DNA from: a virus
Strand: one strand, 5' to 3'
DNA length: 36,023 nt
IMG/VR virus record: IMGVR_UViG_3300043313_000227
Span: 1-36,023 of that record
The notes under the pieces were generated by a model. That model had not been told where the DNA came from, made no database searches, and saw only the letters and a list, made by a program, of their open reading frames with translations. Positions 1 through 36,023 of the stretch are shown here, one piece after another. The position numbers were made by a program, and so were the translations under genes. The first letter of the stretch is position 1, and every line of letters begins with the position of its first letter.

Positions 1-29
1 GCGACGTGACGACGCGCGGGGAGGCCTGA
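1..29 (+). other. Tail end of upstream coding sequence (partial)
   Basis: Stop codons at 7-9 and 27-29 suggest that one or two genes from outside the window end here. A GTGA overlap (GTG at 6, TGA at 7-9) matches the coupling style used throughout the window. Too little remains to say what is encoded. The stretch also carries GGGGAGG at 18-24, the ribosome binding site for the next gene. Confidence 0.3.
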
Positions 30-31
30 AC

Positions 32-796
32 GTGTGGGTCAAGCTCGACGACGGGATCGCGGATCACCCGAAGTTTTTCGACGCCGGTCGGCACCTCGGC
101 CGGCACGGAATCGCCCGGGCGTTCGCTGTCTACGTCGCCGGCCTCGCCTACGCGAACAAGCACCTTACGGACGGGTTTCTATCGGAATCGGTCGTAAAGT
201 CGTTCAAGATCGATCGCAAACCGGGCGAAATCGCGCTCGTTTTGGGTTTCGCTGATGTCGGATTATGGGATCCGGTTCCTGGCGGCTGGCGGATCCATGA
301 CTACCATCACCACAACCCTAAGTCGCAGGATGTAAAGGACAAACGCGACAGGGACGCCGCCCGTAAGCGCCAGGAACGGGAGGAAAAGGACTCGCGTGTC
401 CGCTCGGACTCCACGCGGAGTCCTCGGCGCTCGCGCGCGCGCGATCCCGTCCTTGATCCGGATCCCGTCCTCGTAGGGGGAGAAGATCACGCCGCGCTCC
501 GCACGGCGGAACGTGGAAAACCTGTGGAAAACGTTCGCGTCCTCCGGGCCCTCGTGTGGTCGGAGGTGCGAGCGATGTTCGACGCGGGCGCGCCGATGAC
601 GCGGGATCCGGCAACCGGCGCGACGGTCGTCGACAGTTTCGAGATCCGCGAGCGGCTCAAGGATCGGGCGGCGCGTTCCGGGCTGATCTACGACGTCGAG
701 GATTTCCACAATCAGGCGGAGCTCGCGATCACCCGATGCTCCGCCGGCGCCGGCGCTCGAGATGAGCGGCGGAACACCTGGCGGCGGGCGCGATGA
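32..796 (+). CDS. Phage replisome-organizer-like replication protein
   Basis: Probable replication initiation or replisome-organizer protein of 254 residues. The N-terminal ~100 residues begin MWVKLDDGIADHPKF and contain LTDGFL and GGWRIHDYHHHNP. This is the layout of a common phage winged-helix family in which a short HTH domain is followed by a charged Arg/Lys/Glu tail. Residues ~100-140 are highly basic and probably disordered. The C-terminal ~90 residues look helical and may contact a helicase or loader; that is inference. The GTG start at 32 is preceded by GGGGAGG at 18-24; a second GTG at 34 is in another frame. The gene overlaps the RusA gene by ATGA, which fits a replication/recombination operon. 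No primase or helicase is visible, so host enzymes may be used. Confidence 0.7.
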   Translation: MWVKLDDGIADHPKFFDAGRHLGRHGIARAFAVYVAGLAYANKHLTDGFLSESVVKSFKIDRKPGEIALVLGFADVGLWDPVPGGWRIHDYHHHNPKSQDVKDKRDRDAARKRQEREEKDSRVRSDSTRSPRRSRARDPVLDPDPVLVGGEDHAALRTAERGKPVENVRVLRALVWSEVRAMFDAGAPMTRDPATGATVVDSFEIRERLKDRAARSGLIYDVEDFHNQAELAITRCSAGAGARDERRNTWRRAR

Positions 797-1326
797 TCGT
801 CGCTCCTGTCGGCGCTCGCTCGCTCACGTTCACCGTCGACGGGGATCCGCAAACGAAGGGATCCGCGAAAGCGTTCGTCGTGTTCGGGCACGTGATCGAG
901 GCGTACGAGCGGTTCAGAAAAACCGGGCGGCGGATCGCGCCGCGGGCGTTCATCACGAACGACAACCCGAACGCGAAAGCCTGGCAGGAAACCGTCATGG
1001 ACGCCGCGATCAAGGCGCGCCGAACGGGTCCGCTCGTCCAGGGCGAACTCATGGCGGGCGCCGTGGTCGTCGATCTCGTGTTCTATCTCGCTCGACCGCA
1101 GAAGATCCGGAGCTCGATCGTCGCGCACACGACGCGCCCGGATTTCGACAAGCTCGTTCGTCCCGTCCTCGACGCCCTCACGGGCGTAATCTACGCCGAC
1201 GACGGCCAGGTCGTCGCGGGGCGCATCGCAAAGCAGTACGCGCCCATCGACGGAAAACCGGGCGTCACGATCACGATCACGGAGGCGGCCGTCGCGGATC
1301 CCGTCGCGCCGCCCTTGTTCACGTAG
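793..1326 (+). CDS. rusA: RusA-family Holliday junction resolvase
   Basis: Endonuclease that cuts four-way DNA junctions, in phages usually to resolve recombination or branched replication intermediates before packaging. The 177-residue protein has the N-terminal strand pattern FTVDGDPQTKGS (residues ~13-24), the core RPDFDKLVRPVLDAL (115-129) and the acidic pair DD at 136-137. These Asp residues correspond to the metal-binding carboxylates of RusA. Length is slightly above the ~120 residues of E. coli RusA because of an insertion around residues 30-55. Start ATG overlaps the preceding stop by 4 nt, so translation is probably coupled to the replication protein. Confidence 0.88.
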   Translation: MIVAPVGARSLTFTVDGDPQTKGSAKAFVVFGHVIEAYERFRKTGRRIAPRAFITNDNPNAKAWQETVMDAAIKARRTGPLVQGELMAGAVVVDLVFYLARPQKIRSSIVAHTTRPDFDKLVRPVLDALTGVIYADDGQVVAGRIAKQYAPIDGKPGVTITITEAAVADPVAPPLFT

Positions 1327-1338
1327 GAGGAGATCACC

Positions 1339-2007
1339 ATGGCGAAAAAAGGCAAAAGCGGAAACACTCGGGCGCGTCGAGTCGGGTACGAACTGATCAA
1401 ACGCGATCACGTCGAGGGGCATCCGATCTATTCGCTCCTCGACGAAATCGTTCACGAGCACCATGAGGATCTCCGCGAGGCGCGGATCGTCCTCGCGTGG
1501 AATCTCACCTGGCAAGCGGACGCCGACGGTCGCGTGAAGCTCGCGGCGTGCGCTCGAGCGAGCGATCTCGCGCGGGAACTCGCGCCGTTCGATTTCGTGA
1601 TCCTCCTCCGGAAATCGACATGGAAGGATGAGCGGTTCACCGACGAGCACCGTCGCGCCCTCATGGATCACGCGCTCTGTCACGGCGCCCGGGCGTACGA
1701 CAAAAGCGAGAACGCCGCCGTCGATGAGCGCGGGCGTCCCGTGTGGCGCACGCGGAAACCGGACATCGTCGAATTCTCCGAAGTGATCGAGCGACACGGG
1801 ATCTACTCCCGCGATCTCGAGCGGATCGCCGACGCGCTCCGGAAACAGGGCGTCGGGCCGTTCGTTCATTGCGACCATTGCGCGCTCACGCCAGGATGGA
1901 TCGACGTGCTCGTCGGCGGCGTCACGAGGAAAGATCGTTGCGAATGCTGGAAGGCGTGGACGGAGCGCCGCCAGGAATACAAGGCCGATCAGCGGGCGAG
2001 CGCGTGA
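1339..2007 (+). CDS. Phage metallopeptidase-family protein with altered HExxH motif
   Basis: The 222-residue protein resembles the putative phage metallopeptidase family (a zincin-like fold found in early phage regions). Supporting segments are FDFVILLRKSTW (~84-95), then ALMDHALCH (107-115), and FSEVIERHG in the C-terminal half. The two zinc-ligand His residues (111 and 115) are present, but the catalytic Glu of HExxH is Ala112. Residues ~176-208 hold a CxxC and a CxC pair, consistent with a second zinc site. ATG follows a strong GGAGGAG ribosome binding site at 1326-1332. It may bind zinc without hydrolysing peptide bonds; that is inference. Confidence 0.65.
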   Translation: MAKKGKSGNTRARRVGYELIKRDHVEGHPIYSLLDEIVHEHHEDLREARIVLAWNLTWQADADGRVKLAACARASDLARELAPFDFVILLRKSTWKDERFTDEHRRALMDHALCHGARAYDKSENAAVDERGRPVWRTRKPDIVEFSEVIERHGIYSRDLERIADALRKQGVGPFVHCDHCALTPGWIDVLVGGVTRKDRCECWKAWTERRQEYKADQRASA

Positions 2008-2096
2008 TCGCCGGCCTCATCGTGATCGCCGCCGTCGTTCTGATCCTCGCGCTCGGAACCGGAGGCGAGTCCCGCGGCGACTCGAAACTCCCGTGA
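2004..2096 (+). CDS. Small single-span membrane peptide (30 aa)
   Basis: A 30-residue reading frame starts with GTG overlapping the preceding stop (GTGA) and ends in GTGA overlapping the next gene, so it fits exactly between two coupled genes. Its sequence begins MIAGLIVIAAVVLILALG, a textbook hydrophobic helix, followed by a short polar tail rich in Gly, Ser and charge. It would insert in the inner membrane with a C-terminal tail of about 12 residues. Function unknown: small phage membrane peptides can act in superinfection exclusion or host takeover, but nothing here decides. Reality of the gene rests on the precise overlaps and the hydrophobicity. Confidence 0.55.
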   Translation: MIAGLIVIAAVVLILALGTGGESRGDSKLP

Positions 2097-2590
2097 GCGC
2101 CCGCGGGCACGTGATCCCGTGGTACCGGGCGGAGGATCGCGCGACACGGGACGCGCTCGACGTGCAAGCCTGTAAGAATTGCGGCGCCGTACTGTGGCGT
2201 CGCGTGATGACGAAGGACCGACCAGCGTATCCGCCCGGGGCGCTCGTCGGCGATGATTGCCCGGGTTCAGAGGAGAACGACAGCATGGCGAAAAAGGCGG
2301 CGAACGGCGGCGGTAGAACGAGGAAACCCAGGCCCGAACAGGTCGATCTCCCCGGCACGGAGGACAGCGCGATCAAGCCGCTCGAGGACGCGGCGAAGGC
2401 GTACGCCCGCGTGCGCGATGAGCGGATGGAGCTCACGATCGAGGAGGGCAAACGAAAGGCGGCCCTGATCCCGCTGATGCACAAATTCCAGAAAACGACG
2501 TACAAGCGACACGGGATCGAGATCAACCTGATCCCCGAAGGCGAGGACGTCAAGGTGAAGATCGCGAAACCCGGGAGCGAGGAGGAATAG
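2093..2590 (+). CDS. Hypothetical protein with CxxC pair and internal start
   Basis: 165 residues, unrecognised. The first ~65 residues contain ACKNCG and a later lone Cys (DDCPG), suggesting an incomplete zinc ribbon. The rest is charged and helical (roughly residues 85-140) followed by a short beta-like segment HGIEINLIPEGEDVKVKI. The GTG start overlaps the upstream stop. Inside the gene, ATG 2285 begins MAKKAANGGG and is preceded by AGAGGAG at 2269-2275, better than the upstream start. Either the true gene is the 101-residue C-terminal part or both products are made. Confidence 0.55.
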   Translation: MSARGHVIPWYRAEDRATRDALDVQACKNCGAVLWRRVMTKDRPAYPPGALVGDDCPGSEENDSMAKKAANGGGRTRKPRPEQVDLPGTEDSAIKPLEDAAKAYARVRDERMELTIEEGKRKAALIPLMHKFQKTTYKRHGIEINLIPEGEDVKVKIAKPGSEEE

Positions 2591-2593
2591 CAC

Positions 2594-3130
2594 GTGAGCA
2601 CGTTCGATCTCTACCCTGTCGAAAAACATTGGTGGTCGTTCACCGACTACCGCGCCGTCCTCGACACGGTTCGCCGCCTGGGCGCGCGGCGCGTTCTGGA
2701 ATTCGGGCCAGGTTCCTCGACGCTCGCGCTCGTCGAGGGCGGCGCCGATCAGATCGACACGTGCGAGGACGATCCGAAGTGGTACGACGTTCACCGCTCC
2801 CGCGTGGGACGGCAATTCGCGCCGGTCGTTACCGTTCACCGCTACACCTGGGCGGATCCGCTGTCGATCCCTGAGCTCGACGCCAGGCGCTACGATCTCG
2901 CGCTCATCGACGGGCCGCACGATACGCCGCGGCGGCCCGTCGTCCTCGACTACTGCATGGCGCGATGTTCCGCCGTGTTGATCCCGACGGAGGATTACAA
3001 GGTGTCGTCGCCGCCGCTCCGCCCTCACATTCACCGCGTCGCGGCGGAGTACGGCGCCGCCCTCGAGATATGGGACACGGGTCCGACGTCGGGATCGTTC
3101 GCGCTCCTGATGAACGAGTCGCGCTCGTGA
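2594..3130 (+). CDS. Class I SAM-dependent methyltransferase-like protein
   Basis: 178 residues with a Rossmann-type methyltransferase core. Motif I is RVLEFGPGSST (~34-44), the acidic end of strand 2 is DTCEDDPKWY, and motif IV-like LALIDGPHDTPRR lies near 103-115. The pattern GPGSST plus DGP...R is typical of phage and bacterial small-molecule or sugar O-methyltransferases rather than DNA methylases; no DPPY or PC motif is seen. The substrate is unknown. It could act with the glycosyltransferase cassette at 10.7-14.4 kb, but that is inference and the two are 7.5 kb apart. GTG start with GGAGGAAT 13 nt upstream; ends in a GTGA overlap with the next small gene. Confidence 0.7.
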   Translation: MSTFDLYPVEKHWWSFTDYRAVLDTVRRLGARRVLEFGPGSSTLALVEGGADQIDTCEDDPKWYDVHRSRVGRQFAPVVTVHRYTWADPLSIPELDARRYDLALIDGPHDTPRRPVVLDYCMARCSAVLIPTEDYKVSSPPLRPHIHRVAAEYGAALEIWDTGPTSGSFALLMNESRS

Positions 3131-3330
3131 GGTTCACATGGTTCGCGCTCCGCCTGGGCGGCGCCCTCCCGGTACCGACGTTCCTCCTCGAGTGGATCGC
3201 CGACAGGGATGAACGTCGCTCACGGCGGATCGCGAACGAGCTCTATAGCAATCGACGTCGAGGGGTTCGACCGTCGATCACCCGTCGGAACTCGGCACGA
3301 AAGGACAAGCAATGGCGAAATCAGCAGTAG
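3127..3330 (+). CDS. Small basic hypothetical protein (67 aa)
   Basis: A 67-residue frame starting from GTG in a GTGA overlap with the methyltransferase stop. The first ~25 residues are moderately hydrophobic (WFALRLGGALPVPTFLLEW), possibly a short membrane-associated helix, and the remainder is very rich in Arg. The 3' end overlaps the next gene by 19 nt. No family recognised. Support is the coupling overlap and absence of another gene here. Confidence 0.4.
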   Translation: MRFTWFALRLGGALPVPTFLLEWIADRDERRSRRIANELYSNRRRGVRPSITRRNSARKDKQWRNQQ

Positions 3331-3608
3331 TGAGCAAACAGAAGCAACGCGTCGAGGATCTCGCGGATGCCATCGTCTCGCGAGCGGTCAAGCACGCGAA
3401 ACGGCTCGACGACTATCTCGAGGGCGACGGCAAGAACGGCACGCAGTACCAGAAGGCGCGGATCGTGGTCGGCCTCATCGGCGCCGCCGTGCGCGTGTGC
3501 GCGACCATAGAGAACAATCGCACGAACGATCTCATCGAGGCCCGCGCCAATCAGCTACCGCCGCCGCCGTCGAGCGCCGGCCAGCTACCGCCGGCGTCCC
3601 AGGCGTAA
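3312..3608 (+). CDS. Hypothetical protein, helical with Pro-rich tail
   Basis: 98 residues, no family recognised. Residues ~8-70 are predicted mainly helical with many charged residues (KQRVEDLADAIVSRAVKHAKR), and the C-terminus has a repeated QLPPPPSS/QLPPASQ motif. It has no signal peptide and no Cys cluster. The ATG start lies inside the end of the preceding small gene. Position in the early block suggests a small accessory DNA- or host-interacting protein, without direct evidence. Confidence 0.6.
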   Translation: MAKSAVVSKQKQRVEDLADAIVSRAVKHAKRLDDYLEGDGKNGTQYQKARIVVGLIGAAVRVCATIENNRTNDLIEARANQLPPPPSSAGQLPPASQA

Positions 3609-3612
3609 CGCC

Positions 3613-4266
3613 ATGGCTCGACGGGAAACCCTCACGGAAGCGCGCGCGCGTGCGGCTCGCGCATCGAACGCAATCAAGGCGGCCACGCCGATCACGCTCA
3701 CGTGCTCCCGCTGTCATAGCGAATTCGATACCACGATGCTCCGGGCCTCGGTCAAGTTTTGCGGGGATGACTGTCGCCGCGCGCACGATCGCGAGGAGCG
3801 CAACCGATGGAAGCGTGAGAACCGGGAGCGCCACCTGGCGAACCGTCGCCGCCAGGAGAAGCACGGTAAAACGAAAGAGGCCAAACGTCGGCGAGCGGAA
3901 CGACTCAGGGCACGACGTCGAGCAGCAACGCCGCCGCGTGTCTGTCGAGACTGTCCGACGCACGTCGGCGCGAATAGGATCAGGTGTGATCGTTGTCGCC
4001 GGATCAGGGCGAACGCGGAATCGAAACGCGTCTATCACGACAACCTACAGCGGGAGCGAGCACAATCACGCGAGTACTCGTTCAAGAAGTACCGGGCGGA
4101 TCCCCTGGCGGGCGCGACCGTCAAGGCCCGCCGGAAGTGGCGGCGCGTGTATGGATCGGTTGTCGATCGTCCTGAGATCCTCGCACTCCTCGAGCAACGG
4201 CTCGACGCTCACCGCGCGCTCGGCATGTACCAGGCCAGGGGGGGGGGACGGCAGAGGTTCTTCTAA
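3613..4266 (+). CDS. Basic double zinc-ribbon protein
   Basis: 217 residues, extremely rich in Arg and Lys. Two Cys clusters are visible: CSRCH...KFCGDDC (residues ~31-54) and CRDC...RCDRC (~113-128), each able to hold a zinc ion. Between them is a long basic helix (KRENRERHLANRRR). The arrangement suggests a nucleic-acid-binding protein; zinc ribbons of this sort precede HNH nuclease domains in some phage proteins, but no HNH catalytic motif is seen. A run of ten G at 4238-4247 lies 20 nt before the stop, so the last residues depend on exact tract length. No Shine-Dalgarno sequence precedes the ATG. Confidence 0.6.
   Translation: MARRETLTEARARAARASNAIKAATPITLTCSRCHSEFDTTMLRASVKFCGDDCRRAHDREERNRWKRENRERHLANRRRQEKHGKTKEAKRRRAERLRARRRAATPPRVCRDCPTHVGANRIRCDRCRRIRANAESKRVYHDNLQRERAQSREYSFKKYRADPLAGATVKARRKWRRVYGSVVDRPEILALLEQRLDAHRALGMYQARGGGRQRFF
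4238..4247 (+). repeat. G10 homopolymer
   Basis: Ten consecutive G bases within the 3' end of the zinc-ribbon gene, encoding Gly-Gly-Gly in the annotated frame. Loss or gain of one G gives different C-termini ending slightly downstream. It could be a slippage site or a sequencing uncertainty. Confidence 0.9.
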
Positions 4267-4310
4267 AACGTGACGCTCAAACGGGCGAGCGAGGCGCAAA
4301 CGGCCGCTAG

Positions 4311-4339
4311 TTTTTGATCGGTTTTTGGGTCCGGTTTTT
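4311..4339. promoter_or_regulatory. Three phased T5 tracts (probable DNA bend)
   Basis: TTTTT runs occur at 4311-4315, 4322-4326 and 4335-4339, each followed by G, in an otherwise GC-rich genome. Start-to-start spacing is 11 and 13 nt, near one helical turn. Phased A/T tracts curve DNA. The tracts sit in the 104-bp gap between two genes, one of the longer gaps of the early region. A regulatory or origin role is inference. Confidence 0.5.
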
Positions 4340-4340
4340 G

Positions 4341-4360
4341 TGATCCGGTTCTCCGGATCA
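4341..4360 (+). promoter_or_regulatory. Perfect hairpin abutting a ribosome binding site
   Basis: TGATCCGG at 4341-4348 and CCGGATCA at 4353-4360 form a perfect 8-bp stem with loop TTCT. The GGAGG Shine-Dalgarno begins at the very next base (4361), 10 nt before ATG 4371. The stem leaves the ribosome site exposed and may stabilise the message or serve as a protein-binding site. Confidence 0.55.
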
Positions 4361-4370
4361 GGAGGTTCAG

Positions 4371-4508
4371 ATGGCTACGGAAAACGAAGTGAACGACGCA
4401 AAGGTTCGGACGCTCGACGCCGCGACGGCGCTCCTCAAGGTGCTCACCACGATCGCGGACACCGTCGGCGCCGCGGCGATCGCGGAACTCAAAGGCGGGC
4501 GATCGTGA
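4371..4508 (+). CDS. Small hypothetical protein (45 aa)
   Basis: A 45-residue protein beginning MATENEVNDAKVRTLDAATA, with a strong GGAGG site at 4361-4365 and a hairpin directly upstream. The sequence is mostly helix-forming Ala, Thr, Leu and Ile with a mildly hydrophobic centre. It ends in GTGA, overlapping the next start. No family recognised. The well-formed translation signals argue that it is real despite its size. Confidence 0.55.
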   Translation: MATENEVNDAKVRTLDAATALLKVLTTIADTVGAAAIAELKGGRS

Positions 4509-4768
4509 GGATCACCATCACGGAGAAACCCGGCGACGTTCAGGTGTGGGCCTCGCTCGAGGGCGCCGTCGGAGATCCCGCCAGCATCACGGAAAGTTTT
4601 GTGATCGGGAGCGGGGAGAGTCGGGACGCCGCCGTTCGCTCCGCGCTCGAGGAGCTCGACGCCGCGAGCAAGGAACTCGAGCGGGACGCGGGCACGAGGA
4701 TCGAGCGGATCCAGCGCAGCGCCGCGGAGGAGACGGATCGCGGGCGCCAGGCGCGGAGGCAACCGTGA
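4505..4768 (+). CDS. Hypothetical protein (87 aa)
   Basis: 87 residues from a GTG in a GTGA overlap. The N-terminal half has beta-like segments (RITITEKPGDVQVWASLEG), the C-terminal half is a charged helix (ALEELDAASKELERDAG), giving an alpha/beta architecture with a possible coiled coil. The frame is open further upstream to 4325, but the coupled GTG is the only start with a good context. No family recognised. Confidence 0.55.
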   Translation: MRITITEKPGDVQVWASLEGAVGDPASITESFVIGSGESRDAAVRSALEELDAASKELERDAGTRIERIQRSAAEETDRGRQARRQP

Positions 4769-5400
4769 ACGCGCCGACGCGTCGGGCGCTCGTGCGGTAC
4801 CTCGTGAGCTACGCCGCCGCCGGCGGGCGGAGCGACTACGTCGAGCGGACGCAACGCGAGATCGAGGAGGCGCTCGCCGCCGATGATCGACGCGTCGAGG
4901 ATCTCGAGCGGAGGATCTCCACCATCGAGACGATCAACGGGATCGCGTATCCGCTCGCGCCCGCGGCGGGCGTGACGCTGAACGCGGAGGCGGCCGCGGC
5001 GCTCGAGCGGGATCTCGCGCTCGATGACATCGCGGAGGATCTCGTTCGGCAACTGTTCACGAACGGCCAGGGCAATCAGGCGGCGCGCCTCATGCTCGTC
5101 GACGCCGACGGGCGCGAGCTCGCCGGATGGGGCCCGGGTCCGGTTCGCGACCGCGTGCTCGAGGCGCTCCGCAAAGTGACGGCGCCGGCCGCGATCCTCG
5201 AGGCCATTCAGGATCAGGAGGCGATCCTCCGCCTGGCGCTCGCGCTCCGCGCCCTCGGCCGTAACATCGAGTGGGATCAGGCGCCGACGCCCTACTCGAT
5301 GATCTGGACTCTCGCGGAGTACCTCGAAAAACCGGAGGACGCCCGCGAGGCGATCGTCCGGGCCGATGAACGCAACGCCAGAATGCGGAGGACACGATGA
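4765..5400 (+). CDS. Hypothetical protein (211 aa)
   Basis: 211 residues from GTG 4765 (GTGA overlap). The N-terminus is basic, residues ~30-60 look like a charged helix (TQREIEEALAADDRRVEDLERR), and the remainder alternates helices rich in Ala, Leu and Glu. There are no Cys clusters or membrane spans. It ends in an ATGA overlap with the next gene. No family recognised; probably a cytoplasmic early protein. Confidence 0.6.
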   Translation: MNAPTRRALVRYLVSYAAAGGRSDYVERTQREIEEALAADDRRVEDLERRISTIETINGIAYPLAPAAGVTLNAEAAAALERDLALDDIAEDLVRQLFTNGQGNQAARLMLVDADGRELAGWGPGPVRDRVLEALRKVTAPAAILEAIQDQEAILRLALALRALGRNIEWDQAPTPYSMIWTLAEYLEKPEDAREAIVRADERNARMRRTR

Positions 5401-6047
5401 ACAGTGACAGCAGGGATCCGAACGTCGAGGCGTTCGATCACGTCGGCGCCAGGGAAACCGCGGCGCCGCCCGCGGCGGGAGTCCTCAAGGTTCAGGTCGT
5501 TCGGTTCGGGCCGCCCGCGGACGCCAGGCACGCGGAGATCTACGCGCCCGGGTCCGTCAAGGCCGCGGGACCGATCCCCGTGACGCGAGCGTTCGACGCG
5601 CGCGACGTCATCGGCACCGCGGCGATCGATGAGAAGGGCGCCGCCGTGATCGCGTTCGCGCCTGGCATCCAGGCCGGCATAATCCGGAACGTCGGCCTCG
5701 GGTTCCGCGTGATCGATAGCACGCTCGACGACGCCGGCGTTCGCACGATCACGAAGCTCGATCCGATCTGTCTCGGCGTGGAATTCGCGCCGCCGCTCCC
5801 GGTCGTCGGCGGCGTGGGGGAACAGTGGTCGGAGTACCTCACCGCGTGCGAGATCACCGCGGCGCCGCCCGTGCAACTCGAGGAATTGAAACGGGCGTTC
5901 TACGCCGGCGCTCAGGGGATGTACTTCGCCGTGCTCGGCGCCGCGGAGGGCGAGGACGAAGCGGCGAGCGATGCGCGCCTCGAGGCCCTGGCGCGGGAAC
6001 TCGGCGACTATCTCCGTCTGTTCAAGTCACGCGAGGGCATCGAGTGA
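5397..6047 (+). CDS. Hypothetical protein (216 aa)
   Basis: 216 residues. The N-terminal ~30 are flexible and Ala/Pro-rich. Residues ~30-150 have beta-strand character (VLKVQVVRFGPPADARHAEIYAPGS is split by turns), and the C-terminal ~60 form a helical domain: LEELKRAFYAGAQGMYFAVLG followed by an acidic helix. The helical tail resembles a short motif recurrent in small phage proteins, which does not identify function. ATGA overlap upstream and GTGA overlap downstream place it in a coupled run ending with the deaminase-like gene. Confidence 0.6.
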   Translation: MNSDSRDPNVEAFDHVGARETAAPPAAGVLKVQVVRFGPPADARHAEIYAPGSVKAAGPIPVTRAFDARDVIGTAAIDEKGAAVIAFAPGIQAGIIRNVGLGFRVIDSTLDDAGVRTITKLDPICLGVEFAPPLPVVGGVGEQWSEYLTACEITAAPPVQLEELKRAFYAGAQGMYFAVLGAAEGEDEAASDARLEALARELGDYLRLFKSREGIE

Positions 6048-6496
6048 GCGGGCCGCCGATCACGTTCGATGATTTCGTCGCGATTGCGCTCGACGCCGCG
6101 GGCGCCTCGACGTGTCGGAGTCAACGCGGCGCCGTCGCGTTCAGCGGACGCGAGAACGAGACGCGGGAACTCGTCGCCGTCGGGTTCAATCAGAAACCCG
6201 GCGGCGATTGCGACGGGTCGGAACGATGTAAGGCCACGTGTCGGCGCGAGGCGGTTCACGCGGAACAGGCGCTCCTCGCGAGCGGCGTAGATCTCGCGCT
6301 CGGCGGATCCGTCGAAGTGATCCACGTGAAGGCGATCGACGGCAAGCTCGCGCCGTCGGGCGGCCCGGATTGCGTCGAGTGTTCAAAGCTCCTCATGTTC
6401 GCGGGCGTCCTGGCCGTGTGGCTGTATCACGCCGACGGATGGCGCCGGTACCCGATGGCGGAGTTTCACGCGCTCAGCATCGCGGCGGGTCGATGA
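6044..6496 (+). CDS. dCMP/cytidine deaminase-like zinc protein
   Basis: 150 residues with the cytidine deaminase signature: HAE at 72-74 (His zinc ligand, Glu proton shuttle) and PDCVEC at 109-113 (two Cys zinc ligands). Extra Cys residues at 56, 62 and 66 (DCDGSERCKATC) just before HAE resemble the second, structural zinc site of dCMP deaminases. Known members convert dCMP to dUMP for thymidylate supply; others act on modified bases. The usual PC of PCxxC is PDC-shifted here, so activity is likely but not certain. GTG start overlaps the preceding stop. It lies close to an ASCH-domain gene at 7192, suggesting a nucleotide or base metabolism group. Confidence 0.72.
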   Translation: MSGPPITFDDFVAIALDAAGASTCRSQRGAVAFSGRENETRELVAVGFNQKPGGDCDGSERCKATCRREAVHAEQALLASGVDLALGGSVEVIHVKAIDGKLAPSGGPDCVECSKLLMFAGVLAVWLYHADGWRRYPMAEFHALSIAAGR

Positions 6497-6981
6497 CGGA
6501 GGTTCTCTGTGTCACGTGTCGGGTACCGTTCACGCGTCACGGGCCGGCGAGCGGCTCATCGAATTTCTACAGAACACGCGAGGAAAATGATCGGTGTATT
6601 TGCTGTCGCGAGGGCCTCGATCCTGAGACGCTCGCGCCGCTCACGCGAAAGGTTCAACCGATGAAACCCTGTACCGAAATGACCGACGACGAACTCGGCG
6701 AGGCGATCCTCGAGCTCGCGGCGCCGCGCGTGAGGATGGCGGCGCCGGAGGATCTCCGCAAGGTCGCCGACATGCTCGCGGCGCTCGCCGTCGAGGCCGC
6801 CGGACGGATGAAGGAACGATCCACGGATCGCACACTCGGCGCGCTCATGGGGAAGATCCGGAACGTCGTACTCCACGCCGACGGACGTCTGACGGCGGAT
6901 CTCACCGTGAACGACGCCGGCGCGGAATTCGTTCGCCAGGTTCGCGGCGCCGCGACCGACGGGATCGGGTTCCGTTCGTGA
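6493..6981 (+). CDS. Hypothetical protein with N-terminal Cys cluster
   Basis: 162 residues from ATG 6493 (ATGA overlap). The N-terminal ~50 residues contain CVTC and CICC, a likely zinc ribbon. The second part starts MTDDELGEAILELAAPRVRM and is a helical domain with DLRKVADMLAALAVEAAGRM, followed by a strand-rich tail. An internal ATG at 6661 could start the helical part alone, but no Shine-Dalgarno is seen there. Function unknown; may bind nucleic acid or protein. Confidence 0.6.
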   Translation: MTEVLCVTCRVPFTRHGPASGSSNFYRTREENDRCICCREGLDPETLAPLTRKVQPMKPCTEMTDDELGEAILELAAPRVRMAAPEDLRKVADMLAALAVEAAGRMKERSTDRTLGALMGKIRNVVLHADGRLTADLTVNDAGAEFVRQVRGAATDGIGFRS

Positions 6982-7199
6982 ACGCGCTCGAGCAAACCCG
7001 CGGCGGGTTCATTCGATGCTCCTGGGCGTGCGGCGCGTGCGGCGACGGCGGCGGCGAGCGCGGATCCGTGCGGCCATGGCGGCGCCCTGGCGAGACGGAG
7101 GAGGCGGCCGCCGCTCGACTGACTCAGGACACCCGCGGGCGATGCGTCGAGGGATGCGCGTTCACCGCGACCGCGGACGGCGGATCACCCGATGCGTAA
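6978..7199 (+). CDS. Small Cys-rich hypothetical protein
   Basis: 73 residues with six Cys: RCSWACGACGDGG near the N-terminus and GRCVEGC near residue 57, spacing that could hold zinc. GTG start overlaps the preceding stop (GTGA), and the stop overlaps the ASCH gene start by 8 nt. Otherwise low complexity, rich in Gly, Arg and Ala. No family recognised. Confidence 0.5.
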   Translation: MNALEQTRGGFIRCSWACGACGDGGGERGSVRPWRRPGETEEAAAARLTQDTRGRCVEGCAFTATADGGSPDA

Positions 7200-7575
7200 T
7201 ATGTCGTTCGCGCTCACGACGCGCCAGGTTCGGCGCCGCGATAAAACCGTGACGCGCCGAAACGGTTGGACGTTCGCGAAAGTCGGCGACGTCGTGCAAC
7301 CCGTGATCAAGTCGCAGGGGATCCCGAAGGGCGGGCACGTCGAGAAGATCGGCGGCCCGATCCGGTTCGTCGAGGTCCGGCGCGAGCGGCTCGACGCGAT
7401 CACGATCGCGGACGTCGCGCGCGAGGGGTTCCCGAACCTCACGGCGCGCGCGTTCATCGCGATCTATCTCGACGCGAACGGCGGCGCGCCGGATCAGGTC
7501 GTCACCCGGATCGCTTTCGAGTATCTCGAGGCGCACGAGATCCCGACGGCGCGCCGACGTCGGGCGGCCGCGTGA
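7192..7575 (+). CDS. ASCH-domain (PUA-like) protein
   Basis: 127 residues matching the ASCH/PUA-like fold seen in many phages: N-terminal SFALTTRQVRRRDKTVTRR, then KVGDVVQPV and KGGHVEKIGGPIRFVEV (beta-barrel strands), then RLDAITIADVAREGFPNLT (~65-83) and a C-terminal helix. ASCH proteins bind RNA or act on modified nucleosides; some homologues hydrolyse N4-acetylcytidine. Activity here is not shown. ATG 7192 overlaps the previous stop; ATG 7201 is an alternative start that would trim three residues. It is followed directly by the terminase small subunit. Confidence 0.72.
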   Translation: MRNMSFALTTRQVRRRDKTVTRRNGWTFAKVGDVVQPVIKSQGIPKGGHVEKIGGPIRFVEVRRERLDAITIADVAREGFPNLTARAFIAIYLDANGGAPDQVVTRIAFEYLEAHEIPTARRRRAAA

Positions 7576-8132
7576 GCAAACGCCGCGGCAAGACCAAACC
7601 CAAAGGCAAGCGGAAACCCGCGGAGCCCGTCGAGGGGCCCATGTCGATCGCCGCGTTCGCTCGCGACAGGAACGTCGACGAGAAGGCCATCCGCAAGGGG
7701 ATCGCGTCCGAACGGATCCCGCCCTCGTGCGTCGGACTCTCGAGCACCGGGCGCCGCCAAGTGATCACCGACGTCGCCGCCGCGCGCGCCGCGTGGGATG
7801 CGAACGCCGCCCGGGTTCCCAACGGTCCCGCCGTCGATGCCGGTCGCTCGTCGCTCGTCGAGGCGTCGACGCTCACGGCAATGGAGCGCCATCGGCGCCT
7901 CAAGATCGACAACGATCTCCGCGAGGGCCTGGCGCTCAGTGTTCCCGCGGCGAAGCGTGAGGCGTTTGAAAGCTACCGCACGATCCGCGATACCCTCCTG
8001 AACGTGTCGGCCCGATACGCGGAGGAGCTCGCCGTGATCACCGATCCCGCGGAACTCCGCCGGCGCCTCGACGCGATCATCCGCGAGGCGCTCGGCGAAT
8101 GTGCGGATCGACTCGAGGCGAGCGGGGAGTGA
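7572..8132 (+). CDS. Terminase small subunit, Nu1-like
   Basis: DNA-recognition subunit of the packaging motor. 186 residues starting from GTG 7572 (GTGA overlap). A basic leader of ~20 residues is followed by an HTH-like segment SIAAFARDRNVDEKAIRKG (~26-44). A long helical region then includes STLTAMERHRRLKIDNDLR (~98-116), typical of Nu1-type proteins, where the N-terminal winged helix binds cos and the C-terminus docks the large subunit. The overlap with the GpA-type terminase supports the call. A cos site is expected nearby but was not identified. Confidence 0.78.
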   Translation: MSKRRGKTKPKGKRKPAEPVEGPMSIAAFARDRNVDEKAIRKGIASERIPPSCVGLSSTGRRQVITDVAAARAAWDANAARVPNGPAVDAGRSSLVEASTLTAMERHRRLKIDNDLREGLALSVPAAKREAFESYRTIRDTLLNVSARYAEELAVITDPAELRRRLDAIIREALGECADRLEASGE

Positions 8133-10204
8133 GCGACGCCGCCGCCGTCCGCGTGATCCGCCAGGCGCGGGCCGACGGCATCCGTCCGGAGCGCGTGCTC
8201 ACCGTGTCGCAATGGGCCGACGAGAAGCGACGGCTCCCGAAGAAGTCGAGCGCGGAGTCCGGGCCCTGGCGCACCGACCGCACGCCGTACCTCCGCGAGA
8301 TCATGGACAACTTTTCGTCGACGTCCGACGTCGAGGAAACCGTGTTCATGAAAGCCTCGCAGATCGGCGGGACGGAGGTTCTCCTGAACGCGCTCGGCTA
8401 CATCATCGATCACGCGCCCGGGCCCGTGATCATCGTGTGGCCGACGGACGGCACGGCGAAACGGAACTCCCGTCAACGCGTCGGGCCGCTCACGACGGAC
8501 ACGCCCGCGATCGCGGAGAAGGTCGCGCCGGTCAAGTCCCGCGACTCGACGAACACCGTCCTCGAGAAGTCGTTCCCCGGCGGGCACCTCGTGATCGCGG
8601 GCGCGAACTCCGCGAACGGTTTGAAGTCGATGCCGGCGCAGTACGCGCTCATGGACGAACTCGACGGCTGGCCAATCGACGTCGATGAGGAGGGATCGCC
8701 GATCGCGCTCGTCGAGGTGCGACAACGCACGTTCTCCCGTCGGAAGCGACTCAAGATCTCGTCGCCGTCGATTGCGGGGCGCTCGGCGATCGAGGCCGCG
8801 CACGATCGCGGCGATGCGCGCCGGTTCTTCGTCCCGTGTCCGATCTGTTCAGAATTTCAGGAACTCACGTTCGACCGGATCGTCTGGACGAAGCTCGGAC
8901 TCCCGCCGGCCGCCGCCGTGTACGAGTGTGCGGGATGCGGCGGGTACATCCGCAATCATCAAAAAACGGCAATGCTCGCCGCGGGCGAATGGCGCGCGAC
9001 ACACCCGGGCCGCGGCGGCGGGAAGATCCGGAGCTATCACCTCAACGCCCTGTACGCGCCGGTCGGTTGGATCTCCTGGGGCGAGATCGCCGTCGATTTC
9101 GTCGCGAGCGAAAAGGATCCGGAGAAGCTCCGCGTTTTCATCAATACGATCTTGGGCCAGGTGTGGACGTCGAAGGGCGAGGCGCCTGAATGGGAATCGC
9201 TCTACAACCGGCGCGACACGTACGCGATCGGGACCGTTCCCCGCGGCGCGCTCGTACTCACGTGCGGCGTCGACGTGCAGAAGGAACGGCTCGTATACGA
9301 GGTCGTCGGATGGGGCCGCGGGAAATCCTCATGGTCGATCGACGCGGGCGAGATCCCCGGCGATCCCGCCGACATGGAACGGGGTCCGTGGGGCGAACTC
9401 GAAAAACTGACGGCGCGATTGTTCCCGCACGAAAGCGGGATCGAGATGCCGATCCGATTGCTCGCGATCGACTCCGGGTATCAGGATCAACCCGTTCACG
9501 CGTGGGTCCGGCGCCCGCACTCGACGCAAGTGATCGCCGTGAAGGGTTTCGAGTACGGCGGCGCGATCATCGGATCACCGAAGCCGGTCGAAGTCATGAT
9601 CAGCGGGAAGAAACGGAAGCGAGGCGGGCGCGTCTGGCCGGTCAGCACCTCGATCGCGAAAACGGAATTCTACGGGTTCCTTCGTCTCGAGCGTGAACCG
9701 AACAAACCGGATCCCGCCGGCTACGTTCGATATCCGGAGTACGGCGAGGAGTGGTTCAAACAGATCACCGCGGAGCAACTCACGGCGACGAAAACCCGCC
9801 GCGGGTACATCCGGCTCGAGTGGTCGGTCCTCGCCGGTCGCCAGAATCACGCGCTCGACTGTCGCGTCTACGCGCGCGCCGCCGCCGCGCTCGCCGGCCT
9901 CGACCGGATGAACGACCGCGATTGGGACGCCCGCGAGAAATTCCTGGGACTCCACCAAACGCCCGCCGCCGCCGCCGCGGACGCCGCCGCCGACGCTCGA
10001 GCGCGCCGCCCTGGCACGCCGCCGGCGCCCGCCCAGGAGGCGGCGACGTCGAGCTCGACGCCACCCGCCGCGCCGGCGCCGCTCCGCCCGGGACTCCGCC
10101 CGCGTCCGGCGCCCGCCGCGCCGCCGACGCCCGCGGCGCCCAGGAAACCGGCGCCGCCCGCCTGGGTTCCGTCGCGTCCCGGCTGGCTCAAGCCTCGGTC
10201 GTAG
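8129..10204 (+). CDS. Terminase large subunit, GpA family
   Basis: Packaging ATPase and nuclease of 691 residues from GTG 8129, chosen because it overlaps the small-subunit stop. Seen: P-loop-like KASQIGGTE (75-83), Walker B LMDELD (174-179), a zinc ribbon CPIC...CAGC (Cys 237, 240, 267, 270), and nuclease-region acidic strands CGVDVQKERL and LAIDSGYQDQP, with HALDCRVYA near the end of the conserved part. The last ~75 residues (from about 10,000) are Ala/Pro/Arg low complexity, probably a flexible tail that binds portal or is lineage-specific. GpA terminases usually cut at cos sites, so genome ends are probably cohesive. Confidence 0.95.
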   Translation: MSDAAAVRVIRQARADGIRPERVLTVSQWADEKRRLPKKSSAESGPWRTDRTPYLREIMDNFSSTSDVEETVFMKASQIGGTEVLLNALGYIIDHAPGPVIIVWPTDGTAKRNSRQRVGPLTTDTPAIAEKVAPVKSRDSTNTVLEKSFPGGHLVIAGANSANGLKSMPAQYALMDELDGWPIDVDEEGSPIALVEVRQRTFSRRKRLKISSPSIAGRSAIEAAHDRGDARRFFVPCPICSEFQELTFDRIVWTKLGLPPAAAVYECAGCGGYIRNHQKTAMLAAGEWRATHPGRGGGKIRSYHLNALYAPVGWISWGEIAVDFVASEKDPEKLRVFINTILGQVWTSKGEAPEWESLYNRRDTYAIGTVPRGALVLTCGVDVQKERLVYEVVGWGRGKSSWSIDAGEIPGDPADMERGPWGELEKLTARLFPHESGIEMPIRLLAIDSGYQDQPVHAWVRRPHSTQVIAVKGFEYGGAIIGSPKPVEVMISGKKRKRGGRVWPVSTSIAKTEFYGFLRLEREPNKPDPAGYVRYPEYGEEWFKQITAEQLTATKTRRGYIRLEWSVLAGRQNHALDCRVYARAAAALAGLDRMNDRDWDAREKFLGLHQTPAAAAADAAADARARRPGTPPAPAQEAATSSSTPPAAPAPLRPGLRPRPAPAAPPTPAAPRKPAPPAWVPSRPGWLKPRS

Positions 10205-10441
10205 TGGAGCGGAGTGGAGCAACCCGGGCGGGATTACAAAAGTGTTCCACGTGGAACACGGGCGCCGACGTCGAGCTCCTCGAAACCGGCTCGCCGCCGC
10301 GCCAGGCGCGCCGCCTGTAGGCGCCAGGACGCCCGCCCGCCCGTCTGGCCCTCCCGCCGACGGCGCCGTTCCTGGGGCACGCCAGGCGCCTCGACCGTTT
10401 CCGCCGGATCGCCCGCCGTGCTATCCTCCCGATCAAACCTC
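10205..10441. other. 237-bp intergenic region between terminase and gpW-like gene
   Basis: No convincing gene. It holds a short direct repeat of GTGGAGC at 10204-10219, the parS palindrome at 10242-10259, several CCAGG/CCTGG words and a weak -10-like TATCCT at 10422-10427 ahead of ATG 10442. The frame starting at 10242 is open but looks like Arg/Pro-rich read-through of GC-rich DNA. Confidence 0.6.
10242..10259. promoter_or_regulatory. parS: parS-like ParB-binding palindrome
   Basis: GTGTTCCACGTGGAACAC is a perfect 18-bp palindrome. Its central 16 bases, TGTTCCACGTGGAACA, match the bacterial chromosomal parS consensus TGTTNCACGTGNAACA at every defined position. Chromosomal-type ParB proteins load onto such sites and spread as CTP-dependent clamps. 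No parA or parB gene is visible in the window, so a host ParB or one encoded elsewhere would be the ligand. Only one copy was found. The DNA match is direct; the function is inference. Confidence 0.8.
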
Positions 10442-10651
10442 ATGCCGTGGACACAGACCGACGCCGACAACCTACGCCGCGCAATCGCCGACGGCCGCGG
10501 CGCCCGGTCGATGTCATTCGGCGATCAGACGGTTGTGTTCAACTCGCTCAAGGAAATGATCGAGCTCCTCGCCATCATGGAAACCGACGCCGCGACGACC
10601 GCGGGCACCCGTCGCGCGTACCGTGTGGCCGTCACGAGCAAAGGCGTTTAG
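10442..10651 (+). CDS. gpW-like head-tail joining protein
   Basis: 69 residues starting MPWTQTDADNLRRAIADGRG, then SMSFGDQTVVFNSLKEMIELL. This is the compact alpha/beta pattern of gpW-family joining proteins: an N-terminal helix, a beta hairpin around a GD turn, and a second helix with SLxEM. In lambda, gpW sits between terminase and portal genes and completes the head before tail attachment. Here it follows terminase but is separated from the portal gene by a 3.7-kb sugar cassette. The frame is open upstream to 10214, but that part crosses the parS region and looks non-coding. Confidence 0.8.
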   Translation: MPWTQTDADNLRRAIADGRGARSMSFGDQTVVFNSLKEMIELLAIMETDAATTAGTRRAYRVAVTSKGV

Positions 10652-10669
10652 AAGGGTTCGCGCCCGCCC

Positions 10670-11404
10670 ATGGCCGCGCCGCTCCTCGCCGCCGTCTACT
10701 TCGGATCCGGCGCCGCGGGCGACGATTTCCGCCGCCTGGCGAACGTCCTCGAGTATTCGGCGCGACGTCACGCGCCGGCCTGGCGCCTCGACGTCCGACA
10801 CGTTCCGCCCGCGACCGGCTACCGCTCAACGCTCGGCGTTCCCGCTCATGAGAACAATTCCGCGAAGCTCGATCACTGGCGCGACGTGATCGCGAGCGCC
10901 GCCGACGGCGACCGCGTGCTCCTCATCGACGCCGACACGATGATCACCGGGTCACTCGATGACGCGTGGGATCGCTCGTTTGATCTCGCGTACACGACCG
11001 CGGCGGATCGGCTCCCGCTGAACGCCGGCGTCGTGTTCGTGAACGTGTCGGATCGCTCGCGCGGGTTCCTCGAGCAATGGGCCGCCGTGAACCGGAGTTT
11101 CCTCGGCGATGCGAACGCGCTCCGGCCCTGGCGCAATCGGTACGCGGGGATCAATCAGGCGGCGCTCGGGTTCATGCTCGAGCGCGCCGGCCACGGATGC
11201 CAGGTCGAGCGGCTCGACGGCGTGATCTGGAATTGCGAGGACTCCAATTGGCGCCGGTTCGATCCCGACGTCACGCGGATCGTTCACGTGAAGTCGGATC
11301 TCCGGCGGGCGATCCTCCGCGGGCACTCGCGGCCGGCGCTCGCGAACATCGTCACCGCCTGGCACGCCGTCGAGGCCAGCGTGAAAGCAGAGGCCAGGAC
11401 ATGA
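10670..11404 (+). CDS. GT-A-like glycosyltransferase
   Basis: 244 residues with features of a nucleotide-sugar-dependent glycosyltransferase: RVLLIDADTMI with the metal-binding DAD at 87-89, and LPLNAGVVFVNVS (~114-126), the order seen in GT8-like and related phage enzymes. A region around GINQAALGFML and a late HVKSDLR motif with His (possible metal ligand) also fit. Sugar donor and acceptor are unknown. First gene of the inserted sugar cassette; overlaps the next gene by ATGA. No membrane span, so it would act in the cytoplasm, for example on virion proteins or sugar intermediates. Confidence 0.68.
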   Translation: MAAPLLAAVYFGSGAAGDDFRRLANVLEYSARRHAPAWRLDVRHVPPATGYRSTLGVPAHENNSAKLDHWRDVIASAADGDRVLLIDADTMITGSLDDAWDRSFDLAYTTAADRLPLNAGVVFVNVSDRSRGFLEQWAAVNRSFLGDANALRPWRNRYAGINQAALGFMLERAGHGCQVERLDGVIWNCEDSNWRRFDPDVTRIVHVKSDLRRAILRGHSRPALANIVTAWHAVEASVKAEART

Positions 11405-13059
11405 CGGCGCCGCTCGTGAGCGTGATTATCCCGACGCACAATCACGCGCACGTGATCGGCGAGGCGATCGCGAGCGTGCTCGAGCAGACCGTTCCCGTCG
11501 AGGTCATCGTGATCGATGACGGCTCGACCGACTCGACGCCCGACGCGCTCGCCGGCTACACGGACACGCGGGTCCGCTCGATCCGTCAGCAGCAAAGCGG
11601 GCCCTCCGCGGCGCGGAACCTCGGGATCGAGATGGCGCGCGGGGCGTTCGTGATGTTCCTCGACGCCGACGACGTCATCGCGCCGGAGAAGCTCGAGACG
11701 CAACTCCGGGCGTTCGATGCGACGGTCGGTTGGGTTCTGTGCGACGTCGAGATCAGGGACGCCGCCAAGCACCGAACGATCAACGCGTCGGCGCAATACC
11801 GATACGACCGGCTCGATCTCGGCGGATGGATCGCGCCGATCCTCCGAAACGGGAACGTGATCCCGATCATGTCGCCGCTCGTGCGACGGTCAACGATCGG
11901 CGCGCTCCGGTTCGATGATGCAAAGGTTCCGGAGGACTGGTATTTCTGGATCGCGATCGCGGAGGCGGCGCGATGCCGGTACGTTCCGGAGGTGCTCGCG
12001 ACCTATCGACACGGGATCACCGGGCGCTCGCGGCTCCCGAAGTCGGCGCGCCTGGCGCATCACGGGATCCGCTCGCCGCTCCGGCTCAATCTCGGATGCG
12101 GCAACCCGGCGGATCGCTCCTGGCACCCGCTCGACGGGTTCGTGAATCTCGACAAGGCGCTCGGTTGGAAGTTTGAACACGGCCTCGGCGAATTCGCGAA
12201 CGGGACCGTCGCGGGGATCACGATCTCGCACGCGCTCATGTACCTCGCGGCGCCCGCCTGGCCGACGTTCGTCGATGAGCTCGCCCGCGTGCTCGAGCCT
12301 GGCGGCGTGGTTCGGATCACGGAGGACGCGACCGACGACCGGCGATCCCGATCGTTCGGCGGATGGAAGGGATCGCAACCGGCGATCACGCTCACGACGC
12401 CGGCGTTCGTCCGCGAGCACCTGGCGGCCGCGGCGTTCGACGTCGCCGATGTCACGCCGGAGGAGACGCGGTTCCGCGACGGCTCGCTCCGGCAACGGTT
12501 CCACGGCGATCCGCCTGATGTCTTTTTCGTCGAGGGCGTCAAGCGGAACGCGATCCTATTCGCGCCGCACGCCGACGACGAGACGCTATTCGCGGCGTTC
12601 ACCCTGCAACGCGCCCGCCCGCGGATCGTGATCTGTTTTCCGTCCGTGCGCGACTACGGCGACACGTACCACCGGGCGGAGGAGTCGCGCCAGGCGGCCG
12701 CCATCCTGGGCGCCGGGCCCGTCGTGCAATGGCAGGGCGGCGATCTCGCGGCGCGGATGCGCGAGCTCGTCGAGGCGCACGGCGCGCCGTCGGAAGTGTG
12801 GGCGCCGTCGGCGAACGCATCGCACGCGGATCACGTGGCCGTCGCCGCCGCGGCGCTCGAGGTGTTCGGCGCCGACGTCCGGAGGTACCAGACGTATCAG
12901 GGCGAGGAGCGGGTCCGCGAGGGCCGCGAGGTTCCGCCGCCGACGCCCGCGGCGATCGAGCGGAAGATCCGCGCGCTCGCGTGCTACACCTCGCAACTCA
13001 CGCACCCGCGGAGCTCGGCGTTCTTTCTCCACGATCAACGGGAGTACGAGGAATGCTAA
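11401..13059 (+). CDS. Fusion: GT2 glycosyltransferase, SAM methyltransferase, PIG-L/LmbE deacetylase
   Basis: 552 residues with three enzyme domains in order. Residues ~1-215: GT2 glycosyltransferase with SVIIPTHNH (7-15), VIVIDDGSTDST (35-46), SGPSAARNLG (66-75) and FLDADD (86-91, DxD = DAD). Residues ~225-380: class I methyltransferase with LNLGCGN (229-235), ITISHALMYL (273-282) and VLEPGGVVRI (297-306). Residues ~383-552: PIG-L/LmbE-type zinc deacetylase with APHADDE (388-394) and SHADHVAV (474-481), the PHxDDE and HxDH pair; Ala replaces the usual Pro. Together they could transfer, methylate and N-deacetylate an N-acetyl sugar. ATG overlaps the previous stop; the next gene starts inside this one. 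Domain identities are strong, joint function is inferred. Confidence 0.82.
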   Translation: MTAPLVSVIIPTHNHAHVIGEAIASVLEQTVPVEVIVIDDGSTDSTPDALAGYTDTRVRSIRQQQSGPSAARNLGIEMARGAFVMFLDADDVIAPEKLETQLRAFDATVGWVLCDVEIRDAAKHRTINASAQYRYDRLDLGGWIAPILRNGNVIPIMSPLVRRSTIGALRFDDAKVPEDWYFWIAIAEAARCRYVPEVLATYRHGITGRSRLPKSARLAHHGIRSPLRLNLGCGNPADRSWHPLDGFVNLDKALGWKFEHGLGEFANGTVAGITISHALMYLAAPAWPTFVDELARVLEPGGVVRITEDATDDRRSRSFGGWKGSQPAITLTTPAFVREHLAAAAFDVADVTPEETRFRDGSLRQRFHGDPPDVFFVEGVKRNAILFAPHADDETLFAAFTLQRARPRIVICFPSVRDYGDTYHRAEESRQAAAILGAGPVVQWQGGDLAARMRELVEAHGAPSEVWAPSANASHADHVAVAAAALEVFGADVRRYQTYQGEERVREGREVPPPTPAAIERKIRALACYTSQLTHPRSSAFFLHDQREYEEC

Positions 13060-13757
13060 CGGTCCTAACGTGGAAGTGGGGCGCGAAGTTTTCCGCCCGT
13101 CACGTGAACACGCTCCGCTCGATGCTCGCGCGCCGGCTCGCGCTCGAGCACCGCGTCGTGTGCGTCACGGATGACGCCGCGGGGATCGACTCCGACGTCG
13201 AGACGATCCCGCTCCCTGGTCGACACTCCGACTCGCCGCGATGCCGTCGCCGTATGCGGGCGTTCGATGCGACGTGGGCCCGCGGGATCGGCGAGCGGAT
13301 CCTCGCGCTCGATCTCGACGTCGTGATCACCGACGATCTCACGCCGGTCGTCGACCGTCCGGATCCGCTCGTGTGCTGGCGCGTCGGGTACGCGGGCGTG
13401 TTCTCCGGCTCCGTGATCCTGATGAACGCCGGCGTCCTCGATCCGCTGTGGCGGGCGTTCGACAAGGATCCCGCCGGCTACGCCAGGCGCGCCTCGCCGC
13501 GCGGCGTCGGCAGCGATCAGGCGATGCTCAATTTCTACTTGGGGCAATCGACGACGAAGCTCCGGCCCGGCGTGTGGACGGAGGCCGACGGGTTCGTGAC
13601 GTTCTTCGGCGCGGGATACGAACGGCTCGAGCGCCGCGGCGTAGGGCCTGGGAATCCGAAGCTCCCGCCAGGCGCGCGGATCGTCGTCCTGGGGAGTGAT
13701 GATCTCTACGTGCTCGAGCAGGGCGAGCACTATCCATGGATCAGCGAATGGCGATAG
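13053..13757 (+). CDS. GT-A-like glycosyltransferase, DLD type
   Basis: 234 residues starting MLTVLTWKWG. The key segment RILALDLDVVITDDL carries DLD (87-89), a metal/nucleotide-sugar DxD, followed by LMNAGVLDPLW and GVGSDQAMLNFYL, a pattern like the first cassette enzyme and other phage proteins annotated as glycosyltransferases. The donor is unknown. ATG lies 7 nt inside the fusion gene's end, so the two are coupled. The true start is clear because TGC TAA of the upstream gene spans it. The next glycosyltransferase starts 22 nt before this gene ends. Confidence 0.68.
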   Translation: MLTVLTWKWGAKFSARHVNTLRSMLARRLALEHRVVCVTDDAAGIDSDVETIPLPGRHSDSPRCRRRMRAFDATWARGIGERILALDLDVVITDDLTPVVDRPDPLVCWRVGYAGVFSGSVILMNAGVLDPLWRAFDKDPAGYARRASPRGVGSDQAMLNFYLGQSTTKLRPGVWTEADGFVTFFGAGYERLERRGVGPGNPKLPPGARIVVLGSDDLYVLEQGEHYPWISEWR

Positions 13758-14374
13758 AGCTCGTGACGTTCGTTCCGTTCGATCTCGAGGCAAACCTGGG
13801 GCGCGCCTACAATCACGCGATGGCGCTCCTCCCGCCGGACGCCTGGGCGGTTCTGTTCGATCACGACGCGATGCCGACGACGCGGGAATGGTACCGGCAG
13901 ATCACCGAAGTGATCGAGCACCGGCCCGACGTCGGACTACTCACGGCGACGACGAACCGGATCGCGTCGCCGTGGCAGCGCGCCGCGGAGTCCGATCTGA
14001 ACAATCACGACATGGCGTATCACCGGAAGCTCGGCGCCGCGCGCCTCGAGCGCCGGACGCTCCTCGACGTCACCGACACGAAGGGCCTCGGCGGCGTGCT
14101 CATGGTGCTGTCGAGGCGAACCTGGGAACGCGTCGGCGGGTTCGTCGACGGAATGCTCTGTGTCGATCACATGATGCACTTCGCCGTCGCGCGCGCAGGC
14201 CTCAGGGTCTACGTCGTCGATAGTCTGTACGTCTACCATTGGCGCCGCGCACACGGCGACGAACTCCCGGCCAGCGTGCCAAAGGCCAAACGCTGTCCAT
14301 GTCGAGGGCCTGAACCGACGCCGACGCGGCGGATCCCGATCGTTCCGGAAGGGGCAACGAATGAGACTCGATAG
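13736..14374 (+). CDS. GT2-like glycosyltransferase, DHD type
   Basis: 212 residues. AYNHAMALLPPDAWAVLFDHD (split around residue 36) ends in the DxD-like DHD (42-44) followed by AMPTT, and GGVLMVLSRRTWERVGGF (~118-135) matches the acceptor-side segment of GT2 enzymes that process secreted or surface sugars. The C-terminal ~35 residues after VYHWRRAHGDELP are a basic, Pro-rich tail. Two starts are possible: ATG 13736 or ATG 13748, four codons in. The gene overlaps both neighbours and is the last of the cassette, running directly into the portal gene. Confidence 0.68.
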   Translation: MDQRMAIELVTFVPFDLEANLGRAYNHAMALLPPDAWAVLFDHDAMPTTREWYRQITEVIEHRPDVGLLTATTNRIASPWQRAAESDLNNHDMAYHRKLGAARLERRTLLDVTDTKGLGGVLMVLSRRTWERVGGFVDGMLCVDHMMHFAVARAGLRVYVVDSLYVYHWRRAHGDELPASVPKAKRCPCRGPEPTPTRRIPIVPEGATNETR

Positions 14375-15950
14375 AATCGATCCCGAACCCGCTCGGCGGC
14401 GCCGCACGTTCGGCGATCACCTCGACACGATCACCGCGCCGATCGCGCCGCGATGGACGCTGAACCGGCAGCGCGCCCGCTACGCCGGCGAGATTCTCAA
14501 GCGACATTACGAGGGCGCCGCGACGACGGCGCGGACGCAGAATTGGCGCAAGCCTGGGACCGATGCGAACGCCGCCGTCGGTCCCGCGGCGGCGAACCTC
14601 CGGAACGCCGTCCGCGATCTCATTCGCAACAATCCGTACGCCGCCGCGTCGCTCGCGTCGATCGTGAACGAGGCGATCGGTTGGGGGATCGTGGCGGAGT
14701 CGCCGAACGCCCGGGCGATGAAACTCTGGCGGAAGTGGGCGGAGTCGAAGGCGTGCGACGCGAACGGCGTTCACGATATCTACGGACTGCAAAAGCTCGT
14801 CCTCCGTGCGACCGCGCAGGATGGCGAGGTGCTCGTTCGTCGGCGGTTCCGGCTCCCGTCCGACGGACTCCCGATCCCCGTGCAATTGCAAGTCCTCGAG
14901 ATCGATCACCTCGACACGACGAAGGATCAGATCACGACGCCGAACGGCGGGCAGATCGTTCAAGGGATCGAGTTTTCCCCGATTGGCGAGCGGGTCGCGT
15001 ACTGGCTGTTCAAGGAACACCCGGGCAGCATCCGCGGATCGTACGCGCCGTCGGTTCGGATCCCGGCGGAGGGCGTGCGTCACATATTCCGCGGCGAACG
15101 TCCCGGCCAGGTGCGCGCCGTCTCGTGGTACGCGCCCTCGCTCCTCGCGTGGAAGGATCTCGACGACTACGACGACGCGACGCTCGTGAAGCAAAAGATC
15201 GCGGCGTGCCTGGCCGTGTTCGTGCGCGACGATCTCGACGGCGGCGGCGCGCCGCTCGGCGAACCGAACGACGTCCCGACGCCGGCGATCGACACGCTCA
15301 CGCCCGGAATGGTGCAGAACCTCCCGGCCGGTCGTCAGATCTCCGTCGTCGAGCCTCCGCGCGTGAACGATTTCGGCGAGTACATGGATCGAAAGCTCCG
15401 CGGACTCGCGAGCGGGCTCCGGGTTCTGTTCTCGAGCATGACCGGGGATTTCCGCGATCTCTCGTTCTCGGCCGCCAGGATGGAGCGGATCGCGCATCAA
15501 CCCGACGTCGACGACAACCGATGGCGTCTCCTGATCCCTGGGTTCTGTGATCCGGCCTGGGAGTGGGCGATGACGGCGGCCGCGATCGCCGGACTCCTCC
15601 CGTCGGCGGAGGTTCCCGACGTCGAGTGGACGCCGCCGCCGCTCGCGTTCATCGATCCGGCGAGCGAGGGCCTCGCGATCCTCCGGAACGTGCGCGCAGG
15701 GATCACGACGATGCAGGAGGAGCTCCGCGCCCGCGGATTGAACCCGGTCAAAGTGATCGGGGAAATGAAGGCGTGGAACGCGCTCCTCGACAAGGCCGGC
15801 GTCGTGCTCGACAGCGATCCGCGTCGGATGACTCAGGCGGGCATGGCGCAAAGCGCGATCACGCCCGCGGCGCCGGCTACGCCCGCGGCGCCCGCGGAAC
15901 CGGCGGCGCCGTCGGAACCCGCGGCGGAGGGCGACGGGGAGGACACGTAA
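14361..15950 (+). CDS. Portal protein, lambda gpB family
   Basis: 529 residues, near the usual ~530 of lambda-type portals. The N-terminal ~60 residues are basic, then NLRNAVRDLIRNNPYAAASL (split around ~80) and GWGIVAESPN are characteristic, followed by LQVLEIDHLD, ISVVEPPRVNDFGEYMDRK and FRDLSFSAARM. The C-terminus is Ala/Pro-rich. Twelve copies would form the packaging vertex. The gene overlaps the last glycosyltransferase by 14 nt, so the sugar cassette and portal share an operon. Confidence 0.93.
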   Translation: MRLDRIDPEPARRRRTFGDHLDTITAPIAPRWTLNRQRARYAGEILKRHYEGAATTARTQNWRKPGTDANAAVGPAAANLRNAVRDLIRNNPYAAASLASIVNEAIGWGIVAESPNARAMKLWRKWAESKACDANGVHDIYGLQKLVLRATAQDGEVLVRRRFRLPSDGLPIPVQLQVLEIDHLDTTKDQITTPNGGQIVQGIEFSPIGERVAYWLFKEHPGSIRGSYAPSVRIPAEGVRHIFRGERPGQVRAVSWYAPSLLAWKDLDDYDDATLVKQKIAACLAVFVRDDLDGGGAPLGEPNDVPTPAIDTLTPGMVQNLPAGRQISVVEPPRVNDFGEYMDRKLRGLASGLRVLFSSMTGDFRDLSFSAARMERIAHQPDVDDNRWRLLIPGFCDPAWEWAMTAAAIAGLLPSAEVPDVEWTPPPLAFIDPASEGLAILRNVRAGITTMQEELRARGLNPVKVIGEMKAWNALLDKAGVVLDSDPRRMTQAGMAQSAITPAAPATPAAPAEPAAPSEPAAEGDGEDT

Positions 15951-15954
15951 CGTC

Positions 15955-16185
15955 ATGGGCGACGACCGGATCGTTCAGTGGCCGGATGATCGTCCGCACC
16001 GTCGAGGGGCGCCGTCGCTCGAGGCCGCCGTCTCGCCGGCGTGGCTCGCGTCTCGATGGGGCGTGAACGTGCAAACGATCTACCGCGACATCCGGAAGGG
16101 CGCCCTCCGCGCCTACCGGCTCCCGGGCGGAGATCTTCGCATCCGGATCCGCGATGCGCGCTCGTACGGAAAGCCGGTCGAGTGA
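15955..16185 (+). CDS. Excisionase-like helix-turn-helix protein
   Basis: 76 residues. The segment SPAWLASRWGVNVQTIYRDI (~27-46) followed by RKGALRAYRLPGGDLRIR matches the MerR/excisionase-type HTH with wing. Such domains bind DNA as recombination directionality factors, repressors or small terminase-like proteins. Here it lies between portal and capsid genes, an odd place for an excisionase and with no integrase in sight. A gene-regulatory role within the late operon, or a head-related DNA-binding role, is possible. GGGGAGG lies 21 nt upstream, weak spacing. Confidence 0.65.
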   Translation: MGDDRIVQWPDDRPHRRGAPSLEAAVSPAWLASRWGVNVQTIYRDIRKGALRAYRLPGGDLRIRIRDARSYGKPVE

Positions 16186-16204
16186 CTGGCTTTTCGTGAT
16201 CGTT

Positions 16205-16233
16205 CGCGGCGGTAGTCACTAGACGCCGCCGCG
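16205..16233 (+). promoter_or_regulatory. GC hairpin upstream of the capsid gene
   Basis: CGCGGCGG at 16205-16212 and CCGCCGCG at 16226-16233 form an 8-bp stem with a 13-nt loop in the 72-bp gap before the protease-capsid gene. No T tract follows. It may be a processing or regulatory stem. The capsid ATG at 16258 has no recognisable Shine-Dalgarno. Confidence 0.4.
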
Positions 16234-16257
16234 GCCCCTCCGGCATCCTGTCGCATC

Positions 16258-18258
16258 ATGTCGCGAGCGGCAACCGGCCAAACGATCGACGTTCCTCCGC
16301 TCTCACTCCTCGCCCGTGCCAACGTTGAAACCGTGAACGAGGCGGATCGCTCCGTCGAGCTCACGTTCTCGACCGGCGCGCCAGTCGAGCGGTACGACTG
16401 GATGAAGGACACGCGGTATCTCGAGGCGCTCGAGATCTCGAAAAAGGCGATCCGCGTCGGACGCCTGAACACGGCGCCGCTCCTCGACGCGCATTCCGCG
16501 TGGTCGATCACCGATCAGATCGGGACGGTCGTCGCCGGTTCATTCCGGATCGACGGCACCGACGCGATCGTTCGCGTCCGGTTCTCCGCACGCGAGGCCG
16601 TCGCGGGGATCTGGCAGGACGTGAAGGATCGGATCATCCAGAACGTCAGCGTCGGATATCGCGTTCACAAATTCGAGGAGGACGCGACCGGCGCGATCCC
16701 CGTTCGTACGGCCGTCGATTGGGAACCGTACGAGGTGTCAATGGTCCCGATGCCGGCCGACGTCGGCGCTCGCGTTCGCAATCACGAGATCGCGACGAAT
16801 TCCTGTCTCATCATCCGCAAGGAGAGTACCGTGGCTGATCCCGCTCGCCCGTCCACCGTCGCCGAAGATCCCGCCGTCGTCGCGCTCCGTCTCACCGACG
16901 GCGCGCCTGGCGCCCGGCCCGCAGCGGCGCCCGCGGCGGAACCGACGGCCGCCGACGCCGCTCGCGCAAACGAAACCGCTCGCGTCCAGGGCATCATCAC
17001 CGCCGCCCGCGGCGGGCGGATGCCGGCCACGTTCGCCGACGATCACATCGCGCGCGGGACGGCGCTCGAGGAGGTATCGCGGCTCGTGTTCGTCGAGCTC
17101 CAGGCGCGGAACGAGCAGACGCGCGGCCCGCAGCCCGGGCCCTCGATCGCGCTCGGCGAGGATCCGCTCGTTCACGTGCGAACGTCGATCATGGGCGCCC
17201 TCTGTCACCGCGTCGCGCCGTCGTTCTTCAAGCTCGAGGATCAGCACCGGCCGTACCGCGGCCTCACGCTCCTCGACACGGCGCGGGCGTATCTCCACGC
17301 CGCCGGCGTGCGAACGTCCGGCATGTCGAAGATGGAGCTCGCCGCGGCGGCGCTCGGACTCGATCAGCGTGGCGGCCACGGCTACCACACGACGAGCGAT
17401 TTCGCGTTCCTCCTGGCCGACGTCGCGAACAAGACGATCCGCCGTGCCTACGACGAGGCGCCGCAGACGTTCAAGACGATCGCGCGCCAGGTCAACCTCC
17501 CCGATTTCAAGCCGGTCTACCGTACGCAGATGGGAGACGCGCCGGCGTTGCTCGAGGTCAAGGAACACGGCGAATTCAAGCGGGGCACCATCGGCGAGGC
17601 GCGCGAGCAGTTTCAACTCGTGACGTACGGCCGCGTGTTCGCCATCACGCGCAAGGCGCTCGTGAACGACGACGCCGACGCGTTCGGGCGCGTCCCGACG
17701 ATGTTCGGCCGTGCGGCGCGGACGCTCGAAAGCGATCTCGTGTGGGATCAGATCACGAGCAATCCCGTGATGGGCGACGGAAACGCCCTGTTCTCGGCGG
17801 CTCACCTGAACCTCGACGCGACCGGCGCGGAGATCGACGTCGATTCGCTCGGCGATGCGCGCGCGGCGATGCGCCAGCAGGTTTCGCTCGACGGCGAGCG
17901 GCTGAACATCGCGCCGAAGTACCTCCTCGTCGGGACCGCGCTCGAAACCCGCGGCGACTCGATCGTCGTCCCGATCACGCCGAACACGTTCACCCAGGTG
18001 AACCCGTTCTCCGGCAAGCTCACGGTCGTCGCGGAACCGCGGCTCGATGAGGAACCGCTCGCGTGGTACCTCGCCGCGGATCCCGCGCAGATCGACATCA
18101 TCGAGTACGGGTTCCTCGAGGGCGAGGAAGGGCCGCAGATCGAGACGCGGATCGGGTTCGACGTCGACGGCATCGAGATCAAGTGTCGCGAGGATTTCGC
18201 GGCCAAGGTGCTCGACTGGCGCGGACTCTACAAGAACGTCGGTCACGAACACTCGTAG
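16258..18258 (+). CDS. Prohead protease/major capsid protein fusion
   Basis: 666 residues. The N-terminal ~180 match HK97-type prohead proteases: ELTFSTGAPVERYDW, LLDAHSAWS (catalytic His 79), IIQNVSVGY (nucleophile Ser 131) and DWEPYEVSMVPMPAD. Residues ~190-260 are a charged, Ala-rich linker that could act as scaffold. From ~290 on is a Mu gpT-like major head subunit, with TSDFAFLLADVANKTIRRAY, FKRGTIGEAREQFQL, RVFAITRKALVNDD and a C-terminal FDVDGIEIKCREDFAAK. Fusions of this sort are known; the protease would free itself and trim scaffold. The ATG at 16258 lacks a clear ribosome site, surprising for the most abundant protein. Confidence 0.92.
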   Translation: MSRAATGQTIDVPPLSLLARANVETVNEADRSVELTFSTGAPVERYDWMKDTRYLEALEISKKAIRVGRLNTAPLLDAHSAWSITDQIGTVVAGSFRIDGTDAIVRVRFSAREAVAGIWQDVKDRIIQNVSVGYRVHKFEEDATGAIPVRTAVDWEPYEVSMVPMPADVGARVRNHEIATNSCLIIRKESTVADPARPSTVAEDPAVVALRLTDGAPGARPAAAPAAEPTAADAARANETARVQGIITAARGGRMPATFADDHIARGTALEEVSRLVFVELQARNEQTRGPQPGPSIALGEDPLVHVRTSIMGALCHRVAPSFFKLEDQHRPYRGLTLLDTARAYLHAAGVRTSGMSKMELAAAALGLDQRGGHGYHTTSDFAFLLADVANKTIRRAYDEAPQTFKTIARQVNLPDFKPVYRTQMGDAPALLEVKEHGEFKRGTIGEAREQFQLVTYGRVFAITRKALVNDDADAFGRVPTMFGRAARTLESDLVWDQITSNPVMGDGNALFSAAHLNLDATGAEIDVDSLGDARAAMRQQVSLDGERLNIAPKYLLVGTALETRGDSIVVPITPNTFTQVNPFSGKLTVVAEPRLDEEPLAWYLAADPAQIDIIEYGFLEGEEGPQIETRIGFDVDGIEIKCREDFAAKVLDWRGLYKNVGHEHS

Positions 18259-18265
18259 CCGGCGC

Positions 18266-18305
18266 GCGGCGTCGGCAGGACTCGCCGACGCCGTCGTTTT
18301 CTCTC
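18266..18305 (+). terminator. Intrinsic terminator-like hairpin after the capsid gene
   Basis: CGGCGTCGGC (18267-18276) and GCCGACGCCG (18284-18293) pair perfectly over 10 bp around loop AGGACTC, followed by TCGTTTTCTCTCT. This resembles a rho-independent terminator, perhaps partial so that capsid transcript exceeds tail transcript. Confidence 0.68.
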
Positions 18306-18336
18306 TCGGTCGATCAAACGTTCAGGAGATCAGGCG

Positions 18337-18693
18337 ATGAAGAATTTCGTTCAGCCCGGGGAGTCGGTCGAATTCACGGCGCCGTCGGGCGGCGTGACGT
18401 CCGGCGTCGGCGTCCAGATCGGTCAGTTTTTCTGTATCGCGACGATCACGGCCGCGGTCGGCGTGCGGTTCAATGGCTTGTGCGAGGGCGTCGTGACGCA
18501 CGCCAAGCCGGGATCGCAGGCCTGGGCGGAGGGCGCCGCGATCTTCTGGGATGAGGGCGCGAAGCTCATGACGACCGTGTCGTCGGGCAACCTCCAGATC
18601 GGCGTCGCCACGGTCGCCGTCGGCGCGGGCGCCGGCGAAACGACCGGAACCGTTCGGCTCGACGGCGTCGGCCGCGCGCACGACGGAACGTAA
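18337..18693 (+). CDS. DUF2190 capsid decoration protein
   Basis: 118 residues beginning MKNFVQPGESVEFTAPSGGV, then SGVGVQIGQFF and AWAEGAAIFWDEGAKLMTT. This is the small beta-rich DUF2190 family, found next to capsid genes and thought to be a head decoration (cement) protein analogous to lambda gpD. A GGAGATCAGG ribosome-site region lies 7-16 nt upstream of ATG. It is separated from the capsid gene by the terminator-like hairpin. Confidence 0.85.
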   Translation: MKNFVQPGESVEFTAPSGGVTSGVGVQIGQFFCIATITAAVGVRFNGLCEGVVTHAKPGSQAWAEGAAIFWDEGAKLMTTVSSGNLQIGVATVAVGAGAGETTGTVRLDGVGRAHDGT

Positions 18694-18708
18694 TCGGGGG
18701 ATCGCCCG

Positions 18709-19095
18709 ATGGATCTCTCGTCGCTCCGTGCGCTCGTTCGGAACCTGAATTTCTCCGCGCACGGAGTCGACGCGACCATCGAGTCGGATCCGCCTGGCGT
18801 GTTCGACACCATCGCGACGCGCGGAATTTGGGTAACGCCCGACACGGAGAACGTTCCGGGCGTCCTCGAGCTCCGCCGTCGCGAACGTTCGTACATCCTG
18901 GCCGTTCCGCTCCTCGACGTCCCGCACGGTTCGATCGTGCACGCGCCGGCCTCGCCAATGTGGGCAGATCTGATCGTCCCGCCGCCCTCGCCTGGCGAGG
19001 TGCTCCGATGGACGGTCGACGGGTTCGACGCCATCGAACCCGATCACACGCGGCTCCGGCTTGTCCTGGCGCCGCTCGAGGATGAGGAGACATGA
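18709..19095 (+). CDS. Probable head-completion/connector protein
   Basis: 128 residues, beginning MDLSSLRALVRNLNFSAHGV. The compact beta-rich sequence includes GIWVTPDTENVPG, ELRRRERSYILAVP and VLRWTVDGFDAIEPDHTRLRLVL (split), typical of small connectors or head closure proteins. Its place between decoration and tail-terminator-like genes corresponds to lambda gpFII. Sequence alone does not prove the role. It overlaps the next gene by ATGA. Confidence 0.55.
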   Translation: MDLSSLRALVRNLNFSAHGVDATIESDPPGVFDTIATRGIWVTPDTENVPGVLELRRRERSYILAVPLLDVPHGSIVHAPASPMWADLIVPPPSPGEVLRWTVDGFDAIEPDHTRLRLVLAPLEDEET

Positions 19096-19568
19096 TCACG
19101 ACGACGCGCCGACTCCTGATCCTCCTCCGCCTGGGTCAACTCCTGTCGGTCATCACGAAGGCGAACGGGTTCACCACGGATGCCGGCCTCAAGATCTACA
19201 TCGGCGCCGCGCCGGAACTCTCGAGCGCGGATCCCGATGACGCGATCGCCATCGTCCCGCGTGATGATCTCCCGACGGAATCCGGGTACCAGTGGACGAA
19301 ACTCCCGGTCGAGATCCAGGCGATCGGGAAAGCCTCCGTCGAGGACGCATGGACGGCGCTCGAGGTGCTCCTGGGCGCCGTGAAGATCGCCGTCGAGGTT
19401 CCGGATCGGACGCTCGGCTCGCTCCTCAAGGGCGACATGACGCGAGGCGCGACGCGGGTCGTCGAGCGCCCGCCAGGTTCCCCGACGATCGGCCTGGGCG
19501 TGATCTATGTCTGTTCGTACGTCGAGCCATGGGGCAACCCGACGATCGGCGTCGAGGAGGACACGTAA
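19092..19568 (+). CDS. Probable tail terminator/minor tail protein
   Basis: 158 residues from ATG 19092 (ATGA overlap). The hydrophobic start TTRRLLILLRLGQLLSV is probably a buried amphipathic helix rather than a membrane span. Later segments LPVEIQAIGKASVEDAWTAL and GLGVIYVCSYVE resemble tail-terminator folds (lambda gpU position). The gene order connector, this gene, gpZ-like, tube supports a role at the head-proximal end of the tail. Confidence 0.5.
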   Translation: MITTTRRLLILLRLGQLLSVITKANGFTTDAGLKIYIGAAPELSSADPDDAIAIVPRDDLPTESGYQWTKLPVEIQAIGKASVEDAWTALEVLLGAVKIAVEVPDRTLGSLLKGDMTRGATRVVERPPGSPTIGLGVIYVCSYVEPWGNPTIGVEEDT

Positions 19569-19569
19569 G

Positions 19570-20151
19570 GTGCTCGCGATCCAATTCCGCACCGACTCGC
19601 CCGCCGCCGTCGCGAAGCTCCGCGCGAAAGCGCCAGTCGCGATCGCCCGGGCGTTGAACCGCTCGATCGCGTCGGCGCAAACGGTCATGCTCCGCGTGAT
19701 CTCGTCGGATCTGAAAGTGAAGATCGGGGATCTCCGCGACAAGGTCCGCATACAGGAGGCGACGCCGTCGCTCCACCGCGCCAGGATCTACGCGAGCGCG
19801 AAGCGGATCCCGCTGATCGATTTCGGGGCGAAGGGACCGGAACCGTCACGAGGCCGCGGCCGCGGCGTGACGGCGAAACTCGGAGGCGGCCGCTCGCGGT
19901 ACCCGAACGCGTTCATCGCGAAGATGAGCAGCGGACACCGCGGCGTGTTCACCCGGGCGGCGAAGGGGAGCACGGAAACCCGCGGGCGGAAGCGGACGCC
20001 GATCCGCGAACTGTTCGGCCCGTCGATCGCGCACGTGTTCCAAAAGAACGAGGCCGTCGGCCTGGCTCGCGCTCAGGAGCAACTCGCGAAGAACCTGAAA
20101 TCTGAATTCCGTTTCGTTCTCTCAATCGAGGGCACGGCGGCCGCCGCGTAG
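19570..20151 (+). CDS. Minor tail protein Z-like
   Basis: 193 residues from GTG 19570, preceded by little spacer after the previous stop. The segment ARALNRSIASAQTVMLRVIS (~23-42), then KVRIQEAT and ARIYASAKRIPLIDFGAKG, matches phage minor tail protein Z, which acts at the tail-head joining step in lambda. The centre is rich in Gly and Arg (PSRGRGRGVTAKLGGG) and probably flexible. The frame is open upstream to 19507 but the overlap there would be with the preceding gene. Confidence 0.72.
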   Translation: MLAIQFRTDSPAAVAKLRAKAPVAIARALNRSIASAQTVMLRVISSDLKVKIGDLRDKVRIQEATPSLHRARIYASAKRIPLIDFGAKGPEPSRGRGRGVTAKLGGGRSRYPNAFIAKMSSGHRGVFTRAAKGSTETRGRKRTPIRELFGPSIAHVFQKNEAVGLARAQEQLAKNLKSEFRFVLSIEGTAAAA

Positions 20152-20176
20152 GCAATCAATTGGAGGAGCTCACGTC

Positions 20177-20785
20177 ATGAGGAATTCCGCACCGCTCGAG
20201 GTAATCGCCGCGCCGTTTACGATGTACGTCGCGCCCGTCGGGACCGCGTTCCCCGAAGTCGATCAGGATCCGGACTCGAGCGACTGGACACTGGTCGGAT
20301 CGGCGGGTCCGCTGAACTACGACGAAGCGGGGATCAACGTCGAGCACTCGCAGTCGATGGCGTTCTGGCGCTCGCTCGGCGATGCCGGATCCCGTAAGGT
20401 GTTCCGGTCGAGCGAGGATCTCAAGATGGGTCTTTTGCTCGTCGACGTCACGCCCGAACAGTACTCGTTCGCGCTCAACGGGAACACCGTCACGACGACG
20501 CCCGCCGGCGCCGGCGTCCCTGGCACGAAGAAGATCGGACTCTCGCGCGGGTTCGTCGTCGACACCCGCGCCGTGCTCCTCCGGGGCCCGTCGCCGGAGA
20601 TGGAGGACGGCGTCATGCAGTACGAGTGTCCGCGCGCCGCGCAGACCGGCGAACCGAAGCCGGTTTACACGAAGGACAAGCCGGCGATGCTCGCGATCGA
20701 GTGGACCGCGCTCGTCGATCCCGGCGCCGCGGATCCGTCGGAGTACTTCGGTCGGATCGTCGTGCAGACCGCCGACGCGTCGTAA
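20177..20785 (+). CDS. Major tail (tube) protein
   Basis: 202 residues. Beta-rich with FTMYVAPVGTAFPEV, WTLVGSAGPLNYDEAGINVE (~42-61) and LKMGLLLVDVTPEQYSFAL, the pattern of siphophage tail tube proteins. It is preceded by GGAGGAG at 20162-20168, 8 nt from ATG, a strong ribosome site expected for an abundant protein. It is followed by the tail chaperones and tape measure gene in the standard order. Confidence 0.78.
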   Translation: MRNSAPLEVIAAPFTMYVAPVGTAFPEVDQDPDSSDWTLVGSAGPLNYDEAGINVEHSQSMAFWRSLGDAGSRKVFRSSEDLKMGLLLVDVTPEQYSFALNGNTVTTTPAGAGVPGTKKIGLSRGFVVDTRAVLLRGPSPEMEDGVMQYECPRAAQTGEPKPVYTKDKPAMLAIEWTALVDPGAADPSEYFGRIVVQTADAS

Positions 20786-20789
20786 CACC

Positions 20790-21017
20790 ATGGCGACGTC
20801 GGTACCGGAGCTCCTCGCGAAGATCTCCGCGGCCCGGGCCGACGTCGCTCGTCTCAAGGCAACGATCCGCACAACCCGCGAGGCCCTGGGCGCCGCGGCC
20901 GCAACGCTCACGGAGCTCGAGCGCGAGGCCGCTCGCCTGGGGATCGCCGTCATCAACCAATCGGAAGGCGTAGGAGGAATCCATGGCCGACAAGCAAATT
21001 CTCGATCTCACAACTGA
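20790..21017 (+). CDS. Small coiled-coil protein in tail module
   Basis: 75 residues: ATSVPELLAKISAARADVAR followed by further heptad-like helix to about residue 53, then a non-helical tail. The final 35 nt overlap the next gene's start, and this tail carries the GGAGGA site (20971-20976) of that gene, so it is probably real and coupled. Role unknown; may aid tail assembly. Confidence 0.5.
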   Translation: MATSVPELLAKISAARADVARLKATIRTTREALGAAAATLTELEREAARLGIAVINQSEGVGGIHGRQANSRSHN

Positions 21018-21438
21018 AACCGATCGTCCCGTCGTACGGATCGACGGCATCGCGTACCCGCTCCGCACCGCGCGCGATCTTACCTTGCAGGATTTCAAAA
21101 GCCTCGAGCGACTCTCGATCCGGACGTCGGAACTGATGACGCGCGCCCGGTCGCTCACGAAGGATGAGAACCGCGAGCTCGCCGTCCGGCTCAAGGAAGT
21201 CGCGAAGATCGCGCTCGACGCGCCGCCCGCCGTCCTGGCGAAACTGTCGGACGTGCAACGCGTGATGGTGTTCAAGGTTTTCACGGAGCTCTTGACGCCG
21301 ACGCTGATCATGGCGGCGAGGGCGATCGCGACGGATCAGGCCGCGCTCCGCTCGAGTGGGACGAAGCAATCCCCCGGCTCCTACGCTTCTACGGCGGGAC
21401 TCCTCAAACGTGGATCGCGCAAACGCCGACGGGGATAG
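20983..21438 (+). CDS. Tail assembly chaperone, gpG-like
   Basis: 151 residues. IDGIAYPLRTARDLTLQDFK (~20-39) followed by charged helices matches the small tail assembly chaperones that lie between tube and tape measure genes. GGAGGAATCC precedes ATG. The C-terminal ~25 residues (after ATDQAALRSSG) look like non-native sequence rich in Ser and Arg, while the -1 frame over the same bases encodes WDEAIPRLLRFYGG, a convincing T-domain. In lambda, a -1 slip joins G and T. The same arrangement is likely here. Confidence 0.72.
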   Translation: MADKQILDLTTETDRPVVRIDGIAYPLRTARDLTLQDFKSLERLSIRTSELMTRARSLTKDENRELAVRLKEVAKIALDAPPAVLAKLSDVQRVMVFKVFTELLTPTLIMAARAIATDQAALRSSGTKQSPGSYASTAGLLKRGSRKRRRG

Positions 21439-21692
21439 TCGAGGCGTGCCTTCGATGGCTCCCGCGGCTCCAGGCGGAGGAGGCGATCCTCGGATCGAAA
21501 GTGATCGCCGTGGGTACCGGCGCCCTGGCCAACCCGCGCGCGATCTCCGACGAGTGGGAACGGATCCGGCGCGGGGATGCGGCGCCGGCGCCGGCGCAAC
21601 CGGCGGGATCGCCGACACGTCAACCGCGGATGTTCTCCGATGAGGTGTTCGCGCGCCTCCCGGTTCGCCGCGTAGTCAAGCGGAAGGGGTAA
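21351..21692 (+). CDS. Tail assembly chaperone T-domain, reached by probable -1 frameshift
   Basis: In the -1 frame relative to the gpG-like gene, an open stretch encodes LEWDEAIPRLLRFYGGTP, TGIVEACLRWLPRLQAEEAI and a Pro-rich tail ending before 21692. No ATG lies in frame before GTG 21501, which would cut the conserved-looking part in half, so translation is best explained by slippage from the upstream frame, giving a ~235-residue fusion. The frame is open at least back to 21228. No canonical X XXY YYZ heptamer was found; CCCCC at 21371-21375 is the only homopolymer nearby. The start given is approximate. A sequencing indel would be the alternative. Confidence 0.62.
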   Translation, partial: LEWDEAIPRLLRFYGGTPQTWIAQTPTGIVEACLRWLPRLQAEEAILGSKVIAVGTGALANPRAISDEWERIRRGDAAPAPAQPAGSPTRQPRMFSDEVFARLPVRRVVKRKG

Positions 21693-21696
21693 CGCC

Positions 21697-24600
21697 ATGG
21701 CAGACGCCGCCCTCGGGCGCGCCGTCCTCGAGCTCTCGACGGACGATAAGAAACTCGACGCCGGACTCGCGGACGTCCCGAAAAAAGTACAGAAGGTCGG
21801 CGAGTCCGTGAAGGGACTCGCCGGCCCGCTGTCCCAGGTGAACGGGCTCCTCGGGACGTTCGGCGTCGGTCTGTCCGTCGGCGCCGTCGTCGCGTTCGGC
21901 AAGTCGATCCTCGACATGGCCGATAACATCGTGAAGGTTCACGATCGAACCGGCCTCGCGACCGATGACGTTCAGCGGCTCCAGTACATCGCGGAGCAAT
22001 CCGGCAACTCCATAGACGATCTCGCCGGCTCGATCAGCAAGCTACAGGTCCGGCTCGCCGACGGCAAAGCGAAAGCGGGGATCGAGGCGCTCGGCCTCAA
22101 CTTCAAAAAGATCCGCGACGAATCTCCGTACGACGCGCTCGCCGAAGTCGCCGACGCCATAGGGAAGATCGAGAACCCGACGCTCCGCGCGCAACGCGCG
22201 GTACAGGTGTTCGGCAAAGCCGGAACGGAAATCCTCCCGACGCTCGTTTCCAATTTCAAGGAACTCGGCGCCGCGGCGCCCGTGATGAGCGAGGAGACGG
22301 TCCTCGCGCTCGACTCCGCCGGCGATGCGATCGCCAGGTTCGGATCGACGCTCAAGGTGTGGGCCGCGGAGTCCTACAACTACGCCCGCGGGTTTTTCGA
22401 CAAGCTCGTCGCGGAAGCGTACCGGATGGTGCAACGCCTGTACGAGAACGCCGCCGGCCTGGCGGCGCTCGCGGCGAAACTCCCCGGCGCGAGCAAGATC
22501 GGGATCGATCAGAAGCTCGTCGACTCGCTCAAGGAAAACGCGATCTGGTACGGCAACGTCGCAAAGGGGATGGATCAGACGACGGTCGCCGCGAAGAAAA
22601 CCGCGACGGCTGTCGGCGCGCTCCCGCCGATCCATGAGAAGGCAACCGGCGCCGCGAAAGCCCAGGCCGACGCGCTCGAGGACATCCGGCGCGCAGCGAT
22701 CCCGCTCACCGCCGCCCAGGAGGCGACCGCCGTCGCAAACGAGAAGCTCGGGATCTCGGCGTCGACGACGGCGAAGGCGCTCGGGATCTCCGCGGAGGCC
22801 GTGCAGCGGTACCTCGACGGACTCAAAAACGGCGAGCAGATCGCGGAGGTGTGGGCCGACGCACACGCGAAGATGCTCGACGTATCGAAGAAATTCGTTA
22901 CGGCCACCGTCGACAACTGGCAGGAGGGCCAGCGGAAGATCGCCGACGCGTCCTCGAAAGCGATTGTCGATCAGCTCCAGCAGGCCCAGTCGTACGAGCA
23001 GCGGCTCGCGGATCTCGGACGCTCCGGCGCCGAACTGCGGATCGTCACCATCGAGCGCGAGCGGGACGCGGAGATCGACGCGCTCAACGCGGCGAGCGAG
23101 CAGCGCGGCCCGATCTACCAGCGGGATCTCGCGGCGATCAAGGCGTACTACAAGAATCAACTCGACGTCGCGACGGGCACGTTCTCGACGATCGAGCAGC
23201 GGATGAGGGCCCAGGGCGTACTCACCCGCGAGGAGCTCGCCGCGAACGCCGACGCGGCGACTCGCGACTATGAGCAAATGCGCGACTCCGGTCTGTACTC
23301 CGCCGCGGAGATCCAGGCCGCTTTCGAGCGCATGAACGACGCGATTGAGAAGTCGAGCGGGAAGATCGTCAATTGGGGATCGGTGCTGTCCCAGGCCGCG
23401 GGGATCCTGGGGAACTCGTTCGGGTCCGGCGGCGCGATGGGCGCCGCGATCTCCGGTCTGTCCTCGGTCAGCAAAGCGATCGACGTCGCCGCGGCCTCGA
23501 CAAAGCAATGGGGCAACTCCGCCGGAGTCGCCGCTCCGCTGTTCTCGAGCAGCGCCACGGGCGCGCAAAAGGCGGCCGCCGCCGTCGCGACGGGCGCCAC
23601 GGTCGCCGCCGGCGCGATGGACGTTTGGGCGGCGACGAGCGAGAAAACCGGGAAGGCCGTCGGCGCCCTACACGGCGCCGTCGCGGGCGCGAAAGCCGGC
23701 GCCGCATTCGGGCCCTACGGCGTGGCGATCGGCGCCGTGGCGGGCGCCCTGGTCGGTCTAATCCGGAACCTGAACGCCGGCCGCGATGCCGTCGTGAAAT
23801 TCGCGCAGTCGTTCGACACGGCCGCCGCGGGTTCCGGGTTCGATGAGCTCCACGCGAAGCTCCTCAAGGTCGCGGGCGGCGAGCAGCTATGGATCGATCT
23901 CACGCAAAAGGTCGCGAAGGGCGACACGAAAGCGGCGGCCAAAGCCATCGAGGCGATCAACGCCGCCCTGGCCGATCAGGACAATTGGTTACAGCGGCTC
24001 CCGGGCGTGCTCGAGAAGTACGGGATCGCATGGACGGAGGCCGGAGTCGCCGTCAATCAGGCGCGCCTCGACGAAGTCGCGAAGCAACTGATCCAAGACT
24101 TCGCCGATCTCTCTCGCGCCGGCGTGTCGGTCGATGTCATCACGACGAAGATGAGCGACAGCGTGAACGCGTACATTCAGGACGCGATCCGCACCGGCAC
24201 GGAGATCCCGCCCGCGATGCGGCCGCTCCTCGAAAAGATGATCGAGCTCGGCACGCTCACCGACGAGAACGGGAACAAGATCACCGATCTCGAGGGCAGC
24301 GGGATCACGTTCGCGCAAACGATGACGGAGGGGTTCCAATCCGTCGTCTCGGCGATCAAGGAACTCACGCGCGCGCTCGGCGGCGTTCCCGCGGCGCTCG
24401 ACAAGATCCCAGGCAAAAAGACAATCGAATTTGAGGGGCGTAAAACCGGCGACTGGCCCGACGGCACGGAGGGCGACAACTCCGGCGGCGAGGACTCCGC
24501 GGTTCCCCGCGTGCCGATGGCGAAGGGCGGATCCGGGCGCGTGCTCCGGCCGACGCTGTTCTACTCGAAAGGCGATGAGGATTTCGCGTTCTCCGGCGAG

Positions 24601-24744
24601 GGGCGCTCGTTCGGTCTGAACAAGCTCGCATCGCGGCCCATCGAGATCACGAACGTTACCGAACTCGACGGGCGCGTCGTCGCGCGCAATCAGGTACGGC
24701 ACCTGCCGAACGAACTCGAGCGGGTCGGAATCCGGAGTCGATAG
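21697..24744 (+). CDS. Tail tape measure protein
   Basis: 1015 residues, the longest helical protein of the window. The N-terminus (ALGRAVLELSTDDKKLDAGL) and TGLATDDVQRLQYIAEQSGN (~88-107) are typical of tape measures, with long Ala/Gly-rich helices and an alternating hydrophobic stretch near residues 640-695 (AVGALHGAVAGAKAGAAFG, IGAVAGALVGLIRNL) that may insert in the host membrane. At the usual ~1.5 A per residue this predicts a tail of about 150 nm. Its place between chaperones and the distal tail protein is standard. Confidence 0.93.
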   Translation: MADAALGRAVLELSTDDKKLDAGLADVPKKVQKVGESVKGLAGPLSQVNGLLGTFGVGLSVGAVVAFGKSILDMADNIVKVHDRTGLATDDVQRLQYIAEQSGNSIDDLAGSISKLQVRLADGKAKAGIEALGLNFKKIRDESPYDALAEVADAIGKIENPTLRAQRAVQVFGKAGTEILPTLVSNFKELGAAAPVMSEETVLALDSAGDAIARFGSTLKVWAAESYNYARGFFDKLVAEAYRMVQRLYENAAGLAALAAKLPGASKIGIDQKLVDSLKENAIWYGNVAKGMDQTTVAAKKTATAVGALPPIHEKATGAAKAQADALEDIRRAAIPLTAAQEATAVANEKLGISASTTAKALGISAEAVQRYLDGLKNGEQIAEVWADAHAKMLDVSKKFVTATVDNWQEGQRKIADASSKAIVDQLQQAQSYEQRLADLGRSGAELRIVTIERERDAEIDALNAASEQRGPIYQRDLAAIKAYYKNQLDVATGTFSTIEQRMRAQGVLTREELAANADAATRDYEQMRDSGLYSAAEIQAAFERMNDAIEKSSGKIVNWGSVLSQAAGILGNSFGSGGAMGAAISGLSSVSKAIDVAAASTKQWGNSAGVAAPLFSSSATGAQKAAAAVATGATVAAGAMDVWAATSEKTGKAVGALHGAVAGAKAGAAFGPYGVAIGAVAGALVGLIRNLNAGRDAVVKFAQSFDTAAAGSGFDELHAKLLKVAGGEQLWIDLTQKVAKGDTKAAAKAIEAINAALADQDNWLQRLPGVLEKYGIAWTEAGVAVNQARLDEVAKQLIQDFADLSRAGVSVDVITTKMSDSVNAYIQDAIRTGTEIPPAMRPLLEKMIELGTLTDENGNKITDLEGSGITFAQTMTEGFQSVVSAIKELTRALGGVPAALDKIPGKKTIEFEGRKTGDWPDGTEGDNSGGEDSAVPRVPMAKGGSGRVLRPTLFYSKGDEDFAFSGEGRSFGLNKLASRPIEITNVTELDGRVVARNQVRHLPNELERVGIRSR

Positions 24745-24752
24745 GATCACCC

Positions 24753-27700
24753 ATGCCGCCGATTCTCCACACCTCGCGACTCGGGATCACGGAGCGGGTC
24801 GACGCGTCGTTTCCGTGCGACAGTACGACGCCGACGTCGTTCAATATCTACTCCAACAACTTCGGACCGTTCGGCGTGGTCGTCGCCGCGGTCGTGTCCG
24901 CGGGCACGCCGCCGCCCGGGCTGGAACCGTTTTTCTGTCAGATCGCTACGCAGTCGCGCGCGTGGATGGTCGGCACGCCGACGACGATCGGCGTCTATAC
25001 CTACACCGTCGATATCACCACGGCGGAAGCGACTCACGTGTTCGTCGACATCGTCCAGACGATCGCGTTCGTCGGGCCTCCGGCGGGACCGGGCGGCGTC
25101 GGCTGTTCCCTGATCACCATCACGCCGACGTCGCCGCTCGATGACGTGTTCGTCGGCGAACCGATCTCGATCCCGCTCACCGCGAGCGACGGCGCCGCGC
25201 CGTACGTGTGGGATCTCCCCGACGGCGAGGAACTCCCCGACGGGATCACGCTCGACGGCGCCGGCGTGCTCGAGGGCGCCGCGACCGTCGCGGGCGTCTA
25301 CACGTTCACGATCCGCGCGACGGACTCCGACGATTGTCCCGGCGTGATCTCGTACTCGCTCACGGTTGTCGAGCCTGACGCGATCATCGTGCATCCGGAC
25401 GATCCGACGCTCCCGCCTGGCGTCCGCGGCGAGCGGTACGAGCAGACGTTCACGGCGACCGGCGGGATCGGCGAACCCTACGAATTCACGATCAGCGATG
25501 GCGAACTCCCGGCGGGCCTGGCGCTCGACGGCGACGGGTTCCTGGGCGGATTGCTGGCCGTCGCCGGTTTGTTCGTGTTCACCGTGCGGGCGACCGACGG
25601 CGCCGACAATTTCGGCGAGCGCGAGTACACGCTGATCGTGAGCGGACTCCGGATCATGATCGCCGGCGAGGACGTGACGATCGAGGTGTCCGACGCGGAT
25701 CTCGAGCTCGGTCTGAACCGCCAGGCAACCGGGAGCCTCCAGATCGGCGACGGGTATATTCCCGCCAGGGCGGCCGACGTGCTCATCTACCGGCGCGACG
25801 GCGTAACGCCGATCTTCGGCGGCCTCGTGCTCGTGCGATCCATCGACGGAATGACGCCGTCGAGTCCGGCGAACAAGGCGGCCCTCGATCTGGTCGACTA
25901 CTCGGTTTTTTTCGAGGACGCGGATCCGATCTCCATCGTCACGACGGCGCCGCAATATCTCGAGGATCTGATCGCGGAGATCGTCGCTCAGGCGCTCGCC
26001 ATCTACGGGATCACGTACGACGCGGCGCCGACAGGGCAGACGGTTCCCCCGATCGCCTGGGTCGCGATCACCGTTCCCGACGCGTTCAAGCGGATCAACG
26101 ATGCTACCGGCGTCGTGATCACCGTCGATCCGATCAAGGGACTCAAGGTGTTCGTCCCGCTCGACTCGCCGGCACCCGCGACGATCACCGACGCGAACCT
26201 GAACTCGTTCGATCTCAAGTGGCGGGATCCGTCCGGCCTCCCGAAGAACACCGTAGATCTCACGTGCGGCCCGACGGGGAACGGGATCGCGACGCAGCAA
26301 TGGGAATCCGACGGGTACGAAAGCTCCTGGGAGGTCGATATCCAGGCCGTGATCGGCGATGCGTTCCCCGCCAGGCGGGCGAACGCGTATCTCTCGCCGG
26401 TCGATGCGACCAATTTCAGCGACGGCGACACCATCGGCGCCGGCGCCTCGACGTACACGTTCCGGACGGCGCTCGTCGGCGACGTCGCCGGCGAGGTGCT
26501 CATCGGCGCGACGGTCATCGACTCAATCGGAAACCTGAACGCGGCGATCAACCTGGCGGGCGGCGGGAACTACGCGCCATCGACCGCGGCGAACGCCGAT
26601 GTTTCGAGTTTCCTCCGGTACCCGGATCAACTCACGGTCGAGGCGCTCGTCGCCGGCGCCGCGGGCAACGCGATCACTGTCACGAGCTCGCACGAGGCGA
26701 TCGCGTTCTGGTACGGCGAGGGCGGGATCCCGCGCGGAACGCTGCAACTCGGATCCGACGCGACGGGCGCCGCCGGATGGACGCAAGGCTACATCCTCGA
26801 GAACGGCACCGTCGCGAGGTCGCTCGGCCCTCCTGGGGATCCGACCGCGTTCTATTTTTGGGACGTCACCGACGGGCGCGGGACCGTCTCGCTCGGCAAC
26901 GGCACGCAACCGCCGCAGTACACGACGCTCGAGCTCAAGTACCTCGCCGTGTTCCCGTTCCACGCCAGGGTACCGGCGAGCCTCCCGCCTGGCACGGCGC
27001 CGCGGACGTTCCGCGAGGATCACCCGGAGATCATCGAATACGCCGCGGGGATCGCGCTCGCGACTCAGATCCTCATCCGCGAAAGCTCCGACCGGCGCGA
27101 GCTCGAGGTGTTCACCGACGTCGAGGGGTTCCTCCCCGGCCAGGCGCTCGAGGTCGATACGACGTACCGCGGCGGGATCGATGCGACGTTCCTCGTCGCG
27201 ACCGTGCGGATCAAACTCGTGAACGCCGAACTGTGGGAGTACTCGGCGACGTGTCAGCAGACCGACGAATACGCCGGCTCGTACGTCGATCAGTGGAAGG
27301 CGCTCACCTCCGGCGGCGGCGGCGGCGCCGCGGCGCAACCGGGCACGCTCGACACCGGAGGCGCGACGATCTCGGGCGACATCTACAGCGACGGCCGTCA
27401 GTCGTTCCGCGCCGATCAGTCGATGGGCGGGCACAAGCTCCGATTCGTCGATGATCCCACGGAGGATCAGGACGCGGCGACGAAGGCGTACGTCGATACC
27501 GTTCCGGGCGTCATCCGCGCCGACGGCTCAGTCGATTTCACGGCGCCGCAATCCATGGGCGGGAACGCGCTCACCGACGTCGAGGATCCGACGAGCGCCC
27601 AGGACGCCGCGACGAAAGCGTACGTCGATGCGAGCGCCGGCGGGAGCGCGGGCGATCGCGGGTTCTTCGGCGTCGGCGGCGGCGCCGCGATCCTCGCCGC

Positions 27701-28778
27701 GGGGCCGATGCTTGTGAAACCGTCGGGAACGACGCTCACGTTCATCGTCGGGATCGGCGCCATCGGCACGGGCGATGCGCTCGTGCTCGCGAACGTGCAA
27801 CTTACCGATCTCACCCTCGACGACGCGCGCGCCGTGATCAATCGCTCGCTCGTCTCGTTCGGAGGACAACACCTGTTCGGCCTCGTTCACATCACGGGAC
27901 TGATCACCGGCAAGGAATACGTCGCAACGCTCCAGTACGCCGCCAGGGTCAACGCCGCGGCGTTCGGCGGAGGCCCGGGCCCAGGCCAGCCTTTCCTCGT
28001 GTGTCTCGACATGGTTACGGCCGCTTTCGCCGCGTCGCTCGAGACGGCGGAGGCGTCGAGCTCCGGGTCCATGGCTGATCTCGCGACCGCGGGACCGTCC
28101 GTGAACCCGACACTCGCGAGCGATGCCGTCGTCGCCGTGATCGCGGGCGATTCGGAAAACCGCGTTCAGACCGGAACCTCCTCGCTCGGCATCCTCGTAT
28201 CGGGCGCGAACACGCTCGCGGCCGTCTCGTTCGTCAACCAATCGACGAGCGGCGCGCAGAACATCGCGCTCCAGGGCGGGCTCATGCTGTCCCGCCTGGC
28301 GTCGGGCGCGACGACGTTCAAGCTCCAGTACGCGAGCGACGGCGGGAGCAACACGCGGTACGCCCGATGGATCGCCGTGCTCCTGGGGATCTTCGGCGAC
28401 ACGCCGATCACGTTCGGGATCTCTCAGGTGCTCACCGCAGAGACGCGCGCGAGCTCGGCGTACGGCGCGCTCACGACCGCCGACTCCGTCACGCTCACGA
28501 CGGGTACATCCGTGCTCGTACTGTTCTCCGTGAACACGGCCGGCTCCGGCGTGATCGACGTGTCGGTCGCCGTCGACGTGTCGGGCGCGACAACGATCGC
28601 CGCGGCGGATGGCGTCAACAATGCGAAGGCGATCACGGCCACCTCGACGTACCACGTCGGCCGCGGCGTCGTGATGACGGTCAACGCGGGATCGAATACG
28701 TTCGCGCTCCGCTACAAAGCGAGCACCGGGACGGGCACGTTCTCCGGGCGCGTGCTCGCCGTGATCCGCCTGAACTGA
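24753..28778 (+). CDS. Large distal tail/fibre protein with Ig-like and hub-like regions
   Basis: 1341 residues. Residues ~120-295 hold two putative-Ig repeats (LPDGITLDGAGVLEGA and LPAGLALDGDGFLGG, each followed by TFTIRATD or VFTVRATD). Residues ~300-560 resemble a baseplate-hub region (SGLRIMIAGEDVTIEV...FGGLVLVRSIDG). From ~890 there are two fibre repeats of QDAATKAYVD (about 905 and 949), preceded by MGGHKL and MGGNAL, typical of tail fibres. The last ~380 residues are beta-rich with no recognised enzyme. It probably links the tail tip to receptor binding. Hub and fibre are often separate genes, so the combination is notable. A T7 run occurs near 25906-25912. Confidence 0.75.
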   Translation: MPPILHTSRLGITERVDASFPCDSTTPTSFNIYSNNFGPFGVVVAAVVSAGTPPPGLEPFFCQIATQSRAWMVGTPTTIGVYTYTVDITTAEATHVFVDIVQTIAFVGPPAGPGGVGCSLITITPTSPLDDVFVGEPISIPLTASDGAAPYVWDLPDGEELPDGITLDGAGVLEGAATVAGVYTFTIRATDSDDCPGVISYSLTVVEPDAIIVHPDDPTLPPGVRGERYEQTFTATGGIGEPYEFTISDGELPAGLALDGDGFLGGLLAVAGLFVFTVRATDGADNFGEREYTLIVSGLRIMIAGEDVTIEVSDADLELGLNRQATGSLQIGDGYIPARAADVLIYRRDGVTPIFGGLVLVRSIDGMTPSSPANKAALDLVDYSVFFEDADPISIVTTAPQYLEDLIAEIVAQALAIYGITYDAAPTGQTVPPIAWVAITVPDAFKRINDATGVVITVDPIKGLKVFVPLDSPAPATITDANLNSFDLKWRDPSGLPKNTVDLTCGPTGNGIATQQWESDGYESSWEVDIQAVIGDAFPARRANAYLSPVDATNFSDGDTIGAGASTYTFRTALVGDVAGEVLIGATVIDSIGNLNAAINLAGGGNYAPSTAANADVSSFLRYPDQLTVEALVAGAAGNAITVTSSHEAIAFWYGEGGIPRGTLQLGSDATGAAGWTQGYILENGTVARSLGPPGDPTAFYFWDVTDGRGTVSLGNGTQPPQYTTLELKYLAVFPFHARVPASLPPGTAPRTFREDHPEIIEYAAGIALATQILIRESSDRRELEVFTDVEGFLPGQALEVDTTYRGGIDATFLVATVRIKLVNAELWEYSATCQQTDEYAGSYVDQWKALTSGGGGGAAAQPGTLDTGGATISGDIYSDGRQSFRADQSMGGHKLRFVDDPTEDQDAATKAYVDTVPGVIRADGSVDFTAPQSMGGNALTDVEDPTSAQDAATKAYVDASAGGSAGDRGFFGVGGGAAILAAGPMLVKPSGTTLTFIVGIGAIGTGDALVLANVQLTDLTLDDARAVINRSLVSFGGQHLFGLVHITGLITGKEYVATLQYAARVNAAAFGGGPGPGQPFLVCLDMVTAAFAASLETAEASSSGSMADLATAGPSVNPTLASDAVVAVIAGDSENRVQTGTSSLGILVSGANTLAAVSFVNQSTSGAQNIALQGGLMLSRLASGATTFKLQYASDGGSNTRYARWIAVLLGIFGDTPITFGISQVLTAETRASSAYGALTTADSVTLTTGTSVLVLFSVNTAGSGVIDVSVAVDVSGATTIAAADGVNNAKAITATSTYHVGRGVVMTVNAGSNTFALRYKASTGTGTFSGRVLAVIRLN

Positions 28779-28784
28779 CGCCGC

Positions 28785-28790
28785 TATAAT
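28785..28790 (+). promoter_or_regulatory. Candidate promoter -10 (TATAAT) before the lysis genes
   Basis: A perfect TATAAT at 28785-28790 in the 28-bp gap after the tail gene. No good -35 was found at 16-18 bp. GAGGGA at 28796-28801 is the ribosome site for ATG 28807, so a transcript would begin close to it. Confidence 0.45.
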
Positions 28791-28806
28791 CACGCGAGGG
28801 ATCTGA

Positions 28807-29148
28807 ATGGGAATCGACGAGGCAGCGAAGATCGCGAACACTCTCGGCGGCGTCAGTTTCGCGACGCTCCTCGTGATCGTGCTCATCGGGAACAAGATCC
28901 GGATCTGGCGATGGGGTCAGGATTTCGTCGAGCAGGAGGCGCGACACGTCGCCGCCCTGGCCGACTGTACCGAACGCGCCGCCGCCGAACACGCGATCCT
29001 GAGCGAGCAGATCGTTTTCTGGCGCCAGGTCGCGCTCCGGAATACCGGCATCCTCGAAACTCAGACGGAGCAACTGATGACCGTCGCGACGCAGGTCGGC
29101 GCCGTCAATCGGAAGCTCCTCGCCGGCGGGAACTCCGGCCGCCCGTGA
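28807..29148 (+). CDS. Membrane-anchored small protein, possible holin-like
   Basis: 113 residues. Residues ~15-30 (GVSFATLLVIVLIGNKI) are a single hydrophobic span near the N-terminus, followed by a long soluble helix (~40-100) with coiled-coil character. It lies three genes before the lytic transglycosylase, so a role in lysis (holin or release accessory) is reasonable, but the one-span N-anchored topology is not diagnostic. GAGGGA ribosome site and a TATAAT just upstream suggest independent expression. Confidence 0.55.
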   Translation: MGIDEAAKIANTLGGVSFATLLVIVLIGNKIRIWRWGQDFVEQEARHVAALADCTERAAAEHAILSEQIVFWRQVALRNTGILETQTEQLMTVATQVGAVNRKLLAGGNSGRP

Positions 29149-29399
29149 GCGCCCTCCTCCGACTCCTCCCCGGGTTCGCGTACTACATCGAAGGCATTCC
29201 GCCGGAGAAGTGGGACGTCGGACACCCGCGTTTCGGCAAGCCTCGAGCGATTGCCGGCCGGTACCTCGGCGCCGTTCAGGGGCGCCGCGAGTGGCATGTT
29301 TTCGAGATCTGGATCAACGATCGCGAGGAGGGCGCGATCATCCTAAACCGAACAGATCTCGAGTCGCTCACAGTGCAAAGATTGGTCGACGATCTATGA
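29145..29399 (+). CDS. Hypothetical protein (84 aa)
   Basis: 84 residues from GTG 29145 (GTGA overlap). Starts SALLRLLPGFAYYIEG, then a beta-rich middle RYLGAVQGRREWHVFEIWI and an acidic end. No Cys, no clear signal peptide. Between two small genes of the lysis region. No family recognised. Confidence 0.55.
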   Translation: MSALLRLLPGFAYYIEGIPPEKWDVGHPRFGKPRAIAGRYLGAVQGRREWHVFEIWINDREEGAIILNRTDLESLTVQRLVDDL

Positions 29400-29599
29400 A
29401 ATTCCTCCGCTGGATCTTCACGAGGTGTCCAATGCTCCCGAACACGAACGGCCACGGCGACCGGCGCAAAGTCTCCCCGGAGGGCCGCGAGCGATACGAG
29501 GAATTCACCCGGGAACGCGCCGACGTCGAGGAGCGGCTCCGGCTCGTCGACGTTCAGGCCAAAGTGATCGAGCACGTCACGAACCCGGCCAGGCAGTAG
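29396..29599 (+). CDS. Small hypothetical protein (67 aa)
   Basis: 67 residues from ATG 29396 (ATGA overlap). MKFLRWIFTRCPMLPN is followed by a charged helix (RERYEEFTRERADVEERL). The short hydrophobic start and charged helix could make a small membrane-associated or spanin-like protein, but there is no lipobox. Ends 10 nt before the lytic transglycosylase. Confidence 0.5.
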   Translation: MKFLRWIFTRCPMLPNTNGHGDRRKVSPEGRERYEEFTRERADVEERLRLVDVQAKVIEHVTNPARQ

Positions 29600-29609
29600 G
29601 ATCAACGCC

Positions 29610-30182
29610 ATGAGGTACAGCGAGGAGATCACCGCGGCCGCCAGGATCCACGGCGGGATCGATCCGCCGCTCGTCGAGGCGATCATCGGTCAGGAGTCCG
29701 ACGGCGAGACGGACGCGTTCAACCCGGAACCGAAGTACCGCTATTTCTGGAACGTGCGAACGGGCGCACCGTTCCGCGCCGTGTCCGACGTCGAGGTCGC
29801 CGCCAAGTTTCCCCCGAAGGATTTCCCGACGCTCGCCGGCGATCCCGATCAGGAATGGTGGAGTCAGCAAGCCTCATGGGGCCTGATGCAACTCATGGGC
29901 GCCGTCGCGCGCGAGCACGGGTTCCGCGGGAAGTACCTCACCCGGCTCTGTTCCGATCCCGCCCTGAATATCGATCTCGGCTGTCAGCACCTCGCGGGGC
30001 ACCTGGCGTGGGCCTCCCGGCTTTACGTCGGCCTCGAGGCGGGTCGCGCCGCCGCCGTGACGCGGAGCGCCCTCGCCGCCTACAATGGCGGCCGCGGGGG
30101 GAACGCGCCGACGGGTCCGATCCGCAATCGCGAGTACGCCGACGAGGTGCTCGCCCGGTACCGTAAAATCCGCGGCTCGTAA
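29610..30182 (+). CDS. Lytic transglycosylase, probable endolysin
   Basis: 190 residues with the SLT-type transglycosylase signature: VEAIIGQES with catalytic Glu 29, SWGLMQLMG (~90-98) and SALAAYNGGRGG (~147-158). These enzymes cleave the glycan backbone of peptidoglycan without hydrolysis. A virion-associated role is possible, but the position after the tail gene and next to a membrane-anchored small protein suits an endolysin. No signal peptide or SAR helix is seen, so release would need a holin. Confidence 0.85.
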   Translation: MRYSEEITAAARIHGGIDPPLVEAIIGQESDGETDAFNPEPKYRYFWNVRTGAPFRAVSDVEVAAKFPPKDFPTLAGDPDQEWWSQQASWGLMQLMGAVAREHGFRGKYLTRLCSDPALNIDLGCQHLAGHLAWASRLYVGLEAGRAAAVTRSALAAYNGGRGGNAPTGPIRNREYADEVLARYRKIRGS

Positions 30183-30198
30183 ATCAGAAGGGGGCCAC

Positions 30199-32196
30199 GT
30201 GCCAAAGCTACATCCGATCACCGGCCTCGCGGCGTGCGGGACGGCCGGCGGCCGCGTCTCGTACGGCTCGAGGAGCGGCGAGCAATTCGTTCTGTGCGAC
30301 GGCGGTTGTACGTTCTGGCTGAACGCCGACGAGATCGCGTTCCTGGGACCGCTGAGCGGCTCCTGGGAGGGCACGCCAGCAGGGACGGCGCCGCAGGCCG
30401 TGAACATCCACACGGGCGCCAGGCGACCGCTCGAGGCGGTTCCGGCGGGCGTCCCGCTCCGCGAGGCGTCGTTCCTGGCGGCGACTCCGGCGGGACGATG
30501 GCAAGCGGCGATCGCGGGCGCCGGCGCCTCGTTCGGATCGTGCGGGGAATTCCCAGGCGGAACCGTCGGGCGCGCCATGACGGACGGACGCGGCGCCGCG
30601 GCGCACGACGGCGCGATCGTGCTCGTCGACGTGTATCAGGGCGGCGGGCAGGGGTTCCGGATCTCGCGGCCCGACGGCGTGATCGTCCCGACGTTCAACC
30701 CGCCGGAGGATCGGGAACCCGCGATCGCGGCCGGCTCCGATCCGTATCACCTCGAGCTCGTCGACCAGGGACGCGCGATCTGGCCCGCCGCGGGCGCCTG
30801 GGGCGTTCACGGCATCACGCCGGCGCCGCTATGGATCCCCGGCTCGCTCCGCGCGTGCTACGTCGAGATCGGCGGCGTGGCGTATCTCGTTCATTGGCTC
30901 GAGGGCGTCGGGACCGTCGCCAGGCGCGCCGACTCCGATCAGGGGAAAGTACTCTCGCGCGCCGGCGCGGAATTCCACTACGACGCGATCGCGTGGAACG
31001 GCGGGATCCGGATCGCGTGGGCCAGGTTCGACGGCGAACCTCCCGGCTCGCTCGAAATCGTCGAGTGGGATCTCGTGAGCGGGATCGAAGATCTCACGCC
31101 GCCGGCGCCGATCAAATTCCCGACGTTCCGGTTCTCGCATCCGGTCAGCGTCTATCCGTTCAGGGCGGAGGGGAGCGGACGGCCCGACGTGTTCACCTTG
31201 GGCACGTACTCCGAAAGCCCGACGCCGACGTCGCCGCTCCCGAAGGGGCGGCTCCTCCTCGCGCACGACTCCGCGGCCGACTGGACGATCCCCGCGGGCG
31301 CGCTCCGCTCGTACGACGCCGTCGGATGGGAGCTCTATCGCGTCGAGGGCGAGACGCTCGAGCAATCGGGCGCCAGGTGGATCCGCCAGGCGCGCGCGAA
31401 CCTGGCGCAATGGCCGCGCGACTGTTTCGTGATCCCGATGTTCTACAACCAATTCAACCCGGCGACTGGCGCCTGGCTGTGGACGGATCAGGAGGTGCTC
31501 GACGGCCTCGAGTATCTCGATCAAGTCGTGAACCTCGATCCCCGGATCAAATTTATGGCGCCGTTCTCGTTCGACCGTACGAACGGGATCAAACCGAACC
31601 CGAACCTCCGGCGGGCGTTCGATGATTGCGTCGCGGCGGCCGCGCGCGCCGGCGAGGCGACACTGACGCCGGTTCCGACCGATCCGCCCATCGATCCGCC
31701 CATCGATCCGCCGCACCCTCCGCAACCTCGGAAACTCTCGAAAGGACTGAAAATGGAAATCGACGGCAAGGTCGTACAGCTCCGCGGCGCCGGACTCCGG
31801 CTGATCGCGCCCGACGCGCCCGGGACCGGCATATGGGGAGTACTCGACGGGAAACCGTCTGAGTGGCGAGGCGTGCTCTACGTCACCGACGGCGCGAGCG
31901 CCGCGCGGTACCGGGCGAAGAAGATCCCCGGCGACCGCTACACGTTCACGAACGTCGAGGCGGAGTGTCTCGCCGGCGCGGATCTCGGGCAGTACTCCGC
32001 GGGCCTCGACAAACAGGGGTACCACAAACCGACGGGGAACACGGACGCCGGCGATCTCGAGCAATGGCGCGTCTACGAAGGGAACGAGATCGGAACCATC
32101 CAGGCGCAGATCGAGCAAACCTCCGACGCGAACCACCCGGCCGGCGCGGGGAAAAAGATCGTCGGGTTCCCGCTCACTGTGGAGATCGTCTCGTGA
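30199..32196 (+). CDS. Putative tail-associated sugar-binding/glycosidase-like protein
   Basis: 665 residues from GTG 30199, with AGAAGGGGG at 30187-30194. The N-terminal ~340 residues are beta-rich and resemble a propeller or repeated sheet (GRVSYGSRSGEQFVLCDG start). Residues ~345-490 have a TIM-barrel-like look (AVGWELYRVEGET, FVIPMFYNQFNP, IKFMAPFSFD). A Pro-rich hinge with DPPIDPP repeats at ~500-510 leads to a C-terminal beta domain (MEIDGKVVQLRGAGLRLI). No family recognised with certainty. Pairing with the glycoside-hydrolase-like gene that overlaps its end suggests a receptor-degrading tail component. Confidence 0.5.
   Translation: MPKLHPITGLAACGTAGGRVSYGSRSGEQFVLCDGGCTFWLNADEIAFLGPLSGSWEGTPAGTAPQAVNIHTGARRPLEAVPAGVPLREASFLAATPAGRWQAAIAGAGASFGSCGEFPGGTVGRAMTDGRGAAAHDGAIVLVDVYQGGGQGFRISRPDGVIVPTFNPPEDREPAIAAGSDPYHLELVDQGRAIWPAAGAWGVHGITPAPLWIPGSLRACYVEIGGVAYLVHWLEGVGTVARRADSDQGKVLSRAGAEFHYDAIAWNGGIRIAWARFDGEPPGSLEIVEWDLVSGIEDLTPPAPIKFPTFRFSHPVSVYPFRAEGSGRPDVFTLGTYSESPTPTSPLPKGRLLLAHDSAADWTIPAGALRSYDAVGWELYRVEGETLEQSGARWIRQARANLAQWPRDCFVIPMFYNQFNPATGAWLWTDQEVLDGLEYLDQVVNLDPRIKFMAPFSFDRTNGIKPNPNLRRAFDDCVAAAARAGEATLTPVPTDPPIDPPIDPPHPPQPRKLSKGLKMEIDGKVVQLRGAGLRLIAPDAPGTGIWGVLDGKPSEWRGVLYVTDGASAARYRAKKIPGDRYTFTNVEAECLAGADLGQYSAGLDKQGYHKPTGNTDAGDLEQWRVYEGNEIGTIQAQIEQTSDANHPAGAGKKIVGFPLTVEIVS
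31681..31712 (+). repeat. 12-bp tandem repeat in the Pro-rich hinge
   Basis: GATCCGCCCATC occurs twice in tandem and partly a third time, encoding DPPI repeats that link the two halves of the tail-associated protein. Confidence 0.85.
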
Positions 32197-33575
32197 GGCG
32201 CCTCCGCAAGATCAGCGGCGGCGGAGGAGGCGGCGGCGGCGCCGCGGGTCCGCGCGCCGGAGTCCCGCGGGCGAACGGCGCCGAGATCATCGACGACGTC
32301 GGCGCCTGGCGCCCGCTCGGTCTGACGTTCATGTGGTCGCTACAGGGCGCCCTCAACGAACCGGATCGGTACCGGCAAAATCTCGAATGGGCGGCGGCTC
32401 ACGGGTTCGATTTCAAACGGCCGCTTTACGAGGTCGCATGGAATCCGCCGCTCACGATCAACCCGGGTCCGGCGAAACCGAACCTCCCGACGTTCCCCGA
32501 TCACCTGGGCGCCATCGCGCGCGATCTTGATCTCTCGTGGTCGCTCGGACTCCGGAGCGGGATCACGCTCAGCGGAAAGGGCACCGGCTACGATCTCGAG
32601 CGGCTCGCGCGCGACGTCGGCGACGTGATCGCCGCCGGCCGCGCGGATCGCGTGCTATGCGTCGAGATGCAGAACGAGTACACGAACGGCGGCGATCCCG
32701 TCGAGGTGCTCGAGCGGATGGCGCGGGCGATCCGTCCGAAGATCCCGAACATGCTCGGCCTCTCGTACTACTCGCCGCCGCCGCGCGAGACGAACGAGGA
32801 GCGCGATCGGGATCTCCGCGAGTGGATCGAGAAAACCCGCGGCGTCGGCGGGATCCTGTTCATCGTTCACACCGAACGCGCCGGCGATGCTGATCACGGA
32901 TGCCGCGATGCGCGCCAGGATTGGGATCTCAAGAACGGCCGCCCGCTCATCGGCGTCGATTGGGAGGGCCCGGGCCCTGGCTCGAGCGGCGCCGTTCAGA
33001 ACCGGCCGATCATCCTGGCGATGAAACGCGCGATCGGGATCATGTGCCGCGGGCCGATCTTCGTGCTCCACACGGGAACGGGCGTCTACGGCGACGGTCA
33101 TCCATCGGGCTCCGGCGCGCCGCGGCCGCCGAACTTTTGGGAGATCGAGAACATCGAGGCGATCGTGTCGGCGATCCGCGGCGTCGTCGCGCTCGTTCCG
33201 GCGGGCGTCGAGAATTGGCAGCAAGCCAATACGCAATGGCAGGCGCCGAACCCGGTCGCGCCGTTCCAACCGCATCACCATTGGGAGGGCGACGGCGCCG
33301 TCGATGACAGGGGGAACCGGAACGACGGCGTCAACAAAGCGTACGCGGCGCTCGCGCCCGACGGCCGCGTCGTTCAGATGCCGCTCGGCGTCCGCGAGTC
33401 CGTCCGGCTCACGGCGTCGTACCCGCTCCGCGACGTCACCGTCTACGATCCGATCACGCTCGCGCCGGTACCGGGTTTCGAGGGCCTGGCGTTCCCGGCG
33501 GGCGGCGTGCTCGAGCTCCCGGGCGGCCCGTGGTCGGATCCGACCGTTTCGTATATCATCCACGGCGCCCGCTAG
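32193..33575 (+). CDS. Putative TIM-barrel glycoside hydrolase
   Basis: 460 residues from GTG 32193 (GTGA overlap). A Gly-rich N-terminus (residues ~8-18) likely links it to a partner. The barrel shows LTFMWSLQGALNEPDRY, VLCVEMQNEYTNGG (~150-163, with NE as in clan GH-A acid/base sites), LGLSYYSP and GVDWEGPGPG (~257-266). A second acidic residue at the barrel end could be the nucleophile. The C-terminal ~130 residues are beta-rich. It may hydrolyse capsule or cell-wall polysaccharide during adsorption. Substrate unknown; not a match to a classical endosialidase or pectate lyase tailspike. Confidence 0.58.
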   Translation: MRRLRKISGGGGGGGGAAGPRAGVPRANGAEIIDDVGAWRPLGLTFMWSLQGALNEPDRYRQNLEWAAAHGFDFKRPLYEVAWNPPLTINPGPAKPNLPTFPDHLGAIARDLDLSWSLGLRSGITLSGKGTGYDLERLARDVGDVIAAGRADRVLCVEMQNEYTNGGDPVEVLERMARAIRPKIPNMLGLSYYSPPPRETNEERDRDLREWIEKTRGVGGILFIVHTERAGDADHGCRDARQDWDLKNGRPLIGVDWEGPGPGSSGAVQNRPIILAMKRAIGIMCRGPIFVLHTGTGVYGDGHPSGSGAPRPPNFWEIENIEAIVSAIRGVVALVPAGVENWQQANTQWQAPNPVAPFQPHHHWEGDGAVDDRGNRNDGVNKAYAALAPDGRVVQMPLGVRESVRLTASYPLRDVTVYDPITLAPVPGFEGLAFPAGGVLELPGGPWSDPTVSYIIHGAR

Positions 33576-33742
33576 ACCGCGCCAGGGCGCCCAGGACGCG
33601 ACAGGCGTTCCCGGGCGCCCGTTTCCCGCCGCCGACGCCGGCGCGCCCGTCCTGGGGCGCCTGGCGCCTGGCGTTCCGCCCTCCGGCCGCGCTCGCGATC
33701 CCGCCCTCCTGGCGTGTAGAATGCGCCAGGAGGTAGAGACTC
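33576..33742. other. GC-rich intergenic region dense in CCAGG/CCTGG
   Basis: 167 bp with seven CCWGG words (three CCAGG, four CCTGG). CCCAGGACG (33590-33598) pairs with CGTCCTGGG (33648-33656) across a 49-nt loop, possibly a late-operon stem. No gene seen. Confidence 0.6.
33706..33732 (+). promoter_or_regulatory. Hairpin masking a ribosome binding site, with -10-like loop
   Basis: CTCCTGGCG (33706-33714) and CGCCAGGAG (33724-33732) form a perfect 9-bp stem with loop TGTAGAATG. The right arm includes most of AGGAGG (33728-33733), the Shine-Dalgarno for ATG 33743. If transcribed upstream, the stem would block translation. TAGAAT (33717-33722) in the loop could be a promoter -10, in which case the promoter transcript would lack the left arm. 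Confidence 0.6.
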
Positions 33743-34216
33743 ATGAAATTCGACTTTCACAAATTCCTCGCCGTCGTCGCTCAGGTGGGCCCGATCATCC
33801 TGGCCGCGACACCTGGCGGCGAGAAGATCCCGACGGATCTGATCCCGAAGATCGTCGGCGCCATCGGCGAGGCCCAGGCGATCAAGGGCGCGAGCGGGGC
33901 GGAGAAAAAGGCGCACGTGATGAACGTGCTCCGGACGGGCGTCGAGGTCGCGAACGCAACCGGGAAGGTCAAGCTCGACGCGGATGAGATCCAGTCTGTC
34001 GCGAGCACCGGGATCGACAACGTCGTCGCGACCGTGAAGATCGTCCAGGGCGCGAAGGTCGCCGTCGATCCGGCTGTCGCGCACGCCGCCGGCGTCGGCG
34101 TCGAGCACGGCGGGATCGCGGGATCGGTCCCGGGCGTCGATGCGACGACGAAGGCCAGCGATCTCGGCGACGGACACGCGACACACGGACACGGGTCCGG
34201 CGACAACCTCAAGTGA
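33743..34216 (+). CDS. Hypothetical protein (157 aa) with His/Gly-rich tail
   Basis: 157 residues, MKFDFHKFLAVVAQVGPI... followed by Ala/Val helices (EKKAHVMNVLRTGVEVANAT and VVATVKIVQGAKVAVD) and a C-terminal tail rich in Gly, His and Asp (GDGHATHGHGSGD). No membrane span long enough to be sure, and no known family. It has a strong AGGAGG site that can be masked by a hairpin, so its expression may be regulated. Position after the tail-associated proteins suggests a late or lysis-related accessory protein. Confidence 0.6.
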   Translation: MKFDFHKFLAVVAQVGPIILAATPGGEKIPTDLIPKIVGAIGEAQAIKGASGAEKKAHVMNVLRTGVEVANATGKVKLDADEIQSVASTGIDNVVATVKIVQGAKVAVDPAVAHAAGVGVEHGGIAGSVPGVDATTKASDLGDGHATHGHGSGDNLK

Positions 34217-34351
34217 CCGGCGGCGCCGGCGGCGCTCCTCGAGCACGCCGGCGCCCGCTCCCGCCCGCCCTCCGTTCGCGAGGGCTCTAGCGCGCGCGAT
34301 CTATATAGGCGTTTCAAAAAGCAGCATGAACATTGGGGTTTCCGCGTCCGC
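34217..34351. other. Intergenic region between late and immunity-like modules
   Basis: Contains the strong GC stem at 34222-34255 and an A/T-rich patch with palindrome CTATATAG (34301-34308) and CAAAAAG near 34315-34321. No gene seen. It separates the late genes from the duplicated-promoter region. Confidence 0.6.
34222..34255 (+). terminator. GC stem-loop at the end of the late operon
   Basis: GGCGCCGGCG (34222-34231) pairs perfectly with CGCCGGCGCC (34246-34255) around a 14-nt loop, 5 nt after the stop of the preceding gene. No T tract follows, so termination may be factor-assisted. Confidence 0.55.
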
Positions 34352-34387
34352 TTGACACGCGTTCGCGGATTTGCTAATCTCTGTTCA
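34349..34387 (+). promoter_or_regulatory. Promoter copy 1, predicted leaderless
   Basis: TTGACA at 34352-34357, 17-bp spacer, TAATCT at 34375-34380, then ATG at 34387, 7 nt after the -10. A start site 7 nt after the -10 would be the A of ATG, so the mRNA would have no leader and no Shine-Dalgarno; none is seen. The 19 bases CGCTTGACACGCGTTCGCG (34349-34367) recur exactly at 35517-35535. Confidence 0.75.
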
Positions 34388-34629
34388 TGCACAAGAACAC
34401 ACGCGCCGCCGCCGCCGCCAAAGCCTACAAACCCGCGTTCGTGGATCACTACCAGTCCGCGACGTACTGCCACGTGATGACACGCGTAGAGGCCGACGGG
34501 TCGCTCGTCGCGATCTTCGCCGACGGTCACGAGGCGCCCTCGGTTTACCCGAACGTCGGCGCGATGCTCCAGGCCGGCGCGAACGACTACCGCGAGCGAA
34601 TGGTTCCGGTTCAGGAAGGGGGCCGCTAA
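34387..34629 (+). CDS. Hypothetical protein (80 aa), leaderless start
   Basis: 80 residues beginning MHKNTRAAAAAKAYKP. The N-terminus is basic and Ala-rich, then a beta-rich centre (SATYCHVMTRVEADGSLVAI) and NVGAMLQAGANDYRERM. ATG 34387 lies directly at the predicted start of transcription from promoter copy 1. The next gene overlaps by TAATG. No family recognised. The promoter placement strongly supports this start. Confidence 0.65.
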   Translation: MHKNTRAAAAAKAYKPAFVDHYQSATYCHVMTRVEADGSLVAIFADGHEAPSVYPNVGAMLQAGANDYRERMVPVQEGGR

Positions 34630-35090
34630 TGTCCGCGTACATCGTGAACGACGACACGATCGACATGCTCGCGAGCGCCGCGTCGCTCTACAACGTGACG
34701 ATCAACCTCGACGCCGACGGCGCCCGCGTCCTCAACGGGCGCACGGCGACGGCGAAGATCGCGGCAATGCTCCACGCGGAAAACGTGAAGTCGGTCAATC
34801 ACAAGTACGGCGACACGACGCCGGCGAACGGCTACGAATTCACTCGCGTCGTAGCGGAGGCGTTCACCGCCGTCGAGGTGCTCCGCGCCGCGTCCGGCCT
34901 CCGGTATCAGTCGTGCGAACATCCGGATTACTGGACGTCCGACGCCGCGGAGATCCTGAACGTCATCGAGCGCGCGGCGATCCGGAAACTCCCCGGGTTC
35001 GATGACGCGCCGCGGGAGTGGACTCGCGAGCAGGGCGAGAAGAACCTGGCCGCGCTCCGCGCCGCCTACGCGAACGGCGGCGGCCGATAG
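34629..35090 (+). CDS. Hypothetical phage protein (153 aa)
   Basis: 153 residues: SAYIVNDDTIDMLASAASLY then NHKYGDTTPANGYEF and YQSCEHPDYWTSDAAEILN (~98-116). The opening and the sequence SCEHPDYWTSDAA resemble a conserved phage family of unknown function. Cytoplasmic, no membrane span. ATG overlaps the previous stop (TAATG), so it is coupled to the leaderless gene. Confidence 0.65.
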   Translation: MSAYIVNDDTIDMLASAASLYNVTINLDADGARVLNGRTATAKIAAMLHAENVKSVNHKYGDTTPANGYEFTRVVAEAFTAVEVLRAASGLRYQSCEHPDYWTSDAAEILNVIERAAIRKLPGFDDAPREWTREQGEKNLAALRAAYANGGGR

Positions 35091-35545
35091 TGGCCGCCCG
35101 CCGGACGATCCGCGCCGCGCAACTGGCGCAGCAACGCCAGGACACGCCCGCGGATGTCCTGGCGCGCCAGATCCGCCAGGTCGCGAGCACGTACGCGATC
35201 GAGGATCGGCGCGAGGCGTTCCCGATCCTCGACGAGACAACCGCCGACGCCGCGATCGCCTATCAGGAGCACGCGCTCGCGTTCCATGTCCGGATGATCC
35301 CGCTCCGCCCGAACTGGCGCCGCTCCTATGCCGACGTCGAGCTCCTCGTACGATCGTACGTCGCGTTCAAACCGTCGGACGGGAAGGCGCTCGAGCTCCT
35401 GGCCGCCGTGGTCGAGCGGATTGTCGAGACGGGCGACGACGTGTGGCACGCGACCGCGCAGATCTCCGGGCGTCCGTGTCCGTGTGCGGGATGCTCGCCG
35501 GCCCGCGGATCCGGGTCGCTTGACACGCGTTCGCGAATCCGCTAA
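35090..35545 (+). CDS. Hypothetical protein (151 aa) running into promoter copy 2
   Basis: 151 residues from GTG 35090 (TAGTG overlap). Helical throughout with AFHVRMIPLRPNWRRSY and VELLVRSYVAFKPS, then a CPCAGC cluster near residue 128-133 that may bind metal. The last ~9 residues (SLDTRSRIR) are encoded by promoter copy 2, so coding and promoter functions overlap. No family recognised. Confidence 0.55.
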   Translation: MAARRTIRAAQLAQQRQDTPADVLARQIRQVASTYAIEDRREAFPILDETTADAAIAYQEHALAFHVRMIPLRPNWRRSYADVELLVRSYVAFKPSDGKALELLAAVVERIVETGDDVWHATAQISGRPCPCAGCSPARGSGSLDTRSRIR

Positions 35546-35556
35546 TATCTCTCTCA
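35517..35556 (+). promoter_or_regulatory. Promoter copy 2, predicted leaderless
   Basis: TTGACA at 35520-35525, 17-bp spacer, TAATAT at 35543-35548, ATG at 35556, 8 nt after the -10. Shares 19 identical bases with promoter copy 1 plus GCTAAT at the -10. The shared spacer contains CGCGTTCGCG, a small inverted repeat that could be an operator for a shared regulator. Confidence 0.75.
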
Positions 35557-35819
35557 TGACGACGCGCGACGAACTCAAGGCGGAATACGACGCGGCCGAC
35601 GCCGCCGTCGCGATCGCGGCTCGCAATCACCGGAACGCCGCCGCCCGCCGTCGCAAGGATCCCGCCGCGTTCCTGGCCGCCGACGTCGCGCTCGAGGCCG
35701 CCGGCGCCCGCCTGGCGACCGCGGAGGGCGCGCTCGTCGCCGCCATCGAGCGCGAGGACGCCGCCGCCGCCGCCGCGCTCGAGGCGCCCGATTTCGTAAA
35801 CCTCGCGTTCAACTTCTAA
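35556..35819 (+). CDS. Small helical protein (87 aa), leaderless start
   Basis: 87 residues, TTRDELKAEYDAADAAVAIA followed by Ala/Glu/Arg helices to about residue 72 and a short EAPDFVNLAFNF tail. Very Ala-rich, likely a coiled coil. ATG lies at the predicted transcription start of promoter copy 2 and there is no Shine-Dalgarno. The conserved-looking hydrophobic tail might contact a partner. Function unknown. It is directly upstream of the Cro-like gene and probably co-transcribed with it. Confidence 0.65.
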   Translation: MTTRDELKAEYDAADAAVAIAARNHRNAAARRRKDPAAFLAADVALEAAGARLATAEGALVAAIEREDAAAAAALEAPDFVNLAFNF

Positions 35820-35837
35820 AACTGGAAAGGATCCGCA

Positions 35838-36023
35838 ATGAAGGAAATCGATCCGCTCGACGCGCTCCGTCGGTTCGTCGCGAAACACAAAACGCAGCGC
35901 GCCGCCGCCGACGCGCTCGGCGTCTCGCGGCCGTACCTGTCCGACATCCTCAACGGGCGCCGCGATTTCTCCGATCCCGTGCTCGAGCGCCTGGGCCTCC
36001 GCCGCGTCGTCGTCGCCGCGTAA
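35838..36023 (+). CDS. Small Cro/CI-like helix-turn-helix regulator
   Basis: 61 residues ending at the last base of the window. TQRAAADALGVSRPYLSDIL (~18-37) is a clear HTH with NGRRDFSDPVLERLGL after it, as in Cro/CI-type proteins. It has no dimerisation domain beyond the HTH bundle, like Cro. GGAAAGGATCC precedes ATG. A likely target is the repeated promoter sequence upstream, inferred from proximity only. Confidence 0.8.
   Translation: MKEIDPLDALRRFVAKHKTQRAAADALGVSRPYLSDILNGRRDFSDPVLERLGLRRVVVAA

Follow-up and report, generated by a model that had tools for sequence, protein, structure and literature searches.

A chromosomal-type parS palindrome conserved between the terminase and gpW genes of a soil phage and its relatives, a probable loading site for host ParB

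What is an exact chromosomal-type ParB site doing in the packaging region of a phage? The question is raised by the 16-mer TGTTCCACGTGGAACA, which lies at positions 10243-10258 of a 36,023-base IMG/VR virus record of a soil phage, analysed here over its whole length and referred to as the window. Judging from the sequence, we propose that this palindrome is probably (probability of roughly 0.6) a working parS kept to recruit the chromosomal ParB of the host.

The palindrome in the TerL-gpW gap

The first-pass annotation of this DNA had placed the site between terminase and gpW, which is correct: TerL, stop codon included, extends to 10204, and the first base of gpW is 10442. The locus comprises the following features.

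8099..10204, plus strand: terminase large subunit gene (TerL), GpA-type, by similarity to annotated terminase large subunits
10205..10441, plus strand: noncoding gap of 237 nt between TerL and gpW (218-250 nt across the clade), which holds the parS-type site
10232..10237, plus strand: GATTAC hexamer just upstream of the parS-type site, invariant in the clade alignment
10242..10259 (core 10243-10258), no strand: parS-type palindrome GTGTTCCACGTGGAACAC, with a 17-nt invariant run in six distinct genomes
10415..10425, plus strand: conserved promoter-like block CGTGCTATCCT of the extended -10 type, just before gpW
10442..10651, plus strand: gpW-like head-tail adaptor gene (phrog_2545, E=5.8e-12)

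Portal, capsid-protease fusion and tape measure genes follow downstream of gpW. Between gpW and the portal gene (10670-14374 of the window), glycosyltransferase genes are inserted, with family matches at 12729-13757 and 13736-14374 and a third glycosyltransferase-like ORF without a family match.

The annotation had further described a 16-base core perfect against the ParB-site consensus, a full palindrome extended by one pair and a chance origin as very unlikely, all of which was borne out. At 10243-10258 the core shows 0 mismatches to TGTTNCACGTGNAACA, a chromosomal-type consensus that may not be that of the phage's own host, and it is the sole match in the window, where the next best have 3 mismatches. 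With its extra pair it forms the only perfect 18-nt palindrome of the window and is one of two perfect 16-nt palindromes. From the base composition of the window, 2.9e-6 copies of the 16-mer and 2.5e-5 of the consensus are expected by chance. The same 16 bases form parS2 and parS3 of P. aeruginosa, which are sites preferred by ParB (PMC4368675), and parS of P. putida (PMC7022226).

Conservation was judged in relatives with a TerL at least 70% identical (the clade) wherever their DNA runs past TerL. All of these carry a parS-type site at the same locus, the check that the first-pass annotation had suggested. All 16 bases are identical in six distinct sequences (the window, L123, L124, L125, L132 and L141), in which the site lies 30-48 nt from the TerL stop; L130 has one CG-to-TG change (TGTTCCATGTGGAACA) and the site at +78. 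The longest invariant run of the gap is TGTTCCACGTGGAACAC (17 nt), and the next are two of 8 nt, CGAAACCG and CGTGCTAT, the latter inside the promoter-like block. Invariant columns account for 17/17 of the site (100%) versus 36% of the gap outside it (46% of ungapped columns). The nominal probability of 17 consecutive invariant columns at the site, 3e-8 to 2e-6, is a guide only, because alignment columns are not independent, and clade conservation is drawn from just six distinct sequences, with shared ancestry explaining part of it. The 17-nt invariant run and the fixed locus point to a site under selection, as in a phage parS of the phi29 kind. In distant relatives the TerL-gpW gap is absent, near-absent or different: TerL and gpW abut in Rhodobacter phage RcBaka, the gap is often 1-22 nt in others with a placeable gpW, and no site of fewer than 3 mismatches was found near TerL.

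A coding role was rejected: although ORF 10214-10651 of the window runs across the site, in 4 of 5 relatives the frame of gpW does not stay open as far back as the site, the spacing between the two shifts the frame among relatives, and no conserved frame translates the site. Rfam gave no structured-RNA match. A longer element around parS was likewise set aside, since a search of viral contigs for ATTACNNANN together with parS returned only the clade plus unrelated phages, and the extended pattern was not shared among the latter beyond chance. It is extremely unlikely that the palindrome is an intrinsic terminator stem or an accident. The minus strand of the window does read as a stem followed by TTTTGTAATC; however, this T run is present in the window only and lost in relatives (ATTCTGTAATC and the like), it lies on the strand without flanking genes, all of which are on the plus strand, and the stem shows no compensatory-pair changes. 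Chance is excluded by the conservation and the expectation.

Partition and integration genes in the clade

No parAB came to light in the window, as the first-pass annotation had it, nor in complete genomes of relatives. Ten records reached through TerL yielded no ParB_N (PF02195). In seven clade records, of which two are circularly complete, searches found neither ParA-type AAA_31 (PF13614) nor Phage_integrase (PF00589) or Resolvase (PF00239). G006 and G007 have 123-nt terminal repeats, as in circular complete genomes. By these searches (ten records for PF02195, seven for PF13614), the site has neither a parAB on the same replicon nor the ParA and ParB genes of a phage-encoded parABS, and the clade resembles phi29 in being without a ParB of its own. 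Apart from unknowns, the other annotated clade genes encode methyltransferases, a replication initiator, RusA and a Cas4-like exonuclease. None was recognised as a lysogeny gene and nothing in them indicates life as a prophage or plasmid, although known families are missing for most of the early region. In G007 this region (L202:4037-11079) contains three DNA methyltransferase genes (N6/N4, Dam-like and C5).

Clues to the host were few. In a genome collection, TerL matched only loci about 40% identical, from three unrelated phyla. Among named phages, those closest by TerL are Wolbachia WO and Rhodobacter phages (42-47%), and those closest by capsid are Rhodobacter phages (41%). No tRNA was detected in the window, and the one predicted in a relative is uninformative on the host.

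parS-type sites in other phages

The exact 16-mer was found in at least 120 stretches of viral contigs, as was TGTTTCACGTGAAACA, compared with 54 for the composition-matched control palindrome TGTTCCAGCTGGAACA (complete scan) and 29 for the control TGTTGCACGTGCAACA, all counts ignoring relatedness. By the simple criterion of lying outside ORFs of at least 80 codons, 39% of the 16-mers and 47% of the TGTTTCACGTGAAACA sites among the matches listed were intergenic, versus 4% for TGTTCCAGCTGGAACA and 24% for TGTTGCACGTGCAACA; this corresponds to 49 of 127 listed 16-mers against 2 of 54 for TGTTCCAGCTGGAACA (Fisher p=2e-7). Among the matches listed, ParB_N occurred in 0/46 records with an intergenic 16-mer and in 2/48 with an intergenic TGTTTCACGTGAAACA, the latter count taking in 48 of 54 records. 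An integrase was present in 0/46 parS-bearing and 4/46 control records among the matches listed, which is suggestive and not significant. Compared with control palindromes, exact parS 16-mers occur in viral contigs more often, and more often between genes, nearly always without ParB.

Some contigs showed more elaborate arrangements. In each of L105, L293, L320, L329 and L339, a few kilobases hold three to five perfect parS-type sites. In the related contigs L049, L071, L099, L108 and L109, TGTTCCACGTGGAACA adjoins TGTTTCACGTGA, placing two parS variants side by side; close to the L071 site is a terminase with relatives among those of Pelagibacter phages. In two low-GC phage contigs, TGTTTCACGTGGAACA (L271:6344-6369 and L272:3097-3122) is flanked on its two sides by the arms of a long inverted repeat (TTTTGGCAGTATTA...TAATACTGCCAAAAC).

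Phages with known hosts were then considered. A 33-nt query containing the site matched 67 phage records, of which Pseudomonas phages made up 20; many of the matches fell where no feature is annotated. A control query matched 41 records, which belong to a few clades (chiefly Vibrio, Mycobacterium and cyanophages), and its matches lay inside a gene wherever a feature was annotated; its single unannotated match, with mismatches, was a parS-bearing microvirus. Most of the phages matched by a TGTTTCACGTGAAACA query were those of Listeria, Gordonia, Microbacterium, Arthrobacter, Lactobacillus, Enterococcus and Bacillus. This TT variant is the one found in phages of Gram-positive hosts, among them those of Bacillus, Lactobacillus, Enterococcus and Arthrobacter, where it is often clustered; in cultured Pseudomonas phages the site equals parS of P. 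aeruginosa and P. putida exactly (PMC4368675, PMC7022226). Whereas each clade genome has a single parS-type site, many other phages have several: five perfect sites in SYP and four in Goe23, four sites in Bacillus vB_BcoS-136, and three each in Lactobacillus Bromius and Lpa804 and in Butyrivibrio Arian. ParB_N exceeded the cut-off in one of the 25 records that were inspected in full, that of Stenotrophomonas phage BUCTxx99. In Klebsiella jumbo phages the 16-mer was found only inside genes, where annotated; Klebsiella is not known to have a chromosomal parABS, and these copies are expected background. Dozens of short Listeria phage records (LM 4-11-1 and LM 4-14-1) with parS matches were excluded because they look like assembly fragments, possibly of deposited host chromosome DNA. 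Two Microviridae, ssDNA phages of about 5 kb (KT264816.1, L442; PQ006874.1, L443), have parS-type sites in the spaces that separate annotated genes, and in one of the two phages a pair of copies abut; it would be surprising to find ParB on the replicative form of such phages. We found no report in the open-access literature of host-type parS in ParB-less phages besides phi29, and the breadth seen here seems unreported there.

These comparisons bear on whether the palindrome could belong to a phage repressor or another host factor and merely happen to equal parS. GATTAC and CGAAACCG are conserved nearby as well, as such a regulatory region might be. We nevertheless regard this as improbable: the ParB consensus fits at every base, the 16-mer and TGTTTCACGTGAAACA recur intergenically in unrelated phages and control palindromes far less, and where the host is known the phage carries the variant of its host's ParB.

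Host ParB might also bind the site for the sake of transcription, with ParB clamps covering the promoter-like block about 170 nt downstream, so that head-gene expression is damped or timed and late development is tied to host state instead of segregation being served. The conserved CGTGCTAT between site and gpW would fit, as would the sites found in the head operons of KPP25, CRPAP1904, Butyrivibrio Arian and Enterococcus 2/Chl-5, and overproduced ParB silences genes near parS in P. aeruginosa (PMC7022226). However, other phages have their sites in early or unknown regions, and calling the CGTGCTATCCT block near gpW a promoter is our own inference, since a simple sigma-70 scan found no promoter match in the gap. 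Silencing by ParB at normal levels is, moreover, usually weak. We consider this role unlikely, though less so than an unrelated regulatory palindrome.

A proposed role for host ParB and its closest parallels

The exact consensus, the noncoding position, the conservation at one locus, the host-matched variants and the fact that no phage ParB, ParA or integrase was found all lead to the reading of the palindrome as a loading site for host ParB, and host-matched parS in many other phages suggests that phages borrow the segregation machinery of their hosts. After DNA entry, host ParB would bind the site and load as CTP-dependent clamps that slide over the neighbouring kilobases, that is, over terminase and head genes. 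Loaded ParB would link the phage genome to host ParA and SMC, and the genome could thereby be positioned, and shared out at division, in a slow, carrier or dormant infection, by analogy with the role proposed for host ParB (Spo0J) on phi29 DNA in sporulating B. subtilis. As the benefit we favour positioning and segregation over head-gene timing or other effects. parB is non-essential in P. putida and P. aeruginosa, where delta-parB strains are viable.

The first-pass annotation had suggested that host ParB is borrowed for prophage segregation or positioning, or is titrated during infection. The use of host ParB is supported by the conserved locus, the match to host variants, and window and related complete genomes in which no parB or parA was found. 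Segregation as a prophage is not, since the clade records yielded neither a tyrosine nor a serine integrase domain, and the term would have to refer to an extrachromosomal or carrier state. Titration, by which the site would distract ParB and disturb host chromosome segregation in favour of the phage, appears very unlikely. ParB pools are limited and site copies multiply as the phage replicates, but one site per genome makes a poor sponge, spreading lets any single site recruit many ParB molecules, and the fixed position would be left unexplained.

More tentatively, and at somewhat less than even odds, host-matched chromosomal parS may be widespread and largely unrecognised in phages without ParB or integrase, including virulent tailed phages and ssDNA microviruses. 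It would serve as a plug-in to host ParB-CTP/SMC by which phage genomes are positioned or segregated, or lysis is delayed, and this far more widely than in spore formers, with the window clade as one conserved lineage. If host ParB loads on such phages, a protein central to chromosome segregation doubles as a host factor for phages. The parS variant of a phage would then hint at its host, and integrase-less phages would have a simple route to outlast cell division or time late genes, which could explain pseudolysogeny-like states.

Known systems share parts of this arrangement. The parS2 and parS3 sites of P. aeruginosa are the identical 16-base perfect palindrome and belong to the highest-affinity class, but lie near oriC with parAB on the same replicon, whereas no parAB was found for the window phage (PMC4368675). 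The parABS cassettes of P1 and cluster A mycobacteriophages likewise put a centromere-like site on a phage genome, together with their own ParA, ParB and parS; neither protein was found here (PMC7157519). In SGI1, parS mimics hijack the parABS of IncC plasmids: the parS copies of this mobile element are those of a different replicon, whose ParB it does not carry, and they stabilise it, but it is an integrative element with a plasmid partner and a plasmid-type parS, neither a phage nor dependent on chromosomal ParB (PMC10954446). For phi29, a role of host ParB (Spo0J) on phage DNA in B. subtilis was proposed in 2005, as relayed where PMC9437464 cites that work. Phage phi29 shares with the window phage the lack of a phage ParB and, on our proposal, the action of host ParB on phage DNA; the phi29-type phage Goe23 has its four perfect consensus sites without ParB_N. 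phi29 is a protein-primed podovirus with several sites and a spore-forming host, whereas the window phage has lambda-type packaging, a single site and a host that is not necessarily spore-forming. By analogy, phi29/Spo0J is the direct precedent for the arrangement proposed here, and SGI1 a parallel one.

Follow-up and report, generated by a model that had tools for sequence, protein, structure and literature searches.

The window, which is the whole stretch of DNA analysed here, is the 36,023-base IMG/VR virus record IMGVR_UViG_3300043313_000227, from a soil bacteriophage. It shows a cassette of four sugar-related genes between a gene for a gpW-like head-tail adaptor and a portal gene, named here GT_A, fus_B, GT_C and GT_D (Table 1). 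Two records from two metagenomes, L003 and L009, are identical to the window across nearly all matched genes. GT_A starts 18 bp past the end of gpW, and all the following genes overlap: GT_A and fus_B by 4 bp (ATGA), fus_B and GT_C by 7 bp, GT_C and GT_D by 10 or 22 bp, according to the GT_D start, and GT_D and the portal gene by 14 bp. An earlier note on this DNA, made from the letters alone, had described four sugar ORFs coupled by overlaps into the portal gene; the ORF positions bear out this description, and both flanks were confirmed by profile matches, phrog_2545 upstream and a lambda-family portal with 314 bits downstream. Chance ORFs were ruled out as an explanation of the cassette by the conservation of its families and by purifying selection. 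Upstream of the cassette, an "ASCH" label considered for window 7201-7575 found no support in Pfam.

Table 1. Features of the window at and around the sugar cassette.
Feature	Position	Strand	Basis
MT24, Methyltransf_24-like, fifth member of the set	2594..3130	+	PF13578 weak; gene order in relatives
gpW-like head-tail adaptor at the left border	10442..10651	+	phrog_2545 head-tail adaptor Ad1, E 5.8e-12
Inserted cassette interval	10652..14360	+	gap measurements in 52 loci
GT_A, GT8-like glycosyltransferase	10670..11404	+	AlphaFold/Foldseek, DxD motif
fus_B, GT2 + methyltransferase + PIG-L fusion	11401..13059	+	Pfam
GT_C, glycosyltransferase	13053..13757	+	phrog_1962; best start ATG 13053
GT_D, glycosyltransferase	13748..14374	+	phrog_14179; alternative ATG 13736
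Portal protein, lambda-family, right border	14361..15950	+	PF05136, 314 bits; ATG 14361
Protease-major capsid fusion protein, candidate acceptor	16258..18258	+	phrog_4523 major head and protease protein, E 7e-215
Major tail (tube) protein, candidate acceptor	20177..20785	+	phrog_117; PF25681 weak

Per-gene HMMs were used to delimit related loci, 52 of which span TerL, gpW, portal and the major capsid protein (MCP). The distance between gpW and portal is 6-36 bp in 21 of the 23 cassette-free relatives of the window type and about 0.2 kb in the other two, whereas it reaches 2.8-7.0 kb in carriers with a filled slot. The cassette is therefore a true insertion, as the earlier note had proposed, and an empty site is present in relatives. 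In close relatives the slot holds other sugar sets: L115, L246 and L241, whose MCP is 81-84% identical to that of the window, show GT_A accompanied by a methyltransferase, an unnamed ORF and a GT4-type glycosyltransferase, while L252 and L152 contain longer sets with additional NAD-dependent epimerase, GT-D, GT2 and FkbM genes. The epimerase-bearing sets are consistent with glycan assembly. In the gap between terminase and gpW, the window also shows a perfect parS-type palindrome, TGTTCCACGTGGAACA (10243-10258), where none is expected by chance. This palindrome is found at the same place in L004, L005, L006-L008, L115 and L241, and with one mismatch in L246, while its flanks diverge. No ParB_N gene was found in G000-G003, G005 and G010, and the palindrome is possibly a binding site for a host ParB.

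In Pfam, GT_A only shows sub-threshold similarity to the GT8/Nucleotid_trans families (PF01501, 14.5 bits against a cut-off of 24.3). Its AlphaFold model is confident (pLDDT 95.2), and the top PDB matches with Foldseek were glycogenin, Skp1 galactosyltransferase, GlyE and the PBCV-1 capsid glycosyltransferase, which places the modelled fold near glycogenin-type GT8 enzymes. The last of these (PDB 2p73) is a capsid-glycosylation enzyme with a GT-A fold near that of GT_A (TM 0.58-0.67); however, PBCV-1 is a eukaryotic algal virus, the sequence identity is 13-14%, and the match is not a family assignment. In general, fold matches of the cassette enzymes were moderate (TM about 0.5-0.65) and are little informative on substrate. 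The DxD motif of GT_A (D87, D89) does not vary across 42 sequences. Of the 54 independent GT_A-bearing locus groups, which include loci retrieved by glycosyltransferase queries, 44, spread over two head types, also contain the portal gene.

The product of fus_B has three domains: a GT2 glycosyltransferase (residues 1-215), a SAM methyltransferase (222-380) and a PIG-L/LmbE deacetylase (381-552). The GT2 domain scores 112.9 bits with Glycos_transf_2 (PF00535), has an invariant DxD (D88/D90) and matches GtrB-like PHROGs. The deacetylase domain scores 39.7 bits with PF02585, above the cut-off of 28.2, and all residues of its metal-site motifs HxDDE (H390, D392, D393, E394) and HxDH (H475, D477, H478) are invariant. 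The central domain is only weakly matched by Methyltransf_11 (18.8-18.9 bits against a cut-off of 21.2), although its LNLGCG motif is conserved, and its assignment is thus probable rather than formal. Searching IMG/VR with fus_B gave 12 carrier loci and, once alignments were added, 13 deduplicated groups. In these 13 independent phage groups, which belong to two distinct head-gene types, fus_B is fused at full length in 11 and split in two (G010 and G011), where PIG-L is an ORF of its own with a 4 bp overlap; both fused and split forms therefore exist. No full-length fus_B was found in INPHARED phages or in 84,980 genomes, and the GT2-methyltransferase-PIG-L fusion is new as far as these searches reach.

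GT_C matches the glycosyltransferase family phrog_1962 (6.7e-9) and is related to GT_A at the profile level, and GT_D matches phrog_14179, also a glycosyltransferase (1.2e-17). The AlphaFold model of GT_D (pLDDT 93.6) is nearest to polypeptide GalNAc-transferase T2 (ppGalNAc-T2), and its predicted fold is thus nearest to the GT27 polypeptide GalNAc-transferases. Together with the GT2 match of fus_B and the modelled GT-A fold of GT_A, these PHROG matches agree with the glycosyltransferase identities given in the earlier note. That note had counted four genes, all of which are present, but the set is larger: in six other groups (L010, L107, L132, L140, L191 and L271) MT24 lies between fus_B and GT_C, so it belongs to the cassette, while in the clade of the window it is displaced upstream of the terminase. 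The four-gene unit was therefore dropped as the complete set and MT24 was added as a fifth member. In L162/G010 and L014/G011, the place that MT24 has elsewhere, between the PIG-L ORF and GT_C, shows a conserved protein of 99-105 amino acids. A GT_C homologue with 32% identity was also found immediately upstream of a portal-like gene in L088 (620-1249), an earlier deposited phage fragment (EBPR siphovirus 3).

GT_A is present in 31 of the 95 loci with both TerL and portal, and in 11 of the 34 complete loci when only the MCP-query set is considered. Regarding the five cassette families, 64 of the 95 loci have none, 14 have GT_A without the other four, five have GT_A and GT_D, one has GT_A and GT_C, three have all but MT24 and eight have all five; these frequencies are not population estimates because many loci were retrieved by cassette-gene queries, and the loci with GT_A alone are so only in relation to the five families, since several of them carry other sugar genes. 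In L108, one of the three loci with all but MT24, this gene is on another piece of the contig, L110. None of the 95 loci shows MT24, the fus_B methyltransferase, GT_C or GT_D in the absence of GT_A, which is thus the constant gene of the locus. The cassette is accessory, since many relatives live without it.

Close relatives, with about 70-90% amino-acid identity in most genes, show the same gene order. In distant phages, TerL is 31-44% identical, yet fus_B, GT_C and GT_D retain about 50-60% identity, and the genes have a different arrangement around TerL, gpW and portal. The set occurs with two head types: that of the window, with a protease-MCP fusion, and a lambda-like type with an S49 protease, a decoration protein and a separate MCP. 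In quick trees, a single change of head type suffices for the portal, whereas the three copies of each fus_B domain from type-2 heads are scattered (three changes each, with moderate support). On the GT_A tree, head type requires four changes when only rows with a known head are used, and in the grouped table H1 shows five changes against a shuffled mean of 14.5. The trees are consistent with a resident GT_A and tailoring genes that may travel between phages. Most cassette gene pairs show dN/dS values of 0.19-0.45, with one GT_A pair up to 0.62, while structural genes range between 0.10 and 0.31; judged by these ratios, the cassette genes are under purifying selection. The earlier note had held that absence of the genes from relatives, with no signs of selection, would speak against a sugar system. 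Many relatives do lack them, but carriers show selection, with dN/dS mostly of 0.2-0.45 and invariant DxD and HxDD/HxDH motifs wherever the genes are present.

These data bear on the possibility that the genes are mobile "morons" with no role in the particle, kept at the slot only because insertions are tolerated there. The cassette is absent from many relatives and in some of them (L130, L137, L149, L151, L247 and L258) the same head-operon region accepts long non-sugar inserts, which favours this reading; however, GT_A lies near portal or MCP in two head types and no other cassette gene occurs without it, and the selection estimated above also argues against genes that are merely tolerated, so that we consider this explanation improbable. 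The non-sugar inserts are located in the terminase-gpW, gpW-portal, portal-MCP or portal-protease gaps and, by eye, some resemble surface or fibre proteins.

A different target, the host surface, was also considered. In a host cell that is infected or lysogenised, the enzymes could alter LPS, capsule or teichoic glycans, which would block superinfection or change adsorption. Bacterial loci for surface polysaccharides commonly contain GT2, methyltransferase, epimerase and PIG-L genes, the GT2 domain of fus_B scores to the TuaG, WcaA and EpsE families and to chondroitin synthase, and two bacterial genomes, L055 and L057, have separate GT2 and PIG-L genes close together. The GtrABC seroconversion modules of temperate phages likewise place sugar-transfer genes on a phage; nevertheless, the set of the window is in the head operon, where the overlaps embed it among late genes, no gtrABC-like arrangement was seen, and no transmembrane segment was predicted in the five cassette proteins (highest 19-residue hydropathy of 1.54), in contrast with the membrane flippase and transferase components of GtrABC. 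Furthermore, about 1000 bacterial genomes gave three matches to GT_A, none of them full-length, and the strongest sits within a non-phage cluster. We therefore regard a host-surface role as unlikely.

Modification of phage DNA by glycosyltransferases is well established, and the cassette adjoins the terminase, so the glycosyltransferases, methyltransferase and deacetylase might decorate a modified pyrimidine of the phage DNA at packaging. Outside the window, a C5-cytosine methyltransferase is encoded in three cassette-bearing records (G001:6556-8502, G002:29004-31046 and G003:9615-10301), but it was not found in the carriers G005, G010 and G011, whose records may be incomplete. A thymidylate-synthase-type hydroxymethylase (PF00303) was absent from eight records, which may be fragments, with a positive control, and the search for TET/JBP (PF12851) gave no match, the control for this search being silent too. 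On the whole, the TET, C5-methyltransferase and thymidylate synthase searches gave no support to DNA modification, and the alternative sets include NDP-sugar epimerases, which also speaks against it; this explanation is very improbable.

The closest known arrangement is that of the cluster O mycobacteriophages (Corndog/Firecracker), where an O-methyltransferase and three glycosyltransferase genes lie between the portal and the capsid protease and are presumed to modify the capsid (PMC4351075; JN698993, KF024730). Glycosylation of capsid or tail tube in the mycobacteriophages Corndog, Che8 and Myrna is reported in PMC12363180, which cites Freeman 2023. Virion glycosylation by phage-encoded glycosyltransferases, including some from the head operon, is already known in mycobacteriophages. 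As in the window, the Corndog-type locus has a methyltransferase and several small glycosyltransferases inside the head operon beside the portal, but its slot is portal-protease instead of gpW-portal, and it has no annotated deacetylase or GT2-methyltransferase-PIG-L fusion such as fus_B. Comparison of GT_A, GT_C, GT_D and MT24 profiles with Firecracker gp33-gp36 by hhalign, with single-sequence targets, detected no homology (probabilities <5% for printed pairs and <20% for all others). GT_D was rejected as a homologue of gp35, with which it shares 28% identity over 147 columns, given the negligible probability. Tetraselmis viridis virus S20 (NC_020840) has about eight genes, including glycosyltransferases and a methyltransferase, that lie between head genes and the head-closure gene; its TVGG_00041 is a GT_C homologue with 35-40% identity, but no match to fus_B, GT_A or GT_D was found and its head genes did not match those of the window.

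The earlier note had suggested a new virion or host-surface sugar system. Good support for a phage sugar system built into the head operon comes from the empty sites, the recurrence in two head types, the alternative sets at one slot, purifying selection and the positional precedent of cluster O; between the two targets, gene position and the lack of predicted membrane segments in the five proteins favour the virion. Given the position of the genes, the soluble enzymes, the sugar-nucleotide epimerases of sister loci and the precedent of Corndog, cytosolic glycosylation of a virion protein by this phage-encoded system is the best explanation, to which we give a probability of about 60%, and the modelled folds are nearest to those of protein- or capsid-glycan enzymes, such as the PBCV-1 capsid glycosyltransferase and ppGalNAc-T2. 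In the mechanism that we infer, with respect to acceptor, order of steps, sugars and biological benefit, the soluble GT8-like GT_A would act in the cytoplasm while particles assemble and would transfer a core sugar to a virion protein of the head or the tail tube. Host nucleotide sugars would serve as donors. The GT2 domain of fus_B would attach a further sugar, its PIG-L domain would remove the acetyl group of an N-acetylated sugar, leaving a free amine, and its central domain would methylate the glycan, while GT_C and GT_D would extend it and MT24 would add methylation. Since phages swap the tailoring genes around GT_A at one slot, the glycan would vary in the manner of a serotype.

The tail tube was considered as acceptor, as its family is found with GT_A in both head types (raw counts of 19 of 21 loci with GT_A and three of 45 without it). 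However, a tree-based control gave five independent contrasts and two to three against zero independent pairs (p 0.25), and distance correlations favour linkage of GT_A to the portal, not to the tail tube; the tail tube is therefore only a candidate acceptor, the association not being significant over independent pairs. Connector genes adjoining the tail-tube gene of the window (20177-20785) show a similar association with GT_A in both head types, likewise not significant over independent pairs. A decoration protein of the window (18337-18693) is a further candidate.

Within virion glycosylation, we tentatively propose that the locus could be a virion "serotype locus", in which the head operon contains one constant core glycosyltransferase and interchangeable sugar-assembly genes that spread between phages of different head type. 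In the window, its product would be a methylated glycan with an amine, made through the fus_B fusion, which our searches found in phages only. This constant-plus-variable organisation, spread over two head types, is new as far as the searches reach, and its combination of one constant enzyme and swappable tailoring genes is much like that of bacterial capsule loci. The locus suggests that glycosylation of phage particles may be widespread among uncultured soil phages; it gives concrete predictions on the first-acting enzyme, and it offers natural sets of phages that share their head genes but would have the glycan, lack it or have a different one.
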